From a virus: 64,000 nucleotides of DNA. The stretch spans positions 1 to 64,000 of IMG/VR virus record IMGVR_UViG_3300031974_002457. The stretch is one strand, 5' to 3'. The translations under genes were made by a program, and so were the position numbers. Shown here one piece after another: positions 1 through 64,000 of the stretch. The notes under the pieces were generated by a model. It saw only the letters and a program-made list of their open reading frames with translations. It did not search any database and was not told the DNA's origin. The stretch's first letter is position 1. Each line of letters starts with the position of its first letter.

Positions 1-617
1 TATACAATCACAAACTAAAACATGATTTCGAAAAAATTATATCATTAGTTCGTAAACAAAAACCTACCGACACTGATAGACTAGATGCTCAACATCTTGT
101 GCAGTTTCACGTATACGATTACTTTGATGGTGTCAAATATGACAGCTACAAAACTCGTATGCAACAACTTGTAACATCAGACATATATGATGCTCAAATC
201 AAGTATGTACCTGCAAAACTTGTTGACAGTTACAATTATGCTAGAGATATACACGCTGAGTTCCTTGATCAAGGTTATGAAGGCTCTATTATCAGGCTAG
301 ATGGTCTATACAAACACGGTAGGTCTTACGACTTAATGAAATTTAAAGACTTTAGTGATACCGAAGCTACAATTGTTGGCTATGAAATCGGTAAAGGTAA
401 ACGTTCAGGCACGCTAGGCAAGTTCCTAATGCTAGATGATGAAGGCGTCAGGTTTGGTTGTCCTCCCGGCAAAGGCTATACGTACAAAGATCTGGCAGAT
501 ATGCTAGCTAATATAGATTTTTATATTGGCAAGCGTGCGACGTTTACTTATTTTCAACGTACACAAGCAGGCTCATACAGACACCCGCTGTTTAAATGTT
601 TACGTAACTATGAATGA
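1..617 (+). CDS. ATP-dependent DNA ligase, C-terminal part (5' end outside window)
   Basis: The reading frame is open from base 3 to the stop at 615-617, so the gene begins before the window; the GTG at 99 is only an internal codon. Nucleotidyltransferase ligase motifs are visible: FHVYDYF (motif III-like), EGSIIR (motif IV) and LMKFK (motif V), followed by an OB-fold-like C-terminal part with GKFLMLDDEGVRFGC. The catalytic KxDG lysine would lie upstream and is not visible. It probably seals nicks in phage replication and repair in the cytoplasm. It heads the visible plus-strand block. The family call is strong; the full length is unknown. Confidence 0.88.
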   Translation, partial: YNHKLKHDFEKIISLVRKQKPTDTDRLDAQHLVQFHVYDYFDGVKYDSYKTRMQQLVTSDIYDAQIKYVPAKLVDSYNYARDIHAEFLDQGYEGSIIRLDGLYKHGRSYDLMKFKDFSDTEATIVGYEIGKGKRSGTLGKFLMLDDEGVRFGCPPGKGYTYKDLADMLANIDFYIGKRATFTYFQRTQAGSYRHPLFKCLRNYE

Positions 618-641
618 TAACGAACTAATAAGAGATACTTT

Positions 642-1196
642 ATGAATATATTTTACTTAGATAAATGTCCTGATAAAGCAGCTAGACTACAATATAATAA
701 ACACGTAGTCAAGATGATACTTGAATCAGCACAAATGCTTTGTACAGCTCATCATTGTTACGGTGATAAATGGCAGAAGGAAAATGTACCTTACAAACAA
801 GCTCATCTAAATCACCCATCAACTGTATGGGCTAGACAATCAAGATCTACTTACATGTGGTTATATAATCACATGATGTCTCTTGGTGATGAATATACAA
901 AGCGATATGGTAAAACACATTTAACAATAACTAAATGTAAAGATTTTTTGGCTGTGCCTCCGGCAAATATACAAGGTGACGAGTTCACACAACCGCCTCA
1001 AGCTATGCCAGATATATTCAAGCGTGATTGTGCTATACACGCGTACTGGCTATACTATGTATATGACAAGAAAAATATAGCGCATAACAAAGAATCAATT
1101 TATGATACTGAATACATTAAAAATACTTTTGGTTACAGCGACGATTTATCATGCTACGCCGGAGCAGACGGACAGTACTCCGCACATAACGGCTAG
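642..1196 (+). CDS. Conserved phage protein of unknown function
   Basis: A 184-residue protein beginning MNIFYLDKCPDKAA, with a KHVVKMILESAQ segment, NHPSTVWAR and many Tyr, Trp and His residues. I recognise this as a type of conserved hypothetical common in marine phages, but I know no established function. It starts 25 bases after the ligase stop without a Shine-Dalgarno sequence. The last 32 codons or so overlap the next gene in another frame; the compact conserved part appears to end near the YYVYDKK segment, so the C-terminal tail may be poorly constrained. Confidence 0.75.
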   Translation: MNIFYLDKCPDKAARLQYNKHVVKMILESAQMLCTAHHCYGDKWQKENVPYKQAHLNHPSTVWARQSRSTYMWLYNHMMSLGDEYTKRYGKTHLTITKCKDFLAVPPANIQGDEFTQPPQAMPDIFKRDCAIHAYWLYYVYDKKNIAHNKESIYDTEYIKNTFGYSDDLSCYAGADGQYSAHNG

Positions 1197-1455
1197 TAAT
1201 AAAATAATAGATCTTGGTAATCCATTAAAACATAGGTGGATAGCTGTATCAAGAGATTTAGAAGCAAAAGGTTTAACGTTTGGCGTAAGAGTCTGCGTTA
1301 CAGGTGCTGGTAATCTTGATGGTATATGGACTGTACAAGATAGGATGCATCACAGATGGACAAATCGTATTGACTTTTTAGTCAATGAGGATTTAAAAGG
1401 AGGAAAATGGGAAAATGTCAGAGTTGAAATAATCAACGATGACAATAGGCTATAA
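1102..1455 (+). CDS. 3D-domain (double-psi beta-barrel) protein
   Basis: A 117-residue protein. After a hydrophobic start it shows ATIYHATPEQTDSTPHITAS, then HRWIAVSRDL, GVRVCVTGAG, DGIWTVQDRMHHR and TNRIDFLV. This pattern fits the 3D domain (named for conserved Asp residues) found in MltA-type lytic transglycosylases and small secreted proteins. The likely target is peptidoglycan, but catalytic activity cannot be assumed. The start at 1102 lies inside the previous gene, a 95-base overlap; the in-frame residues MILNTLKILLVTA give a short hydrophobic leader that could act as a weak export signal. The start is less certain than the domain. Confidence 0.72.
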   Translation: MILNTLKILLVTATIYHATPEQTDSTPHITASNKIIDLGNPLKHRWIAVSRDLEAKGLTFGVRVCVTGAGNLDGIWTVQDRMHHRWTNRIDFLVNEDLKGGKWENVRVEIINDDNRL

Positions 1456-1477
1456 ATAATTAAATAGTAATAGGCAA

Positions 1478-2077
1478 ATGTCACGTAATTTAAAATGGTT
1501 AAATGATAGATACATCGTATATAGAAGAGATCCTATAAATGATATACCTACCATTGAAACTAAACAATATAAATACTATGAAAATGGTACGTATGAGTGT
1601 TATCACTTGTTTAATAGCAAGGCTAAGATAACTACATACAAATCATTGAAGTGGCACATGCTTGTATTATATTATCTTAATGAAGACATAGAACTAGAAC
1701 ATGTCTTTAGATTTATAGCTAATAAAGATAATGGCTTTGTAACCTTTTTCATTAAACAGCGTATACTAGATGAAATGATAAAAGATGTTAAAGCTCAAGG
1801 TGGTGATCCACCTGCAAACAAGCTACGTAAAGTAGTATTTAAACCGTACTCTGGGTTAGACTTGAGTGGTAAATTAAAAATTGTAGGTCAACTGATAGGT
1901 AGATCAAGCATAGATAAAGAGATGATATATCAAACTATGTTAGACATAAACGACTGGGGTAAGAAAATTACTATTAGTGGTATTGCTGGTTTACTCAATT
2001 GCTCTACAAGAACAATACATCGCCATATGTGTGATGATTTAAAACAAGAAAAACAAATATTAAATGAAGAGCTATAA
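1478..2077 (+). CDS. Putative DNA-binding protein with C-terminal helix-turn-helix
   Basis: A 199-residue protein, rich in Tyr and Lys at the N-terminus. The C-terminal 45 residues (ITISGIAGLLNCSTRTIHRHM) look like a helix-turn-helix in which a replicator-type or regulator domain chooses DNA. The stop overlaps the start of the sigma-like gene by 14 bases, suggesting a regulatory pair. It could be a transcription regulator or an origin-binding protein; I do not recognise the N-terminal part. Confidence 0.65.
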   Translation: MSRNLKWLNDRYIVYRRDPINDIPTIETKQYKYYENGTYECYHLFNSKAKITTYKSLKWHMLVLYYLNEDIELEHVFRFIANKDNGFVTFFIKQRILDEMIKDVKAQGGDPPANKLRKVVFKPYSGLDLSGKLKIVGQLIGRSSIDKEMIYQTMLDINDWGKKITISGIAGLLNCSTRTIHRHMCDDLKQEKQILNEEL

Positions 2078-2831
2078 TATAGATAATTATATTCGATGGA
2101 AAAAAGACATAGAGTATAAAATTAGCAAATTACCTGAAATAGTTAATGGTAATTATACTGTATATGATAGAGAGCAAATGATAACTTGTTTTACTCCTCT
2201 TGTAGAAAACTTAGCAAGAAAGTTCTCAACTAGTCAACAAGCTAGTGGTGTAATGGATATACTAGATTTAATACAAGATGGTAATGCAGGTTTAACTCAA
2301 GCTGTAGACAGATTAGATTACAAAACTCTTTCAGAGTCAGAGGATCAAGAAAAAACTCTTAAATCATTTTTATCTAAACGTATACGAGGTGCAATACGTA
2401 GAGCTATCGATATTAATCGTGGCGATATAAGAATACCTGAGCATAAGCTAAATGAGATACGTAAAAACTTTGGTAAAGATAAAAAGATGGTTGAAATGTT
2501 TTTTAATTCTATATTTTTAAGTATAGATGATAAACCAAATGATGATGAAAACATGGCTTATCAAATACCAGACAAGTCAGAACCTTATAATATGAATTTA
2601 CTAAATATATACTTAAAAGGTTTGATGAAAAAACATCTTGACGACAAAGAGTATGAAGTACTAAGAATGAGCTATGGTTTAGACTGCGACAAGCACGATG
2701 CTAAAACTATAGCTGCAAAATTAGGTATACAAGGTAGCAGTGCTTATGTGAGAGTATCACAGCTTAAAAAGCAAGCGGTACAAACACTGATCGATAAAGT
2801 AGATCACTCGCAAGTGCTTGATTATCTTTAA
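2064..2831 (+). CDS. Sigma-70 family RNA polymerase sigma factor
   Basis: A 255-residue protein. Residues about 45-110 resemble sigma region 2 (PLVENLARKFS, DILDLIQDGNAGLTQAVDRLD, FLSKRIRGAIRRAID), and residues about 195-245 resemble region 4 with the HTH AKTIAAKLGIQGSSAYVRVSQLKK. It probably redirects host RNA polymerase to phage promoters, perhaps for the late minus-strand block. It lacks an obvious region 1, like alternative sigma factors. A candidate promoter follows the gene at 2856-2884. Confidence 0.85.
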   Translation: MKSYNIDNYIRWKKDIEYKISKLPEIVNGNYTVYDREQMITCFTPLVENLARKFSTSQQASGVMDILDLIQDGNAGLTQAVDRLDYKTLSESEDQEKTLKSFLSKRIRGAIRRAIDINRGDIRIPEHKLNEIRKNFGKDKKMVEMFFNSIFLSIDDKPNDDENMAYQIPDKSEPYNMNLLNIYLKGLMKKHLDDKEYEVLRMSYGLDCDKHDAKTIAAKLGIQGSSAYVRVSQLKKQAVQTLIDKVDHSQVLDYL

Positions 2832-2855
2832 GTTATGGTGAATAATAAATTTAAA

Positions 2856-2884
2856 TTGTGTTCACTAATGTGTAATTATATATA
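2856..2884 (+). promoter_or_regulatory. Candidate sigma-70-like promoter before the recombination genes
   Basis: TTGTGT at 2856-2861, a 17-base spacer and TATATA at 2879-2884, 21 bases before the ERF gene start, in one of the few real gaps (74 bases) of the plus block. A similar arrangement occurs at 63856-63883, and both share a TCACTA...ATGT word in the spacer. Called by eye in AT-rich DNA, so weak. Confidence 0.35.
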
Positions 2885-2905
2885 TAACGACTTTAATTAA
2901 ATTAT

Positions 2906-3421
2906 ATGACTTTACAACAAAAGCTGGCTAAAATCCAGACTGAGTTTAAATCGAAGAAGAGTAGATTTAACTCCTTCGGCAAATACTATTTCCGATCAGC
3001 CGAAGACATCTTAGAAGCAATCAAACCATTTGAACTGAAATATGGTGTGACTGTTACTGTTAATGAAAAGTTATTAGTAGACGGTCCAGTTCCTATTATC
3101 AAGACAACAGCTACGATTCATGATGAGAAAGGTATGACATTATCTACCTCAGCTATAGTCGGAGTAGACTTAAATCAAAAAGGTATGCAAGTACCTCAGC
3201 AATTTGGGTCAGCATCTTCTTATGGTAAAAAATATGCTTTAGGAAATTTATTTTTAATTGATGATACTCAAGACAGTGATGCAACTAATACCCACGGTAA
3301 AGATAAACTTGCAGACTTAGATAAAGCTAAAAGCTATATACAGTCTGGTGGTAAGTTAGAAGCTATCAAAAACAAGTATCAACTAACTCCTCAACAAGAG
3401 AGAGAATTAACAACATTATAA
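2906..3421 (+). CDS. erf: ERF-family single-strand annealing protein
   Basis: A 171-residue protein with the ERF pattern: N-terminal FGKYYFRSAEDILEAIKP, and the signature FGSASSYGKKYALGNLFLI followed by DDTQDSDA. ERF proteins anneal complementary single strands during phage recombination and genome circularisation. It sits directly before an exonuclease-like gene, forming the usual annealase plus nuclease pair (compare lambda Bet and Exo). The next start follows the stop directly (TAAATG). Confidence 0.9.
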   Translation: MTLQQKLAKIQTEFKSKKSRFNSFGKYYFRSAEDILEAIKPFELKYGVTVTVNEKLLVDGPVPIIKTTATIHDEKGMTLSTSAIVGVDLNQKGMQVPQQFGSASSYGKKYALGNLFLIDDTQDSDATNTHGKDKLADLDKAKSYIQSGGKLEAIKNKYQLTPQQERELTTL

Positions 3422-4153
3422 ATGGACAAAAAGAATATCATTGCAAAGTTGAAAGATGATACCCATTACTATGGAGACTTTGGTAAGAAGTACTTGAGTA
3501 ATTCTGATATTAGTACGTTATTAACTAACCCTCTAGCATTAGGACAACCAAGTAAACCTTCATCAGCATTTTTAGTAGGTGGTTATTTCCATACAGCAAT
3601 ACTTGAGCCAGATAAACTCAAAAAGTATAAGGTTATACCGTCAACAACTAGAAATACAAAGATGTACAAAGAAATGTCGGGTGGTGAATTATGCTTGTTA
3701 CAACATGAAGTTGATCACATTGAACTGATGACTGAGAAAATGATGAACAACGATGTTTGTAGAAGTTTAATTCAAGCTGACAAGTGTGAATATGAATTAC
3801 CAGGTGTAGATAAGGTAGGTAAATATATGTGGAAAGGTAAGGCAGATATTGTAAATCACACAGATAAGTTAGTAGTAGATATTAAAACTACCGCGGACAT
3901 ACTAAAATTTAAAAACAGTGCTTATCGTTATAATTACGATTCACAAGCTTACATATACCAGACATTGTTTGGTTATGATATGGTGTTTATCGTAATAGAT
4001 AAAACAACACATCAACTCGGTGTGTTTGACTGTTCACCTGAGTTTATATCTTCAGGTAAAGACAAAGTTGATAGAGCAGAAGATGCTTATGAGCTGTTCT
4101 ATAAAACTAAGGATTTTAATCCAAAACAATATTTCATAAGCAAAACACTTTAA
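3422..4153 (+). CDS. PD-(D/E)XK exonuclease (phage recombination nuclease)
   Basis: A 243-residue protein. It begins with YLSNSDISTLLTNPLA, then a GGYFHTAILEP segment (the H may be a catalytic-core residue). The core is WKGKADIV followed by LVVDIKTTAD, the PD-(D/E)XK D...DxK pattern, and then a YDSQAYIYQTLFG helix typical of RecB or Cas4-like phage nucleases. It likely resects DNA ends for the annealing protein encoded just upstream. The domain call is firm; 5'-3' polarity is inferred. Confidence 0.87.
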   Translation: MDKKNIIAKLKDDTHYYGDFGKKYLSNSDISTLLTNPLALGQPSKPSSAFLVGGYFHTAILEPDKLKKYKVIPSTTRNTKMYKEMSGGELCLLQHEVDHIELMTEKMMNNDVCRSLIQADKCEYELPGVDKVGKYMWKGKADIVNHTDKLVVDIKTTADILKFKNSAYRYNYDSQAYIYQTLFGYDMVFIVIDKTTHQLGVFDCSPEFISSGKDKVDRAEDAYELFYKTKDFNPKQYFISKTL

Positions 4154-4162
4154 TTTAATAAT

Positions 4163-4330
4163 ATGGCAAGAACAAGAAAAAGAACGTGCACCGTATCAGG
4201 TGTTACAACAAGTACAAACAATTTTTACACAAATCAAAATCATGTAAAAGCTGTGGATAACTTAAGAAGAACGTCTGGTGCTACTAAAGCTCAGATGACT
4301 AGAATGTTTAACCAATTACAAACTTATTAA
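4163..4330 (+). CDS. Small basic protein, unknown
   Basis: A 55-residue ORF starting MARTRKRTCTVSG and ending MFNQLQTY, sitting exactly in the gap between the nuclease and the SSB-like gene, with 9 and 2 bases to its neighbours. The N-terminus is strongly basic with one Cys. It is preceded by AATTTAATAAT, the A/T-rich start context seen throughout. No function recognised; a DNA-binding role would be a guess from charge and position. Confidence 0.65.
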   Translation: MARTRKRTCTVSGVTTSTNNFYTNQNHVKAVDNLRRTSGATKAQMTRMFNQLQTY

Positions 4331-4332
4331 TT

Positions 4333-4650
4333 ATGGCGAGTATAATAGCTACAAGTATTAATCTTTCAGGAATACCCAAAGATAAAATTATCGAAGGTAA
4401 GAAAGGTAAATACTTACCTTTAACAATTACTATTAATGATGAGGTAGATCAGTTTGGTAATCAAGGTCCTGTAGTCGTTCAACAAACGAAAGAGGAAAGA
4501 GATGCTAAAGTTGAAAAGACTTATCTTGGTAATGTTAAAGTAGTATGGACTAACGGTGATAATGTAGCCGTTGCTCCAAGACAAGATCAGCCAGTTGCAC
4601 AAGCAGCACCAGCTGCGGCAGCTGCACCAGTAGATGATTTACCATTTTAA
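4333..4650 (+). CDS. Single-stranded DNA-binding-like protein with acidic tail
   Basis: A 105-residue protein. The N-terminal 75 residues are beta-rich (KYLPLTITINDEV, TYLGNVKVVWTNG), followed by an Ala/Pro/Gln linker and the tail VDDLPF. That tail matches the acidic C-terminal hook (DDxPF) by which bacterial SSB recruits partner proteins. Placement between recombination nuclease and primase-helicase supports a single-strand-binding role. The core is too short and divergent to name the fold with certainty. Confidence 0.68.
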   Translation: MASIIATSINLSGIPKDKIIEGKKGKYLPLTITINDEVDQFGNQGPVVVQQTKEERDAKVEKTYLGNVKVVWTNGDNVAVAPRQDQPVAQAAPAAAAAPVDDLPF

Positions 4651-4659
4651 ATATTATAG

Positions 4660-6387
4660 ATGCAAGTAGAAAATAAAGAGATCAATGGGTTTATGATTGA
4701 CGAGTTCAATCAATACGGTCTTGATGTGGGTAAGACACAGGGGATTTGTCCTCTGTGTTCTCACACCAGGAAGCCTGATAATAAGAAGAAAAAATGTGCT
4801 TCTTATGATTGGGAACGTGGTCTCGGTACTTGTCACAACTGTGATTCAACTTTTCAACTACATACTTACGAGCGTAAGGGTGCTAGCGATCGTGAATACG
4901 TTCGTCCGAGTTTCTCTACAAAAACTCACAAAGCACCGAGTAGTAAAGTTGTAGAATGGTTTAAGTCAAGAGGAATATCTCAGGGTACTTTAGAAGCGTT
5001 AAATGTTTCTGAAGGCCCTGAGTTTATGCCTCAGACTGGCAAAGAAGAGAACACGATTAAGTTTAATTACTTTATGGGTAATCAACTTATCAATATTAAA
5101 TATCGTGATGGTCGCAAGAATTTTAAATTATACAAAGGCGCTGAAAAAGTATTTTATAATATTAACAGTATAGTTAATAATGATACTTGCGTTATTGTAG
5201 AAGGAGAGATCGATGCATTATCATTACATGAGGCAGGTGTGCCTAACGTAGTCTCAGTGCCTAACGGCGCAACGTTAAATCACAACAACTTAGATTATCT
5301 TGATAATTGTATAGATTATTTTGAAGATAAAACTAAAATAATTCTAGCAGTAGATGCTGACGAACCTGGTACTATGTTAAAACAAGAGTTTATACGTAGG
5401 CTTGGTGCAGAGAACTGTTATATAGTAGACTTCTTAGATTGTAAAGATGCAAACGAGTTTTTAATTAAATACGGTGCAGACGATCTACGCAGTGCTATAC
5501 ACATGGCTCAGCAAGTACCACTAGAAAATGTAACAACTCTAAAAAATATAGAAGGTGAACTTAAGGACTTTGTTAAACACGGTTTTAAACCAGGCTTTCA
5601 AATTGGTTTACAAAACTTTGACGAAATATTCAGTACATACACTGGTCAGTTCATTACTGTTACTGGTATACCTAGTAGCGGTAAGTCTGATTTTGTTGAC
5701 CAAATGGTTGTAGGCTATAATAAGATGTATGGTTGGAAAACAGCCTTTGCATCGCCTGAAAATCAACCTATATATTTACATGCGCATAAGTTAATGCGTA
5801 AAACTTGGGGTGATATGCCATCGCCAGGTGATATTGGCGGTAGTAAATGGAAGGAAGTATCAGATCACGTTAATGACAACTATTACTTTATAGACATGGA
5901 TAAATATAGTTTAGAATCTGTGTTGCGTAAAGGCGCTGAGCTTGTTAAACGTAAAGGTATTAAATGCCTTGTGATAGATCCTTATAATAAGATCAGAGAT
6001 GTAAATGCAGTATCAGATGATGTTAATAGATATACTATGGATTATCTATCAAAGATAGAATCATTTTGTAAAAAGTATGACGTTTTAACGTTTATTGTAG
6101 CACATCCTACTAAAATGCAACGAGATCAAAACGGTAAGATACAAGAACCAACTATGTATAACATTAAAGGTGGTGGTGAATGGTACGATGCTAGTTATCA
6201 TGGCTTGTTAGTACATAGAGATTACGAAGCTAAAAATACTAAAGTTAAAGTATTAAAAGTTAAATTTCAAAACCTCGGTGAAAACGGTGCTGAATCGTTT
6301 TTTACTTGGGAACCTAAGTCAGGTTCTTTTATACCGCAGGTTAATGTATTAGACGAGAAGAAAGATGAGTCCTTACCGTGGGAATAA
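4660..6387 (+). CDS. Primase-helicase (T7 gp4 type)
   Basis: A 575-residue protein with three modules. A zinc-binding domain has C30-x2-C33 and C58-x2-C61. A Toprim primase core has EGEIDAL at 181-187 and VDADEPG at 231-237. A RecA/DnaB-type helicase has Walker A GIPSSGKS at 336-343, Walker B LVIDPYN at 437-443 and AHPTK at 481-485. It would prime lagging-strand synthesis and unwind DNA at the fork. The last bases overlap the next gene by 23 bases. No DNA polymerase is seen in the window. Confidence 0.92.
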   Translation: MQVENKEINGFMIDEFNQYGLDVGKTQGICPLCSHTRKPDNKKKKCASYDWERGLGTCHNCDSTFQLHTYERKGASDREYVRPSFSTKTHKAPSSKVVEWFKSRGISQGTLEALNVSEGPEFMPQTGKEENTIKFNYFMGNQLINIKYRDGRKNFKLYKGAEKVFYNINSIVNNDTCVIVEGEIDALSLHEAGVPNVVSVPNGATLNHNNLDYLDNCIDYFEDKTKIILAVDADEPGTMLKQEFIRRLGAENCYIVDFLDCKDANEFLIKYGADDLRSAIHMAQQVPLENVTTLKNIEGELKDFVKHGFKPGFQIGLQNFDEIFSTYTGQFITVTGIPSSGKSDFVDQMVVGYNKMYGWKTAFASPENQPIYLHAHKLMRKTWGDMPSPGDIGGSKWKEVSDHVNDNYYFIDMDKYSLESVLRKGAELVKRKGIKCLVIDPYNKIRDVNAVSDDVNRYTMDYLSKIESFCKKYDVLTFIVAHPTKMQRDQNGKIQEPTMYNIKGGGEWYDASYHGLLVHRDYEAKNTKVKVLKVKFQNLGENGAESFFTWEPKSGSFIPQVNVLDEKKDESLPWE

Positions 6388-6640
6388 AAAGCTTACAATG
6401 GGTGAATACACCCGAAATGATGAAGAAGAAGCAGCAAGATTATGGTGTTTTTACAACGATATAGTTATAACACCTCGTCAAGCTAAATGGGGCGAACCTA
6501 TTTGGTATATAGATATTGAGAAAGGTAAATATCCTAATCGTACAAAGTTAGGTACAGATCCTCATGTTTATGGACCAGGTAGAATATGGCAAAAAATAAG
6601 CGAGTATCAATTATATTATTATAAGAAATATGGAAAATAG
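6365..6640 (+). CDS. Conserved hypothetical protein
   Basis: A 91-residue protein rich in Trp and Tyr (WCFYNDIVITPRQAKWGEPIWYIDIEKG). It overlaps the primase-helicase end and the next gene start by 11 bases. An alternative start is the ATG at 6398 (MGEYTRND), which would remove the overlap; I cannot decide between them. No family recognised. Confidence 0.6.
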   Translation: MSPYRGNKKLTMGEYTRNDEEEAARLWCFYNDIVITPRQAKWGEPIWYIDIEKGKYPNRTKLGTDPHVYGPGRIWQKISEYQLYYYKKYGK

Positions 6641-7271
6641 ATTTTATAACGCTAATCATGCATACAATTACTTGTGGGATTATATAAGAAAAGAAGGTGT
6701 AGACTTTGATAATACAAAAGCTATATTCAACTGTGGTTTTTATATAAAGTTTCCATTAGAAAATTATATAACAAACGAGCATCGTAATTGGAAGCCTGAT
6801 TATGCTGAGGCTGAATGGCAATGGTATTTGTCTGGCGACAACAGTATCGCAAAGCTTGGTACTATATATGGCAAGATACCACCAATATGGGTACGAATGG
6901 CTAATAGACAGGGTTTAGTTAATAGTAATTATGGTTGGCAATGGCAACGTGAAAATCAATTAGAATACGTTATCAAAAAGCTAAAGAAAAATAAAGAAAC
7001 TAGACACGCTGCAATTAGTATATACGATTGTAAAGAGCATGACAATTACAAGAAAGATACCCCTTGTACGTATGCTGTTCAATTTACAATTATTAATGAC
7101 AAACTTAATATGTCTGTTTATATGCGATCTAATGATCTCTGGTACGGTTTCTGTAATGACCAATACTGTTTTAGTAAGTTACAGGAATTAGTTGCAGAGA
7201 GATTAAATATGGAGGTCGGATGGTATTATCATCATGCACATAACATGCATATTTATAATGACAAACTATGA
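6630..7271 (+). CDS. Thymidylate-synthase-family enzyme, possibly dCMP hydroxymethylase-like
   Basis: A 213-residue protein. It has YGWQWQ, the catalytic-Cys segment TPCTYAVQF (C146), the nucleotide-binding RSND at 166-169 and HNMHIYN near the end. In thymidylate synthases RSxDxFLGxPFN ends in the Asn that reads dUMP; here the aligned residue is Asp177 (RSNDLWYGFCND). In T4-type dCMP hydroxymethylases the same position is Asp and gives dCMP preference. The protein stops soon after HIY, so the usual C-terminal segment that closes the active site is missing. The product could therefore be hydroxymethyl- or methyl-dCMP rather than dTMP; this is inference. Confidence 0.8.
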   Translation: MENRFYNANHAYNYLWDYIRKEGVDFDNTKAIFNCGFYIKFPLENYITNEHRNWKPDYAEAEWQWYLSGDNSIAKLGTIYGKIPPIWVRMANRQGLVNSNYGWQWQRENQLEYVIKKLKKNKETRHAAISIYDCKEHDNYKKDTPCTYAVQFTIINDKLNMSVYMRSNDLWYGFCNDQYCFSKLQELVAERLNMEVGWYYHHAHNMHIYNDKL

Positions 7272-8059
7272 TGTATTATATTTATCATATTCCAGGTAAA
7301 AAAATAGGTGTTACCTGTGATCTTAATAACCGGGTCACAGTTCAACAAGGATACTCACCTGGAGAGTATGACATATTAGATAGCTCTGAAGATATAGATT
7401 ATATATCTAGTAAAGAGATAGAATTACAACGTGAATGGGGTTACCGAGTAGATATGGTACCTTATAGAAACTTAAATAAAAATAAGAATATGACTTTTAA
7501 TGTGACTGAACAAACTACAACTTTTCCTTGTCCAGTAGATAAACTTAAAGGCAGATTATTTGATATGATCGGCTATAAGTGGACAACGGATCACGGCGAT
7601 TTTGCAATTACTCCACGTACAATAGACTGGATAATGAAAAATGTAAAAACGTCTATGTTTAATAACGACAGATCTTATGTATATAATAAAGCCTTCTCTG
7701 TGTTTGTAGAGAATAATGATATTGTAGACATAACAAAACCTGTTAAATGCTCTAAGAAACCTTTAAAAATGTTTGAAAACATTAGACAATGGGCTAATGA
7801 TAGAGGCATATACGACAAAGGTGATACAAAAACACAATTAATCAAATTACAAGAGGAAATGGGTGAGCTAGCTAAAGCTACACTAGAAAAAGACCAAAAA
7901 GAAGTTATTGATGCTATTGGTGATATGGTGGTAGTACTAACTAACTTAGCACATTTAAACAACGTGAACATAGAAACGTGTATAGCAACAGCGTACAACG
8001 TAATATCAAAACGTACAGGTAAAATGGTTAACGGAACATTTGTTAAAGATGCAGATTAA
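7268..8059 (+). CDS. GIY-YIG-like domain fused to MazG nucleotide pyrophosphohydrolase
   Basis: A 263-residue protein. The N-terminal 65 residues (YYIYHIPGKKIGVTCDLNNRV ... ELQREWGYR) resemble the beta core of GIY-YIG nucleases. The C-terminal 80 residues are MazG-like: EEMGE at 196-200 (EExxE) and EVID at 212-215 (ExxD), the metal-binding pattern of all-alpha NTP pyrophosphatases. It may clean the nucleotide pool or lower (p)ppGpp, as proposed for phage MazG. It overlaps the previous gene by 4 bases (ATGA type). The MazG part is firm, the GIY-YIG part tentative. Confidence 0.75.
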   Translation: MMYYIYHIPGKKIGVTCDLNNRVTVQQGYSPGEYDILDSSEDIDYISSKEIELQREWGYRVDMVPYRNLNKNKNMTFNVTEQTTTFPCPVDKLKGRLFDMIGYKWTTDHGDFAITPRTIDWIMKNVKTSMFNNDRSYVYNKAFSVFVENNDIVDITKPVKCSKKPLKMFENIRQWANDRGIYDKGDTKTQLIKLQEEMGELAKATLEKDQKEVIDAIGDMVVVLTNLAHLNNVNIETCIATAYNVISKRTGKMVNGTFVKDAD

Positions 8060-8273
8060 AACAAAAGATAAGATAGTACAAGCAGTACTAAGGAAGATGG
8101 ACAATCGTAGTATTGTAGGCCAAAAGAAATATGGTCAAACAATGCAAGACGAAATAGAAACTGGCAAGAAAAATTTATACGACTTTTTAGTTGATGTGCA
8201 AGAAGAGATAATGGATGCGTTGTTGTATATTGAAGCAGCTAAAAAATGTATTGAAGATGAGAAGAAAGATTAG
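8040..8273 (+). CDS. Small MazG-like / conserved phage protein
   Basis: A 77-residue helical protein with GQKKYGQTM and the helix DVQEEIMDALLYIEAAKK. Acidic residues in an ExxD spacing (EEIMDA) resemble the short all-alpha NTP pyrophosphatase-like proteins common in phages, often near MazG. It overlaps the preceding MazG fusion by 20 bases and the following nuclease gene. Function is inferred only. Confidence 0.6.
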   Translation: MLKMQIKTKDKIVQAVLRKMDNRSIVGQKKYGQTMQDEIETGKKNLYDFLVDVQEEIMDALLYIEAAKKCIEDEKKD

Positions 8274-8712
8274 AAGAAAGAAAGGACCTGTCAGAAGTAA
8301 CAAAGTTACTTTTGATGGGATAACCTTTGCGTCAGGGCTAGAAAAATATATGCACATTGCTCTTAAAAAAGCTAAGATACAAGCTGTTTATGAAGGACAT
8401 ACTTACGAGATATTTCCAGCGTATCAATTTGAGTCTTCAGCTTTTGAGAGATGTGCTAATGGTAAAGGTGAATATAAAGATCGTGGACATAAAAAGATAT
8501 TAAATATATCTTATACACCAGACTTTATGGGTAAAGGCTTTATTATTGAATGTAAAGGTAGAGCAAACGAAAGTTTTCCTTTACGTTGGAAAATGTTTAA
8601 GAAATATGTTCAAGAACATTTGCCTAATGTGATATTATATAAACCACAAAATCAAAAAGAATGCGACGAAACGGTAAGACTAATTTTAAAGAACAACAGA
8701 ACAAACAAATAG
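8257..8712 (+). CDS. DUF1064-type phage endonuclease (Holliday-junction resolvase-like)
   Basis: A 151-residue protein if started at the ATG at 8257; an in-frame ATG at 8215 would add 14 residues and lengthen the overlap. It has a basic N-terminus, ASGLEKYMH (the E of the active site), YTPDFMG and FIIECKGRANESFPLRWKMF, the E...D...ExK pattern of PD-(D/E)XK nucleases of the DUF1064 group, found in phages as putative resolvases or T7 endonuclease I substitutes. It probably resolves replication or recombination junctions. Confidence 0.78.
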   Translation: MRRKIRRKKGPVRSNKVTFDGITFASGLEKYMHIALKKAKIQAVYEGHTYEIFPAYQFESSAFERCANGKGEYKDRGHKKILNISYTPDFMGKGFIIECKGRANESFPLRWKMFKKYVQEHLPNVILYKPQNQKECDETVRLILKNNRTNK

Positions 8713-8837
8713 CAAGACGTATGTACGCGTTAAGAAAAATTGATACATTTATCAAGTGGACAATAACACAAAGAGGTTATTTAAAGTGGAAACATTTAAA
8801 AGAACAATACGAAAAATATAATTTACCATGGCAATAA
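8661..8837 (+). CDS. Small basic protein, unknown
   Basis: A 58-residue ORF (MRRNGKTNFKEQQNK ... EKYNLPWQ), starting inside the end of the nuclease gene and overlapping the next small ORF by 10 bases. It is strongly basic, with Trp and Tyr scattered along predicted helices. This region would otherwise be an unexplained gap in a tightly packed block, which supports it being real. Confidence 0.6.
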   Translation: MRRNGKTNFKEQQNKQIARRMYALRKIDTFIKWTITQRGYLKWKHLKEQYEKYNLPWQ

Positions 8838-8965
8838 GAACATTATCAGCATACAGGTTTAAAGCTAAAAAGAAAAGACCTGGTGTGCATAGTAAAAATA
8901 GAAACACAAAACAAAAAACAGGTAAGTATTACGCAGGTACTCCTTACCGAGGACAAGGAAGATAA
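8828..8965 (+). CDS. Very small basic protein, unknown
   Basis: A 45-residue ORF with a third of its residues basic: MAIRTLSAYRFKAKKK, then HSKNRNTKQK and a C-terminal YYAGTPYRGQGR. The C-terminal pattern resembles short basic proteins I associate with marine phages, but I know no function. It is followed two bases later by the next ATG. Confidence 0.6.
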   Translation: MAIRTLSAYRFKAKKKRPGVHSKNRNTKQKTGKYYAGTPYRGQGR

Positions 8966-8966
8966 T

Positions 8967-9107
8967 ATGAAAAGTTGGGAATTAAGTTTTGGCCTGTTTA
9001 CAGGTGTTTTGTTTGGATATAGATCGTATCCAGATGTAGAAAACAATAAGATAGATCACGTATTTTATGTATTTATATTCGACATTTGTTTAACCTTACA
9101 ATATTAA
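8967..9107 (+). CDS. Small hydrophobic protein, unknown
   Basis: A 46-residue ORF (MKSWELSFGLFTGVLFGYRSYP ... DHVFYVFIFDICLTLQY), ATG at 8967 immediately after the previous stop; a longer in-frame ORF from 8883 would run through the previous gene and is less likely. Aromatic and hydrophobic residues suggest one or two membrane-associated segments. It precedes nrdB by 3 bases. No family recognised. Confidence 0.55.
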   Translation: MKSWELSFGLFTGVLFGYRSYPDVENNKIDHVFYVFIFDICLTLQY

Positions 9108-9110
9108 TAT

Positions 9111-10079
9111 ATGGGATTATTTGATAATAGAATAGCATATAAACCTTTTGAGTACCCTGAGTATTACACTGAGGGTTGGTTGAAACAAGCTCAAGCATTT
9201 TGGTTACACACAGAAATACCTATGTCAGGTGATGTAAAAGACTGGAACGAAAAATTAACAGAAGCAGAAAAAAACTTAGTAGGTAATATATTGCTAGGTT
9301 TTGCTCAAACTGAATGTGCGGTATCAGATTACTGGACACAGAAGGTAGTATCATGGTTTCCAAAACACGAAATACAGCAAATGGCCATGATGTTTGGTAG
9401 TCAAGAGACAATACATGCTGTAGCTTATAGTTATTTAAATGAAACATTGGGACTTGAAGACTTTGAAGCGTTTTTACATGAGCCAGCTACTGCTGAGCGT
9501 TTTGATAATCTCGTTGCATATGATGGCTCCGACCCTGTTGATATTGGTAGATCACTGGCTATTTTTAGTGCTTTCGCTGAAGGAGTTTCTTTATATAGTG
9601 CTTTTGCAGTACTTTATTCTTTTCAGTTACGTAATCTACTTAAAGGTATCGGGCAACAAATGAAATGGTCTGTAAGAGACGAAAGTCTACACTCGCGTAT
9701 GGGTTGTAGATTGTATAGACATATGTGTGAAGAAAAAGACTTTTTAAAAGAGACTTGTAAACCACATATTGTAGACGCAGCACATATTATGCATGATGCT
9801 GAAATGAAGTATATAGATAAGATGTTTGAGGCAGGAGATATTGAAGGGTTGAAATCTTATGATTTAAAACAATTTATAAAGAAAAGATTAAATGAAAAAC
9901 TTGTGGAGCTCGGATACAACGAACTCGCAAAAGAATTTGACTACGACAAAGAAGCCGCGAAAAACTTGGATTGGTTTTATCATCTTACTGGTGGGCATAC
10001 TCATACCGATTTTTTTGCTATCAGGCCAACAGACTACAGCAAAGCGAACGAAGGAGAAGATTTTGAAAATATTTGGTAA
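9111..10079 (+). CDS. nrdB: Ribonucleotide reductase class Ia beta subunit
   Basis: A 322-residue R2 protein. Diiron ligands are visible: E68 (QTE), E99 and H102 (ETIH), E157 (AEGVSL), E191 and H194 (DESLH). The radical tyrosine fits Y106, seven residues after E99 as in E. coli Y122. Length matches compact phage R2. It generates the tyrosyl radical used by NrdA to make dNTPs from host ribonucleotides. The gene order nrdB-nrdA is the reverse of the common bacterial order. Confidence 0.95.
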   Translation: MGLFDNRIAYKPFEYPEYYTEGWLKQAQAFWLHTEIPMSGDVKDWNEKLTEAEKNLVGNILLGFAQTECAVSDYWTQKVVSWFPKHEIQQMAMMFGSQETIHAVAYSYLNETLGLEDFEAFLHEPATAERFDNLVAYDGSDPVDIGRSLAIFSAFAEGVSLYSAFAVLYSFQLRNLLKGIGQQMKWSVRDESLHSRMGCRLYRHMCEEKDFLKETCKPHIVDAAHIMHDAEMKYIDKMFEAGDIEGLKSYDLKQFIKKRLNEKLVELGYNELAKEFDYDKEAAKNLDWFYHLTGGHTHTDFFAIRPTDYSKANEGEDFENIW

Positions 10080-10084
10080 ATAAT

Positions 10085-11806
10085 ATGTGGAGTAACAGAT
10101 GGAAAAAAGGCGTTGATTACCCAGAGTGGGCAGACGCCGAGGTATACAAAAAAACTATAACAGGAGGTTATCTTTATAATGGAGAAACACCTCGTGAGGC
10201 TTATATGCGAGTTGCAAAGACAGTCGCTATGAGACTTAAAAAGCCAGATATGGCTGATACATTTTTTGATTACATATGGAAAGGCTGGTTATGTCTAGCC
10301 TCTCCTGTGTTATCAAATACAGGTACTGATAGAGGATTACCAATATCATGCTTTGGTATTGATGTTGCTGATAGTATTTATGACATAGGGCAGAAAAACC
10401 TAGAGATGATGTTATTAGCTAAACATGGAGGAGGAGTTGGTATTGGTATAAATATGATCAGACCTTCAGGTGCAGAGATTACAATGAACGGTACATCAGA
10501 TGGTGTTGTACCATTTTGTAAGTTGTATGACTCTAGTATATTAGCTACTAATCAAGGAGCTGTACGTAGAGGTGCTGCGTCAGTTAATTTAAACATTGAT
10601 CACAAAGACTGGGAAGACTGGTTAGAAATTAGAGAACCTAAAGGTGATGTTAATAGACAATCATTAAACCTACATCAATGTACTATTATCGGTGATAAGT
10701 TTATGCGTAAGCTTAGAGACGGTGATAAAGTTGCAAGGCGTAAATGGGGTAAATTACTTCAGAAACGTAAAGCAACTGGTGAACCTTATATTATGTTTAA
10801 AGGTAACGTTAATAAACAAAACCCAAGCATGTATAAGGATAATGCTCTGAAAGTGTTTATGACAAACATATGTTCAGAGATAGTATTACACACGGATGAA
10901 AACCATAGCTTTGTATGTTGCTTATCTAGTTTAAATCTAGCTAAGTATCATGAGTGGAAAGACTCAAACTTAATATACGATAGCATATGGTTTTTAGACG
11001 GTGTATTAGAGGAATTTATACAAAAAGCAAAAAACAGGAGAGGCTTTGAAAATGCTGTAAGATCTGCTGAAAAAGGTAGAGCACTTGGTTTAGGTGTTTT
11101 AGGTTGGCATACATATCTACAGCAAAAAGGCTTTCCATTTGAAGGATTATTAGCACAATATGAAACAAGAAGAATTTTTAGTCAAATTAAAATCGAGTCT
11201 GAAAGAGCTTCAATGGCTCTTGCTGAAACTTTTGGAGAACCTCTTTGGTGTGTCGGTACTGGCTTTCGCAATACCCATTTACGCGCTATTGCTCCCACTG
11301 TATCTAATAGCAAGCTTGCTGGGAATATCTCTGCCGGGATTGAACCATGGGCAGCTAACATCTTTACAGACCAAAGTGCAAAGGGAACTTTCATCAGAAA
11401 AAACCCTACACTTGTAGAAGAACTAGAGAAACACAATTTAAATACAGATAAAATATGGGAACAAATACTAAGAGATGGTGGCTCAATACAAGGCATCAAA
11501 GCATTAGACAAAATTACTTGCGGAGAGCACGACATACCAATCAAAGACGTATACAAAACATTTAAGGAAATAAATCAGTTGGAATTAGTTAATCAAGCTG
11601 GTATACGACAGCAATACATAGATCAAGCTGTTAGTTTGAATTTAGCTTTTCCATCTGAAGCAGATCCTAAATGGATTAATAAAGTGCATTTAGAAGCACA
11701 TAAGAAAGGTATAAAAACTTTATACTACATGAGAACTGAGTCTGTATTGAGAGGTGATATTGCCGCTCAAGCTATGGACCCTAATTGTTTAAGTTGCGAT
11801 GGATAG
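10085..11806 (+). CDS. nrdA: Ribonucleotide reductase class Ia alpha subunit
   Basis: A 573-residue protein from the ATG at 10085; a TTG at 10073 would add four residues. Visible landmarks are ISCF (redox Cys), NICSEI (the N-x-C-x-E active site), FVCCLSSLN (second redox Cys), YYMRT (the tyrosine pair of radical transfer) and a CLSC tail for thioredoxin-type re-reduction. There is no room for an N-terminal ATP-cone, so activity is probably not shut down by dATP, as in many phage enzymes. About 11,200-11,400 is GC-richer than its surroundings. Confidence 0.95.
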   Translation: MWSNRWKKGVDYPEWADAEVYKKTITGGYLYNGETPREAYMRVAKTVAMRLKKPDMADTFFDYIWKGWLCLASPVLSNTGTDRGLPISCFGIDVADSIYDIGQKNLEMMLLAKHGGGVGIGINMIRPSGAEITMNGTSDGVVPFCKLYDSSILATNQGAVRRGAASVNLNIDHKDWEDWLEIREPKGDVNRQSLNLHQCTIIGDKFMRKLRDGDKVARRKWGKLLQKRKATGEPYIMFKGNVNKQNPSMYKDNALKVFMTNICSEIVLHTDENHSFVCCLSSLNLAKYHEWKDSNLIYDSIWFLDGVLEEFIQKAKNRRGFENAVRSAEKGRALGLGVLGWHTYLQQKGFPFEGLLAQYETRRIFSQIKIESERASMALAETFGEPLWCVGTGFRNTHLRAIAPTVSNSKLAGNISAGIEPWAANIFTDQSAKGTFIRKNPTLVEELEKHNLNTDKIWEQILRDGGSIQGIKALDKITCGEHDIPIKDVYKTFKEINQLELVNQAGIRQQYIDQAVSLNLAFPSEADPKWINKVHLEAHKKGIKTLYYMRTESVLRGDIAAQAMDPNCLSCDG

Positions 11807-12599
11807 AATAACAATAGAACAAATACTAGACCCAATAACACCAAGAAAGTTTTTTAAAGAATATTGGAATAAAAAACATTTAGTTATAAGAAGGAATAGT
11901 TTTAAAAATCTATATACTTGGAATCATTTTAGCAATTATTTAAATCAATATCCTAAGATAAATAATCTTCAGATAATAGATTATAATGATAAAAATGATA
12001 GATGGTGTTTAGATAAAATTAGAAAAGGTGAATTAAAAGCACCGATGATAAGTAAACAAAAGGTTTATGATCTGTTTAAAAACAAAAACAAAACAATTGT
12101 AATACCATTTGCTGAATATCAAAATAAAGCTTTAGTTGATGTTTGTTTTACGCTTGAAAGATTTTTTGGTTCAGGTCAATCAAATGTTTATATTTCACCA
12201 TCTGCTAAATCAAAATCATTTCCAGCTCACGCTGATAGTACTGAAAACTTTTTGTTTCATACTGAAGGTAGAGTTAAATGGAAAATATATGAAGAGTTTG
12301 CGCCTGGTAAACCTAAAAATGTTATAGATGAGTTTATACTAGAAGCAGGTGATTTATTATATATACCACAGTTTCAGTTTCATGAAGTAGAAACTATTGG
12401 ACCAAGAATACTTGTTAGTTGTCATTTTAAAAACAAAGAAAGGCAATCAATAAATAATTTTAAAGTAACTCAAATAGAGGATAGCAAAAGAAACAAATGG
12501 TACAATTGGAAACCAGAGCTTTATATTAATGATAAAATTAACCCCGACTTTGCTTATAATTTTAGGCATACAGGTGGTTGGAAAAAGAAATATTTATGA
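11799..12599 (+). CDS. Cupin-4/JmjC-like Fe(II)/2-oxoglutarate oxygenase
   Basis: A 266-residue protein. The start (ITPRKFFKEYWNKKHLVIRR) matches the N-terminus of RoxA/YcfD-type ribosomal oxygenases. The cupin core has H144-A-D146 (HxD metal pair), GRVKWKIY and AGDLLYIPQFQFHEVE with H195 as the likely third ligand. Relatives hydroxylate Arg or His of ribosomal proteins or modify tRNA or small molecules. The phage substrate is unknown; it is followed by a second cupin and the KDO genes, so a sugar or virion-protein target is also possible. Confidence 0.72.
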   Translation: MDRITIEQILDPITPRKFFKEYWNKKHLVIRRNSFKNLYTWNHFSNYLNQYPKINNLQIIDYNDKNDRWCLDKIRKGELKAPMISKQKVYDLFKNKNKTIVIPFAEYQNKALVDVCFTLERFFGSGQSNVYISPSAKSKSFPAHADSTENFLFHTEGRVKWKIYEEFAPGKPKNVIDEFILEAGDLLYIPQFQFHEVETIGPRILVSCHFKNKERQSINNFKVTQIEDSKRNKWYNWKPELYINDKINPDFAYNFRHTGGWKKKYL

Positions 12600-12940
12600 A
12601 AGCAGGAAAAATATGGGGTAAAACAGAAATGATCCATAAAAACGGCGTCATGGAGTTTCACCGAATAGAATTTAATAAAGGATTTAAATGCTCTGAACAT
12701 GAGCATAGATTTAAGTGGAACGGATTTTTTGTAGAGTCCGGTAAAATGCTTGTCAGAGTTTGGCAAGAAGATCAAGGTCTTGTTGATGAAACAATACTTG
12801 AAGCAGGTGATTTTACTATGGTTAAACCTGGTAAGGTACATCAGTTTGAAGGTATTGAAGATGGTGTTGCTTTTGAATTATATTGGGCTGAGTTTAATCA
12901 CGATGATATAATCAGAAGAACAGCTGGAACTAAGATATGA
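12596..12940 (+). CDS. Single-domain cupin protein
   Basis: A 114-residue protein; the start at ATG 12596 overlaps the previous stop (ATGA), which favours it over the in-frame 12578 start. The cupin barrel has CSEHEHRFKWNGFFVESGKM (two or three His/Glu metal ligands) and a second motif AGDFTMVKPGKVHQFEG. Such proteins are isomerases, dioxygenases or sensors; sugar-nucleotide enzymes next to it suggest a role in sugar metabolism, but the substrate cannot be read from sequence. Confidence 0.75.
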   Translation: MKAGKIWGKTEMIHKNGVMEFHRIEFNKGFKCSEHEHRFKWNGFFVESGKMLVRVWQEDQGLVDETILEAGDFTMVKPGKVHQFEGIEDGVAFELYWAEFNHDDIIRRTAGTKI

Positions 12941-13593
12941 AAAACATAGCTGTAGTTATACCAGCAAGACTTAATAGTACTAGAATCAAACACAAAATGT
13001 TAAAGAAGTTTGGTGACGAACCTCTAATACGTCTTGTGTTTGATAAAGTACGTATGATGGGCTTTGATACATTTGTTGCTACTGATAGCAAACGTATTGC
13101 AAAGCATATACCACCTAAATGGTGTGTCATTACTGGTAAAGCCAATAACGGTACACATAGGTTGTCTAAGCGCGTTGTATTAGATTTAACAAATAGCTAT
13201 GACTATATATTAAACATACAAGGTGATATGATAGATATAAATTTAGATACTATAAACCCAATTAGAAAAGCTTTAAATGATAATGACTATAGTTGTTTAA
13301 CCGCTTATACTAAAGGAGCTAAAGCAGATGATGTAAAGGTTATACATCAAAATGGTAAAGCTATGTGGTTTACAAGATCTGATATAGGATATGGTGATAG
13401 GCATTTAGGAATATATGCTTATAAACCTAGTGTATTAAAAAGTTACAGAACACTAAAAGATAAATATCCAATAGAAAACCTAGAACAAAATAGAATACTA
13501 GGTATATACGATTTAAATGTAATTGAAACTAAATATGAAGGATACGAAATCAACACAGAAGAAGATATTAATAGCAGGTCCTTGCTCTCTTGA
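12937..13593 (+). CDS. kdsB: 3-deoxy-manno-octulosonate cytidylyltransferase (CMP-KDO synthetase)
   Basis: A 218-residue protein with IPARLNSTRIKHKML (CTP-binding loop), NGTHRLSKRV, NIQGDM (metal-binding Asp), HLGIYAYKPSVL and the C-terminal GYEINTEEDI. These are the KdsB landmarks; E. coli KdsB is about 30 residues longer. It joins KDO to CMP, giving the donor for KDO transferases. It overlaps the previous gene by ATGA and kdsA by 59 bases. One uncertainty is that related CMP-sialic-acid type synthetases share the fold, but kdsA beside it makes KDO the best substrate. Confidence 0.85.
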   Translation: MKNIAVVIPARLNSTRIKHKMLKKFGDEPLIRLVFDKVRMMGFDTFVATDSKRIAKHIPPKWCVITGKANNGTHRLSKRVVLDLTNSYDYILNIQGDMIDINLDTINPIRKALNDNDYSCLTAYTKGAKADDVKVIHQNGKAMWFTRSDIGYGDRHLGIYAYKPSVLKSYRTLKDKYPIENLEQNRILGIYDLNVIETKYEGYEINTEEDINSRSLLS

Positions 13594-14302
13594 AAGTGAG
13601 TTACAAGCTATTGCATTAGCTAGTGATTTACAAGAACTAGCTGATAAATATAATTTTGATTATATATTCAAAGCTTCTTTTGATAAAGCAAACAGAACTA
13701 ATTTGCATTCACCTAGAGGACTAGGATTAAAAAAAGGTATAAAGATATTCGAAAGAATAAAAAATACAATAGGTTGTAAAATTACAACCGATATACATGA
13801 ACCTTGGCAAGCGGCAGAGCTATTAGATGTTGTTGACATTGTACAGATACCTGCTTATCTATGCAGACAAACAGATTTATTAATTGCTGCTGGTAGATCT
13901 TTTTTAGGTGTTAATATAAAGAAAGGTCAGTTTATACAAGGTTCTAATATGATTAATGCGGTTAATAAAGTTAAAAGTACAGGTAATAGTAATATTATGC
14001 TAACTGAACGAGGTAGTATGTTTGGTATGGGTGATCTTGTTGTAGATTTTAGACAAATCGTCGATATGAAAGAATTAGGCGTACCAGTTATAATAGACTG
14101 TACACACTCAACTCAAAGACCAAACTCAGGTAAAACAACCGATGGTCAACCGCGCTATGCTATACACCTTGCAAAAGCTGCTAACGCTATAGGCGTTGAT
14201 GGTTTCTTTTTTGAAGTACATCACGATCCTAGCATGGCAATAAGTGATGGATCGAATATGATAAAGTTTAGTAACTTTGAGAATATATTAAAACAATTAT
14301 GA
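13535..14302 (+). CDS. kdsA: 3-deoxy-8-phosphooctulonate synthase
   Basis: A 255-residue protein from the ATG at 13535 (a TTG at 13523 is possible). It has LIAGPCSLESE, FKASFDKANRTNLHSPRG, ITTDIHEP, QIPAYLCRQTDLL, LTERGSMFG, VIIDCTHSTQ and a final EVHHDP, all KdsA signatures. Cys17 in GPC marks the metal-dependent class (as in Aquifex), not the Asn of the E. coli enzyme. It condenses PEP with arabinose-5-phosphate. KdsC (phosphatase) and KdsD are not seen and would have to come from the host. Confidence 0.93.
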   Translation: MKDTKSTQKKILIAGPCSLESELQAIALASDLQELADKYNFDYIFKASFDKANRTNLHSPRGLGLKKGIKIFERIKNTIGCKITTDIHEPWQAAELLDVVDIVQIPAYLCRQTDLLIAAGRSFLGVNIKKGQFIQGSNMINAVNKVKSTGNSNIMLTERGSMFGMGDLVVDFRQIVDMKELGVPVIIDCTHSTQRPNSGKTTDGQPRYAIHLAKAANAIGVDGFFFEVHHDPSMAISDGSNMIKFSNFENILKQL

Positions 14303-14730
14303 AAAGTAAAAGATCTTGTGACGGGTGTACTGTATGCTGCGATGGTAGATTACTACTACATATACATGGTAACGAATGGGTAGGTAGACCCTGCCAGTTT
14401 GTAAAAGAAGGTGTAGGATGTGGTATATATAAAGATAGACCTAAAAATCCTTGTGCTGTTTTTCAGTGTTCTTGGTTAAAGGATGAAAATTATCTTTATC
14501 CAGAGTGGCTAAAGCCAGACAAATCAAATCTATTAATTATGGACTGGAAAAAAACTAAAACAGGTATACCATATGTTATAGCTGTTGGCGGTAGAGATGG
14601 TTACGACAAAGAATCAATGTTGTGGTTAATAGAACACTGTAATAAAAGAAATTTAAACTTAGAACTTATACTACAAGGTTCTAAGCATTATATAGGTAGT
14701 AAAGAATTTAGAAAATTTTTTAAAAAATGA
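14299..14730 (+). CDS. Cysteine-cluster protein (YkgJ / CxxCxxCC-like)
   Basis: A 143-residue protein with CDGCTVCCDG near the start and CQFV, CGIYKDRPKNPC and FQCSW later: the Cys pattern of the zinc- or iron-sulphur-binding YkgJ-type family. In bacteria these are poorly understood. It sits between kdsA and a glycosyltransferase, joined by ATGA overlaps at both ends, so it belongs to the same transcription unit. Its role in the sugar pathway is unknown. Confidence 0.68.
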   Translation: MKSKRSCDGCTVCCDGRLLLHIHGNEWVGRPCQFVKEGVGCGIYKDRPKNPCAVFQCSWLKDENYLYPEWLKPDKSNLLIMDWKKTKTGIPYVIAVGGRDGYDKESMLWLIEHCNKRNLNLELILQGSKHYIGSKEFRKFFKK

Positions 14731-15371
14731 GAATATTTATAGGACACGATAGTAAATATCCGTTGGCTACTAAAGTATGTAGAAAGTCAATGGAGCTACA
14801 TAATGATAATTTAGATATAACTTATGTAGATAAAGAGCATTTAAAAAGAATTAACTTTTATGGTAGAGAAGATTTGCCTGGTGAATCAACTGAGTTTTCA
14901 TTTACCAGGTTTTATATACCAATGATATGTAATTATAGTGGTATAGCTATATTTTGTGATAATGATTTTTTATGGAAGTGTGATCCGCTTGAAGTAGAAA
15001 AGTACTTAGGTGATAATGATATAGCTGTTGTAAAACATGAAGATTACGAAGCACAATCAAACAAAATGAATGGTATAAAAAATAAATCATATCCAAGAAA
15101 AAACTGGTCTAGCCTTATTGTTTTTAATTGTTCTAAATTAAAACATTTAAGTAAAGAATATTTAGACAACGCGTCTGCTTCAGATTTACATGAATTAAAA
15201 TGGGCAGACAAAATAGGTGAGATACCTAAGTCGTATAATCATTTAGTAGGTATATACAAACCTCATAGTAAAATAAAAGCTTTACATTACACCAACGGTG
15301 GACCTTGGTTTAATGAGTATAAAAATGGAGAAAAATCATTAGATTGGTGGACAGTATACGAAGCCTTGTAA
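14727..15371 (+). CDS. Glycosyltransferase, GT8-like (GT-A fold)
   Basis: A 214-residue protein starting MRIFIGHDSKYP, with the DxD-type metal motif in FCDNDFLW, NWSSLIVFNC and ALHYTNGGPWF near the C-terminus. These fit GT-A transferases of the GT8 or phage-type group, which use UDP- or GDP-sugars. It is in the KDO gene set and overlaps the next transferase-like gene. The acceptor could be host surface glycan, a virion protein or modified DNA. Confidence 0.72.
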   Translation: MRIFIGHDSKYPLATKVCRKSMELHNDNLDITYVDKEHLKRINFYGREDLPGESTEFSFTRFYIPMICNYSGIAIFCDNDFLWKCDPLEVEKYLGDNDIAVVKHEDYEAQSNKMNGIKNKSYPRKNWSSLIVFNCSKLKHLSKEYLDNASASDLHELKWADKIGEIPKSYNHLVGIYKPHSKIKALHYTNGGPWFNEYKNGEKSLDWWTVYEAL

Positions 15372-16144
15372 AAGATAAATCAATAATATTCGTTGGCAAC
15401 TCTGTAGAGATCATGCATCATAAACATGCTGACTTTATAGATAGCCACGATATTGTTGTTAGGTTTGGTAGAGCTATAGAGGCTACACCTAAACAAGAAG
15501 AATCTATAGGTCGTAGATGTGATATATGGGTGACTGGTCAATTTAGAGCACCTATATTTAGAGAGAAAAGAAAAATGTTTGATACTAAATGGAAAGATAC
15601 TAAGATATTAGTTAATAGATGTAGAGGTAATTTTCATTTAAAAGACTTTGTTTTTGAAGATCGTTTACCAAAAGGTATGCAATATACTCAAATGTATACT
15701 GATCAAGAAATAATAGACCGTATGTCTGCTTTTAATAAAGATGTTGGTAGTTCTAGAAAAGGTGAGAATAAAAACACATTAAGACCAAGTGCTGGTTTTA
15801 TAACTATACTTTGGTTTATAGAAAAAATTAGAACATACAAAAGTATATCGTTAATAGGCTTTGATTTTTTTGCTAAGTCTATTAATGAAAGAAGAACAGA
15901 TAAAGATGGTATTACAAGTAGATGTAATCCTCATAGTTGGCATATGCCTGTTTATATGTTAGAGCACTCAGCTCATGATATGGATTTAGAACAAGAATAT
16001 ATGTCGTTCTTAGAAAGGAAGGGATTGTTTACTTGGCACGTGTTGAGTGATTTATCTAAAAATGATATTAAATATACCGAATGGCTTGACGGTTTAAAAA
16101 GAATAAAGTCAATTCCTAAAAGATCTAAAATATCAAAGATCTAA
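15347..16144 (+). CDS. Sialyltransferase-like (GT29/GT42-type) glycosyltransferase
   Basis: About 265 residues; no ATG is available near the N-terminus, so it probably starts at GTG 15347 or TTG 15344, inside the previous gene's end. IIFVGNSVEIMHH...IDSHDIVVRFG resembles sialyl-motif L, and RPSAGFITILWFIEKI...ISLIGFDFF resembles sialyl-motif S. GT29-type enzymes use CMP-sugars. With kdsA and kdsB in the same unit, a KDO-transferring role is attractive, but this is inference. The C-terminus overlaps the opposite-strand methyltransferase gene by 12 bases. Confidence 0.65.
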   Translation: MDSIRSLVKDKSIIFVGNSVEIMHHKHADFIDSHDIVVRFGRAIEATPKQEESIGRRCDIWVTGQFRAPIFREKRKMFDTKWKDTKILVNRCRGNFHLKDFVFEDRLPKGMQYTQMYTDQEIIDRMSAFNKDVGSSRKGENKNTLRPSAGFITILWFIEKIRTYKSISLIGFDFFAKSINERRTDKDGITSRCNPHSWHMPVYMLEHSAHDMDLEQEYMSFLERKGLFTWHVLSDLSKNDIKYTEWLDGLKRIKSIPKRSKISKI

Positions 16145-16147
16145 AAT
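16119..16147. repeat. Short direct repeat at the convergent junction
   Basis: A 13-base unit containing AGATCT occurs twice (16119-16131 and 16135-16147), spaced by 3 bases, where the plus and minus blocks meet. The last codons of both genes are encoded here. No terminator hairpin with a T-run was seen, so transcripts may run into each other. Confidence 0.6.
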
Positions 16148-16702
16148 CTTATCTCTTTTCATACCTAAAAATTCTACATGACCAAGAGTCGCTTTAATAT
16201 CATGAAGAGTAAAATAACGTTCAAACCTATTTAACCACCAATGAGGTTGCTCTACTATAGTATGTAAATTTTTAGGCTTTTCATCTTTCATAGTCGATCT
16301 AAAATTATTTGAAGCTGGCCTTGTACATATTTTATGGTATGTCCAATTATTAGTTTTATCGTATATAAACTGTAAAGTATTATCAAGATATTCCGGCTCA
16401 ATGTGCTCCATTACGTCTGCTGAAAAACTAGCATCACATACTGGTGGGTTTATCCACTCATCAAAAGCTGGATTACCTGGATCATATGGTATTATCTTAT
16501 AATAATCCTCATAATTACTCATAAATATTTCTTGCTGTCGAGATAAAACACCTTTACCCGCACCAAAATCTAAAAGAGTTTTAGATTTAGTTAATAGCAT
16601 ATATTTATGTATCATCTCTTCGTAGCCTTTGCAGGCTCCACCCCAATGTCCCTTATGATGATCTCGTATAAGGGCGAGGTATTCATCGCTATATAATTTC
16701 AT
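16133..16702 (-). CDS. SAM-dependent methyltransferase-like protein
   Basis: A 189-residue protein with LLDFGAGKGVLSRQ (SAM-binding motif I), IPYDPGNPAFDEW (the acidic end of beta 2) and ASFSADVMEHIEPEYLDNTL (motif IV-like). It resembles class I methyltransferases that act on small molecules or sugars. It is the last gene of the late block, converging on the glycosyltransferase gene. The substrate is unknown. Confidence 0.7.
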   Translation of the reverse strand: MKLYSDEYLALIRDHHKGHWGGACKGYEEMIHKYMLLTKSKTLLDFGAGKGVLSRQQEIFMSNYEDYYKIIPYDPGNPAFDEWINPPVCDASFSADVMEHIEPEYLDNTLQFIYDKTNNWTYHKICTRPASNNFRSTMKDEKPKNLHTIVEQPHWWLNRFERYFTLHDIKATLGHVEFLGMKRDKILDL

Positions 16703-16729
16703 ATTAATTTAATATTTATGTCTTGTAGA

Positions 16730-17101
16730 TTATTCTCCACATTTTTTACTGGGGTCATCTACTCTTCTCCAGTCTTCTTTTTGAAACCAGTCACGCAATG
16801 TAGCACCTTTTTTTCTAGCACCACTTACATTTGTTTTAGATGATCTTCTATATTTTCCACTAGCGCCTGAAGATCTTTTAGCGCTAACTAATTCTTTTTT
16901 CTTATCAGCTGACAAGCTATCTATTTTAGCTTTAGGCAGACAAGTCTTAGTTGTACCTCCACCTTTTTGTTTTTTCATAGGTGAAGATTTTTTACAACTA
17001 CCTTTTGCACCTTGTGCAGTACCCGGTACTCTTTCATAGCCTTTCCAACACTTCATGGGTGATGCAAGATTAGGACTTATATGTTTGTACGGGTGTGCCA
17101 T
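16730..17101 (-). CDS. Small basic late protein with SPMK motifs
   Basis: A 123-residue, Lys/Arg-rich protein. It has two copies of an SPMK motif (LASPMKCWKG, SSPMKKQKGG) and a conserved C-terminal block KYRRSSKTNVSGARKKG...LRDWFQKEDWRRVDD. I associate such C-terminal blocks with proteins of marine phages and large algal viruses, but no function is known. Its start shares one base with the previous stop (TAATG). A virion or DNA-packing role is a guess from charge and late location. Confidence 0.7.
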   Translation of the reverse strand: MAHPYKHISPNLASPMKCWKGYERVPGTAQGAKGSCKKSSPMKKQKGGGTTKTCLPKAKIDSLSADKKKELVSAKRSSGASGKYRRSSKTNVSGARKKGATLRDWFQKEDWRRVDDPSKKCGE

Positions 17102-17571
17102 TATACTTTACCTTGTGTACATCTAACACCCCAACCAGAGGCGTAAGCGCTAGGCCACACTTTAAATTTCTTTTTAGCTCTTGCTTTACATGAAGCAGAG
17201 ATCTTACTCATTAAAGGTGATTTAGGTTTTAATTTAAAAGGTGATGCCATACCTCCTCTAGGTTCATGAACATATTGCTTACCACCATACATCTGTTTTT
17301 CAGTCATTTTAGCTTTATGAGCAAACTCAGCTTCTTGTTTTTTCTTTTTATAATCTTCCATCTGCTTTCTCTCTTTATCAATATATGATAACATTTGTTT
17401 TTGTCTTTGACCAGATTCAGTGACTCTTTTTAACCCATCACCTTCAGGTCTTTGTGGATTTCTGACATCTTCCTTAGTTTTTCTGCTGAATCCAAGCTTA
17501 GCAGGAGATTTTTTCTTTTCAGCCATACTCGCATGAGCGGCTTTTTGTTGTTCGTAATTTTTATATCCCAT
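17101..17571 (-). CDS. Small basic late protein with SPxK motifs
   Basis: A 156-residue basic protein with KKSPAKLGFS, ASPFKLKPKSPLMSK and a central charged coiled region (KQMEDYKKKKQEAEFAHK). The C-terminal ARAKKKFKVWPSAYASGWG is a conserved block seen in small phage proteins. Function unknown. Together with its two neighbours it forms a cluster of three Lys-rich, SPxK-bearing genes. Confidence 0.68.
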   Translation of the reverse strand: MGYKNYEQQKAAHASMAEKKKSPAKLGFSRKTKEDVRNPQRPEGDGLKRVTESGQRQKQMLSYIDKERKQMEDYKKKKQEAEFAHKAKMTEKQMYGGKQYVHEPRGGMASPFKLKPKSPLMSKISASCKARAKKKFKVWPSAYASGWGVRCTQGKV

Positions 17572-17582
17572 GATTTATATAT

Positions 17583-17951
17583 TTAACAGTTCCATCTACG
17601 TCTAGCAGCTCGACCTCTTTCACCGGTCCAGCCTTTTGATCTAGCGCAAAACGATTTTCTTCTTTTAGCAGCTTTACTACCAGGTTTAAGCTTTGATGGC
17701 TTAGTTGTTACTGCTGTTTTTAATTTACTACCTGGATTATTTCTTTTGTACTCATCAACTCCTTTTTGTGTCATACCACCACCTGCATCAGCACCAGTGC
17801 CAGTTGGATTAGCTTTATTAAAGTTTTTACCTGGTCCTATTGTTCTACGTGGATCTGCTTTTTTTAAAGGAGACTCACCACCATCTTGCATAAACGTTCT
17901 ACGTCTACCGCAGCTAGTTACTTTAAAAGGGTTATTTTTTTGTACGTACAT
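17583..17951 (-). CDS. Small basic late protein with MYVQKNNPF leader and SPLK motif
   Basis: A 122-residue protein starting MYVQKNNPFK, the same nine residues as the gene just upstream. It has GGESPLKKADP, a Gly-rich middle and the Cys/Arg-rich C-terminus SFCARSKGWTGERGRAARRR. The DNA around the two start codons is nearly identical, which points to a duplicated start segment. Function unknown. Confidence 0.68.
   Translation of the reverse strand: MYVQKNNPFKVTSCGRRRTFMQDGGESPLKKADPRRTIGPGKNFNKANPTGTGADAGGGMTQKGVDEYKRNNPGSKLKTAVTTKPSKLKPGSKAAKRRKSFCARSKGWTGERGRAARRRWNC
17929..17951 (-). repeat. Duplicated start segment, copy 1 (see 18937-18963)
   Basis: The first codons of this gene and of the gene starting at 18963 are almost the same at DNA level, including the palindrome TGTACGTACA just inside each start. 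The two encoded leaders are both MYVQKNNPF. Confidence 0.7.
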
Positions 17952-17952
17952 A

Positions 17953-18963
17953 TTATATATCTATTATAGTTGTAGTTTGTTTTATCAATTCATCTCCTAT
18001 TAATCCACCATCCCATGTTCCTTGTAAAACATCTCCATTAAAAACTAAATTTCCTGCAGCATCTTTTTTTGGTATAAATTTTCCTTTACCTAGTTGATCA
18101 AAGTTTTTCATACCATAACCATCAAACCAATTACCATATTTACCTCCTTTTTCGTGTTTAAACCAGTGACCAGCTGTTCCTCTTTGACCAGTTGGGGTAA
18201 TATGGTGAACTTTATCCATAACAGGATAGTTAATACCTTGTGAAGTAACTTTATATTTTTTACCAGTTGCCTCATCAACCCAGTCTATTGATTTTCCTCC
18301 ACCACCAGTTGATCTTATAAAAGATACTTTTTGTCCATTATCTATAGTAGCTTCCATTACAGATCTATTTGATACATCACCGGCATATTTTAGATTAAGG
18401 GTTTTAGTATTATTAAAATTTTTTGCATTATCAATTAATTTATTTCCAGCAACCACACTATTTCTTACACCTTCTTTGTTAGTTTGATTCCAATAACCCG
18501 TAACATTTCCATTAGGTGCATAAGGAGTACCGTGCGATTCAACATGCTTTAGCATATCGTCTTCACCCATGTTAAATTTTCCTTTTGTTGTTTTACTAAC
18601 ATTTTTAACATCCTTTGCTTTATCACTAAAACCTAAAACTCTTTTAAGTTTACCCATGTGTTTAGCTATTTTAGTCCCACCAGCTGCCCAACCAGCACCT
18701 GGAATCATAGCTGCACCAGATAAAGCAGCATCACCATATTTTCCTTGTTTTGCATACCAAGAAGCATTTATTCCATCTGCTACCTCACCAATACCTGGAA
18801 TCATACCTAAAACATCTAATGCTAAATGTCCTGTATCACTTGCTGTCCACTTTTCATCTTTTATATTTTTCTCTTCAGGATTTATTTTTTTCTCTGGTTT
18901 TTTACCACCGGTCATTTTAAGAGGTCCTTTTTTTTGAAAAGGATTATTTTTTTGTACGTACAT
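17953..18963 (-). CDS. Late protein with polymorphic-toxin-type pre-toxin segment
   Basis: A 336-residue protein. After the MYVQKNNPF leader and a GPLKM motif, residues about 45-105 read LALDVLGMIPGIGEVADGIN...AALSGAAMIPGAGWAAGG, the hydrophobic Pro/Gly-rich segment (pre-toxin TG type) that precedes toxin domains in polymorphic and contact-dependent toxins. The C-terminal 200 residues contain HHITPTGQRGTAGHWF and KYGNWFDGYG; I do not recognise them as a known toxin, although HHI could belong to a nuclease-like site. It lies next to the M15 peptidase, and could be a delivered effector or a virion ejection protein. Confidence 0.65.
   Translation of the reverse strand: MYVQKNNPFQKKGPLKMTGGKKPEKKINPEEKNIKDEKWTASDTGHLALDVLGMIPGIGEVADGINASWYAKQGKYGDAALSGAAMIPGAGWAAGGTKIAKHMGKLKRVLGFSDKAKDVKNVSKTTKGKFNMGEDDMLKHVESHGTPYAPNGNVTGYWNQTNKEGVRNSVVAGNKLIDNAKNFNNTKTLNLKYAGDVSNRSVMEATIDNGQKVSFIRSTGGGGKSIDWVDEATGKKYKVTSQGINYPVMDKVHHITPTGQRGTAGHWFKHEKGGKYGNWFDGYGMKNFDQLGKGKFIPKKDAAGNLVFNGDVLQGTWDGGLIGDELIKQTTTIIDI
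18937..18963 (-). repeat. Duplicated start segment, copy 2
   Basis: Near-identical to 17929-17951, covering the first nine codons (MYVQKNNPF) of the pre-toxin-like gene and the TGTACGTACA palindrome. Confidence 0.7.
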
Positions 18964-19424
18964 TATATTACCATGTATTTCGTTTTACCGTCTTCACGAT
19001 AAGCTTTTAAGCATCTTTTTCTATTTTCACCTGGGTTAGTATAACTTACATGTACCCAGTCAGGATTTTGATCTGTACCAAACTCCCATATCATTTGATC
19101 GAAGTCTAAATTAGCTTTAATCCAATCATACATAGCAGCATTAGAAGCATGTCCATAAGTATCATCAATATCAATTGCTTGCCCGTGGCAATGCTGTGAT
19201 TTTGCAGATCCGCCAATAGCTTTGTTAAGTTCAGGTCCACGATAGAACGAATTGATCTTTATAGGACCTCCTACGTGTATTCTAAGAGGTTCAAATACTT
19301 TTTCTGCTAAAAGCTTCATGTTTTGTAAATGAGTGTCTGTAGGATCATTTTTTAAACCTAGCCTTAAAGCTGTTATACTGTGTACACCTTCTTTGTAACT
19401 TATGTGTTTACTTATTCTATCCAT
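18963..19424 (-). CDS. Endolysin, peptidase M15 type
   Basis: A 153-residue protein with INSFYRGPELNKAIGG, SQHCHGQAIDID (H78 and D85 as zinc ligands in the SxHxxGxAxD pattern) and DWVHVSY (H125). This is the M15 family of zinc D,D- or L,D-peptidases used by many phages to cut peptidoglycan cross-links. It has no signal peptide, so it needs the holin to reach the cell wall. It overlaps the PAP2 gene by 8 bases and its end by 1 base with the next gene. Confidence 0.88.
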   Translation of the reverse strand: MDRISKHISYKEGVHSITALRLGLKNDPTDTHLQNMKLLAEKVFEPLRIHVGGPIKINSFYRGPELNKAIGGSAKSQHCHGQAIDIDDTYGHASNAAMYDWIKANLDFDQMIWEFGTDQNPDWVHVSYTNPGENRKRCLKAYREDGKTKYMVI

Positions 19425-19971
19425 TTATTTTATCTTTTACATAGTTAAACATATCATTACCAATTTTTTCACCAAGATCAGAGTCGGATTTAAAATGTGC
19501 TCTACCAACCCTTCTACTCATTGATATATCTTTACCTTCTTTTTCAAACTCAGCTTTGTGTTGTGGGTATAGTTTACCTAATGCTTTACCTATTAAAACC
19601 CCCTGTACTGAATGACCTGAAGGATATGATGGTGTTTTCATTGAATCCATTTCAATATCATCAAGCTTCATACCAAAACTACCAGCTAAATGCTTAGGTC
19701 TAGGTCTTTTAAAATGATTTTTTAATTTTAAAACTTTAGGAGCACTTTCATCTATTAAAGCTTTTACTAGTTCTTTAGGATAAGGTAAACCTTTAGCTTT
19801 TGTTATTTTTTTAAAAGCAAACTCTTGATTATCTTTTTCTTTAACAAAACTAGGATCTTTACGCATCCCGTTTATTTCTTTTAGTTCTTTTAATGTTGTT
19901 AAGGAATTATCTTTTGGCGGTTTAATATTTTTATATTTTTCAATATCAAAACCAGATAAAATTCCTTTCAT
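19417..19971 (-). CDS. PAP2-superfamily phosphatase
   Basis: A 184-residue protein with the three PAP2 motifs: K82-x6-R89-P90 (or K84-x6-R91-P92), P117-S-G-H120, and S152-R153-x5-H159-x3-D163. These form the active site of class A acid phosphatases and lipid phosphatases. No multi-pass membrane segments are visible, so it resembles soluble acid phosphatases. Its substrate is unknown. It starts with a TAATG overlap after a 46-residue ORF. Confidence 0.85.
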   Translation of the reverse strand: MKGILSGFDIEKYKNIKPPKDNSLTTLKELKEINGMRKDPSFVKEKDNQEFAFKKITKAKGLPYPKELVKALIDESAPKVLKLKNHFKRPRPKHLAGSFGMKLDDIEMDSMKTPSYPSGHSVQGVLIGKALGKLYPQHKAEFEKEGKDISMSRRVGRAHFKSDSDLGEKIGNDMFNYVKDKING

Positions 19972-20111
19972 TATTTTTTTATTATTTTCTTAATAGCTTT
20001 AGCTTTAGATTTTATTTCTTCAGCTTTAGCAATAATAATATCATCAACAGTAGTTTTACTCCAAAGTAAAGTCCACACGTCAATCCAATATTGTTTAGTT
20101 AATTTCCACAT
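19971..20111 (-). CDS. Small protein, unknown
   Basis: A 46-residue ORF (MWKLTKQYWIDVWTLLWSKT...AKAIKKIIKK): a Trp-rich amphipathic N-terminal half and a Lys/Ala helix. It fills the gap before the PAP2 gene and its stop overlaps the PAP2 start by one base (TAATG). It could sit on a membrane surface. No family recognised. Confidence 0.55.
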   Translation of the reverse strand: MWKLTKQYWIDVWTLLWSKTTVDDIIIAKAEEIKSKAKAIKKIIKK

Positions 20112-20122
20112 AATTTATTTAT

Positions 20123-20164
20123 TTAGCATCCGCAACAAAACGGACAGTTAGGTATTCCACACAT
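20123..20164 (-). CDS. Possible 13-residue cysteine-rich peptide
   Basis: An ATG four bases after the thioredoxin-like gene's stop opens a frame encoding MCGIPNCPFCCGC, five Cys in 13 residues, then a TAA. Coupling to the previous stop and the strong Cys bias hint at a real metal-binding peptide, but chance cannot be excluded at this length. Confidence 0.3.
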   Translation of the reverse strand: MCGIPNCPFCCGC

Positions 20165-20168
20165 AATT

Positions 20169-20576
20169 TTAAAATTTACTTGCTTGGTTAATTTCGTTTA
20201 CAGTTTCTTGTATTTCTTGTAAGTCAGTTGGTAAAGCTAAATCCAAACCAGCTTTGAAACTAGCTTCTCTTATGCCATCTTTAAATATTAATATGGTCGG
20301 CGCCATACGTATTTTATATTTTTTCTTAGCATTTGGAGCTTTTGCAATATCAACCCTGTAATAAACTGCGTTCTGTATCTTGTCCCATTCGGCAAAGCAG
20401 TTGTCTTTATTAAATTCAGCCCAAAACTCAACAACAACGGGTTTATCATTGTTATCACCAAAAGCGCTGTTATTATTAATTTTTTCTTCAAAGTCTGAAT
20501 CATTGATCCAGTATTTAGTTGGTACATCTGATTGGCTAAATGATATAAATGTTATTAAAATTGGTAAGTATTTCAT
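20169..20576 (-). CDS. Exported thioredoxin-like protein
   Basis: A 135-residue protein with a hydrophobic N-terminus (MKYLPILITFISFSQS) like a signal peptide, then VVVEFWAEF, YYRVDIAK and KYKIRMAPTILIFKDG, the thioredoxin fold with its cis-Pro (APT). The usual WCxxC is replaced by WAEFNKDNC, leaving one Cys, so it is not a classic disulphide reductase. Likely periplasmic; perhaps a chaperone, peroxiredoxin-like or inhibitor protein. It is part of the envelope gene set and starts with a TAATG overlap. Confidence 0.75.
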   Translation of the reverse strand: MKYLPILITFISFSQSDVPTKYWINDSDFEEKINNNSAFGDNNDKPVVVEFWAEFNKDNCFAEWDKIQNAVYYRVDIAKAPNAKKKYKIRMAPTILIFKDGIREASFKAGLDLALPTDLQEIQETVNEINQASKF

Positions 20577-20860
20577 TATCTTCGTTGTTGTAGTTCATAT
20601 AATCTTTGATCAATTTTATCTAGCTGTTCCTGTATTGCCTCAACATCATCTTGTGTATCTAAAATTGTCTGACGTATCAACTCGTCTTTAAGATCATATT
20701 CTACACGATCGATAACAGGTTTAGGTAGTTCTTTAGCGAGTGCTATATCAGCCTGTAGCGTAAACCACATTGCTGCTAAGCTAAACACTCCTGCCCCAGC
20801 TAAACCTATAGTTTTTAAGTCTATTGTAACTTTAGTTTCTTCACTAATTTGCTTTGCCAT
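20576..20860 (-). CDS. Membrane coiled-coil protein, paralogue of the next
   Basis: A 94-residue protein: an N-terminal ISEETKVTIDLKTIGLAGAG lead into one membrane segment (VFSLAAMWFTL), then a charged helix with heptad-like Ile/Leu (DDVEAIQEQLDKIDQRLYEL). It shares its first half with the 106-residue neighbour. Single-membrane coiled-coil proteins near lysis genes may be holin or spanin-like, but no lipobox is visible. Confidence 0.65.
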   Translation of the reverse strand: MAKQISEETKVTIDLKTIGLAGAGVFSLAAMWFTLQADIALAKELPKPVIDRVEYDLKDELIRQTILDTQDDVEAIQEQLDKIDQRLYELQQRR

Positions 20861-21164
20861 TATATTGATCTTCTAATTCTTTAATTAAATCTTGTAATTT
20901 TTCTACATCTTTCTGTAGATATTCAATTCTTAAATCTTGTTTAGCGTCATCTGGTAATGCACCCATTTCACCGCGTGGCCATTTAATTCTAAACTCATCG
21001 TTTAGTGTTTGATTATACTCAAGCCTCATTATTGAAGATTCAATAACACTTATTTTACCTGTTAAATCAAACCATATGCCAGCTATAGATACAATACCTA
21101 CCACTATACCTATTAATGTTTTTATGTCGAGTTTTACTTGTGATTTTTCTGATAGTTCTTCCAT
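20844..21164 (-). CDS. Membrane coiled-coil protein, paralogue of the previous
   Basis: A 106-residue protein with SEKSQVKLDIKTLIGIVVGI and one membrane segment (GIVSIAGIWFDL), then a coiled-coil tail (LQKDVEKLQDLIKELEDQY). Its N-terminal half aligns with that of the neighbouring gene (SExxKVxxDxKT), indicating tandem duplication. The two genes overlap by 17 bases. A lysis or envelope role is inferred from position. Confidence 0.65.
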   Translation of the reverse strand: MEELSEKSQVKLDIKTLIGIVVGIVSIAGIWFDLTGKISVIESSIMRLEYNQTLNDEFRIKWPRGEMGALPDDAKQDLRIEYLQKDVEKLQDLIKELEDQYNGKAN

Positions 21165-22336
21165 TATCTAAAGGTGTAATTTATACCAAAGTTTGTTCCA
21201 TATATTTCGCTGTCCCAAAACTTGGTATACTCACCCTCTACAAATACACCCAAAGCTTTACTTACTTTCCAACCAAACATTAAACCTGCTTGATAGTCAG
21301 ACCATTGTTCACCGTTAAGTAAATCATTATGACCTCCTTTGCCCCAACTATTTCTATGTAAATAGCTAAAGTCTTCATTACCTTTAACATATTTATGATA
21401 AGGTAATATCCAGCTACCGTAAGCATGTAGCCAAAAATTATTTTTATAGTGATAAAAATCAAAACCGACGATAGGCGCAACTTCAGCAAAAGGATCTAGT
21501 TCAGCCCAACGCTCTTGATTATATCTATTTAATAAACCAGGCATTATATCATCTCTAAAGTCTCTATCAGTGTAAGCTACTATAACACCGTTTTCATCTC
21601 TCCAAAACCAATCATAATAATAATCACCTGTTACCCAGTCTATCATTTGATAGTATATATCTTCATAACCATATTCATGACCTAGTTCATACCAGTAGTT
21701 AACTATACCACCATTTTCATCTGTTTCATTTAACCATATTTCTACAGGATTATATCCGTAAGGTCTTTGGTGTGTTCTATATATTGCGCCTGCAGATATA
21801 CTAAATTTCTTGCCAATAGGTAACCTGGCTCTTAATTCACCAGATGTATATTTAAAACCTACATTACCTGATTCTCTGTTTTCAAATTTAGCAATATGAT
21901 AATTACCAGTGTGTCTAATAAATAATCTTTTATTGTTAAATTCGTCACCATTATGTCTTTGTTTTTCCCAATGTAATAAATACTCTAAACCTTGCACCGC
22001 TGCTGAAGGAGCTGATAATGCTACGTTGCTTTCTTTACCATTATAAAAGTTTTGACCTTTTATTTCATAATCAAATCTAGCTAGCTTTCTAATACCAAGA
22101 CCATATCTATAATCAAATGGATGATATACGGTTTGATCAACTACGTCTGGTATTGCATATAGGTTTTCTGGATCTGTACGTATGAAATATTTAGGCTGCT
22201 CTTCTTTAGCATTACCTATATTTCCTGCTGCATAGAACGTGCCGTACTTTAAAAAGTCTTTGTATAACTCTTGTAGGAATTGTCCTTGCGCATTGCTAGA
22301 TATTAGCAACGCTAAGATTAATAATAGTTTTTTCAT
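21164..22336 (-). CDS. Phage-encoded outer-membrane beta-barrel protein
   Basis: A 390-residue protein with a clear signal peptide (MKKLLLILALLISSNAQG). The rest is Tyr/Trp/Phe-rich with alternating strands and long polar loops, and ends in FGINYTFR, a strand with aromatic residues as in outer-membrane barrels. It would be inserted in the host outer membrane. Roles could include blocking superinfection or changing permeability; none can be read directly. A TAATG overlap joins it to the next gene. Confidence 0.78.
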   Translation of the reverse strand: MKKLLLILALLISSNAQGQFLQELYKDFLKYGTFYAAGNIGNAKEEQPKYFIRTDPENLYAIPDVVDQTVYHPFDYRYGLGIRKLARFDYEIKGQNFYNGKESNVALSAPSAAVQGLEYLLHWEKQRHNGDEFNNKRLFIRHTGNYHIAKFENRESGNVGFKYTSGELRARLPIGKKFSISAGAIYRTHQRPYGYNPVEIWLNETDENGGIVNYWYELGHEYGYEDIYYQMIDWVTGDYYYDWFWRDENGVIVAYTDRDFRDDIMPGLLNRYNQERWAELDPFAEVAPIVGFDFYHYKNNFWLHAYGSWILPYHKYVKGNEDFSYLHRNSWGKGGHNDLLNGEQWSDYQAGLMFGWKVSKALGVFVEGEYTKFWDSEIYGTNFGINYTFR

Positions 22337-22372
22337 AGTAAAGTCGGTTTATTCTTTTAGTATTACTTGTTT

Positions 22373-25300
22373 TTAGTTTTTCTTAACTCTTTGTACTCTT
22401 TTTCTACTCTTTTTTTGTTGTGTTGTTTTGCTTTCGTAAGGATCAATACCCACATCCCAAGTGTTCCAACCCAACGTCATTGCTATTCTTTGCCAAGCTT
22501 CATTTTCACTATCAGAAGCCTCTTTTATGTTATTTAATATCATAACAGCTCTATCTAAAGGTATATTTGCTGTTGCTGATAACACATTACCAATAGCTAA
22601 TAAACCAGGGTTATCTAAACTAAACCCTGCATCTTTCATTTCGTCAGCATCAAACTTGTATGATTGTAAAGCATTATATAATTTTCTTGCTTTAGATCCA
22701 ACTGGTGGTGATAGATTTAAACCCTCTATCATTACGTATGTATAATCTGGGTTTCTACCTTTATTAGCTTCATATGAAAATCTCATTATCATATTCTTTA
22801 TAGTAGAAACGATAGCGCCATAAACACCAGAACCTCTTAAAACGGTATCTGTCATGTTATTAACAACTCTAGTCTTTTTATTATCCCAATTAACTTCTTC
22901 TTCATCGTCAAATAATATACCAAACATAGCGTTTGATAGTGTAGCAAATATTAAGTTTTGTATTGCTGCGTAATAAGCTATTTTAGAAACGTTTGTTTTC
23001 CAATCACCTCTTTTGTTTTTAAGATCAAGAAAAGCTTTCTTAGTTAATCTCATATACTGCATTGGTGTATTTTGAAAAGCTAATATTAATCTACCTAGTG
23101 GACTTGCTTGTTGTTGCGAGATCATATCAGGTCTAGCTGACTGCTGTGCTTTTTCAGAAGCCTCAGCAAAATCTTCAAAAGCTTTAGTTTCTGCTTGCTC
23201 TTGTGTTAAACCTTGTTTTAAGTATGTATTTAATCTATTTCTATAGAACGTAGCACCACCAGAAGCAATAGCAAAACTATCAGCCATTTGCGTAGGTATA
23301 AAACCTTTTTGTAATAAATATCTTAATATAGCGGCTGGCTTGTTATTAGATGTATTCATTGCTTGTGCTATTTCAGCTTCATTAACATCTGTTTGTAAAC
23401 CTCTTCTTCTTTGCTTTAACATGTCTGAGTTAAATATCGTAGCAAAGTCTTTAGCATATTGCTTTGTGTTTAGTATAGCTTTACCAAACTTAACTGGATT
23501 ATTATCTGACCAGTTAATAAAGTTAAATAAAGATATTGTTTGTAAAGTCGCCGATCTAAAGTTAAAGAACATGATAGCACCAACAGAGTTGTTAACCCAA
23601 TTTAAAAACGAGTTTGTAAGCTTATTGTTACCACTTTGTCTATTAGTACCGTTTTCCATACGGTATAATATATCTTCTAACGCGCTTCTAAAATCATCAC
23701 CATATGTAGCTTGGATTTTATTTAAGTTATCTTTACTGAATATTTCGTTTTTGTTTTCTATAAAGTCACCTAAATATTTTTTTCTACCAACTCTTTGAGT
23801 TATATCATTTATATCAGATACGATAGTACCTATAACCCAGTTTTCACTTGGCTCAGGGAAGTTTTTCTTACCAGTAATATTATTTAATACCTCAGCATAG
23901 CTTTTTAAATCAGCATCAGCTGCTACTATTTCTGATAATCTTTTTTGATCAGTCTTTGATATACCAGGTATTTTATAATTTAATTTATCCCATAAATAAA
24001 CTCTAATAGCAGCATCATATGTAAAGTCGTTATAAGCTGTTTTTCTTGACAATAGTTTTTTAACTTGAGGATAAAACTTACCAAGCTCCCTATAGTTTTT
24101 AGCATAAGCTTCTTTAGCGCTGTTTATTTCCTGTATACCTCTAGTAAAAGGTTTTATTAAGTTATCTTCAAAGAATTTTAATTGAGTTTCACCTTGTTTA
24201 CCTTTACCTAAAAAGCTGTATATAAGACCAACAAAGTCTTCAGCTGAAGGTGGTAAAAAGAAAGTAAACTTATCAGCACCTCGACCTCTTGATTTTGCCG
24301 CAGCATCAGAAAATACTTTTTGTGCTTCAATACCTTTTGTTTGCTCCAATATATTATTAAATCCTTCACTTAAGCTAAACTGTATCTTAGCTTGTTGTAC
24401 ATCAGATTTAACATCTATTTGATTTAAAACATCTTGTACTGCTTTTACATTTTTATAAGCATCATCAGCGAAATAAAAATTATTATAACCTTCAGCTGCT
24501 TTGTCTATAATCCAGTCAGCTTTTGCTTGTGGTGTACCATTTTCTAAGCCAGTTATATTTTCTATAGGTATTTCTAATCCTATACCTTTTAAAAAAGCGT
24601 GTATCGCGTAAGCTGCTTCTTGTGGTCTTGCTGTTAATACAAATATGTCTTTGCTAGTAAACTTATCTTGTCTTCTTAGTGCTAGTTCAAATAAAGGACC
24701 TTTCTTACCATCAATAACTTTATTGAACTCACTAAAATCAAATGTAGCGCCTATGGATTCAAAGCCTTCAGCATCTTTTGCAAATTCAGTTGCGTTTATT
24801 TTTGTTGTAGCTTCGCTAGTCAATTTAACCTTTCCATCAGCCCATGTTTCATAACCATATTGTTTACCAGCTACTATATATGGTGGGTTGTTAACTATAA
24901 CTTGACTGTTTGTTTGAGCTAAAGTGTCATCAAAGTCAAATACACTAATACCTTTTTCAGGTTTGTTTTTTAATCTACCTTGCTGTTTAGCTTCTAATAT
25001 TTTACTGTTTTTATTAACCTCATTTATAGATAATTGTAACTGAGATGATATTTTTAAACCTTGGTTGTTTATATTAAAGTCTTCTAAAAATGATTTACCT
25101 GTTTCTGCATTTATTAAGTTTTCTGTACCTACAAATCCTAACGCAGCCATTGTTTCATTAAAATATCTTTCAAACCAGTTGTTATCAAACACGTTCCATT
25201 CACCCGTAAGATCCATATTGTTTTTTAAATCACTTTGATCTAGCTTTTTATTATCAGCGTAGCTTATACCAATAAGTTTATAGTTATTTTTTAAAGCAGC

Positions 25301-28300
25301 TAATGTAGACTGAAAGTTTTGATTAGAATCCATTATAGAATCTATTAACGTAACGTAAGCGTTTACATTTTGTAGAGCATGCTCTAAATAAACTTTACCA
25401 GTATTAGTTTGATCATAGTATGTAAACTCAGCGCCACCTCTATGCATGTGTGTTTTAGAGTTTACAGCGTTTTCTAAAAACTGTAAAACAACACCAAGAG
25501 CTTCTGGATTTTTAGTTAATATTTCATTTATGTTATTCCAAAAGGCGTCAAAGTTTATACCAGCCTGTTTATTATATTCAGGTATTTTTGATTTATTTTT
25601 TTGTATATCTTTTACTGTTTTACCAACGTATGTAGCAAAATCTCTTTTAGGATAATTACCTCTTACAAATTTTATATTATTTAACTTCTCTCTCAAATAT
25701 ATTTTTACTGGTTTATAATTTCTTAAATTAAGACCGTTTACAAATTCACCAGCTGTTAATAAACCTGGGTGGTTTTTTGCAAATACAGGATATATATAAT
25801 TTAAAACACCACTTACATAAGCGTCTACAGCCATAAATCCATCATCTATACTTTTTCTTGAGTTTCCAGTTACATCAGGATATGTATTAAGTAAATCATA
25901 TTTACTAGCTAAGTCTATACTTGTTTTACTAAATTGTATTTCTTGAGTACCAGCTGCTACATCTTGAATAATGTTAGCAGATGCTCCTTGCTCTTTTAGT
26001 TTTTGCCTAACTATGGTGTTTGTTATTAATTTGTCACCTAAATTTAATAAAGCTTTTTGTACTTGTGCTTCGGCTGATCTAGGTGATAGACCTTCAACTG
26101 GATTACCATTTTTATCTATACCAGCTTTTTCTAAAAATTGAGTATCATTTAATTTATCTAAAGCATGTGGGTATAAGTTATCTGCTCTATCTTGTTTAGT
26201 GTAATAAGCGTTTAATAAAGATTTTTGAACACCAGTTGATGTGCCTATTAATTTATCCGATGCAGCCTCTAGAACAGCACCTTTTGGCATAAGTTTTCTA
26301 AATAATGTTTTAGATTCAAATATAAACTTAGATGCTTTTATTAAATCAGCTTTACTAAAGTTGTTAGCTGGTTTTAATTTACTAACTGGTATACCAACAG
26401 CTTCAGCTATAATAGCTTCGCCCTGTCCTTTTACGTTTTTAAAACTTACATTATCAGTATCTATATTATCCAAAGTAACAGTTTCGTTATAAGCTTTTTT
26501 AAACTTAGGTTTAACTATATCTCTAGGATCTATCTTTGTAACTGGTTTGGTCTTTTTTGTTTCTACAGGTTGATCTGCTATTTGTTGAGTTGTATCATCT
26601 ATACTTGTTGTAAACTGACTACCTTCGTCTTTACCTAAAATTCTATCAGCAATTTCAACATATCTTTTAAAACCTGTTTTTGTAGAAAAAGCATTATTTA
26701 AATAACCGGATAATGGTGCAGGTTCTTTACCTTGTAATTGTTGTTTCTTAACATACTCAGGATAACTTCTTATAACATCTAACATACCTCTTTCACCTGT
26801 TTGTATTTCGTCTACAAGTATATCTGCAAACTCAGAATAATTAGGTCTTTGTTCATATCTACGAGCTATACCTTGAGCTGTAGGCCTTAATACATTTAAC
26901 ATTTCAAAAGCACTAAGATCTGTTATACCTTGCTCTCTATATATGTCATTTACTAACTGTGAATCTACAGCATTTAAAGAAAATTGTGCTTCTGAAAGCG
27001 TAGCCTGTTCAGCTGTTATTGGTCCTATTTCATCTAACAAAGCTTGAGATATTTGACCTTCTTTAACACTATCTGTGTACTCTTGCATAAACTTTAACAC
27101 GTCTTCTGCTTTATTAAAATCTATGTTTTTATAACCAAACTTTCTAAGTATGTTTATAATAAATTGTTTTACGTTACCTACAAATCCTTTATCTTTAAAT
27201 AAACTTTTTACTTGCATAGCGGCTGCAGATGTATCACTTGGGTTTAGCATGTCTGACATGACTGTAAGATATTCTTGATGCTGTTTGCCTCTTTTATAAC
27301 CCCTATCCTGCATCCTTTTTATAATAGCTGCATTGATATTATCTGGTAATATTCTTTGCATATCATTCATTAAAGCCTTTTGGTTTTTGACTTTAGAATT
27401 AAGGATGCCGTGTAGCAATTCATGCGCACCAACGTTTAGCTGTAAAGTATTAGCTGCGGCCTCTTTATTTATATATATTACGCCATCTTGAATAAAGCCA
27501 CCTACACGATTTAATTGAGATTTTTGTTTATTTGTTAATTTTATTTTATTGTCTTTTATTGCTTTATTAAAGCCTTTTGTAGTGTTTTCTATTACAGTTT
27601 TTAAACCAAGTTTTTTAGCACCTGTTTCAGCAAATCTAGCGGTTTCCTCTGTTTTTCTTTTTGCAATAGCATCTGCAACTCTTGATCTATCTGCTTCATT
27701 TTGTAAAGTAGCTTTTGACTTTCTACCTTTCCTTGAGTACTTAGAATTTATGTCTTTTATTTGACTTTGTATATCAGCTAATTGAGCTTTAGCAAAAGAT
27801 GAATCCTTACCTATAAATTTTAAAGCTCTTCTTTCTAATTCAAATAAAGCATCTCTATCTGTTTTATTTGTAATTCTTGGATCTATATTTGATTTTAATT
27901 GCGTTTCTTGTTGTATCTTACTTACGTATTGCGCTAGCTCATTGTCATTTTTAATAACAATATCCATAGCTGTTATCTCCTCGTTTGTAGCTGTATCAAT
28001 AATATCTTGCATTTGTTGAGGCGTAACATCTTTACCATCGATAGAATATTTAGTGCCTTTTCTAACGTTTGATAATAAACTCACAGCTCCAGTAACAGGA
28101 GCACCACCTAGTCCTATAACGCCTTCGTTAATTATTTCACCAGCATCTAGTTCTTTACCTTGTATTGTTAAACCAACAGCTTCACCAGTCATACCACCAA
28201 CAACTTCTGACGCGCCAACTACACCACTTGCTTTTATAGTACTAGCTTTTGGTATAAACCTTGAGCTTCTAACTACAGCTGTTTTTGCAGAGCTTGATAT

Positions 28301-29377
28301 TATTTTTGAAGCGCCAGCACCTCCAGCAAGAGTAAATACAGATTCAATAACACCTATACCTATACCTCTTGCGGCAGCTTGGTTACGTGCTTTATCATAA
28401 AAATCTTCATCTTGAAATAATACTCTTAAATTCTGTACATTTCTTGCTAAACCTCTTTCTGCTAGCTCTTCATCTAACGACTGTTTAAAACTCATTAAAG
28501 CATCGTTATAAGCATTAATACCTCCCCAAATACCAGCAACTCCACCAACAGTAGCCCCTTTTGGTCCACCAACTAAAAAACCACCTGCAGCACCACCAGC
28601 TCCAGCACCAAGACCAGCTTTAACACTTTCAAGGTTAATCATACCTCCCATACTAGCTAAAAATTGTTCTGTCATGAAAGAAGCACCACCAGTAGCTGAC
28701 GTTGCTCTCATCCAAGCAACAACACCATTTGTGCCTTTTTGTTTTTCTTCTTCATATACTTTTTGCCAAAGCTTAGTTGCTCTACTAGGCCCACCATTTT
28801 CTTCTAGTTCTTCTGCTGCAGCTATAAATTTAGCTATATCTTCATCTGTCACACCTTCAGGATTAAACTTCATAACATTAGCTATATCATCAGCTGAAAA
28901 AGCTCTATATTTACCCTGATAGTATCCACCCACAACAGCATCAACAAAACCATCCCAAGAACTAGCATAGTCACTTTCTATAGTGTTATTAGTATAAGAT
29001 CCATCAGCTGCATAATCACCATAATACTCAGGTGCTTCTGTAAAGAACTGCTCATTAAAAGCATCATAGCCTTTAGTGTATATTCTTTGCTCTTCTAAAT
29101 AATTATGTAATTTTTGTCTACTTCCTTCGTCGTGAAATTGTTCTGTGAATTTATCAAACGGTTTAGTGTATATACCGTTTTCAACTAAATGTTTGTATAG
29201 TTTAGGTAGGCTTTTTTTAGTTTTTTCAAGATGTAATCTTCTTTCTTGTTCTGCTATCCTTTCTTGTTCTTCAAGATACTTATCGTAATCGTCTTGTGCT
29301 TCTTGATGTTTATCAGTAATGTTGTAGCTAGCGCCAGCAATGTTATACTGGCTAGTCATAAACTTAGCATCACTCAT
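22373..29377 (-). CDS. Giant polyvalent ejected protein with zincin and HAD domains
   Basis: A 2,334-residue protein, the largest in the window. It has a charged helical N-terminus, a Gly/Ala-rich hydrophobic stretch (GLGAGAGGAAGGFLVGG), a zincin-like HELLHG at 652-657, a HAD phosphatase domain with FDFDDT at 1480-1485 (D1481, D1483, T1485) plus LTARPQ and FADDAY, and a C-terminal part like large-polyvalent-protein-associated domains. QFS[L/K] occurs at 798, 1148 and 1666, near likely domain borders. Position after the gp14-like gene suggests an internal protein ejected into the cell; processing is inferred. Confidence 0.78.
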   Translation of the reverse strand: MSDAKFMTSQYNIAGASYNITDKHQEAQDDYDKYLEEQERIAEQERRLHLEKTKKSLPKLYKHLVENGIYTKPFDKFTEQFHDEGSRQKLHNYLEEQRIYTKGYDAFNEQFFTEAPEYYGDYAADGSYTNNTIESDYASSWDGFVDAVVGGYYQGKYRAFSADDIANVMKFNPEGVTDEDIAKFIAAAEELEENGGPSRATKLWQKVYEEEKQKGTNGVVAWMRATSATGGASFMTEQFLASMGGMINLESVKAGLGAGAGGAAGGFLVGGPKGATVGGVAGIWGGINAYNDALMSFKQSLDEELAERGLARNVQNLRVLFQDEDFYDKARNQAAARGIGIGVIESVFTLAGGAGASKIISSSAKTAVVRSSRFIPKASTIKASGVVGASEVVGGMTGEAVGLTIQGKELDAGEIINEGVIGLGGAPVTGAVSLLSNVRKGTKYSIDGKDVTPQQMQDIIDTATNEEITAMDIVIKNDNELAQYVSKIQQETQLKSNIDPRITNKTDRDALFELERRALKFIGKDSSFAKAQLADIQSQIKDINSKYSRKGRKSKATLQNEADRSRVADAIAKRKTEETARFAETGAKKLGLKTVIENTTKGFNKAIKDNKIKLTNKQKSQLNRVGGFIQDGVIYINKEAAANTLQLNVGAHELLHGILNSKVKNQKALMNDMQRILPDNINAAIIKRMQDRGYKRGKQHQEYLTVMSDMLNPSDTSAAAMQVKSLFKDKGFVGNVKQFIINILRKFGYKNIDFNKAEDVLKFMQEYTDSVKEGQISQALLDEIGPITAEQATLSEAQFSLNAVDSQLVNDIYREQGITDLSAFEMLNVLRPTAQGIARRYEQRPNYSEFADILVDEIQTGERGMLDVIRSYPEYVKKQQLQGKEPAPLSGYLNNAFSTKTGFKRYVEIADRILGKDEGSQFTTSIDDTTQQIADQPVETKKTKPVTKIDPRDIVKPKFKKAYNETVTLDNIDTDNVSFKNVKGQGEAIIAEAVGIPVSKLKPANNFSKADLIKASKFIFESKTLFRKLMPKGAVLEAASDKLIGTSTGVQKSLLNAYYTKQDRADNLYPHALDKLNDTQFLEKAGIDKNGNPVEGLSPRSAEAQVQKALLNLGDKLITNTIVRQKLKEQGASANIIQDVAAGTQEIQFSKTSIDLASKYDLLNTYPDVTGNSRKSIDDGFMAVDAYVSGVLNYIYPVFAKNHPGLLTAGEFVNGLNLRNYKPVKIYLREKLNNIKFVRGNYPKRDFATYVGKTVKDIQKNKSKIPEYNKQAGINFDAFWNNINEILTKNPEALGVVLQFLENAVNSKTHMHRGGAEFTYYDQTNTGKVYLEHALQNVNAYVTLIDSIMDSNQNFQSTLAALKNNYKLIGISYADNKKLDQSDLKNNMDLTGEWNVFDNNWFERYFNETMAALGFVGTENLINAETGKSFLEDFNINNQGLKISSQLQLSINEVNKNSKILEAKQQGRLKNKPEKGISVFDFDDTLAQTNSQVIVNNPPYIVAGKQYGYETWADGKVKLTSEATTKINATEFAKDAEGFESIGATFDFSEFNKVIDGKKGPLFELALRRQDKFTSKDIFVLTARPQEAAYAIHAFLKGIGLEIPIENITGLENGTPQAKADWIIDKAAEGYNNFYFADDAYKNVKAVQDVLNQIDVKSDVQQAKIQFSLSEGFNNILEQTKGIEAQKVFSDAAAKSRGRGADKFTFFLPPSAEDFVGLIYSFLGKGKQGETQLKFFEDNLIKPFTRGIQEINSAKEAYAKNYRELGKFYPQVKKLLSRKTAYNDFTYDAAIRVYLWDKLNYKIPGISKTDQKRLSEIVAADADLKSYAEVLNNITGKKNFPEPSENWVIGTIVSDINDITQRVGRKKYLGDFIENKNEIFSKDNLNKIQATYGDDFRSALEDILYRMENGTNRQSGNNKLTNSFLNWVNNSVGAIMFFNFRSATLQTISLFNFINWSDNNPVKFGKAILNTKQYAKDFATIFNSDMLKQRRRGLQTDVNEAEIAQAMNTSNNKPAAILRYLLQKGFIPTQMADSFAIASGGATFYRNRLNTYLKQGLTQEQAETKAFEDFAEASEKAQQSARPDMISQQQASPLGRLILAFQNTPMQYMRLTKKAFLDLKNKRGDWKTNVSKIAYYAAIQNLIFATLSNAMFGILFDDEEEVNWDNKKTRVVNNMTDTVLRGSGVYGAIVSTIKNMIMRFSYEANKGRNPDYTYVMIEGLNLSPPVGSKARKLYNALQSYKFDADEMKDAGFSLDNPGLLAIGNVLSATANIPLDRAVMILNNIKEASDSENEAWQRIAMTLGWNTWDVGIDPYESKTTQQKKSRKRVQRVKKN

Positions 29378-29388
29378 ATTTTTTTTGT

Positions 29389-30657
29389 TTAAAAGTTATC
29401 AGCAGCACCAACGTTTGAATTAGTTTGCTCGTTTGTTTCTTCTGTATTCTCTTCTTGTGTAAGCTGTGGCCAATATATAGGATCAATTTTAGCATATCTT
29501 AAAATATCAAGAAAAGATTTTGGATCGCCAAGATCTATAATTTTACCGTCTATATAGAATACACCATCGTCTTCCTGTATTTCGATGTTTGTAGGTAAAT
29601 AAAGCTCTATGTCATTTATATTTTTATTATTAAACGCATCAATAAGTTTATTTACTTTGTTTTGATTTTTAATATCTGTAGCTGTAGGTTTGTTTGTTCT
29701 ACTAGTTGTTCTTGTGTTTGTTGATTTAGGCCTTTTACTAACACCAGTTTGTGATTGTTTAATTAACACTTTCATAAAATTATCTACAGTAGCATCTCTA
29801 AGTTGATCAAAACCTATAGATCCGTTTCTAAAACCTTCTATCATTTTCTGCATTATAGGATCTTCAGCCATAACTATATCACCAACTAATCCGTCATATA
29901 ACATAGACATAATAGTATTTTTACCTCCTTGATCTATTAATCTTTTTAAAGTATTTTGATATTGATGGTACATTATACTATCAGGAGTTAAAGTAACACC
30001 ACTTTTATAACCATTTTGATAAACTTGACTACCCATGGTCATCATTTTTTCTGCGGTTTCATAGTCTTTAATACCATAATCAGGTAAATCGTTTAAAGAT
30101 ATTTTACCATCTTCACCTATAAAAAATAAATTACCAGTGTCGTCTATTTCTAACTCATATTCTTCGTTAAATATACCTCTAAGTAAATTTACACTTTCTT
30201 GATTTTCGCCATATAATGATATTGTTTGACCCTCTATATCATCTATAATTTCTTTTTTGTTTTGGCCATAAAGCTTAAATTGTTTATCTAGATTTTCAAA
30301 AGCAGATTTTACATTATTCATTTTGCTTACAGTTTGCATATAATCGTCTGATCCAACAACTAACTCATCAAGTATATTAGCAGCTCTAACGTATTCATTT
30401 TTTTGTTTAGATAAATAATTAGATAATGTATTTCTGTATTTATCTGGTATTTGTGACAAATCAATATCAGCAGGTAATTGCTTTAAATAATTTCTTAGCT
30501 TCTGCTCATATAAATTTTTAACAGACTTAGTTTTATTTTTAGAAGCAATACCATTAGCATATGCCTCTTGATAACCAGCATCAAAAGCGTTTGTTGCGTT
30601 TACAAATCTACGTGTTCCATATATCGCGCTGTAATCTACATTTGTATATCTAGCCAT
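29389..30657 (-). CDS. Probable internal virion (ejection) protein
   Basis: A 422-residue protein when started at MARYTNVDYSAIY (30657); an upstream in-frame start at 30690 would run into the previous gene. It is mostly helical, without Cys, with a Thr/Arg-rich linker (KRPKSTNTRTTSRT) and an acidic Thr/Glu/Asn tail. It lies between the gp14-like protein and the giant protein, as ejection proteins do in T7-like podoviruses. No family recognised. Confidence 0.6.
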   Translation of the reverse strand: MARYTNVDYSAIYGTRRFVNATNAFDAGYQEAYANGIASKNKTKSVKNLYEQKLRNYLKQLPADIDLSQIPDKYRNTLSNYLSKQKNEYVRAANILDELVVGSDDYMQTVSKMNNVKSAFENLDKQFKLYGQNKKEIIDDIEGQTISLYGENQESVNLLRGIFNEEYELEIDDTGNLFFIGEDGKISLNDLPDYGIKDYETAEKMMTMGSQVYQNGYKSGVTLTPDSIMYHQYQNTLKRLIDQGGKNTIMSMLYDGLVGDIVMAEDPIMQKMIEGFRNGSIGFDQLRDATVDNFMKVLIKQSQTGVSKRPKSTNTRTTSRTNKPTATDIKNQNKVNKLIDAFNNKNINDIELYLPTNIEIQEDDGVFYIDGKIIDLGDPKSFLDILRYAKIDPIYWPQLTQEENTEETNEQTNSNVGAADNF

Positions 30658-30667
30658 AATTTTTATT

Positions 30668-31297
30668 TTATAAAGGAGTAGTACCTCCAAGAAGTGAACC
30701 AGCCATATCGCCTACACCTGATATAGCCATATTATCATGCATAGCTTTTTCAGCTTGTGCTTTTTGAAGATCTTGACCTGTTAAATTCATCATACTTTCT
30801 ATTTTAGAAAACTCAGCTTGTCTTTGCATTATATCACCTTGTATTTTTGAATCTTGTATTCTACCAGCTTCACCCATAGCAAGTCTTTGATTAGCTTGTT
30901 CTTGCTGACCAATACTAGCAGCCGCTTGTTGAGCGTTTTGTGATTGTTGCTGTGACATAGCTTGAGCTAAAGCAGCAATACCAGAACCACCAGCCGCAGC
31001 ACCAAATTGATCCATCATATTAGCTTGTGACTGCATTTGCTGTTGTTTTATCATATCAGCTTGCTGTGTATTAACTGTAGCATCCTCATATACGTTTTCC
31101 ATAGTAGCATATGGATTAGAGGTGTCCATGTTTTCAAATCTTTGTTTTTGCATATCATATGCGCCTTGAGCTCTAGCTAAAGCTCTTTTTCTTTTACCTC
31201 CACCTATTAAACCTATCGCAGCTTTTGCAAGCCCAGGGGCTACTGCCGCGGCTATAGGCGCCAATTTTAAGGGTGATTCTCCTTGATATTTTTTCAT
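30668..31297 (-). CDS. gp14-like ejection protein with SPLK motif
   Basis: A 209-residue, Gln/Ala/Met-rich helical protein (MQSQANMMDQFGAAAGGSG, QQQSQNAQQAAASIGQQEQ) with a hydrophobic N-terminal segment (APIAAAVAPGLAKAAIGLIG). This composition is typical of T7 gp14-type internal proteins that form a channel on ejection. Its N-terminus is MKKYQGESPLKLAP, carrying the SPxK motif found in several other late proteins. Confidence 0.68.
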   Translation of the reverse strand: MKKYQGESPLKLAPIAAAVAPGLAKAAIGLIGGGKRKRALARAQGAYDMQKQRFENMDTSNPYATMENVYEDATVNTQQADMIKQQQMQSQANMMDQFGAAAGGSGIAALAQAMSQQQSQNAQQAAASIGQQEQANQRLAMGEAGRIQDSKIQGDIMQRQAEFSKIESMMNLTGQDLQKAQAEKAMHDNMAISGVGDMAGSLLGGTTPL

Positions 31298-31325
31298 TAT
31301 AAGTTATTTATATTATTATTACACA

Positions 31326-31694
31326 TTATTTGCTAGATTCAAATATTTCTGAACCAGCGCTATATAATTCTGCTTTATCTGTAGAGTTATTAGTAAACTC
31401 AACCTCGGCATAATAACCGAGTAAACTAGCCATATTGGCTCTATTATCTTTACTAAACAAAAAGAAGCTAGTACCTGTTGGTAAAGCTGTACTGTTTTGT
31501 ATATCAGCAACTATTGTATTAGTTGCGTAGTTTACAGTTGTTATTTCTCCAACCTCTATTATACCATCATTGTTAAACGGTATTACGTCACCACCTTGTA
31601 ATGTATCGTTAGTTGGATTAACATAATGTAATGTATCTCCTAATTGTACTGATTCGTTTAAATCGAAACTAAATGTTACTGTTATATTTGGCAT
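31326..31694 (-). CDS. Small beta-rich virion protein, unknown
   Basis: A 122-residue protein with alternating strands (ITVTFSFDLNESVQLGD, GEITTVNYATNTIVADI) and a C-terminal YYAEVEFTNNSTDKAELY segment. It is located among tail genes and is likely a minor structural protein. No family recognised. Confidence 0.6.
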   Translation of the reverse strand: MPNITVTFSFDLNESVQLGDTLHYVNPTNDTLQGGDVIPFNNDGIIEVGEITTVNYATNTIVADIQNSTALPTGTSFFLFSKDNRANMASLLGYYAEVEFTNNSTDKAELYSAGSEIFESSK

Positions 31695-31704
31695 CTTATA
31701 TATT

Positions 31705-33486
31705 TTAGCATGTTATACCATTTTGTTCATTTTCAGCATCAACTCTGCTATTGTAATACGTGTCATCTAGCGAATATGCTGTGGCACTAAATGTAGTTGT
31801 TGATCCTTTTACTTGACCTACCATTTCAGTACTACTACAACCACCAGCTATAGAAACTAATCTTATCCATTTGTTTTCTATATTAGCAAAATTTAAACAA
31901 GTTACAGCTGTGCTACCACCACTACACCCAGTCGTTAAATGAACATAATGTTGTCCACTTAGGAAACCTCCTGAATTATATATATCAACTTTATAAGCTA
32001 ATATAGTTCCACCACCACCACCACTACCACTAGGTAGATCACAAAAGTCATCAACATCAAAATTTATTACAGTATCAGCTGTACCCATTTGATTTGTATA
32101 CCAATTAGTACCTGTTATTGTTAGTAAATGGTGATTGTTTCCACCTCTTGTGGCAGTTATTGTACCAGCGTTTGTACTTGCTCTAGTTATGTCATTAGGC
32201 GTTATAGTGAAATCGTTACTATCTAAAATTATTGAAGTAGCCGAACCATTTGGTGATTTAAACTGAAATGATTCGTTGTCCTCGATACTTACAGTAAAAT
32301 TAAATTCAGAATTCGTTTCTGATCCATCTAATTCAATACCCGCTTGATTATACGTTGCATTGACCCCATTACTTTGATTTATAGTAGTTCCAACATAATT
32401 AGTATAAGCTACAGTTTTACTTGTAAATGTACCTCTTGATACGGATGTAGCATCAACGGTAATGCTTTTAAAACCTTTTCTATCTATTGTAAAAGGGTTT
32501 GGTTGTGAGCTGTTTAAACTCAACGTTGTTGGTGACACAGCTGCTATTGTAAACGTATATGTTACATCAGCTGTAACAACAGGTAAATCAATTAACGTGC
32601 TTTGTTGACCATTACTAGCTATTGTTAACGTGCCAGAGTTTGTGCTAGCACTAGTAAAATCTTTTGTGCTAAAATCATAAGTGTGACTATCACCAGTTCT
32701 TGTTATGTTTATAGTATATGTAGCTCCAACAGCACCATAAACTATAAGACCTCTTTTAGTTAAAGCATATGGAGCGTCTTCAGTGTTTATAGAATATGCT
32801 GTTATATTGTTTGGTGGAGCGGGAACAGTTTTAACATCGTTTGCTGTTATAAAAATCGTATCGCTTGTATCAGTCTCTAAAGGTATTATACCGTCTACAT
32901 CAAAAACAACGCTATTTAAATTATTATCATTATCATATCCTAGTGTTTTTGTTACAGAATAATTATTAACATCGCCTACAGATATTTTAAGTGAAGGTTC
33001 TGTTGCAAAATAATAACCAGCACTAGTGGTTACGGTTTGAGAAAATAAATCTACAGTTGTACCAGTTGATCCCGTACCAGAATAAGCAACATTGGATACA
33101 GCACCACTTAAAGGCGTCATGTTAGCACTTGCTGCAGTAACGCTATATCTACCAGATAAAGTTTTAGGCACGTCTTTTTCTAATATAGCTTTACCATCAA
33201 TGTCTATTGTTATTGTTTGATTTGTAGTACCTGGGTTAAATGAATCATCAAGATCTACAGTAACTAAAATAGTATTATCTTCAGCATAAGCAACACCACT
33301 ATCAGACAATGTAATACTAGTAACACCTGTTAAAGTGCCACTGTTATTGGTAAATAACGAAGCTGCAACTCTATAACCAGTGTTTGGTGTTATAGTTAAT
33401 ACTTGATTAGCAACTCCACTACCTAATGCTTGTGATGGTGTTACCAAAACAGATGATGAATTTATAGTACAATTAGTTAATGCCAT
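31705..33486 (-). CDS. Beta-rich tail or surface protein with repeated domains
   Basis: A 593-residue Ser/Thr/Asn/Gly-rich protein with recurrent patterns (LTITPNTGYRV, DFTSASTNSGTLTI, DITRASTNAGTITAT) and repeated strands, suggesting several immunoglobulin-like or similar beta domains. The C-terminal part holds a Gly run and several Cys (TTGCSGGSTAVTC, SIAGGCSSTEMV). It is probably a host-range or tail-tip protein. It shares a TAATG junction with the large tail protein. Confidence 0.6.
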   Translation of the reverse strand: MALTNCTINSSSVLVTPSQALGSGVANQVLTITPNTGYRVAASLFTNNSGTLTGVTSITLSDSGVAYAEDNTILVTVDLDDSFNPGTTNQTITIDIDGKAILEKDVPKTLSGRYSVTAASANMTPLSGAVSNVAYSGTGSTGTTVDLFSQTVTTSAGYYFATEPSLKISVGDVNNYSVTKTLGYDNDNNLNSVVFDVDGIIPLETDTSDTIFITANDVKTVPAPPNNITAYSINTEDAPYALTKRGLIVYGAVGATYTINITRTGDSHTYDFSTKDFTSASTNSGTLTIASNGQQSTLIDLPVVTADVTYTFTIAAVSPTTLSLNSSQPNPFTIDRKGFKSITVDATSVSRGTFTSKTVAYTNYVGTTINQSNGVNATYNQAGIELDGSETNSEFNFTVSIEDNESFQFKSPNGSATSIILDSNDFTITPNDITRASTNAGTITATRGGNNHHLLTITGTNWYTNQMGTADTVINFDVDDFCDLPSGSGGGGGTILAYKVDIYNSGGFLSGQHYVHLTTGCSGGSTAVTCLNFANIENKWIRLVSIAGGCSSTEMVGQVKGSTTTFSATAYSLDDTYYNSRVDAENEQNGITC

Positions 33487-36400
33487 TAGTCGTTGTTTTC
33501 GTTTACTGTTATTGTTACACCGTAAGAATAATCATTACTAGCTGCTACAGATGCGTTACCTAATCCTTGAACACTAAATTCGCTAGTATCTATATTAGTT
33601 GATGTTGGTGCAGTTCCTTTTATAAAATTAAACCACTTACCTTCTTTTTCTTCAAAATTTAATACCTGTCCACTTTGCTTATCAGATTCTATAGAATTTG
33701 ACCACCAACCTGCTTTTTCAAATTTATTTGGAAAATAGTTGTCTGTATCAGCGCTACCGCTATTATCTTGAAATATTCTAGCTTGTGATCCTTCGTAATT
33801 TAATGTCTTAAATTGTTTAACAGAACCAGGAGCATCGTTGAATATAAACTTAATACTTGAATTATATTGAGTGCCATAAAAACTGTTTCTTGTTTGATTA
33901 TCGTGAGACCAAAGTTGACCATCTTTAAATGTGTAATATATATTATTTAAACTAACACCTTCTTCTTGTAAAAAGCTTTTTCTACTCGTCCAAGCGTTTG
34001 TATCTTCTTTAAAACTAACAGTATCAAAGTTTAAAGTAACATTATATTCTTTTTTATAAGTATCATAGCTACCTATCACAGTCGTAGAAGCCGCTAGATG
34101 GTCCTTAAAGTAATCTTCTAGTCCATAACGTGATATAGGCTCAAGTCCATCAGCAGAGAGCCTTAGAATCACTCCTCTGGCTTTGTCTGAAAAATACGCT
34201 CTATAGCCATATTGCGTATAAGACTCAGGGTTTTTACTAATACCAAACTCACCTGTGTAAGGATTTGGTGTTCCTAATACGTTTGATGATACTGAAACTT
34301 GTTTACTACCATCAGCTGTAAATAATATATCTTTATTTGTAGGTATTTTAAAACATTTATCTTCACATAAAACATCTAAACCTCCGTGTCTATGTCTCAT
34401 TAATTGTATTGAGCCATAAACAGGATTTATTGATTTAGTTATTTGATCTGCTTGTATAAATTGATTAGTATTATTAGTACCACTAGTAGAGTTGTATAAA
34501 CCAGAAAATATAACCTGGTTTGATTTTCTTTCTTCTGCATAAGGTATATCTAATACTGTACTAGCTTTTATACCTTTTGTTATTTGAGCAGCGTTAAAAT
34601 CATCTCTAATTCTATTTGACTCAACACCATTACCAAAACTAAAACAGTTAGAATAATCTAACGTTTGTTCATTACCATGTACACTATCATCGTATGCTTG
34701 GCTTGCTTCATAAAAAAGATTTAAATCAGCAACTTCTTTTGGTTCTGTTTCAAATATAGCTGGATTATTACTAGTAAAACCATCACCGTCAATATATGTA
34801 TTTACAAATTCCATTCGAGTAGCTGTAGCTTTAGTTGTATGGCCATTATCTCCTGGTGCCCAATCTATAGCTTTATCTAATTTTAAAGTCCAGCATATCA
34901 TTCTTTCACTACCATATCTACCTTTTCTATTATTACCACCTCTTCTATAAGGTATCCAATGTGTTCTTCTATATGATTTTATAGTATATATAGTTTGATC
35001 TGGATCATCTTCAAATCTAAACTTTGAATTTCTTTGTTGAAAAAATCCTACAATTTTTCTATATTGTGGTTTAAAATCTCTTTCAAATCTATACCAAAAA
35101 GGCTCTCCATTTCTCCAAGCGTCTCTATCATCTCCACCCCACCAATGATAAGCTATTTCTATTATATCACTACCTGAAACAACGCCATTACCAGCTGTAC
35201 TTATAGCCGTATCTGGGTTTGAAAATTGACCTCTAATATGACCACCACCAGAAGCTGACGTGTCAAAACTACCACCAGCATCTGATATTCTGTATAAGCC
35301 AGATTGTTTATTTATAAACCACTCCGCTTGTCTGCTATTTTCATTACTACCCGGATAAGTACCTTTTTCTGCACCTTGCCAAAAACTTTGAGAAGAACCA
35401 TAGTTAGCTAGATCATATGTTTGTATTGAGGCGGCTATTTTATAATCATCTATATTTTCTTGCCTTAATATATTTTCTTCAAGAACACCATCTCTTTCTA
35501 TTTTAGCAAAAAACCTACCTTCAAACTCAGGTTTTAATTTTATTTGCTTTTGCGCTATTTCCATTGAAACACTATCATCACTTTGTAAATAAGCAGAAGC
35601 ATCGCTGTTTCTAGCAAATCTCACGTCATCTTCCTCAAATTTTTCTTCTATTTCAACTCTATAATAAGCTGTAGCTGAATTACCTGTGTCAAAATACTGT
35701 ATATTAGCTATGTCATACCACTGCGATATACCACCATTACCTATAATTCTTAGTACTAAATCTGATAGTTGATGTACTGGTATTTGATATACGTTGCTAT
35801 CATTATCATTAGGACTACCACCACCAAAAACTTTTTCCCATGTAGATTTTAAAACAGAAACGTGACCAAAGTCTGCTTCTGGAAAATGACCATCGCCTTT
35901 AAATATATTTGTCCCAGAAGTGTCTGTGTTTGCTGATGATAAAACACCTTTCGAAACTTTGTCTTCTTTTAAAAATGTAGGCGCTTCGTTTGAAACTGCA
36001 ATTACTTTATATCTAGCTTCGTCAGCAACAAAATCATTAGCATCGTGTCTCTTTTTTAATATTAAGAAACTTTCATCTGTTATTTTATTTCTTTCAGACG
36101 ATGCAAAAGCTATCCACACATTACCATCTTCAGCTTCATAATGTCTATCCATAGCCAAATTATAATACTCATCAGATGATTCTTTTATATAGTATTTATA
36201 TGATTCAGCCCAATGTGGTATTGCGCTTGTTATTCTTACTTTTATAACATTGTAATTTATAGCAGCAGATTTATCTAACGTAAATGAACCAGACGGATCT
36301 GTAAATACAGGTGTTTCTCTACCGTACTTATCTCTATAAACTACACCAACTTGATATGTTCTTATAGATTTTATAGATGGTTTTGGTTCAGCTGGAACAA

Positions 36401-37811
36401 CGTTTAAATTATCGTTTTGAACTATTGACACTTCAAACTTAACACTTATATCAGCACCAGAAGCGTCTTCAATATTAAAGTTTTCTAAATAATTACCATA
36501 CATTATTCTATTAGCAGACAACGCTTGTGCTTTAGCTTTTCTAGGTACGTTATCAAAAGGTCTTAATGATTGTATAGATGGTAAAACTTTAAATATAACA
36601 TCAGACGTTATTTCAATCTCACCGTTAGTACCAGCTATATATTCAGGATCTGTAGTTTTTATACTTTGTACAACGTATATATTATTATTAGAGCTTTCTT
36701 TATATAGTATATCTATTTCTTTAACACCATCAGGTGCGTTACTTGTAAATCCACCAATTTTTAAAGATCTTAAATTATTAACCATACCTTTATTATAACC
36801 GTTTTTTGGATCATAATTAAAATTGTCTGGTAAAAAAGCAACTGGGCTATAAGGTCCTATCGATGAATATTCGTTATCATTAAACTTATATCTATATGAA
36901 AATTGAGGAAACTTAAACTCAAACATTGGTTTTTCTTCAATTAACTCTACTTTCCAGTTTTGTAAATTTTCTGCAATATCCTCTGGCACAACATCAAGGT
37001 TAACATTATATGTAGTTGAGCTTATTACTTGAGTCACACTTAATATAACTTCAATATCTGCTGAGTCGCCAATTTCTTCTAATAATGTTAATTTTAATTT
37101 ATCACCCACTAAATAGTTTACAGCATTAGAAAATGTTACATTGCCATAATCTCCAGTGTCTAATAAATCAAAAGGTGAAGTTGTTTCTGTAAAAGACTTT
37201 TGTATTAATGAAGTTTCAACAACGCCAGTTCTCTTAGTTGCTGACATTGTAATGGTTGGAGGACTTAGTGGTGATTTTTTAATTACTGTTATTTGATCTT
37301 CAGTAAAATCAGCACTATTTATTTGTGTGTGAGTATAACTTGTGTTAGAACTGTTATAGCCTTTCCAAGTTTTTATATTTATCTTTTTAGGCTCAGTTTG
37401 ATCGTCTGTCCAAAACAACAAATCATCTATTATATTTATACCAGTTATTAAATAAAACGTAGAAAAGTTTAATATATTATTTACGTCTACTAATACAGGT
37501 GAAACAACATTATTTGTTTGATCATATTCTAATATTATTGATTTAGTATCACTTGCTATAAACCAATATATCATTTCTGTTTTAGAGTTTACGTAAGCAC
37601 CTATACAAACAGGGTTGTTACCAAGGTTAGCCAACGCATTACCATAAGGTCTTCTATTACCTAATATATTTTGTACAGCTCCAACGTCACTAGCTTCAGA
37701 ACTAGATACTTGTATGTTCAAAGCATCTCTATACTGACCGTTAGGAAGTATTCTTTCGTCGAGGTCCTTATTCATAGCACCACCGCCGAACTGTCTCTTT
37801 ACTTCTCGCAT
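33486..37811 (-). CDS. Large tail (stump/nozzle-like) protein
   Basis: A 1,441-residue protein starting with FGGGAMNKDLDERILPNGQYRDALNIQVSSSEASDVG (here shortened to key words: MNKDLDERILPNG, YRDALNI, GAVQNILGN). This N-terminus is common in marine podoviral tail proteins comparable to T7 gp12 nozzle. The rest is long and beta-rich with repeated KxYIKESSDEYY and Gly/Asn loops, consistent with propeller and barrel domains. It probably forms the tail nozzle attached below the connector. Confidence 0.68.
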   Translation of the reverse strand: MREVKRQFGGGAMNKDLDERILPNGQYRDALNIQVSSSEASDVGAVQNILGNRRPYGNALANLGNNPVCIGAYVNSKTEMIYWFIASDTKSIILEYDQTNNVVSPVLVDVNNILNFSTFYLITGINIIDDLLFWTDDQTEPKKINIKTWKGYNSSNTSYTHTQINSADFTEDQITVIKKSPLSPPTITMSATKRTGVVETSLIQKSFTETTSPFDLLDTGDYGNVTFSNAVNYLVGDKLKLTLLEEIGDSADIEVILSVTQVISSTTYNVNLDVVPEDIAENLQNWKVELIEEKPMFEFKFPQFSYRYKFNDNEYSSIGPYSPVAFLPDNFNYDPKNGYNKGMVNNLRSLKIGGFTSNAPDGVKEIDILYKESSNNNIYVVQSIKTTDPEYIAGTNGEIEITSDVIFKVLPSIQSLRPFDNVPRKAKAQALSANRIMYGNYLENFNIEDASGADISVKFEVSIVQNDNLNVVPAEPKPSIKSIRTYQVGVVYRDKYGRETPVFTDPSGSFTLDKSAAINYNVIKVRITSAIPHWAESYKYYIKESSDEYYNLAMDRHYEAEDGNVWIAFASSERNKITDESFLILKKRHDANDFVADEARYKVIAVSNEAPTFLKEDKVSKGVLSSANTDTSGTNIFKGDGHFPEADFGHVSVLKSTWEKVFGGGSPNDNDSNVYQIPVHQLSDLVLRIIGNGGISQWYDIANIQYFDTGNSATAYYRVEIEEKFEEDDVRFARNSDASAYLQSDDSVSMEIAQKQIKLKPEFEGRFFAKIERDGVLEENILRQENIDDYKIAASIQTYDLANYGSSQSFWQGAEKGTYPGSNENSRQAEWFINKQSGLYRISDAGGSFDTSASGGGHIRGQFSNPDTAISTAGNGVVSGSDIIEIAYHWWGGDDRDAWRNGEPFWYRFERDFKPQYRKIVGFFQQRNSKFRFEDDPDQTIYTIKSYRRTHWIPYRRGGNNRKGRYGSERMICWTLKLDKAIDWAPGDNGHTTKATATRMEFVNTYIDGDGFTSNNPAIFETEPKEVADLNLFYEASQAYDDSVHGNEQTLDYSNCFSFGNGVESNRIRDDFNAAQITKGIKASTVLDIPYAEERKSNQVIFSGLYNSTSGTNNTNQFIQADQITKSINPVYGSIQLMRHRHGGLDVLCEDKCFKIPTNKDILFTADGSKQVSVSSNVLGTPNPYTGEFGISKNPESYTQYGYRAYFSDKARGVILRLSADGLEPISRYGLEDYFKDHLAASTTVIGSYDTYKKEYNVTLNFDTVSFKEDTNAWTSRKSFLQEEGVSLNNIYYTFKDGQLWSHDNQTRNSFYGTQYNSSIKFIFNDAPGSVKQFKTLNYEGSQARIFQDNSGSADTDNYFPNKFEKAGWWSNSIESDKQSGQVLNFEEKEGKWFNFIKGTAPTSTNIDTSEFSVQGLGNASVAASNDYSYGVTITVNENND

Positions 37812-37812
37812 A

Positions 37813-38901
37813 TTAGTGTTTTATATGTTTTGATTTGTTTTTCATTATCAAGTTAAGCTCTTCTATTTTTAAATTAGATAATCTTAGCTTAGCTTGTCTA
37901 ACAGCTGCAAATCTTTCTTTTTTAAATCTTGCTATTATATATTCTGGTGTGTTAACTCTAGACGCTAATATAGCGTGAGCAACCCATTTATAAACAGCTT
38001 CCTCAGCTAGTTTATGTACTCTTATTTCATCTTCAGTTCCTAAACTATCACTTATGTATTTTAAAGTTATGTTTTTATTTGCTAGTCCTGAGCTAAAAAA
38101 TATATAACCAGTTCTATTATCTATCATAAATAAACCATTAAACTGTGCGTGCTCAGGATTTAAACCAAATCTTCTACCTTCAGCCAATGTAGCATCAACG
38201 TCAGGACCACTGACTTCTTCAACTGTATTTGTTGGACCATTAGCGCTTTGAAAAGTATCTAGTGTATATGAATTTAAACTATCAAGTAATGAACCATCTT
38301 CATTATATAAATAGTCATAACCTTCATTTTGTAATATCGCTTTTGGATTACTAGATTTTCTAGCTGGATATATAACTCTTTCAACACCACCATTATCTGT
38401 CCATGATAATTTAACATAGTTGACGTAGTCATGAGGTAATCTCATACGCAATGTTGGTGGTATATCTATTTCTTGTGTTTTTTCTGATCTAAAAGTATCG
38501 TAGCTTAATTCAGCTATTGCTCTCTGCACATGAAAAGATATTTCAGGTAGTTTTACTTTTTTAATTATCTTATCTTCGCCAACGTAGTTAACTTGAAAGT
38601 TAGCTATTAAATCGTCAATGCCAACGTACTGATAACCTCCTAGTTCTTCTACATTTGTAATCTGTCTAGCTGTAACTTCTGTGCCACTAGCTAAAGCTGT
38701 ACCTAGTGTTATAACACCAGTCCCAGCATTATAAGTATATGTGTTAGTGTTTATTTGACTACCAGCAACATATAATTCAAACTCACCTTCATTAGCTGGT
38801 AAAGGACTAAACGCTAAAGCAGGTAATGTAGTTGTACCATCACTAACAAGTATCTGTTCGTTTTCGTAATATTGTCTTTCTGTTATGTTAAATAATGGCA
38901 T
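37813..38901 (-). CDS. Head-tail connector or tail protein
   Basis: A 362-residue protein. The N-terminal 90 residues (MPLFNITERQYYENEQILV...YVAGSQINTNTYTY) look like a small beta domain; the middle has LMRLPHDYVNYVKLSW-like text, here MRLPHDYVNYVKLSWTD; the C-terminus is helical and ends HIKH. Its place between adaptor-like and nozzle-like genes suggests a connector or T7 gp11-like tail protein. Function by position only. Confidence 0.6.
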   Translation of the reverse strand: MPLFNITERQYYENEQILVSDGTTTLPALAFSPLPANEGEFELYVAGSQINTNTYTYNAGTGVITLGTALASGTEVTARQITNVEELGGYQYVGIDDLIANFQVNYVGEDKIIKKVKLPEISFHVQRAIAELSYDTFRSEKTQEIDIPPTLRMRLPHDYVNYVKLSWTDNGGVERVIYPARKSSNPKAILQNEGYDYLYNEDGSLLDSLNSYTLDTFQSANGPTNTVEEVSGPDVDATLAEGRRFGLNPEHAQFNGLFMIDNRTGYIFFSSGLANKNITLKYISDSLGTEDEIRVHKLAEEAVYKWVAHAILASRVNTPEYIIARFKKERFAAVRQAKLRLSNLKIEELNLIMKNKSKHIKH

Positions 38902-38904
38902 GGC

Positions 38905-39642
38905 TTATTGTTTTTCTTGTTGAATTTGTTTAACTTCTTCTTGAGCTGCTTGTTGATACAACAGTGGATCTTTTATAACAATACCAGCTAAAGCTAATAT
39001 TTTAAATACTAAATCGGTTTCTTCTGACTCGTGTAATTCAAAATGTGTTGTATATGAAGCATTAGCATTATACAACGCTTTATCATTAACAATAGTGTAA
39101 CCCCATCTTACAGTTGAAGGTCTTGCTATGTAGTTGCAGGAAACATCTGCTTCGATTGTTATAGGATAGATTTGTATTCTTTGCTCTCTGTTTTGTTGAT
39201 TATCACCAGCGGTTGAATATCTAACGTATATTGGTCTTGTGAGCGTTGGAGCAGTTAAAGGTGAGCTTAGATATATGTGATGTTCGTTTTGTTCAACGTT
39301 TTCTATTTCGTAGTATCTACCATTTTTCTTATAATATAAAGCACCCATGCGATAATAATCAGGTAGTATACCTACACCACCTCCATTACTCATGTCTACA
39401 GCTGCTCTAAATTTTTCAAAATGATCTATTTTTTCTTGTAAAATGTCTACAGTATCTGTATATATAGTTTCATTTATGCTTTGTATTCTATGAAATTGAT
39501 TTAAATCATAGAAGTATTGCTCAAATATATCCATCTGAGCTTGGTTGGCAAGTATATTAAACTCTTGTGGAGTTATATACCCTCGTTGCTCTTTATTAGC
39601 AATGGTTAATACTCTTTGATATACTGTATTTATATTGACCAT
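38905..39642 (-). CDS. Adaptor-like structural protein
   Basis: A 245-residue protein with NTVYQRVLTIANKEQRGYI, TPQEFNILANQAQMDIFEQY, a beta middle and a Gln/Glu-rich helical tail. The N-terminal pattern is conserved among marine podoviruses, where I recall it among head-tail structural proteins. It lies next to the connector gene and its C-terminal helix is predicted to be exposed. Confidence 0.6.
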   Translation of the reverse strand: MVNINTVYQRVLTIANKEQRGYITPQEFNILANQAQMDIFEQYFYDLNQFHRIQSINETIYTDTVDILQEKIDHFEKFRAAVDMSNGGGVGILPDYYRMGALYYKKNGRYYEIENVEQNEHHIYLSSPLTAPTLTRPIYVRYSTAGDNQQNREQRIQIYPITIEADVSCNYIARPSTVRWGYTIVNDKALYNANASYTTHFELHESEETDLVFKILALAGIVIKDPLLYQQAAQEEVKQIQQEKQ

Positions 39643-39660
39643 ATTTTTCTTTTTATAGTA

Positions 39661-39684
39661 GTAGTCACCCCATAGAGTGACTAC
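39661..39684. other. Perfect inverted repeat in a gap between late genes
   Basis: GTAGTCAC (39661-39668) and GTGACTAC (39677-39684) form an 8-bp stem around an 8-base loop, in the 58-base gap before the adaptor-like gene on the minus strand. The following bases lack a T-run, so it is not a classic terminator; RNA processing, stabilisation or a protein-binding operator is possible. Confidence 0.5.
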
Positions 39685-39700
39685 CCTATAAAGTGATTAA

Positions 39701-40432
39701 TTATTTTAATCTTTTTTCTAAATTTTTATAAACTTCCATACCTTCGTCAGTTTTAAACCATACAGCTAAAGCTGAATAAGGATGTTCGTCCATAGGAACT
39801 TCAAATAGTTTTCTACCATTTGATGCCCACTTAAATGTTCTTTGGTCTTGTGTTAACTCAATTATTTTTGCTTCAACACACTTAATACCAAAGTTTCTTA
39901 AAGGAACATTATCATCTTGAACTAAATCTAAAAACAACTTAGGTTGTCTTTGTGCCATTATGATAAGATCTCTTCTTATTTCTTTTGTAGTCATTTTATT
40001 GACTTCACTACCAATCTCAACTCTTAGTATAGCTTCAGCCATATCTATTTCCATTTCTTTAGCATACTTCATAGATTCAACTTGAAACTCAAGATAATCT
40101 AATTCATTTTCAGCAATAGCTTGTTTATTGTGTTCTCTAAAAAGCTTACCATTTAATGGGTGTATTGCTAAAAACTTTTGTAAGTTTTGATCTTTAGCTT
40201 CAACAAAAAGTTTACCATTTCTAAAAACAATGTGACCTAAAGTTGCTGGTCCACTTTGCTCATCAACAAATGGTGATTTTTGATTTGTAGCGTATCTTAA
40301 CTCTCTTTGATAACCTTTTTCTGCATCAAAATAAAGTAAAGGTGTTTTTCTACTATGTCTTGCAGGTATCCTGTTTATTAAAGGTTGTTTATTACCTATC
40401 AATTCATATAATTTATTTGTGTATTTTTCCAT
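39701..40432 (-). CDS. Conserved virion-region protein, unknown
   Basis: A 243-residue helical protein placed directly after the major capsid gene in the late order. It has RKTPLLYFDAEKGYQRELRY, a central helical block (ENELDYLEFQVESMKYAKEM) and KLFEVPMDEHPYSALAVWFKTDEGMEVY at the end. I recall similar proteins following capsid genes in crAss-like phages, but the function is not known to me. Position suggests a head-completion or minor capsid role. Confidence 0.6.
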   Translation of the reverse strand: MEKYTNKLYELIGNKQPLINRIPARHSRKTPLLYFDAEKGYQRELRYATNQKSPFVDEQSGPATLGHIVFRNGKLFVEAKDQNLQKFLAIHPLNGKLFREHNKQAIAENELDYLEFQVESMKYAKEMEIDMAEAILRVEIGSEVNKMTTKEIRRDLIIMAQRQPKLFLDLVQDDNVPLRNFGIKCVEAKIIELTQDQRTFKWASNGRKLFEVPMDEHPYSALAVWFKTDEGMEVYKNLEKRLK

Positions 40433-40460
40433 GATATAATATAATTAAAAAGTTTAAAAA

Positions 40461-40493
40461 TAAGGTATTGGGCGCCGAAGCGCCCTTACCTTA
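40461..40493 (-). terminator. Intrinsic terminator after the major capsid gene
   Basis: Read on the minus strand, a GC-rich stem GGGCGC pairs with GCGCCC around the tetraloop TTCG, extended by a weaker TAAGGT/ACCTTA base stem with a small mismatch. TTATTTTT follows just downstream. The UUCG loop with a C-G closing pair is exceptionally stable. Its position right after the capsid stop would set off capsid expression from downstream genes. Confidence 0.78.
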
Positions 40494-40508
40494 AAAAATA
40501 TTAAGTAA

Positions 40509-41981
40509 TTAGTTCTTAAATAATACGAAGTTGTTTGCTGCTTGAACGCATAAACATCTTTCAGATAAGAAGTTAACTACCATCTCATCAGCGTCAGAAG
40601 TATAGTTTCCACCAACAGATCCAGTGATCCATGATTTCATTTTTCTATCATCAGCTTCAGAAGCTCTATATCTAACGTGTAAGAACGGTCTAGAGATATT
40701 TTTACCCATAGACTGATCATATACAGTAGATGTACCAGCTGGTACTAACAATCCTTGAATATCAACTAAATTACCTCTAGTTGTAGAATCGTTTAAGTAT
40801 TTCCAGTCAGATTTGTAGAAGTCATAAGAACCTCTTCTGAAACCAGAGAAACCTAAGTTTAACGCCATATCTTCTGCGTTGTTGAATACTCCATAAGAAG
40901 CACCACCAGCTAAAGCAGAGTTTACAGACGCTAGCATATTATCGATTTCTAAAGAAGTTGCTCTATCTAAGAACATCATGTTCTCTTCAATAGCACCTTG
41001 CTTATCTAGTTCTTGAAGAATAGTATCAAACTCAGCTAAACCAGCGTTTATTACATAAGCAGTAGAAACACCAGCAGAGTTGTATCCAGTTTGTACATCA
41101 AAGTCAGTTCCAGTAAATACTAAACCTCTGTTTTCGATTGCATCAAATAAACCTTGAGAACCTTGAACAGCTGTAATAGCAGAACCTGAATTAACTTCTT
41201 CAGCTTCTAACATAGACATTTCTAAATAGTCTTCAAATCTTAATCTTGCTTCGTGCTCAGATTTAAGATACCATAGGTAACCAGAAGCTCCGTTTTCAGT
41301 AGTAACTTCAACCCAACCGATCTGTGCAGTATCAGAACCATTAACTTGGTATCTGTCTCTTAAGATGATTGGTCTGTTGCTAAACTGAGTGAAAGAAGCA
41401 TCGATAGAACCAGTGATTCCAGATGATCCTTTTGGATACTCATTACCATATACAAATACTTTAATATCGTCACCGTCTTGGAAAGTAACATCACCTAAAG
41501 CAGCTTGTGCATAAGGTTGAGCAGTTACAGTCTGTCCGTTAACATTAGATACAAAACACTTTAATGTGTTGTTTAATCTAGCTGTTTCGTTGTTGACAAC
41601 GATAATAGTATCGTTAATTTGTACTAAGTGATTAGCAGGTAACGTAATTGTGTTTGCACTACCGTCTAATATTTGTACTGTGTCAGCTCCTGATTCTAAT
41701 GAATCATAAGCGATGTGTAATCTTCCTTGTTCAGACCAAATAACTTGATCAGAAGCAAGAGGCATTTCAGCTCCTACCATTTTAAGGAAACCAGATACAG
41801 TTCTTTTTCCATATCTTTCTACTTCCTTTTCATAAATTTCTGGTAGAAATTGTTGCGCAAAAGTACCACCGCCAGAATTAGAGTCGAAGCTTAAATAGTT
41901 GTCACCCCACAACGTCTGAGTTGGACGAGGAGTCAACGTGTTTAAATTTGCCAATGTGCTTGGCGAACTCGAAAAAGGCAT
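40509..41981 (-). CDS. Major capsid protein
   Basis: A 490-residue protein. It starts with a short Ser/Thr/Pro-rich segment, then FAQQFLPEIYEKEVERYGKR and GFLKMVGAEMPLASDQVIWSEQG. The size, uniform charge, place after scaffold and portal genes, and the terminator directly behind it all fit the major capsid protein; it resembles crAss-like capsid proteins in length and context. An HK97-type fold is expected for tailed phages but cannot be proved from sequence alone. A higher, more regular codon choice is apparent compared with its neighbours. Confidence 0.85.
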   Translation of the reverse strand: MPFSSSPSTLANLNTLTPRPTQTLWGDNYLSFDSNSGGGTFAQQFLPEIYEKEVERYGKRTVSGFLKMVGAEMPLASDQVIWSEQGRLHIAYDSLESGADTVQILDGSANTITLPANHLVQINDTIIVVNNETARLNNTLKCFVSNVNGQTVTAQPYAQAALGDVTFQDGDDIKVFVYGNEYPKGSSGITGSIDASFTQFSNRPIILRDRYQVNGSDTAQIGWVEVTTENGASGYLWYLKSEHEARLRFEDYLEMSMLEAEEVNSGSAITAVQGSQGLFDAIENRGLVFTGTDFDVQTGYNSAGVSTAYVINAGLAEFDTILQELDKQGAIEENMMFLDRATSLEIDNMLASVNSALAGGASYGVFNNAEDMALNLGFSGFRRGSYDFYKSDWKYLNDSTTRGNLVDIQGLLVPAGTSTVYDQSMGKNISRPFLHVRYRASEADDRKMKSWITGSVGGNYTSDADEMVVNFLSERCLCVQAANNFVLFKN

Positions 41982-42000
41982 AACTTTTAATTTTTAATGT

Positions 42001-43272
42001 TTAACTTATTTTATTTGGATTTCTCCTAATCTTTACTTTAAAGTCGTTAGATGAATCACCAGATATAGCTCTTACTTTCATACCGCCAGTTTGAATAACA
42101 TTACTGTTAGTTTGTCTAGCAGACATATCAACATTTTTAGCACTTGCCATACTTTCTTTTATAGCATCTGCTTTACCTTGTTGATAAAAATGATTTGCAA
42201 CTAAATCAGGGTTCATTGCTGTAAAAATTGATTTATGATAACCTTTAGCATCTTCAACCGCTTGAGTATCTTTATTAGTAAATCTACTCACGAAATTGTT
42301 AATGTTCATTTGGTTACTTTTAACCTTGTTAGGATCTTTGATGTTAAGTCTGAAACGTTTTTCACCAATTTTATATTCAAAACCTTTGAATTCATCGTTA
42401 AAAACTTCATTTGACTTTTTCTCAAAAATCGACTTGTTTTTTTCAACAGCCTTAGCGTCTTCATTGTATCGATTAAAGAAGTCAACAGCTTTTTGTTGTT
42501 CAGGACTCAATCTTGAACCAGCTTTGACTTCAGCATAGTATTTGGACTTTTGCCCGTCCAAGTGGCTTTTGGCATTCGCAACTTGCTCTTTTAATGCCAG
42601 TTTTTTTCTTTTAATGTCTTTAGGGTCATCTTCTTCTTCATTATAAGAATAAAGATCTTCCATAACAAACAACCTTTCTTCATCTGTTAAATGTGGTTTT
42701 GTTTGTTTAAAATACTCGTTTAATAACTCGTTATCTTCCATGTCATCATAATTCTGATTTAATCTAACATAGTCACTTAGAGTACCACCCGTTTCATTAA
42801 TGAACTCTACTACCTTTTGTATGTTTTCAGGTAAAGGTTCACCAGTTTCTTGAGCTTCAGCAACAGCTTCTTCAACTTCTTCTTGCAGCTCTTCAACTTT
42901 TTCTTCAACCTCTATTTCAGTAATTTCTTCAACAACTGGTGGTTCTTCAACACCATCCTCAACAGTTTCTTCAACTTTTTCTTCAACAACAGGTGTATCT
43001 TCTACCTCCGTTTGTTCTTCAGGGGTAACTTCTTTTACTTCTTCTTTTGGTTGTTCTTCTTTTTGTTTAGATAAATCAACTTTAGCTACATCAGTATCTT
43101 CTTTTTTCTGATTAACTTTAGCCCATTTATCTAAATCTACTTTTATAGTACCATCTTCTTTAATCTCATTAGGATTAGACGGTTCTTCAACCTTTTGTTC
43201 TTCAACAATTGGTTGTTCTTCTTTTTGTTCAACGATCTCTTCGACCGCCTCAGCTTTCTTTTTTCTAGCCAT
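42001..43272 (-). CDS. Capsid scaffold-like protein
   Basis: A 423-residue protein. Residues about 5-140 are a Glu/Val/Pro-rich acidic repeat region (VEEKVEELQEEVEEAVAEAQE), followed by helices with NEYFKQTKPHLTDEERLFVMEDLY and a basic C-terminus (DFKVKIRRNPNKIS) suited to contact the capsid interior. Such composition between portal and capsid genes is typical of scaffolds. A protease domain was not seen. Confidence 0.72.
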   Translation of the reverse strand: MARKKKAEAVEEIVEQKEEQPIVEEQKVEEPSNPNEIKEDGTIKVDLDKWAKVNQKKEDTDVAKVDLSKQKEEQPKEEVKEVTPEEQTEVEDTPVVEEKVEETVEDGVEEPPVVEEITEIEVEEKVEELQEEVEEAVAEAQETGEPLPENIQKVVEFINETGGTLSDYVRLNQNYDDMEDNELLNEYFKQTKPHLTDEERLFVMEDLYSYNEEEDDPKDIKRKKLALKEQVANAKSHLDGQKSKYYAEVKAGSRLSPEQQKAVDFFNRYNEDAKAVEKNKSIFEKKSNEVFNDEFKGFEYKIGEKRFRLNIKDPNKVKSNQMNINNFVSRFTNKDTQAVEDAKGYHKSIFTAMNPDLVANHFYQQGKADAIKESMASAKNVDMSARQTNSNVIQTGGMKVRAISGDSSNDFKVKIRRNPNKIS

Positions 43273-43298
43273 AATATAATATTATAAAATTAAACAAA

Positions 43299-45725
43299 TT
43301 ATCTTGGTTCAAAGGCATTCATGCCGAACCCACCACCCATTATATCATTACCTGAAGATTCAAAGTTTTTAGGTGGTTTATTACTTTTTCTTTGATCTAT
43401 TAATTCAGATTGTTGACTCGCTTGGATTTTTGTTCTTTCGTCCTTACGATCTTCTTTATTATTTTCATTTTGTTTTGCAGTTTCAGCTTTCATTTGCTCT
43501 ATCTGCATATTTAATTTAAACTCATGATTCATGAGCTCTTTCTTTAACATAGCCTCTTGCTGCATCTTTTCTATTTCTAGTTTAGATTTAGCTTGCTCTA
43601 ATTGCATATTGCTTTGTGTTATAGCTTGGTTTTTTTGTACTTCAGCTTGCGCTGCAACCTGTTGAGCTTGAGCATTAGCTTGAGCTTGAGCCTGTATATT
43701 TTGCTGCTGAATCATTTGATCTTCTTCAGCTTTTCTTTTTCTTTTTAACTTTAAAAGTTGGTTTGCTAGTTTTACATTTTTAATCTCTCTAATATCAATA
43801 GCATCTTCAAGATTAATACCTTGCTGCTGCAATGCTTGTTGTATATTATTTTCTAGCATAGCTTTTTCTTCTTCATCTGGTGCTAACTCAATAAATATAC
43901 CAAAATCATATAGATGCAAGTTGCCCATTTCTTCTAGTGTAGCAACGTTATGTCTACCTAGTTTCTGAACAAAAGCATCTCTTGTTGGTGAGTATTCTAT
44001 AACATCAGATATTCTTAATGATAAACACTCTGCAAGTTCTGTTGTAATAAATAAACCAGCTTGCAATATATGTCTTGTAGCCGTGTTACTATTAGCAGCT
44101 GCAAGTTTTTGAACACCAACTAAAGTCTTAGCATCAGGCATACTACCGTCACGCGCCTCGTTTAATCCGGTGACATCTCTGATCATTTGTAAGTAGTAGT
44201 TATATGTTTGTATAAGAGAAGCTAATTTAGCACCTCCTGCGCCACTTTGTATTTCTTGTATTGGCACTTTACCTGGGTTCATATCACCGTCAGATGTAAA
44301 AGATCTACCAATAATACTACCAGTTTGGAAAAACATATTTAATGCTTCTTGTGGGTTATAGTTAGTACCGTTACCTAAATCAACTTCAGCTAAACCATCA
44401 GCATCTAAATAAACACCATCAGGTACCATACGTGACATTACCTGTTGTATTTTTAAATGTGTTAATTGTATCATGTCAGCAAAAGTAGTTATTCTACTTA
44501 CTAATGATTCAATTTTACCTTTATACATACGCGGTGCACATAAGTTATAATTCATTTTAACTTTTGTGTAATCACTTTTAGGTCTCATCATGTTAGGAGC
44601 TAATTCCCATTTTAGTAGTTGATTACTACCTAAAACCATAGCACCTTCAAATAATACTTCTATTTGTTTTGATAATTTACCAAATCTTTCTTCTAATAAA
44701 TCTGTTGGAGGATTAAACTGATCATCTTTAACTATAACTTTATGAGCACCTGTAGAAGTTTCTTTTGTTTTATAAACCTGGTTCATATACGTTTTATAAT
44801 TAAAATAAAGTATTTGAATTTGGTTTTTATCAACATTAGTTGATTCTGCTAAACTTCTATTATAAAAACCTGTAGTTTGATGACTAGCATTTTTTAATTG
44901 CTTCAAGTCCTCTTCTGTTAAACCAGGAAACTCTTTTACTATTTCGTTAATAGGTAAAGTTTTTATTTCACCAAAATAATATATATCTTCAAAATATGGA
45001 TCTTCTGTATATGAGTAAACTATATTAGCAGGATCAACATACTCTACTGTAACTCCTTTTGATTTATTAAAACTATTTTTTACGCAACCAATACCTAATA
45101 CAGTTAAATCGTAATTTACTTTTTTACGTATAAGTTCATATCTATTACCTTCTAATAATACATTTAACGCTTGTTCTTCAGCTATTTCAACTGCTTGCTT
45201 ATAGTTAAGTTGCATGTGTAATTGTAACTCTTCTTCGTTTGAAGGTAACGTTTCAAGTTCACTAGACTGTAGATTTATACCAAAAGCTTGAGCAGCATAC
45301 TCATTTAAATCTTGAGACTTCATATCTGCCAATATTCTTTCCATGTATTTGGTTCTTTTATCTACACCGTATGGATCTTGTGAATATGCTTTTATATCAA
45401 ATGTTCTTTCTGATATACCATTAACTACTATATCTACAAATTTAGGTATAATAGGTACTGGTTTCCAGTCTAAATTAAGATATGATAAATCACCATTAAT
45501 AGATAATTCATCTTTATATTTTTGAATAGCTTGTTCTCCCCTAGCATAAAGTCTAAGTTTGTGGAAGTTATTTTGATTACTAGCAAATCTATTTGTGCCA
45601 GAGTCTCTTTTAAACCACTCGCTCTCAATAGCTCTACCTATTTTTAGCCCGTAATCTGGTGATAACTTCTCTACGTCACTAACTACTTGACTAGGAAAAT
45701 TTGTGCTCATGTAAGACTCAGCCAT
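43299..45725 (-). CDS. Portal protein
   Basis: An 808-residue protein between terminase and scaffold genes. The middle has GAGGAKLASLIQTYNYYLQMI and DVTGLNEARDGSMPDAKTLVG, the loop and helix typical of podoviral portals, and the C-terminal 150 residues form a Gln/Lys/Ala-rich coiled-coil (AQAQANAQAQQVAAQAEVQK), as in the barrel extension of several portals. The size resembles crAss-like portals. It forms the dodecameric DNA channel at the head vertex. Confidence 0.85.
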   Translation of the reverse strand: MAESYMSTNFPSQVVSDVEKLSPDYGLKIGRAIESEWFKRDSGTNRFASNQNNFHKLRLYARGEQAIQKYKDELSINGDLSYLNLDWKPVPIIPKFVDIVVNGISERTFDIKAYSQDPYGVDKRTKYMERILADMKSQDLNEYAAQAFGINLQSSELETLPSNEEELQLHMQLNYKQAVEIAEEQALNVLLEGNRYELIRKKVNYDLTVLGIGCVKNSFNKSKGVTVEYVDPANIVYSYTEDPYFEDIYYFGEIKTLPINEIVKEFPGLTEEDLKQLKNASHQTTGFYNRSLAESTNVDKNQIQILYFNYKTYMNQVYKTKETSTGAHKVIVKDDQFNPPTDLLEERFGKLSKQIEVLFEGAMVLGSNQLLKWELAPNMMRPKSDYTKVKMNYNLCAPRMYKGKIESLVSRITTFADMIQLTHLKIQQVMSRMVPDGVYLDADGLAEVDLGNGTNYNPQEALNMFFQTGSIIGRSFTSDGDMNPGKVPIQEIQSGAGGAKLASLIQTYNYYLQMIRDVTGLNEARDGSMPDAKTLVGVQKLAAANSNTATRHILQAGLFITTELAECLSLRISDVIEYSPTRDAFVQKLGRHNVATLEEMGNLHLYDFGIFIELAPDEEEKAMLENNIQQALQQQGINLEDAIDIREIKNVKLANQLLKLKRKRKAEEDQMIQQQNIQAQAQANAQAQQVAAQAEVQKNQAITQSNMQLEQAKSKLEIEKMQQEAMLKKELMNHEFKLNMQIEQMKAETAKQNENNKEDRKDERTKIQASQQSELIDQRKSNKPPKNFESSGNDIMGGGFGMNAFEPR

Positions 45726-45726
45726 A

Positions 45727-47937
45727 TTATTGTTTTATTAATTTTGATTGCATGCCTTTGTTTTTATATTTAGCTATGCTTAAATTTATTTTTTGTTTTT
45801 CAACATTTGCTCTAGGTGAGTATAAATGCCTATTGCAAGCCATAATAGCTAAACCGCTACTAATCGTTGCATCAAATTTAGTTCTTCTTGTTATATCAAA
45901 GCCAGCCCAATCATTTAACGTGTTGTTAAAAACCATGCTACCAACACTACCGTCTTCCTTCATACCAACATGATCATTGATATACATTTCAATTGCGGCA
46001 GCGTGTGCCTGTTTAATATCTTCACTAGAGTTTGGCATACCACCTACTTCTCTTTCAGCAACTGATAATTTATTCCAAACTTTATCAGGTCTATTCATTG
46101 AATAACCTCTATATCCTCTTCTTTTTAAATAATATAATAATCTAGGTTTGTTGTTTTCTGCGAGTAAAGGCATGCCATAAAAAACCAGTGCCATTAAAAC
46201 ATCCTCAAAAAACATTTCAGCTGTTTGCGGTCTAGCTATATACTCTAAGAAAAACTCACTAGCAGGTGCGTCTTCCATACTAAATTTAGTTAAACCGTGT
46301 AAAGCACCTTTAGATCCTTTACCATCAACAGTACCTGATATATCATAACTATCACATCCAAAAGCACCCATATGCTCGTTACCTGGATATTTTATACCAT
46401 TTTTTACTATTTGCTTGTTTTGTAAATGTCTTGGTGGCACCCAACCTATGTTAAATCTACCCTGTTGATTTGGTAAAAACATAACAGTTGTGTCTTTTAT
46501 ACCATTAGCCCATTGAAAATTACCTTTAGTATAATTAACACCACCTTCATTAACATCTATTTGCTCGTATATTTTTACTAGATTAAATATACTATTTTTA
46601 GTTTCATCTCTGAAAGCATGTTCTTCAGTTCTTGGAAACTGTCTATAAAATTCGTTTAAAGCATCTTGATCATTTCTTAAACCATCTGCTTCGTTTTGCC
46701 AATGATCTATAACACCTATATCTATATAATCACCATAGTGATCTAATATTTCTTCTTCAGGCGTTTCAAAAACAGGTCTACCATATTGATCCATAAAACC
46801 CTCATAATTCCACTCCATTGGAATAAACAAAGAATAAAGACCAGAACTAGTTTGACCATTTCTGTTTCGTTTTGTAACATCAGAGTCGTAATATAGTTTT
46901 TTAAATTCGTTTCCACCTTTATCCAAAGCGTTTGATGTTGACCCCATCATACACTTGCCTATAATTTTACTACCTAATCTTAATGTCGTCTTTGTGACCC
47001 TCCAGTTGTTGAGGATATTATTGGGTTTTTCCCATTTCCCGGATTCGTCATGGACGAGGAGTTTGAGTTTTTCTCCATCGTACGAGTTGTCCCCGGTGTT
47101 TTTCCAATCGATTGTGGTATCAAGTCCCGTGAGCTCCTCGGGCCTTTCACTCGTACTCGTGATATTCCTTCTTGTGAGCTTTGATGCGGGTACCCTATAT
47201 GCCAGCTCGGTCTTGGGTCTATCCATACCGTCCTGTATTGGTTTAAAAAAGAACGGGTAATTGACCGATATTGGTACCACTTTATCTGTGAACATTTTCT
47301 TAGCATCGGGCCCAGATTTGGACAATATGCCGAATCGTGCATCGGAACTAATTGTAGCTGAATTAACCACTTCTCCACTGGCCATAAAGCTAAATCCCGA
47401 TCTACGGTTTTTGAGATAGCACATTCCGTAACAACGTCTGTCTGCTTTACAAGCTTCCCAGAATATGTAGAAGAGTCTGTTAGCTTCTCTGAAGTCTGGG
47501 TTACCAACATCAATTTTGGACCACTGCAAGTACATATAATGAGTGCCAGTAATATAAGTAGCAATACCCTTGTTATAAAACCAGAAACCATTTTCTCTTT
47601 TTCTAAACTCATCTTCTATATAGTCAATATATTTACTTTTAAAATCTTGCGGATATTCACGCCAATCAAATATTGTTTTTATCCTATTAAGCTCTTTTGG
47701 ATACGGTGTTACTTGCCATTTGTCATGCTCAAACTTCTTAACTACTTTTGGCGTTTTTGGCAAAGCTATTTTTAAATTCTGTATGCTATACACATCGCCA
47801 ATCGTACCATCTTTGCTAATAACTACAACGTCATGTTCTTTGTTATAGCCATATTCCCAAGCCTTTCTTTTATTAAGCCTTTTAATTGTGTTTAATTTTA
47901 TAGGCTTAATAATTTCGTATAAATTTTGCTTGTACAT
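45727..47937 (-). CDS. terL: Terminase large subunit
   Basis: A 736-residue packaging motor. The ATPase has a Walker A-like LKNRRSGFSF at 175-184 and Walker B KLLVHDESGKW at 292-302. A nuclease-type AFGCDSYDISG lies in the C-terminal half. It is larger than T7-type terminases and resembles those of crAss-like phages. Codons for residues about 122-319 (47,570 down to 46,980) are clearly GC-richer than the rest of the gene. It shares a TAATG junction with the upstream small gene. Confidence 0.9.
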   Translation of the reverse strand: MYKQNLYEIIKPIKLNTIKRLNKRKAWEYGYNKEHDVVVISKDGTIGDVYSIQNLKIALPKTPKVVKKFEHDKWQVTPYPKELNRIKTIFDWREYPQDFKSKYIDYIEDEFRKRENGFWFYNKGIATYITGTHYMYLQWSKIDVGNPDFREANRLFYIFWEACKADRRCYGMCYLKNRRSGFSFMASGEVVNSATISSDARFGILSKSGPDAKKMFTDKVVPISVNYPFFFKPIQDGMDRPKTELAYRVPASKLTRRNITSTSERPEELTGLDTTIDWKNTGDNSYDGEKLKLLVHDESGKWEKPNNILNNWRVTKTTLRLGSKIIGKCMMGSTSNALDKGGNEFKKLYYDSDVTKRNRNGQTSSGLYSLFIPMEWNYEGFMDQYGRPVFETPEEEILDHYGDYIDIGVIDHWQNEADGLRNDQDALNEFYRQFPRTEEHAFRDETKNSIFNLVKIYEQIDVNEGGVNYTKGNFQWANGIKDTTVMFLPNQQGRFNIGWVPPRHLQNKQIVKNGIKYPGNEHMGAFGCDSYDISGTVDGKGSKGALHGLTKFSMEDAPASEFFLEYIARPQTAEMFFEDVLMALVFYGMPLLAENNKPRLLYYLKRRGYRGYSMNRPDKVWNKLSVAEREVGGMPNSSEDIKQAHAAAIEMYINDHVGMKEDGSVGSMVFNNTLNDWAGFDITRRTKFDATISSGLAIMACNRHLYSPRANVEKQKINLSIAKYKNKGMQSKLIKQ

Positions 47938-48212
47938 TATTTAGATCTTCTTTCAGCAAAACCAGAAAAAGACTCTTGCTTAACTTCTTCTTTTACATTA
48001 CCGTCAAGCATGTCTTGCTCGTCTTGTATTTTATTTAATATTTCAAATGCATCAAATATAGCTAGCTTCTTTGTTGCTGCAGCATTTTTTAATCTATCAG
48101 CAGATACATCATCTTCTGTTTCTACAATTTTTTCTTTAGCAACTTTAATTAATTCATCAACAGCTTTATACCCAGCTTGGATTATATTCTTCTTCTTTTC
48201 CTTGATATTCAT
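47937..48212 (-). CDS. Possible small terminase subunit
   Basis: A 91-residue helical protein with DELIKVAKEKIVETEDDVSAD and RLKNAAATKKLAIFDAFEIL. It directly precedes terL with a TAATG overlap, and its size and charge suit a TerS-like or packaging accessory protein. No DNA-binding HTH is clear, so the call rests mainly on position. Confidence 0.5.
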   Translation of the reverse strand: MNIKEKKKNIIQAGYKAVDELIKVAKEKIVETEDDVSADRLKNAAATKKLAIFDAFEILNKIQDEQDMLDGNVKEEVKQESFSGFAERRSK

Positions 48213-48762
48213 ATTTAATTGTCATTGCTTTAGTTAATACTCTATATAGCCTTTCACCATTTATTATAAATTCATATTCACTTCTAGGTGTAAAACCTAC
48301 AAGATCACCAACTTTTAATTGCTTTAGTTCATCACTATTATTAGAATATTTCAAAACACCAACGCAAGGAGTTTCTTTATCTAAACTGAATATATCATTT
48401 GAATAAATTGGCTTTACAAAACAATAATCATCTATTGATTTCCAAACACCATTTTGTTTATAAAGATACATTTGATCTAATTGAACAAAATATTGATCTT
48501 CTTTAAAATAGCTCTTACTGTTTTGCTCTACACCTCTAACATCTTTCCATCTTCTAAAAACATTATGGTGCACTATTACTTCATCACCTGGTTTTACATC
48601 AGTTTTAATACCTAATGGCACAGATAAAACAATAGCGCTTCTATTAACGTTTTGATGTGTAAAGTTTTCTGTATTTGTAATAAGCGATTTATCACCTATT
48701 TTTTTAACATTGTTGTATCTAGAACCTATTGGTTTAACAACAAAGTAATATAAACCTCTCAT
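48166..48762 (-). CDS. Tandem GroES-like domain protein
   Basis: A 198-residue protein with two similar halves: FVVKPIGSRYNNVKKIGD...VKPGDEVIVHHNVFR, and YCFVKPIYSND...LKVGDLVGFTPRSEYEF. Both follow the GroES barrel plan (start VKPI, then VGDxV with a loop). It may act as a co-chaperonin cap, as T4 gp31 does for capsid folding, or use the fold for another structural role. It is separate from the groES gene at 61103 and lies just before the terminase genes. Confidence 0.65.
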   Translation of the reverse strand: MRGLYYFVVKPIGSRYNNVKKIGDKSLITNTENFTHQNVNRSAIVLSVPLGIKTDVKPGDEVIVHHNVFRRWKDVRGVEQNSKSYFKEDQYFVQLDQMYLYKQNGVWKSIDDYCFVKPIYSNDIFSLDKETPCVGVLKYSNNSDELKQLKVGDLVGFTPRSEYEFIINGERLYRVLTKAMTIKYEYQGKEEEYNPSWV

Positions 48763-48983
48763 TAATATTCTAGGTTGTATTCTACAGCTATAGCCATATT
48801 TTTATTAAAATCTTTCCAAGGTAAAATCTCATCTTGTTTCTTAATAAAAATACGATACTTGTCTTTTTCTTCTATTATACAATCGATAGTATGCCCTCCG
48901 TAGACCTCTTGGCCTACAGAGTAGTGCATAGCTTCGTTTTTATAATCTTTACCAATACTAATTTTTCTTATTAAGTGATCCAT
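48762..48983 (-). CDS. Small conserved protein, unknown
   Basis: A 73-residue protein with MHYSVGQEVYGGHTIDCIIEE and YRIFIKKQDEILPWKDFNKNM. The beta-rich pattern suggests a small barrel. It is tied to neighbours by a TAATG junction and a 26-base overlap. No function recognised. Confidence 0.6.
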   Translation of the reverse strand: MDHLIRKISIGKDYKNEAMHYSVGQEVYGGHTIDCIIEEKDKYRIFIKKQDEILPWKDFNKNMAIAVEYNLEY

Positions 48984-49221
48984 CTTTGTTCTCCTTAATT
49001 ATACCGGTTTCTAAGTTTACAGTAGCGTCACCGTATTTCTTTTGTAATTCTTGTTGAATTACATTTAACTCAGCTTGATTAGCATTTAATAATTGTATGG
49101 CTGAGGCTTTTTGAACCTCCAAACCACCTATATTCATTTGTAGAGAATTAATAGCTTTTACCTTATTCTGTATATTCTCTAGCTCTTTTTTTGAAATTTT
49201 TAAATCTTTACTTTTACTCAT
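48958..49221 (-). CDS. Small coiled-coil protein, unknown
   Basis: An 87-residue protein, mostly one long helix (LENIQNKVKAINSLQMNIGG, SAIQLLNANQAELNVIQQEL) with heptad-like hydrophobics, ending in an Asn/Lys tail. It may be a chaperone or scaffold-type helper encoded before the packaging genes. No family recognised. Confidence 0.6.
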   Translation of the reverse strand: MSKSKDLKISKKELENIQNKVKAINSLQMNIGGLEVQKASAIQLLNANQAELNVIQQELQKKYGDATVNLETGIIKENKDGSLNKKN

Positions 49222-49272
49222 TTTATTCTATTTAATTACTTATTTTATATTATTACGCAATTGTCACTGTTT

Positions 49273-50178
49273 TTACTTCTTTTTAGGATTATCGGCAATA
49301 AACCAGTCTTTATACAAATGTCTCTTTCTAGATATGTAATCCATATACCTATCAACTTTATGTCTCCAATCTTCATCTAACCAAGGATTTATAATACCTG
49401 ATTTATAATTTGAAAAAGACTTGTTAATAAATTCTCTCTTATCACCAACGTGAGCAAATAAATAGTTATTTATAGTATAAAAACTACCCATTTGTATATT
49501 GTTCCAAACGTCAATAGGTTCTATTTTTTTACCTAAAACACAAGCATAAACAGCGCTTTCACTTATATGCGTGGTGTAAATTGTTTTAGCTTTTTGCATG
49601 TAATAATACATGTCAATATCTCTAGGTAATATACACTGCTCACCAAAGAAATCTTTTAGTTCACCAATAATCTGATGTGTTGTTATTGGATGAGGTTTAA
49701 AATAAATATTATCACCATGTTTTCTTTTAATATGTCTTAACCTGTTTAAACAAACATTTGTTTTTACCTTGTTTGATCCAGGTAAAACTACTAAGTAATC
49801 TTTAGGTGGATATTTATCAAAATCTTGTTTTCTATCCATGTACTTGTTAGCAATATTTTTCTGTATATTTTCAACTAAATAACTAGAATAATCTAGCGTT
49901 TTACATTTAGTGCACCCATCATTCCAGGCATCTGCTAACTGTTCGTTTCTTAACTTAAAGTTTAAAGGTTGCATATAAAAACTTGTTGCAAACTCTGTAT
50001 AACCTATAGTTTTAAAATATGGCATTTCTTCAGCTAACACATCATAGCTTGATTCTAAACCATATTCACTACACTTTCTAATAACATAACCTTCTATGTT
50101 TTCTAGCTCGTATAGCTTTTTTTCTTTTTTTAAAGGACCTATTCTATTATCTAGCTCCTTTTTATTAAACATTTCCAT
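49273..50178 (-). CDS. Putative KpsC/KpsS-like (capsule-type KDO transferase) GT-B enzyme
   Basis: A 301-residue protein. The C-terminal half has NIYFKPHPITTHQIIG, PRDIDMYYYMQKAKTIYTTH and SAVYACVLGKKIEPIDVWNN, in line with the nucleotide-sugar-binding half of capsule-synthesis family proteins (KPHP then an S/T-S-G/A-like helix). KpsC and KpsS use CMP-KDO. It lies directly after two Thr-rich fibre genes. A KDO or related transferase acting on fibres or on the host surface is an inference; the N-terminal acceptor half is not recognised. Confidence 0.55.
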   Translation of the reverse strand: MEMFNKKELDNRIGPLKKEKKLYELENIEGYVIRKCSEYGLESSYDVLAEEMPYFKTIGYTEFATSFYMQPLNFKLRNEQLADAWNDGCTKCKTLDYSSYLVENIQKNIANKYMDRKQDFDKYPPKDYLVVLPGSNKVKTNVCLNRLRHIKRKHGDNIYFKPHPITTHQIIGELKDFFGEQCILPRDIDMYYYMQKAKTIYTTHISESAVYACVLGKKIEPIDVWNNIQMGSFYTINNYLFAHVGDKREFINKSFSNYKSGIINPWLDEDWRHKVDRYMDYISRKRHLYKDWFIADNPKKK

Positions 50179-50234
50179 ATAATTAAATTTAATTGTTAGT
50201 ATTATAATAGTTACATATAATTACACTTTTCTAC

Positions 50235-52076
50235 CTATAAACCAGTCCTACTAATATATACCGTATTACCTGGATGTCTAGCTAGTGATTTAGTAGGATT
50301 TACAAACCAGTTTGTTATAAACGTAGTAGTAGTACTAGTGTTATAAACAGTTGTTGTGTTAGTGCTTGTATTATATGTGGTTGTTGTTGTTTTGCTAGTA
50401 TTAAAAGTCGTAGTAGTTGTCGTACTAGTATTAAATACTGTTATTGTTGTTTTACTCGTTATTGTACTAGTGTTAAAAAATGTCGTATAAACAGTTGTTG
50501 TATCTGTTTGTGTATTATATACAGTTGTAGTACTAGTATTAAACGTTGTAACATATGTTGTTGTAGTAGCAGTACTCGTGTTAAATACTGTTGTTGTACC
50601 TTTACTTGTTATTGTACTAGTGTTATACTCTGTGGTCACCGTGGTAAACCAATTTGTTATTGTTATTGTCTGTGTTGTTCTACTAGTGTTCCAAAACGTA
50701 GTATACGTAGTTGTCGTATCTTTTTGTGTCTCATAAGCAGTAGTTGTAGACTTACTTGTATTGTAAGTCGTTGTAGTATCTCTACTTGTAGACACAACAG
50801 TTGTTCTGTTAGTTATAAATATAGTAGTTCTACTAGTGTTCCAAGTTGTTGTTGTGTTCCTACTTGTTGATACAGTTGTTGTTCTGCTTGTTGATGTTGA
50901 TCTACTAGTATTAAAAGTAGTTAAAGTATTATAAACCGTAAATGTACCAAATGTTGTAGTGGTAGTCGTACTAGTATTAAACGTGGTAGTTGTTGACTTA
51001 CTTGTGCTAACAGTTGTAGTTCTACTGGTATTATATATAGTTACTGTAGATGTATTAAATGTAGTAGTTGTTGACTTAGACGTATTAAACGTAGTGGTCG
51101 TTGATCTACTTGTTGATACTGTAGTAGTTCTACTAGTCGACGTGCTTCTACTAGTTTCAAATGTTGTTAGCGTGTTGTAAAAAGTGAACGTACCAAAAAC
51201 AGTAGTAGTTGTTTTACTAGTGTTAAATATTGTTGTAGTACTCTTTGTTGTTAGCTTAGACGTTGTTCTACTGGTAGATGTGTTTCTAGTTGTAAGGAAT
51301 GTTGTCGTTCTACTTGTAGCTGTTAACCTTGTAGTGTTGTAAGTAGTTGTCGTGCTTCTTGTTGTTGCCCACGTAGTTGTCGTGCTTCTAGTTGTAGAAA
51401 CAGTTGTAACTCTACTTGTACTAGTTGATCTAGACGTACTAAATGTTGTTAAAGTACTATATTGCGTAAAAGTATTAAATACGGTTGTGGTTGTTTTAGT
51501 CGTTGCCCACGTTGTAGTTGTGCTTTTGGTGGTTAACTTAGATGTAGTTCTACTTGTAGCAGTTGCTCTACTGGTATTATATGTTGTTGTTGTACTTTTA
51601 CTAGTAGATATAACAGTTTTTCGAGTTGTAGCTGTGGACCTAGTAGTATTAAACGTAGTTGTCGTGTTAAATGTAGTAGTCCAATATGTAGTATATATTG
51701 TTAATGTACTTCTACTAGTGCTAAAAGTAGTTAAAGTACTATACTGAGTAAAAGTATTAAACGTAGTTGTTGTAGTCTTACTAGTATTAAAAGTAGTTGT
51801 AGTAGATCTTGATGTCGTGGTAGATCTAGTTGTTGATGTACTTCTACTTTCAGTTGTATTTCTACTTTCAGTTGTATTTCTTGATGTAGCCCATGTTGTC
51901 GTAGTAGATCTAGTAGTAGATCTAGTTGTAGTTCTACTTGTATTAAACACGGTTATTGTATTATATACAGTAGTTGTACTCGTATTAAACGTAGTCGTTG
52001 TGTTTTTTGTCGTACCTCTTTTAGTTATGGTCGACGTATTATATATTGTTGTTGTGGATCTACTAGTTAACGGCAT
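50235..52076 (-). CDS. Thr/Ser-rich repeat fibre protein without chaperone
   Basis: A 613-residue protein made almost entirely of 8-10-residue units such as YNTSKSTTTT and FNTSRTTTV, with an aromatic residue, Asn-Thr-Ser, a basic or small residue, then Thr runs. N-terminus MPLTSRSTTTIYNTS, C-terminus FVNPTKSLARHPGNTVYISR. It lacks the S74 chaperone seen in the sister protein. It likely forms an elongated beta-structured shaft, and offers hundreds of Thr/Ser for O-glycosylation. The opposite-strand ORFs here are repeat shadows. Confidence 0.75.
   Translation of the reverse strand: MPLTSRSTTTIYNTSTITKRGTTKNTTTTFNTSTTTVYNTITVFNTSRTTTRSTTRSTTTTWATSRNTTESRNTTESRSTSTTRSTTTSRSTTTTFNTSKTTTTTFNTFTQYSTLTTFSTSRSTLTIYTTYWTTTFNTTTTFNTTRSTATTRKTVISTSKSTTTTYNTSRATATSRTTSKLTTKSTTTTWATTKTTTTVFNTFTQYSTLTTFSTSRSTSTSRVTTVSTTRSTTTTWATTRSTTTTYNTTRLTATSRTTTFLTTRNTSTSRTTSKLTTKSTTTIFNTSKTTTTVFGTFTFYNTLTTFETSRSTSTSRTTTVSTSRSTTTTFNTSKSTTTTFNTSTVTIYNTSRTTTVSTSKSTTTTFNTSTTTTTTFGTFTVYNTLTTFNTSRSTSTSRTTTVSTSRNTTTTWNTSRTTIFITNRTTVVSTSRDTTTTYNTSKSTTTAYETQKDTTTTYTTFWNTSRTTQTITITNWFTTVTTEYNTSTITSKGTTTVFNTSTATTTTYVTTFNTSTTTVYNTQTDTTTVYTTFFNTSTITSKTTITVFNTSTTTTTTFNTSKTTTTTYNTSTNTTTVYNTSTTTTFITNWFVNPTKSLARHPGNTVYISRTGL
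50300..52060. repeat. Degenerate low-complexity repeat array (Thr-coding)
   Basis: Short units of about 24-30 bases encoding Aro-Asn-Thr-Ser-x-Ser/Thr-Thr runs, varied at nearly every codon, cover most of the gene. Such an array invites slippage and recombination with 52,860-54,890 and so may vary between relatives. Confidence 0.7.
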
Positions 52077-52078
52077 GA

Positions 52079-52636
52079 CTACGGTATTTTAATATATGAA
52101 TTAGGCATTATAGGATAATATATCCTACCATTATTATTAATATGTGGCTCATAATGCTCATTTAAACTATCTCTTTGTTCTACAGTAATTTGATTATCCC
52201 ACCATAAGTCAGCAATAATCAAGTCATACATTTTATCAGGCGTATACGTATATGCGTCTGCGTTTATAACGTTAATTGAATTATCAATAAAATCAACGTA
52301 ATCAATAAGCTCTTGGTTATTATCTATAACATCGATAACTTGTACAAAGCTTTTATTTTCTTTTATATATTGTGGTAATAAACCTAAACCTAACCCTAAC
52401 ACTAACACATTAGGATAGTCTGGTATACCTTCAAATATTCTTTTATGTTGAATACTACCTAAATAGTAAAAATTATCTGGATCAACTTGAGGACCATCAC
52501 CCATAAATATTTCACCATAGGCACTTATGTTGTCTATAATATCTCCACTAGAAAACGTAAGTCTAGATACACCGTTTACTTTCGTAACTGAAAAACTTGT
52601 TCCCGAATATTCTGTTATTAAATTCTCTTGTATCAT
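52079..52636 (-). CDS. Spermidine-synthase-like (SAM-fold) protein
   Basis: A 185-residue protein with NVLVLGLGLGLLPQYI (glycine-rich SAM/dcSAM loop), VIDVIDNNQELIDYV (acidic end of beta 2) and YDLIIADLWWD. This Rossmann fold is shared by spermidine synthases and related methyltransferases. Lying between two Thr-rich fibre genes, it may modify them or make a polyamine for DNA packaging; neither is shown. Confidence 0.68.
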   Translation of the reverse strand: MIQENLITEYSGTSFSVTKVNGVSRLTFSSGDIIDNISAYGEIFMGDGPQVDPDNFYYLGSIQHKRIFEGIPDYPNVLVLGLGLGLLPQYIKENKSFVQVIDVIDNNQELIDYVDFIDNSINVINADAYTYTPDKMYDLIIADLWWDNQITVEQRDSLNEHYEPHINNNGRIYYPIMPNSYIKIP

Positions 52637-54900
52637 GATATTCTTTTAAATTCTACGTCAACTTTACTATAATCAACAAATAAATCATTGTTAAATTCAA
52701 TTGATGCTAAAGGAACTTCATCAGCCATGACACCTTGGTAAACACCTTTTTTCATAACATCATCTATATATTCAAAACTGTATATATTTATACCACTTTC
52801 TGATACACCTATTAGCTTAATATTTTTCTTATATTTTCTATCTGAACAACTAAATGTATTTGTTATTAATCCACCCGCACCTATAGTTATAACTTTATCT
52901 GGAGAGAAACCGTTATTAAAGTTTATACCATAGTTAGCTGATCCTAAAGGACTAGAACAAGCACTGTTTGTGTAAACATAACTACCAACACCCATAAAAC
53001 CATAGGTTGTTGGACTATACGCAATAATACTTGTTGATCCACTACACTCAAAAGCAGGTTTACTATTACTACCACTTGTTCTATAAAAATCATAACATTG
53101 AACAGTGTTATATGTTGTTGTTGTAGATCTACTAGTATTTCTTAATATAGTGCTATATTGAGTTAATAAAGCCTCGCTAGTTGTTCTACTTGTGCTTCTT
53201 AAAACTGTACTTCTACTAGTCGATGTTGATCTAATTGTTTGATAAGTTGTAGTAAAAGTAGTAGTAAACGTAGTAGTTGTCGTTGTGCTAGTATTAAAAG
53301 CTGTATTTGTAATATAACTAGTAGACGTAGTATACGTTGTTGTTGTGTTAAACGTAGTTGTAGTTGTAAACGCAGTAGTAGTTGCTCTACTAGTTGCCCA
53401 AGTTGTAGTAGTGCTTCTAGTTGTTGATGTAGCTCTTTTCTCTTGCGTAGTCGTATTAGTGTTATATGTTGTTGTAGTATTTCTTGACGTTGCTCTACTT
53501 GTTTGTCTAGATGTTGCTGTTGCTCTAGTTGTATTAAATGTAGTGGTAGTATTAAACGTAGTCGTTGTGCTAGTGTTAAAAGTTGTAGTTGTACTTTTAG
53601 ATGTATTATACGTAGTGGTTGTATTAAAAGTTGTTGTCCAAGACGTAGTATACTGCGTAACTGTAGTCGTAGACGTATTAAACGTTGTGGTCGTATTTCT
53701 ACTAGTTGATGTAGCTCTCTTTTCTAGCGTAGTAGTATTTGTATTATACGTTGTAGTAGTGTTAAACGTAGTTGTAGTACTAGTATTGAAAGTAGTTATT
53801 GTAGCTGTACTTGTATTAAATGTTGTCGTAGTACTTTTACTTGTATTAAATATTGTTAAAGTATTAAACGTGGTTGTTCTACTAGTGTTAAACGTAGTTA
53901 TTGTAAGAAACGTTGTGGTCCAAGATGTTGTATATTGTGTGGTCGTAGTTGTTGACGTGTTAAATGTCGTTGTTGTATTTCTACTAGTCGACGTAAACCT
54001 TTTTTCTGTCGTTGTTGTATTAGTATTGTATGTTGTTGTTGTATTAAATACAGTAACGGTTGACGTATTAAATGTAGTCGTAGTAGATTTACTAGTATTA
54101 TATGTTGTTGTGGTAGATCTTGACGTGGCCCAAGTTGTAGCTCTAGTAGTATTATACGTAGTCGTAGTTGACGTATTATATACAGTAGTTGTACTTTTTG
54201 TTGTAGCCCAAGTTGTTGTTGTTGATCTTGATGTTTGAGTTTGTCTTTTTTCGCTAGTAGTTGTATTTGTATTATACGTTGTTGTGGTATTAAATACAGT
54301 TGTAGTAGATGTGTTAAATGTTGTTGTAGTAGTTTTACTAGTTTGAAATATAGTTGTTCTACTTGTTTCATACGTTGTCAACGTACTAGTGTTAAAAGTT
54401 GTCGTAGTTGTTTTACTAGTGTTATACGTAGTTGTAGTGGTAGTGGATGTATTATATACGGTTATAGTTGTTCTACTTGTTATTTTACTAGTCTGAAAAG
54501 TAGTTGTATATACAGTTGTTGTATTAGTTGAAAAAGCCTTTTTTGTAGCTGTACTAGTGTTGTACGTAGTCGTATAAACCGTAGATGTTATTTTATTTGT
54601 AGACACTACAGTGTTAGTAGACTTAGATGTAACTCTAGATTCTGCAAAAGTAGTTACTTTACTTGTACTGTAATATGTTATTGTGATTGTGTTTGTAGTT
54701 CTAGAAGTTTCTACAGTTGTTGTGTATACTGTAGTTGTGTCTTTAGATGTAGACCAACTGGTTGTTGTAGACTTTTGAGTATTATATGTAGTAGTCGTGC
54801 TTTTACTAGTATTAAACGTAGTAGTCGTGTTCTTACTAGTCGATACGCTAGTATTCTTGGTTGTATTCCAGAAATCTATTCTTGACCAAAACCACTTCAT
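52633..54900 (-). CDS. Thr/Ser-rich repeat tail fibre with S74 chaperone domain
   Basis: A 755-residue fibre. The N-terminus is MKWFWSRIDFWNTTKNTS; residues about 20-590 repeat units such as FNTSKSTTTT and EKRATSTSRNTTTT. A small Cys-bearing domain (QCYDFYRTSGSN, FECSGSTS) follows, then a C-terminal intramolecular chaperone of the endosialidase type: CSDRKYKKNIKLIG, INIYSFEYID, YQGVMADEVP. This Ser (SDRK) is the usual self-cleavage site in S74 proteins. It predicts a trimeric fibre. It overlaps the next gene by ATGA. Confidence 0.82.
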   Translation of the reverse strand: MKWFWSRIDFWNTTKNTSVSTSKNTTTTFNTSKSTTTTYNTQKSTTTSWSTSKDTTTVYTTTVETSRTTNTITITYYSTSKVTTFAESRVTSKSTNTVVSTNKITSTVYTTTYNTSTATKKAFSTNTTTVYTTTFQTSKITSRTTITVYNTSTTTTTTYNTSKTTTTTFNTSTLTTYETSRTTIFQTSKTTTTTFNTSTTTVFNTTTTYNTNTTTSEKRQTQTSRSTTTTWATTKSTTTVYNTSTTTTYNTTRATTWATSRSTTTTYNTSKSTTTTFNTSTVTVFNTTTTYNTNTTTTEKRFTSTSRNTTTTFNTSTTTTTQYTTSWTTTFLTITTFNTSRTTTFNTLTIFNTSKSTTTTFNTSTATITTFNTSTTTTFNTTTTYNTNTTTLEKRATSTSRNTTTTFNTSTTTVTQYTTSWTTTFNTTTTYNTSKSTTTTFNTSTTTTFNTTTTFNTTRATATSRQTSRATSRNTTTTYNTNTTTQEKRATSTTRSTTTTWATSRATTTAFTTTTTFNTTTTYTTSTSYITNTAFNTSTTTTTTFTTTFTTTYQTIRSTSTSRSTVLRSTSRTTSEALLTQYSTILRNTSRSTTTTYNTVQCYDFYRTSGSNSKPAFECSGSTSIIAYSPTTYGFMGVGSYVYTNSACSSPLGSANYGINFNNGFSPDKVITIGAGGLITNTFSCSDRKYKKNIKLIGVSESGINIYSFEYIDDVMKKGVYQGVMADEVPLASIEFNNDLFVDYSKVDVEFKRIS
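53090..54890. repeat. Degenerate low-complexity repeat array (Thr-coding), second copy
   Basis: The same class of unit as at 50,300-52,060, including blocks with EKR inserts. It is separated from the first array by about 1 kb with the spermidine-synthase-like gene. Confidence 0.7.
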
Positions 54901-54912
54901 ATTCTATTTAAA

Positions 54913-55284
54913 TTAAGCAAATAGTCCAATATAATTCACTAATACTTGATCACTCGCATTTACATAGTAAGATAAACAATGAACGTTGTTTGCTAATGTA
55001 TTATAACTTATTGATGAGCCACCGGGTATTTTAATATAACTTTCAGTACCACCAACAGTTACAGTAAAACTTAAACTAGTTGAAGTACTTGGATTAGTTA
55101 TTATTATATTTCCAGCTTGACCAACGACATCACCAGCTTCATCTAACTGTATAGTTGTAGCTTGATTAGAGGGATTTACTTTAAAGTTATTATTTTGAGT
55201 TAATTTTAAAGCGTGAGTCCCACTGTTGTTAGTAGCTGTTAAAGGCGCTGCCGGAACGGCATGACTTAAAAAAGGTATACCCAT
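54913..55284 (-). CDS. Small virion protein, fibre-associated
   Basis: A 123-residue beta-rich protein starting MGIPFLSHAVPAAPLT. The first residues resemble the start of the larger fibre (MAIPVLNHM), which suggests a shared virion-attachment leader. The rest has LKLTQNNNFKVNPSNQ and TITNPSTSTSLSFTVTVGG-like strands. It may cap or link fibres. No family recognised. Confidence 0.6.
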   Translation of the reverse strand: MGIPFLSHAVPAAPLTATNNSGTHALKLTQNNNFKVNPSNQATTIQLDEAGDVVGQAGNIIITNPSTSTSLSFTVTVGGTESYIKIPGGSSISYNTLANNVHCLSYYVNASDQVLVNYIGLFA

Positions 55285-55308
55285 ATTATTATATTTAAAA
55301 TTAATACA

Positions 55309-55328
55309 GACGGTACCGAAGTACCGCC
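55309..55328 (-). terminator. Terminator-like hairpin after the 13-residue-repeat fibre
   Basis: On the minus strand CGGTAC and GTACCG form a 6-bp stem around a TTCG loop, with a further G-C pair beyond a mismatch. It is followed by an AT-rich stretch without a long T-run, so termination is less sure than for the capsid terminator, but the loop is the same. Confidence 0.6.
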
Positions 55329-55344
55329 TATATTTATTGTTTTA

Positions 55345-57714
55345 TTAAGATATTGCAGGGAATTTAGATATAAGAACTAAATAATCCTGTGATGTTGAAG
55401 GTGCAGCCGCGAATATTAAATCAACAGAGTTATCATCGTTTCTCTGTACCTCAACTTGTACAACATCGTAACTAGCTCCAGTACCATTATCACCATAATC
55501 AAGAACTTGAACCATAACTATTGGCGTACCAAAGTTATGAACGATATTGTATGTAGTAGCACTACCATCACCAGATAACTTTTTAGTTAACTTATTAGCG
55601 GTAGCTTCTTTAGCATCTAATTGAGTTTGTATATTAGAAGTTACACCATCACTGTAGTTAAGTTCTGCAGCAGTTGCCGTAACACCGTCTAAAATGTTTA
55701 GCTCAGATGTTGTAGCAGTTACTCCATCTAAAATGTTTATCTCACTTGCGGTAGCAGTTACTCCATCTAAAATGTTTAATTCATTAGTGGTAGCTGTAAC
55801 ACCATCAAGTAAGTTAAGCTCTAAAACAGTTGCTGTTATACCATCTAATACATTGAACTCGGTAGTAGTAACACCTGTTGCTCTTAGATCTTTAGCATAG
55901 TTTAAATCAGCAACAACACCAGTGAAACCATCTAGTTTGTTTATTTCAGCAGCTGTAGAAGTTACTCCATCTAAGATATTAAGTTCAGCTGTAGTAGAAG
56001 TAACACCATCAAGAATGTTAATTTCTGAAGCAGTCGCTGTAACACCGTCAAGTATATTTAGCTCAGCTGCAGTTGAAGTAACAGCTGTACCACCTAATGT
56101 TAAAGATGCAGCTATAATACCATCAACTTGTAAGTCTTCATAATTTGTTCCAAGTTTTAATTCAAACTTAGGGCCAGTAGTGTTATATGTAAACGTTGCA
56201 TCATCACCACTACCACCTTCAATTGTAATACCAGCGCCATTAACAACAGCTGCTGTATTGTTACCGCTATCAAGTACTATGTTATGATCATTAAGATTAA
56301 CTGTAGTTGAGTTAACTGTAGTTGTAGTACCTGAAACAACAAGATCACCAGCTATAGTAACTTGAACGTCATTAGCATCACCAATTGTTACGTTTTCAGT
56401 AATGTTTCCTAATTCTGTATTTAGGTTAGCTTGACCTGTTTTATCATCAACATACGCTTTAATAGACTGCTGTGTAGCTAAATGCGTAGCTGAATTAGAA
56501 GACATATTATCTTCATCTTTAATAGATGTACCTTCAATAGCACCACTTGATGATATTGCTAAAGGAACACTAGCAGAAGCTGTAGTACTACCAGGATATA
56601 AATGTAATTTATTACCAGTACTAAATGAAATAGCTCTAGTAAAAGTACCACCTAAAAGGCCAGGTTCAGTAGCGTTAGTACCAAAGAATATACCTTGCGC
56701 AGCATTATCGCTTCTTAGTGGGAATAATCGTAATGAACCAATTTGGCTGTTATCACCTCTAAATCTACCAACTTCTTTACCATCACATAAAAATCCCATT
56801 TTTGTAGTGGTCGCTTCATTATTAAAGTCAGCAGATATTGTTAGTGATCCAGCGCTACTATCAGCACTTATTCTAGCATCAGCGTTTGTAGTTGTATCTG
56901 TAAGTACTATTTCTGGAACAGCACTTGATATAGTAATATCATCACCAAATGTTTTGTTTGTTAGTGTTTGTGTACCTGCTTCTGTTACGAGAGTACCAGT
57001 AACACCATCTAACAAGTTAAGTTCTGTTGCTGTTGAAGTAACACCATCTAATATGTTAAGTTCAGATGTAGTTGCAGTGACGCCGTCTAATATATTAAGT
57101 TCTGACGCTGTTGCTGTAACTCCGTCTAAAATATTAAGTTCTGCAGTTGTAGAGGTTATGCCATCTAAAACGTTTAGTTCAGCTCCAGTAGCTGTTATAC
57201 CTAATGACGCTATAGCTGTGTCTCCACTTTCATAAGCGAAAGCACCAGCGCCTGTTGCTACTATAAATTGACCATCTGAAGCAGGAGCTCCTAATGAGTC
57301 TAAATCTTCTAATACTCCATCAACAGCTACTGTTATAGATCCACCAAGTGATACAGAACCTAAAGTTCCCATACCTGCGCCTTGAGTAAGAGTTATTGAT
57401 GAGTTTGCTAATTTATCATTAGCGATGTTTGATAGTCCTAATGTGATAGTACCTGAGCCTGTTATAGGAGAACCTGAGTCAACGTCAATACCATCAGTAC
57501 CTGCTATTGCAACAGAAGTTACTGATCCACCTGACGTACCAAGTTCTAACCATTCAGTAGTTGATGATTTATAATATTTGATAACTCCACTATCATATAT
57601 TATCTGACCATCACCTGGGCTAGTTACATCACCTGATCCTGTCTTGTGAAGGATTACGTTTCTGATCTCGGCGCTTTTGCCAAAATCCATGTGATTTAAT
57701 ACTGGTATTGCCAT
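55345..57714 (-). CDS. Tail fibre with 13-residue LDGVT repeats
   Basis: A 789-residue fibre. Starts MAIPVLNHMDFGKSAEIRN, with a beta-rich head-binding part. Two arrays of the 13-residue unit ELNILDGVTATTS (and EINILDGVTSTTA) occupy roughly residues 175-240 and 540-700, as in marine phage fibres with triple-stranded shafts. Between them are TLTNKTFG and SITITDDITISS-like segments. The C-terminus has YNIVHNFGTPIVMVQVLDYG. It is likely the main side or central fibre. Confidence 0.8.
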   Translation of the reverse strand: MAIPVLNHMDFGKSAEIRNVILHKTGSGDVTSPGDGQIIYDSGVIKYYKSSTTEWLELGTSGGSVTSVAIAGTDGIDVDSGSPITGSGTITLGLSNIANDKLANSSITLTQGAGMGTLGSVSLGGSITVAVDGVLEDLDSLGAPASDGQFIVATGAGAFAYESGDTAIASLGITATGAELNVLDGITSTTAELNILDGVTATASELNILDGVTATTSELNILDGVTSTATELNLLDGVTGTLVTEAGTQTLTNKTFGDDITISSAVPEIVLTDTTTNADARISADSSAGSLTISADFNNEATTTKMGFLCDGKEVGRFRGDNSQIGSLRLFPLRSDNAAQGIFFGTNATEPGLLGGTFTRAISFSTGNKLHLYPGSTTASASVPLAISSSGAIEGTSIKDEDNMSSNSATHLATQQSIKAYVDDKTGQANLNTELGNITENVTIGDANDVQVTIAGDLVVSGTTTTVNSTTVNLNDHNIVLDSGNNTAAVVNGAGITIEGGSGDDATFTYNTTGPKFELKLGTNYEDLQVDGIIAASLTLGGTAVTSTAAELNILDGVTATASEINILDGVTSTTAELNILDGVTSTAAEINKLDGFTGVVADLNYAKDLRATGVTTTEFNVLDGITATVLELNLLDGVTATTNELNILDGVTATASEINILDGVTATTSELNILDGVTATAAELNYSDGVTSNIQTQLDAKEATANKLTKKLSGDGSATTYNIVHNFGTPIVMVQVLDYGDNGTGASYDVVQVEVQRNDDNSVDLIFAAAPSTSQDYLVLISKFPAIS
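55640..56090 (-). repeat. Tandem 39-base (13-residue) repeats, C-terminal array
   Basis: A run of ELNILDGVTATTS-like units, each 39 bases, with some divergent members in the middle (DLNYAKDLRATGVTT). Confidence 0.8.
57000..57190 (-). repeat. Tandem 39-base (13-residue) repeats, N-terminal array
   Basis: Five units of the same 13-residue repeat, from ELNVLDGITSTTA to ELNLLDGVTGT. Confidence 0.8.
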
Positions 57715-57740
57715 TTTTGTTTTAGTTTAAGTTTTTGTTA

Positions 57741-58091
57741 TTATTTTTTTATGTAAGCATATCCGCTTTTAGCGTCTATAAAATTTATAGTTAATTGATT
57801 TTCGTTTACGTAAGTAACAATGCCCATAGCTTGAACATTGTTAAACGTTGCACCACCTGATAACTTTATGTTAACATGCGGTAAATAATCTTCTAGATCT
57901 AAGTTGTGTGTTATTGTCCAGGTAGCAGAAGCACTATTTTGATTATGCTTATATACACCAGAATTTTCAGCAAAGAAATTAGATAAGTCTGATATTTTAA
58001 AGTTCTTAGTGTTTCCAGCCTCATCTGATCCTAGTAACTTATCGTCATCCGTTATACTTGTGTCGTTCTGTATTCTACTAATTCTGGGCAT
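57741..58091 (-). CDS. Fibre-type small virion protein
   Basis: A 116-residue protein starting MPRISRIQNDTSITDDDKLLG, then SDEAGNTKNFKISDL, an N-terminal pattern I associate with phage neck or tail-fibre proteins. The C-terminal half (NLDLEDYLPHVNIKLSGG, LTINFIDAKSGYAYIK) is a small beta domain. It probably links the fibre to the virion. It joins the holin gene by TAATG. Confidence 0.62.
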   Translation of the reverse strand: MPRISRIQNDTSITDDDKLLGSDEAGNTKNFKISDLSNFFAENSGVYKHNQNSASATWTITHNLDLEDYLPHVNIKLSGGATFNNVQAMGIVTYVNENQLTINFIDAKSGYAYIKK

Positions 58092-58501
58092 TATTTTCCG
58101 TTTTTAAATTTATTGTATTTTTCAACACTTCGTCCGCCGAAATAGGCCCCAATAACAGTGATCAACACGAGCTGAAGTAAATCTACCCATTTGCTATCAA
58201 CGTTAAAGTTTATAGAGCCACTATCAATGAAAACCATTAACACAGTGCTTAATATTAAAAAAACAAGGACTAAAGGTCTTACTGATCTAGTAAGCCAGTT
58301 ACCGTGTTCTAGGTCTGCTTTCCATCTTTCGGTTACGTTTTTTTGCATAGCGGCTTCCGCGTCAATAAATATCTGCGTCATTTCTTTTTCAAACGCAGCC
58401 TTCTCTTCTTTTGTATGTACAAATTTATCAACAACACCGCTAAGTTTTTCGACGATACCACCTCCAGCATCGCCAAAAAGTTTAGCTAGTATTTTAGACA
58501 T
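58091..58501 (-). CDS. Holin, 3-TM family
   Basis: A 136-residue protein. An amphipathic N-terminus (DAGGGIVEKLSGVVDKFVHTKEEK) leads into ERWKADLEHGNWLTRSVRPL and two hydrophobic segments (VLVFLILSTVLMVFI, LLQLVLITVIGAYFGG) ending GRSVEKYNKF. The pattern matches the Holin_3TMs type. It would open the inner membrane for the M15 endolysin, although it lies 39 kb away in the same transcription block. Confidence 0.82.
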   Translation of the reverse strand: MSKILAKLFGDAGGGIVEKLSGVVDKFVHTKEEKAAFEKEMTQIFIDAEAAMQKNVTERWKADLEHGNWLTRSVRPLVLVFLILSTVLMVFIDSGSINFNVDSKWVDLLQLVLITVIGAYFGGRSVEKYNKFKNGK

Positions 58502-58504
58502 TTA

Positions 58505-59299
58505 TTACTTCTTTTTATATAATTTAGCCGCTGATCCTTTTTTCTTTAAAATCTTGTCTTGAACTCCTTTTGGAAGTTTGTCAAAACCTTTATTTAATTT
58601 ATTTGGAGATTTAGCCATTTTAGCAGGTGACTTTTTCATTTTAGCTGCGCTATCATCTTCTTTTTTCTTACCAATATTCTTGATTTTATTCTTAGCGCCT
58701 CTTAAAAAGTTACCAACTTTTGTTCCACCTTCTTTTTTAATTCTATCAGCTCTCTTTTGTTGTCTCTCAGCTCTTTTAGCTTGTCTCTTCTCTTTGTTAG
58801 AAGCAGCAACCTCTTTTCTAGTGTTTTTTACTACATTAGTTTTTTCAACTTTAGCCTCTTCAGTTTTTGGAGGATCAGTTTTTGGAGCGTTGTTTTTATT
58901 CTTAACGTTTTCCGCTAATTGCTTTTTTGAAATATTCTGCTTTTTAGCTTCAGAAGTAGGATTTTCAGTATCATACTTCTTTTTATTATAAGACTTAGCA
59001 GCTTTTTCAAACTCTTCATAAGTTTTATACTTTGTCTTATCAGCATCAGCATAAGCATCTTTATAAGATACAGCTTTACCAGCTTTTCTTGCTTCAGCAT
59101 TTTTCTTTTTTTGTGCGTCGTCACCACTAGAATAACCTTTGCCACGACCCACAGGAGAATTTACAATTTTTGATGATCCACCTCTTTTAAGCGGTGACTC
59201 TATGCCAACACCTTTGATAACTGGCTTTTGTGATGGTACTCCGTCAGGATTACCTAATCCAGCCGATTTTAATTTTTGATAAATGTTACTTGCTTTCAT
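58505..59299 (-). CDS. Lys-rich late protein with SPLK and SPxK motifs
   Basis: A 264-residue protein with about a third of residues Lys or Arg, long helical charged blocks (KEKRQAKRAERQQKRADRIK), GIESPLKRGGS near the start and KSPAKMAKSPNKLNKG near the C-terminus. It has no recognised fold. Such composition suits a disordered DNA- or capsid-associated protein. It carries the most SPxK motifs together with the next gene. Confidence 0.62.
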   Translation of the reverse strand: MKASNIYQKLKSAGLGNPDGVPSQKPVIKGVGIESPLKRGGSSKIVNSPVGRGKGYSSGDDAQKKKNAEARKAGKAVSYKDAYADADKTKYKTYEEFEKAAKSYNKKKYDTENPTSEAKKQNISKKQLAENVKNKNNAPKTDPPKTEEAKVEKTNVVKNTRKEVAASNKEKRQAKRAERQQKRADRIKKEGGTKVGNFLRGAKNKIKNIGKKKEDDSAAKMKKSPAKMAKSPNKLNKGFDKLPKGVQDKILKKKGSAAKLYKKK

Positions 59300-59320
59300 T
59301 TTTGTTTATTTAGTCCTTGT

Positions 59321-60664
59321 TTAATATTTGTTAAAACCGCTAAAACCTTTCATTTTAAACGGTGCTTTACTTTTATTTTTTAAATTCATTGAATTAGAGC
59401 TGTTATTTTTTACATAGCTTTCAGCGTTTTCTTGAACACCCATATTTTGTGTTGATTCTGATCCCTCAGTACCTTCTTTACCAATTCTAGTTTTACCAAC
59501 TGGTATATTATAATCAGCACCGTAACTGTCAGCAACGTATTTTAAATAAGCGTCTTTACTTTCAAAGCTTTTACCAGTTGATGGATCAATAGCTCCTTTT
59601 CTGTCAAACTTTTTACCTTCTCTATTTAATATTCTACCGAGTTTTTTTCTACCTCTATTTCTAACACCAGCTCCCCATTTGGTGTCCATAGATTCATAAT
59701 AACCCATATTATATTTATCAGGTGTCCCAGGTGTTCCTGGTTCTTTTACTGTTTCTGTTCTAGGTGTAAAAGAATGTGATGTATCTACAGTAGTTTCTGA
59801 TCTAACACCATCTTTAACTTCTCTTTCTAGTCTTTTTTTCTTTTGCTCTGGAGTTTCATTTGCTAAATATTCTTTCCATTTTTCATTAGACATTTTATCC
59901 TTATAACCTCCACCAATAACTTCACCTGGTTTAGTTACTGTTGTTTCAGTTACATCACCAAAAGCATCATCAGTACCATCGTCGTCAGTATCGTAGTTTA
60001 CACCTTTAATTTCTTTAGTAGCAGTTGTCTCTGCATGTAAAGGTGATGATTTCGCCTTAAGTGTAATTGGATTAGCTTTCATTTTCATAGCCGACTTATC
60101 TTTGTTTTTCAAGTTCATTTGTCCACCTGACTCTTCAAGGTTTTCTTTCTTTTGATCATTAGGATTTGTATTTTTCTTCATGAAACCTTCAAAACCTTCA
60201 ATTTGACTAGTAACTTTACCAACAGCGTCACCAATAGCTTTATGCTTATCAGCTTTTGCGCGTAGTTGATCACTTAAAATAGCTGCGTTTTGTCCTAATG
60301 TTGTATTACTTAGTCCAAAGTTTAATTTGTTTGGGGATGATTTTTTCATATTTTTTGTTTTTTGATAAGCTTCTGCCTCCCATGGTAGTTTTTTAGATCC
60401 TTCGTTCATATCGTCACGATCATATTTTTTACCTTTCCAGTAGACATTATTATCGTCATAGTTTAAATCACCTCTAGCCATTTGATCCATATGCACCATT
60501 TCGTGTGCTATAGCTTCTTTAGCTAAAGGACTGTCATTTTTGACATCTTTATCTAAATATATAGTTCCGTCGTTGTTTGCTTCTGCTATAACACCGTCGT
60601 CTAACTCTTTTTTAATTACAGGTATTTTGCCTGTTTTTACTTTATTTGTAATAGGATTTGCCAT
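59321..60664 (-). CDS. Zincin-like (HExxH) protein with SPxK motifs
   Basis: A 447-residue protein from MANPITNKVK (60664); an upstream in-frame start at 60694 is possible but would overlap the winged-helix gene. H54-E-M-V-H58 followed by Asp60 is a zincin-type metal site; the following RGDLNYDDNNVYWKGKKY and LPWEAEAYQ are a conserved block. The rest is low-complexity with KSSPNKLNFG, SSPLHAE and a final KAPFKMKGFSG. A protease acting on virion or host proteins is possible; only the metal site is visible. Confidence 0.65.
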   Translation of the reverse strand: MANPITNKVKTGKIPVIKKELDDGVIAEANNDGTIYLDKDVKNDSPLAKEAIAHEMVHMDQMARGDLNYDDNNVYWKGKKYDRDDMNEGSKKLPWEAEAYQKTKNMKKSSPNKLNFGLSNTTLGQNAAILSDQLRAKADKHKAIGDAVGKVTSQIEGFEGFMKKNTNPNDQKKENLEESGGQMNLKNKDKSAMKMKANPITLKAKSSPLHAETTATKEIKGVNYDTDDDGTDDAFGDVTETTVTKPGEVIGGGYKDKMSNEKWKEYLANETPEQKKKRLEREVKDGVRSETTVDTSHSFTPRTETVKEPGTPGTPDKYNMGYYESMDTKWGAGVRNRGRKKLGRILNREGKKFDRKGAIDPSTGKSFESKDAYLKYVADSYGADYNIPVGKTRIGKEGTEGSESTQNMGVQENAESYVKNNSSNSMNLKNKSKAPFKMKGFSGFNKY

Positions 60665-60665
60665 A

Positions 60666-61106
60666 TTATCTGTCTTTGTCTTTAAACATGTCATCTATAG
60701 CTTTATTAAAGACCTTATCGGTGTAAGACACGTTTTTAAAAAATACATTACGTTCTGACATAGGTAAGTCCTCCTCTGCTAATAGGATTCTATATATTCT
60801 TGTGATTAATTGTGAGCATTTAAATGAAGTCTTAAAAATGCTATATTTGATTGAAGTGCGGTTGCGATGTCTCCATGTCTCTATCCAGCCTTCACGCCTT
60901 AAACGTTCCCAGCGGTTTTTATCCCAAGACATAGTGTAAACACCGTCTATAAATTCTTGACGTGTAAATTTACCTTTACAGTCTAAATATATTAATAATT
61001 CTAGATCGGCATCTTTTAAGTTATAAGTTTTACAGGCCCATTTTCTAACGAGCCTGTAGTACTTAAATAATTGTATTTCTCTTAAATCAGATGCACTTAA
61101 TTTCAT
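60666..61106 (-). CDS. Winged-helix DNA-binding protein
   Basis: A 146-residue protein with LELLIYLDCKGKFTRQEFID, SWDKNRWERLRREGWIE and a wing-like RHRNRTSIKYSIF, in the layout of MarR/PadR-like winged helices. It may regulate late transcription. It starts with an ATGA overlap to groES and ends next to the zincin gene, so it is in the first late unit. Confidence 0.66.
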   Translation of the reverse strand: MKLSASDLREIQLFKYYRLVRKWACKTYNLKDADLELLIYLDCKGKFTRQEFIDGVYTMSWDKNRWERLRREGWIETWRHRNRTSIKYSIFKTSFKCSQLITRIYRILLAEEDLPMSERNVFFKNVSYTDKVFNKAIDDMFKDKDR

Positions 61107-61369
61107 TCTACCAAAACTACATCTTTTATTGTCATGATGTAGTATTCTTTATCTTTATAAGTAATTGAGTGGCCTGAGTGTTTATCATAATATATAATAT
61201 CACCTTCTTTTATTATGTTATCAGGTGGACACAGATCTCCTTTACTTATAATTTTACCTTTTAGGTATCTATTGTCACTATCGATACTATCCGATATTTC
61301 AAGACCACCTATTTTTTTAGGTGCTAACTTGATATTTTCAACTACTATATAATAACTAACTGCTCGCAT
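61103..61369 (-). CDS. groES: Co-chaperonin GroES
   Basis: An 88-residue protein, slightly shorter than E. coli GroES (97). It starts MRAVSYYIVVENIKLAPKK, has a GroES-like LEISDSID and CPPDNIIKEGDIIYYDKHSG segment and ends with IMTIKDVVLVE as in GroES strands. It would cap the phage GroEL. It overlaps the groEL gene by 14 bases, and groEL precedes groES, the reverse of the bacterial order. Confidence 0.85.
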   Translation of the reverse strand: MRAVSYYIVVENIKLAPKKIGGLEISDSIDSDNRYLKGKIISKGDLCPPDNIIKEGDIIYYDKHSGHSITYKDKEYYIMTIKDVVLVE

Positions 61370-62915
61370 TTTCTACTCTTATATTATTAATTACACAATC
61401 TGCAGAAAATATAGTAGTTGCAACGCTAACTGCATTTTTTAGCGCTGTCTTTGTAACTAAGACGGGGTCTACGATACCAGAATCGACCATTTTTACTAGT
61501 TTACCGGTTGTTACGTCGTATCCAACACCTATTTCGCTAGGCGTATCGTAGTTTTCAATACCAGCGTTCTCCATGATGGTTATGAACGGTGCTTTTATAG
61601 ACTTTGCTAGTATTTCTTCCCCAATACCTTCAAATTTTATGCTATTTGCAGCATTTAAAAGCGCAATACCGCCACCTGGGACAATACCTTCTTTCAAAGC
61701 TGCTTTAACTGCGTAAATAGCATCCTCAACTCTGTCTTTTTTCTCTTTTAACTCAACTTGTGAGTTAGCTCCGACTCTAATTATACCAACAGAACCGTTT
61801 AACATAGCTAATCTTTGCTCTAATCTACGCTTAATATATTGATTTTTTTCTTTTTTAATGCTTTTTGTAATGTCTTTTATTCTGCCTGACAAATCTTCGC
61901 CTAAATCGTATGTTGTAAGCACTGTATTTTTGTCATCAGTAACACAAAGTCTAGCTTCACCAAGCACATCTGGCTCAATTAAGTCTAAATCATCGCCTAA
62001 TTCTTCATTTATTACTTTAGCACCCGTTAAAAACGCAAGATCATCAACTGTATCTCGCTTAGTTGGGCCAAAACCAGGTGTATTTATGATATTTACCTTG
62101 ATATTACCCTTAACTTTGTTCATTAATAGCGCTGATTTTACTTGTTGTGATACTTCAGCTACTATTAATAATGCTCTATTTTTCTTTATTACGTGTTCTA
62201 GCACGTTTTGTATCTTTCTAACGTTAGGTATTTCGCCAGAAACGATTAAAACATATGGATTATCAAGTTCACATGTGCTTCTTTCATTATCTGTAGCAAA
62301 ATATGGTGATGTTAAGCCACTTTCAAGCTGTACACCTTCAACGATGTCAGTGTAAGTTTCATCAGTTTCGCTCTCTTCCATTAAAACTACACCATCTTTA
62401 CCTACTTTATTGTAAGCATCAGCAATAATACTGCCAAGAACTGTATCGTTATTACAAGATATGCTAGATACATATTCGAGATTTTTGCCAGATACTGCTT
62501 CTGATTGTTCAGATAAGTAATCCAGTACTTTTTTACAACCAGAATTAATGCCTTCTTTAATTTTTCGTACATCTGTATTAGATTCTAGTGTTTTTAAAAG
62601 TGATTCAGCAAGTACGATAGCCGTAGTGGTACCGTCACCTGCCTCTTTCACTGTGTTTTTAGCTGCTTCTTTGATAAGTGTTGCACCTATATTTTCGACC
62701 GGATCATATAAGACAACCGATTCTGCTACGGTTACACCGTCTTTTGTTATCACCGGCCTACCCATTGCGTCTTCATATATAACGCACTTTCCTGAAGCAC
62801 CTAATGTAGACTTAACTGCTTTCGCTAGTTGATCTACGCCACTCATTATTTTGTCATTAGCATCAGAACCAAAGTTAAGATGCTTTACCAACTGACTTGG
62901 GTTATTATATTCCAT
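61356..62915 (-). CDS. groEL: Chaperonin GroEL
   Basis: A 519-residue protein with the hallmark GRPVITKDGVTVAE, AGDGTTTAIVLAE (nucleotide-binding) and EDAIYAVKAALKEGIVPGGGIALL (the catalytic Asp helix). It is close to full GroEL length, with a 10-residue N-terminal extension, and without the Gly-Gly-Met tail. It would fold phage capsid or tail proteins during late expression. Full-length phage GroEL with its own GroES is uncommon. Confidence 0.93.
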   Translation of the reverse strand: MEYNNPSQLVKHLNFGSDANDKIMSGVDQLAKAVKSTLGASGKCVIYEDAMGRPVITKDGVTVAESVVLYDPVENIGATLIKEAAKNTVKEAGDGTTTAIVLAESLLKTLESNTDVRKIKEGINSGCKKVLDYLSEQSEAVSGKNLEYVSSISCNNDTVLGSIIADAYNKVGKDGVVLMEESETDETYTDIVEGVQLESGLTSPYFATDNERSTCELDNPYVLIVSGEIPNVRKIQNVLEHVIKKNRALLIVAEVSQQVKSALLMNKVKGNIKVNIINTPGFGPTKRDTVDDLAFLTGAKVINEELGDDLDLIEPDVLGEARLCVTDDKNTVLTTYDLGEDLSGRIKDITKSIKKEKNQYIKRRLEQRLAMLNGSVGIIRVGANSQVELKEKKDRVEDAIYAVKAALKEGIVPGGGIALLNAANSIKFEGIGEEILAKSIKAPFITIMENAGIENYDTPSEIGVGYDVTTGKLVKMVDSGIVDPVLVTKTALKNAVSVATTIFSADCVINNIRVENASS

Positions 62916-62937
62916 TAAATTAAATTTTAGTTTATTG

Positions 62938-63225
62938 TTATTTAAATGTTTTTACAACTTTAGGTCCTTTTGTGAACTCTAGCTTTTTGTTGTAATGCTC
63001 GATGCTACCATCAATTGCGGCTTCTGCGCCATCAACTGTTTCTCTTCTTGTAACATCCACCCAGTTTTTATCTAAATCTAGGTATTCGGTTTGATAAAAG
63101 CCATTTGGTAACTGAACTATTCTCCAGTTTTTCTTAGTAGCTAAATGTTTCCACCAAGAAATGGTTTCATCGGTTATTTGCGGTTGACTAGACCACGAAT
63201 TAGTCTTGTAATAAAAATACGTCAT
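62938..63225 (-). CDS. Conserved small phage protein, unknown
   Basis: A 95-residue protein from MTYFYYKTNSWSS (63225); an upstream in-frame start at 63270 would overlap a 32-residue membrane-peptide ORF. It has WRIVQLPNGFYQTEYLD and AEAAIDGSIEHY, a conserved pattern I have seen in marine phages. No function known. The precise start is uncertain. Confidence 0.62.
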   Translation of the reverse strand: MTYFYYKTNSWSSQPQITDETISWWKHLATKKNWRIVQLPNGFYQTEYLDLDKNWVDVTRRETVDGAEAAIDGSIEHYNKKLEFTKGPKVVKTFK

Positions 63226-63241
63226 TGTTTTTGGTTTTAGG

Positions 63242-63340
63242 TTATTTTTTATTTTTCCAATAGTTTTCATACACTATCAAGTGGAACACTATGCTGAGGA
63301 CAATAATGGTTGGTATTAAAAGTACTGCTGTCTTAATCAT
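63242..63340 (-). CDS. Short single-span membrane peptide
   Basis: A 32-residue ORF (MIKTAVLLIPTIIVLSIVFHL...WKNKK) with one membrane helix and a basic C-terminus, directly between two late genes. Such tiny membrane proteins often regulate holins or host transport. Supported by position and composition only. Confidence 0.5.
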   Translation of the reverse strand: MIKTAVLLIPTIIVLSIVFHLIVYENYWKNKK

Positions 63341-63558
63341 ACCTCACCTCTACTATGTGTTGCTCTGTTATAAGCTACACTGGTTCTACGCACAGCACCG
63401 CTTGGTGTATGATGCAAGTCGGATCCTGGTTTTTGACCTATCCTTTGGTTCTCAGCTTTTCTAGCTCTACGCTTGGGTGTCTTAGCTGCTGCTAGATCCC
63501 TTGCTCGTTTTGCTCGTAATGCTGTAGGACTAAGTCCTTGTGAATTCGCTCTTGCCAT
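63337..63558 (-). CDS. Small basic protein, first gene of late block
   Basis: A 73-residue Arg/Lys/Ala-rich protein with KTPKRRARKAENQR and DLHHTPSGAVRRTSVAYNR. It begins right at the edge of the divergent control region, so it is the first late gene. The C-terminal part may be a conserved small phage motif, but its function is unknown to me. Confidence 0.6.
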   Translation of the reverse strand: MARANSQGLSPTALRAKRARDLAAAKTPKRRARKAENQRIGQKPGSDLHHTPSGAVRRTSVAYNRATHSRGEV

Positions 63559-63916
63559 AACAATATAATTACATAGTTAAAATGAAATTTAATAAGAGTG
63601 TGACACTTGCCTATTACTAAGGATATATTTAAAGGCTATTGTCATATAAAAAAGTTGTCAGATATATTGGGGTAAAGTGTTGCTCCCCTCCCCTCCCCAC
63701 CTTGCCTTCATAGGAAAACGCCTTTCTATAAGCTAGCCCCACCTGCTTATATTCTTATTATCCTAAGTTTTTCGTATTTTCCTTGTAATACATGTTAACT
63801 ATTATACTCACTTCATTTATTTATTTATTTATATTTTATAAAAACATTTCACATATTGTTACAAACTCACTACAATGTATTATGGATAATAATAATGTAA
63901 GTAAAAAGTAAACAAT
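63559..63916. promoter_or_regulatory. Divergent control region between late and early blocks
   Basis: The only gap above 300 bases. It separates the minus block from a plus-strand ORF beginning at 63917, so it should hold promoters for both, and perhaps an origin or packaging site. It holds a C-rich tract (63683-63700: four-C runs separated by T, G-rich on the minus strand), a short ATTT repeat run (about 63815-63830) and a candidate plus promoter at 63856-63883. No gene was found. Confidence 0.7.
63856..63883 (+). promoter_or_regulatory. Candidate promoter of the plus-strand (early) block
   Basis: TTGTTA (63856-63861), a 16-base spacer and TATTAT (63878-63883), 33 bases before the ATG at 63917. 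It shares a TCACTA...ATGT word in the spacer with the candidate at 2856. A sigma-70-type call by eye only. Confidence 0.35.
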
Positions 63917-64000
63917 ATGAATTTAAAAATTAGAAGTTGTGAGAGTGTGCGGAATACTACTAACATTAAAACTACTAATAAACAAATAAACTACTTTTAC
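63917..64000 (+). CDS. Start of a plus-strand gene, cut by the window end
   Basis: The frame opens at ATG 63917 (MNLKIRSCESVRNTTNIKTT) and continues to the edge without a stop. It follows AT-rich leader sequence without a Shine-Dalgarno. Only 28 codons are seen; no function is recognised. It suggests the early block continues beyond the window. Confidence 0.4.
   Translation, partial: MNLKIRSCESVRNTTNIKTTNKQINYFY

What the first reader, a model, noticed from the sequence alone, without database searches (positions are those of the whole stretch)
12937..16144. A phage-encoded CMP-KDO supply with candidate KDO transferases
kdsA and kdsB are adjacent, in the same unit as a GT8-like and a sialyltransferase-like (CMP-sugar-type) enzyme; a KpsC/KpsS-like protein lies at 49273-50178 next to Thr-rich fibres. 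Established: KdsA and KdsB make CMP-KDO; KpsC/KpsS-type enzymes transfer KDO; GT29-type enzymes use CMP-sugars. Inference: the phage boosts or redirects KDO to host surface glycans or to its own fibres. KdsC and KdsD are missing and must come from the host or be replaced.
Basis: partly seen in the sequence, partly recalled or inferred. Interest (0 to 1): 0.85.

Follow-up and report, generated by a model that had tools for sequence, protein, structure and literature searches.

The report
Phage sugar-activation genes beside sialyltransferase-like enzyme
A marine virus of bacteria carries two genes for making the activated bacterial sugar CMP-KDO next to an enzyme of the sialyltransferase family that could attach it, a set that recurs in dozens of related viruses and probably changes the sugar coat of infected cells.

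Summary
In detail: kdsB-like (12937-13593) and kdsA (13535-14302) overlap in one unit with a GT8-like gene (14727-15371) and a GT29 gene (15344-16144) in a marine podophage related to Flavobacterium/Cellulophaga phages. KdsA passes the curated KDO8P-synthase cut-off; the KdsB-like protein is closest to solved KdsBs but below every KdsB model cut-off. GT29 membership is confirmed by Pfam, sialylmotifs and fold. KdsC and KdsD are absent. The block cupin-kdsB-kdsA-GT8-GT29 recurs in dozens of viral contigs, but kdsB-kdsA is optional: cupin-GT8-GT29 often stands without it, and GT29 motif residues do not differ. The KpsC/KpsS claim fails: 49273-50178 lacks the QXXXD nucleophile of characterised retaining KDO transferases and occurs in 13 of 13 family records whether or not kdsA is present. 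One candidate KDO transferase remains, the GT29 (precedent: plant RCKT1); its donor is untested. New: 72 of 74 sampled phage KdsB sequences carry Asn at a magnesium-ligand Asp that 29 of 30 cellular homologues keep. Phage kdsA/kdsB were already known as auxiliary metabolic genes. Best reading: phage-supplied CMP-ulosonate feeding GT29 modification of the host surface.

The parts
12596..12940 (+). small cupin-fold protein, most conserved gene of the block
   Evidence: PF07883 31.9 bits. Directly before kdsB here. In other marine phages without the GT29, 17 of 29 cupin loci with enough flank have kdsA and kdsB, kdsA 0.2-4.3 kb away. Invariant His residues.
12937..13593 (+). KdsB-like CMP-ulosonate synthetase (probable CMP-KDO synthetase)
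   Evidence: PF02348; best PDB matches all KdsB. Below KdsB equivalog cut-offs. Mg-A ligand Asp replaced by Asn206 (PMC3149649).
13535..14302 (+). KdsA, KDO-8-phosphate synthase (Cys-containing, metal-dependent type by motif)
   Evidence: TIGR01362 and NF003543 over cut-off. Motif residues C17, K46, N53, R54, H191, E227, H229 kept in 99-100% of about 99 distinct phage KdsAs.
14299..14730 (+). small Cys-rich protein (phrog_9155), present only in some relatives
14727..15371 (+). GT8-like glycosyltransferase (phrog_28018)
   Evidence: No Pfam/NCBIfam match. Invariant acidic D78/D80 and HxTxGGPWF motif. Homologues annotated as glycosyltransferase in Mosig, DLP_6 and S-SCSM2R.
15344..16144 (+). GT29 (sialyltransferase-family) protein, candidate KDO transferase
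   Evidence: PF00777 over cut-off. Sialylmotif L VGNS, motif S RPS.GF/GFDFF, motif VS H211x4E216 invariant. AlphaFold2 model matches GT29/GT42 structures, best E 2.7e-8.
16133..16702 (-). methyltransferase-like protein at the end of the block; related methyltransferases are inserted elsewhere in the block in relatives
   Evidence: phrog_24759 methyltransferase 1.1e-16; no Pfam over cut-off.
49273..50178 (-).
   Evidence: No Pfam/NCBIfam match. Weak GT-B hits incl. KpsC and KrkA. No conserved QXXXD, HP motif kept. In 13 of 13 family records irrespective of kdsA.

Best explanation
The block is a surface-glycan modification unit. Its core is cupin, GT8-like and GT29; an optional kdsB-kdsA pair raises the supply of the CMP-activated ulosonate. 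KdsA condenses arabinose-5-phosphate with phosphoenolpyruvate, the host provides KdsD and KdsC, and the phage KdsB-type enzyme activates the product with CTP. GT29 then transfers the ulosonate (KDO or a close relative) from the CMP donor to a host surface glycan, with GT8 adding a further sugar. The likely benefit is a changed receptor or envelope during infection (superinfection exclusion, or less loss of progeny on debris). Shown: gene identities, GT29 fold, motifs and recurrence. Inferred: that CMP-KDO is the GT29 donor, that the acceptor is the host surface, and the benefit.
For: KdsA over the curated cut-off. KdsB fold family, with nearly all KdsB residues tested other than the Mg-ligand Asp kept. 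GT29 confirmed three ways. In KdsB-bearing relatives with enough sequence downstream, 29 of 35 carry GT8 and GT29 after kdsBA. kdsA and kdsB recur near the same cupin in another marine phage lineage, and cyanophage S-SCSM2R has kdsA, kdsB and the GT8-like gene together. A plant GT29, RCKT1, is the KDO transferase of pectin RG-II by genetics (PMC11288761). KdsC and KdsD are lacking, as expected if the host supplies them.
Against: 29 of 37 GT29 loci found by GT29 alone have cupin-GT8-GT29 without kdsAB, five of the longest records lack kdsA altogether, and DLP_6 has GT8-GT29 without detectable kdsA. So GT29 does not need phage-made donor and could use another CMP-sugar. The eight bacterial GT29 neighbourhoods sampled show no kdsA/kdsB near the gene; three have pyruvyl-transferase-like genes and one has apparent pseudaminic-acid genes. 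The phage KdsB lacks one of two Mg-A ligands. No host, acceptor or phenotype is known.
Confidence: 0.5

Rival explanations
1. kdsA and kdsB only top up the host's ordinary lipopolysaccharide core synthesis, so that the envelope stays intact through infection. GT8 and GT29 do something separate with another sugar.
For: kdsAB is dissociable from GT8-GT29 and occurs without them in L023/L025. KdsB is described as rate-limiting in LPS synthesis (PMC3149649). kdsA/kdsB are listed as marine viral LPS auxiliary genes (PMC10653327).
Against: Where kdsBA is present in this family it is mostly inserted directly in front of GT8-GT29 (29 of 35), which suggests a shared use.
Confidence: 0.25
2. The KdsB-like protein, with Asn at a metal ligand, and GT29 handle a different ulosonate than KDO (for example 8-amino-KDO or a nonulosonate); the unit makes a phage-specific sugar.
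For: 72 of 74 phage sequences carry Asn where 29 of 30 cellular homologues carry Asp. Score below all KdsB model cut-offs. Cupin, methyltransferase, SDR and radical-SAM genes occur in the block of relatives and could tailor a sugar.
Against: KdsA is a clear KDO8P synthase. The changed residue binds metal, not sugar. No amination gene was seen.
Confidence: 0.15
3. The sugars are put on the phage's own fibres: CMP-KDO is used by GT29 or by 49273-50178 to glycosylate virion proteins.
For: 49273-50178 and its Caulobacter-phage homologues lie beside tail-fibre and neck genes, and its model resembles GT-B enzymes.
Against: 49273-50178 lacks the QXXXD nucleophile and is present whether or not kdsAB is. 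The kds block is in the metabolic half of the genome, next to nrdAB.
Confidence: 0.08

Closest known systems
kdsA/kdsB as viral auxiliary metabolic genes (marine viromes, PMC10653327; cyanophage S-SCSM2R PQ898602)
   Same: Phage-borne kdsA and kdsB; in S-SCSM2R also the GT8-like gene nearby.
   Different: Here a fixed operon-like block with a GT29 and a cupin in a non-cyanophage podophage family, and a KdsB with Asn at the Mg ligand; S-SCSM2R KdsB keeps Asp.
GT29 family, plant RCKT1 (PMC11288761)
   Same: GT29 fold and sialylmotifs; RCKT1 is supported as a KDO transferase.
   Different: The phage protein is about 15% identical to solved GT29s and its donor is untested; RCKT1 itself has genetic, not in vitro, proof.
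KpsC/KpsS (GT107), WbbB (GT99), KrkA (GT140) retaining beta-KDO transferases (PMC10148158, PMC9587256, PMC12887879)
   Same: 49273-50178: weak GT-B fold similarity (KpsC TM 0.38, KrkA E 5e-4) and an HP motif.
   Different: No QXXXD nucleophile, no sequence similarity, not linked to kdsAB.
Stenotrophomonas phage DLP_6 methyltransferase-GT8-GT29 genes
   Same: Adjacent GT8-like and GT29-like genes with a methyltransferase.
   Different: No kdsA or kdsB match found in this phage.

Membership tests
KdsA (KDO-8-phosphate synthase, TIGR01362) | curated equivalog score | tested here: met
   321.9 bits, cut-off 314; NF003543 333.5, cut-off 242
KdsA (KDO-8-phosphate synthase, TIGR01362) | conserved active-site motifs | tested here: met
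   C17, KxSFDKANR, H191, E227xH229 present in the window and in 99-100% of about 99 phage sequences (F49 87%)
KdsB (CMP-KDO synthetase) | cytidylyltransferase fold family and nearest solved relatives | tested here: met
   PF02348 over cut-off; all 13 PDB matches are KdsB
KdsB (CMP-KDO synthetase) | curated equivalog score (TIGR00466) | tested here: not met
   66.8 bits against 155.2; filed as KdsB-like only
KdsB (CMP-KDO synthetase) | two strictly conserved Asp ligands of Mg-A (D95, D219 in A. aeolicus, PMC3149649) | tested here: not met
   D97 kept; second is Asn206 in the window and Asn in 72 of 74 phage sequences
GT29 | Pfam PF00777 gathering score | tested here: met
   27.1 bits, cut-off 23
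GT29 | sialylmotifs L, S, VS (HX4E) | tested here: met
   invariant VGNS, RPS.GF/GFDFF and H211x4E216 in A1
GT29 | GT29 fold | tested here: met
   31 PDB matches with E<=1e-3, all GT29 or GT42 sialyltransferases (one listed only as a glycosyltransferase); model pLDDT 76
GT29 | CMP-KDO as donor | not testable with these tools
   needs an enzyme assay
KpsC/KpsS and other retaining KDO transferases (GT107/GT99/GT140) | QXXXD catalytic nucleophile | tested here: not met
   no conserved QXXXD in 28 sequences; motif defined in PMC10148158, PMC12887879
KpsC/KpsS and other retaining KDO transferases (GT107/GT99/GT140) | fold | tested here: inconclusive
   KpsC E 7.6e-4 TM 0.38, KrkA E 5.3e-4, but UDP-GlcNAc epimerases score alike
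GT8 | family profile match (Pfam/NCBIfam) | tested here: not met
   no Pfam or NCBIfam match; called GT8-like only
GT8 | resemblance to a solved GT8-type enzyme | tested here: inconclusive
   6mw5 galactosyltransferase only at E 0.55, sharing the C-terminal PW motif and an acidic motif
Complete KDO pathway | KdsC and KdsD present | tested here: not met
   KdsC in none of 13 records; KdsD absent from the window's 67-kb record and 11 of 12 others, one unrelated record has a partial KdsD

The most novel reading that the evidence does not exclude
Marine phages share a phage-type CMP-KDO synthetase with a changed metal site (Asp to Asn) that, in this family, feeds a dedicated GT29 KDO transferase, which would be the first GT29 KDO transferase known outside plants and a phage-run KDO surface-modification pathway.
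Probability: 0.3. Interest if true: 0.75.

Novelty: new variant of a known kind. Interest (0 to 1): 0.5.

Why it matters
KDO is a hallmark of the Gram-negative envelope, the surface that phages meet first. A recurring phage block that makes and may attach it gives a concrete, testable case of envelope remodelling by uncultured marine phages. It also bears on what non-animal GT29 enzymes use as donor. The Asn-for-Asp change in phage KdsBs is a sharp biochemical question about a well-studied two-metal enzyme.

Tried and rejected
KpsC/KpsS identity of 49273-50178: rejected on motif and co-occurrence. The ~600-nt extra gene between kdsB and kdsA in L011-L021 as KdsC or KdsD: it is methyltransferase-like (best Pfam match just under cut-off in L014, over it in L165). 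The cupin as a KDO-specific KdsD substitute: not favoured, since it also heads GT8-GT29 blocks without kdsAB, though it recurs near kdsAB in other phages. GT29 sequence differences tracking kdsAB: no fully discriminating column. Bacterial GT29 neighbourhoods as a guide to donor: no kdsA/kdsB near the gene in eight. PDB sequence searches with GT29, GT8, cupin and K49 profiles gave nothing significant. The one genome scan with the GT29 profile found only a phage-like contig in an Alphaproteobacteria MAG. PADLOC was not searched.
Full report
WHAT IS THERE. The window lies in a 67.4-kb IMG/VR virus record. Its terminase is closest to an uncultured podophage (62%) and to Flavobacterium and Cellulophaga phages (best 45%), so a marine Bacteroidota host is likely but not shown. 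Downstream of nrdB-nrdA run a JmjC-like protein, a cupin, a KdsB-like protein, KdsA, a Cys-rich protein, a GT8-like protein and a GT29 protein, all on the + strand with overlapping or abutting ends. KdsA passes curated cut-offs of KDO8P synthase models. The KdsB-like protein belongs to PF02348 and its 13 PDB matches are all KdsB, but it scores below all KdsB models' cut-offs. KdsC and KdsD are not in the record.

GT29. The protein at 15344-16144 exceeds the PF00777 cut-off. Its 23-sequence alignment keeps the sialylmotifs, including HX4E. The AlphaFold2 model (pLDDT 76) finds 31 PDB chains at E<=1e-3, all GT29 or GT42 sialyltransferases (one, 5cxy, is listed only as a glycosyltransferase). GT29 enzymes use CMP-sugars. 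Plant RCKT1, a GT29, is needed for KDO on RG-II (PMC11288761); bacterial GT29s with the same motifs were described in PMC5811610. The donor of the phage enzyme is therefore a CMP-sugar by family, and KDO by context only.

RECURRENCE. The order cupin-kdsB-kdsA-GT8-GT29 recurs in dozens of viral contigs. In 35 KdsB loci with enough downstream sequence, 29 carry GT8 and GT29. But of 37 GT29 loci with enough upstream sequence, 29 have cupin-GT8-GT29 without kdsA. Among the long records examined, five with GT29 have no kdsA anywhere and two with kdsA have no GT29. On the GT29 tree the presence of kdsAB needs about four changes, at least two forced by well-supported branches, and no alignment column separates the two kinds. 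So kdsBA is a gained or often-lost pair placed between the cupin and GT8. The simplest account is that GT29 uses a donor the host already makes, and kdsBA adds to the supply. CMP-KDO fits, since Gram-negative hosts make it, but this is inference. Outside this family, 17 of 29 cupin loci carry kdsA and kdsB, with kdsA within 4.4 kb, in a marine lineage with a different, conserved gene neighbourhood.

KPSC/KPSS CLAIM. The 49273-50178 protein has no Pfam, NCBIfam or PDB sequence match. Its model (pLDDT 79) gives weak GT-B matches, among them KrkA and KpsC but equally UDP-GlcNAc epimerases. The structurally characterised retaining KDO transferases share a QXXXD nucleophile (PMC10148158, PMC12887879). 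No QXXXD is conserved in 28 homologues, while an HP motif is. The gene is in 13 of 13 family records, seven of them without kdsA (two of these are clear fragments), and its Caulobacter-phage homologues lie by tail-fibre and neck genes. It is a core GT-B-like gene of the virion module, not shown to handle KDO.

A CHANGE IN KDSB. In A. aeolicus KdsB, Mg-A sits between two strictly conserved aspartates, D95 and D219 (PMC3149649). In the window these are D97 and N206. Of 74 phage sequences with a residue there, 72 have Asn (41 of 41 in this family, 31 of 33 in others; the two exceptions have Asp). The 74 are distinct open frames; the window itself may be counted twice and overlapping loci are not fully merged. 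D97, R11, R16, K20, R75, E180 and E183 are invariant where covered, K134 in all but one, while position 15 is Thr in 36 of 41 and 30 of 34. Of the 30 best-matching cellular KdsB-like proteins fetched from a search of 240 genomes of one class, 29 have Asp. The cellular sample comes from one class only. The change may alter metal use, rate or substrate; conservation of the rest argues against a dead enzyme.

WHAT IS KNOWN. kdsA and kdsB have been listed as auxiliary genes in surface marine viromes (PMC10653327) and annotated in cyanophage S-SCSM2R. A literature search for phage GT29 proteins returned nothing in the library held. The block is best called a new variant of a known kind.

LIMITS. 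No host, transcript, enzyme activity or glycan is known. Contig fragments limit absence claims. Scans keep the best 80 loci, so proportions lean to near relatives of the window.

Noticed in passing
12937-13593 (codon 206): Mg-ligand Asp replaced by Asn in 72 of 74 marine phage KdsB sequences but in only 1 of 30 cellular ones sampled.
   Followed up: partly
49273-50178: GT-B-like core protein whose homologues sit beside tail-fibre and neck genes of unrelated Caulobacter phages; also one in DLP_6.
   Followed up: partly
48166-48762 and 61356-62915: GroES-like and GroEL proteins encoded by the phage.
   Followed up: no
L038 6179-7691 and L165 1797-3270: Radical-SAM/SPASM and short-chain dehydrogenase genes inserted between the JmjC-like gene and the cupin in relatives.
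   Followed up: partly
L198 record (G016), 138658-139119: Partial KdsD-like gene at a contig end in a kdsA-bearing phage of another lineage.
   Followed up: no
L354, L356, L360: Bacterial GT29-like genes beside polysaccharide pyruvyl transferase-like genes (PF04230 confirmed in L354 and L356, by eye in L360).
   Followed up: partly
L199: Phage-like contig with the same block binned in an Alphaproteobacteria MAG.
   Followed up: no
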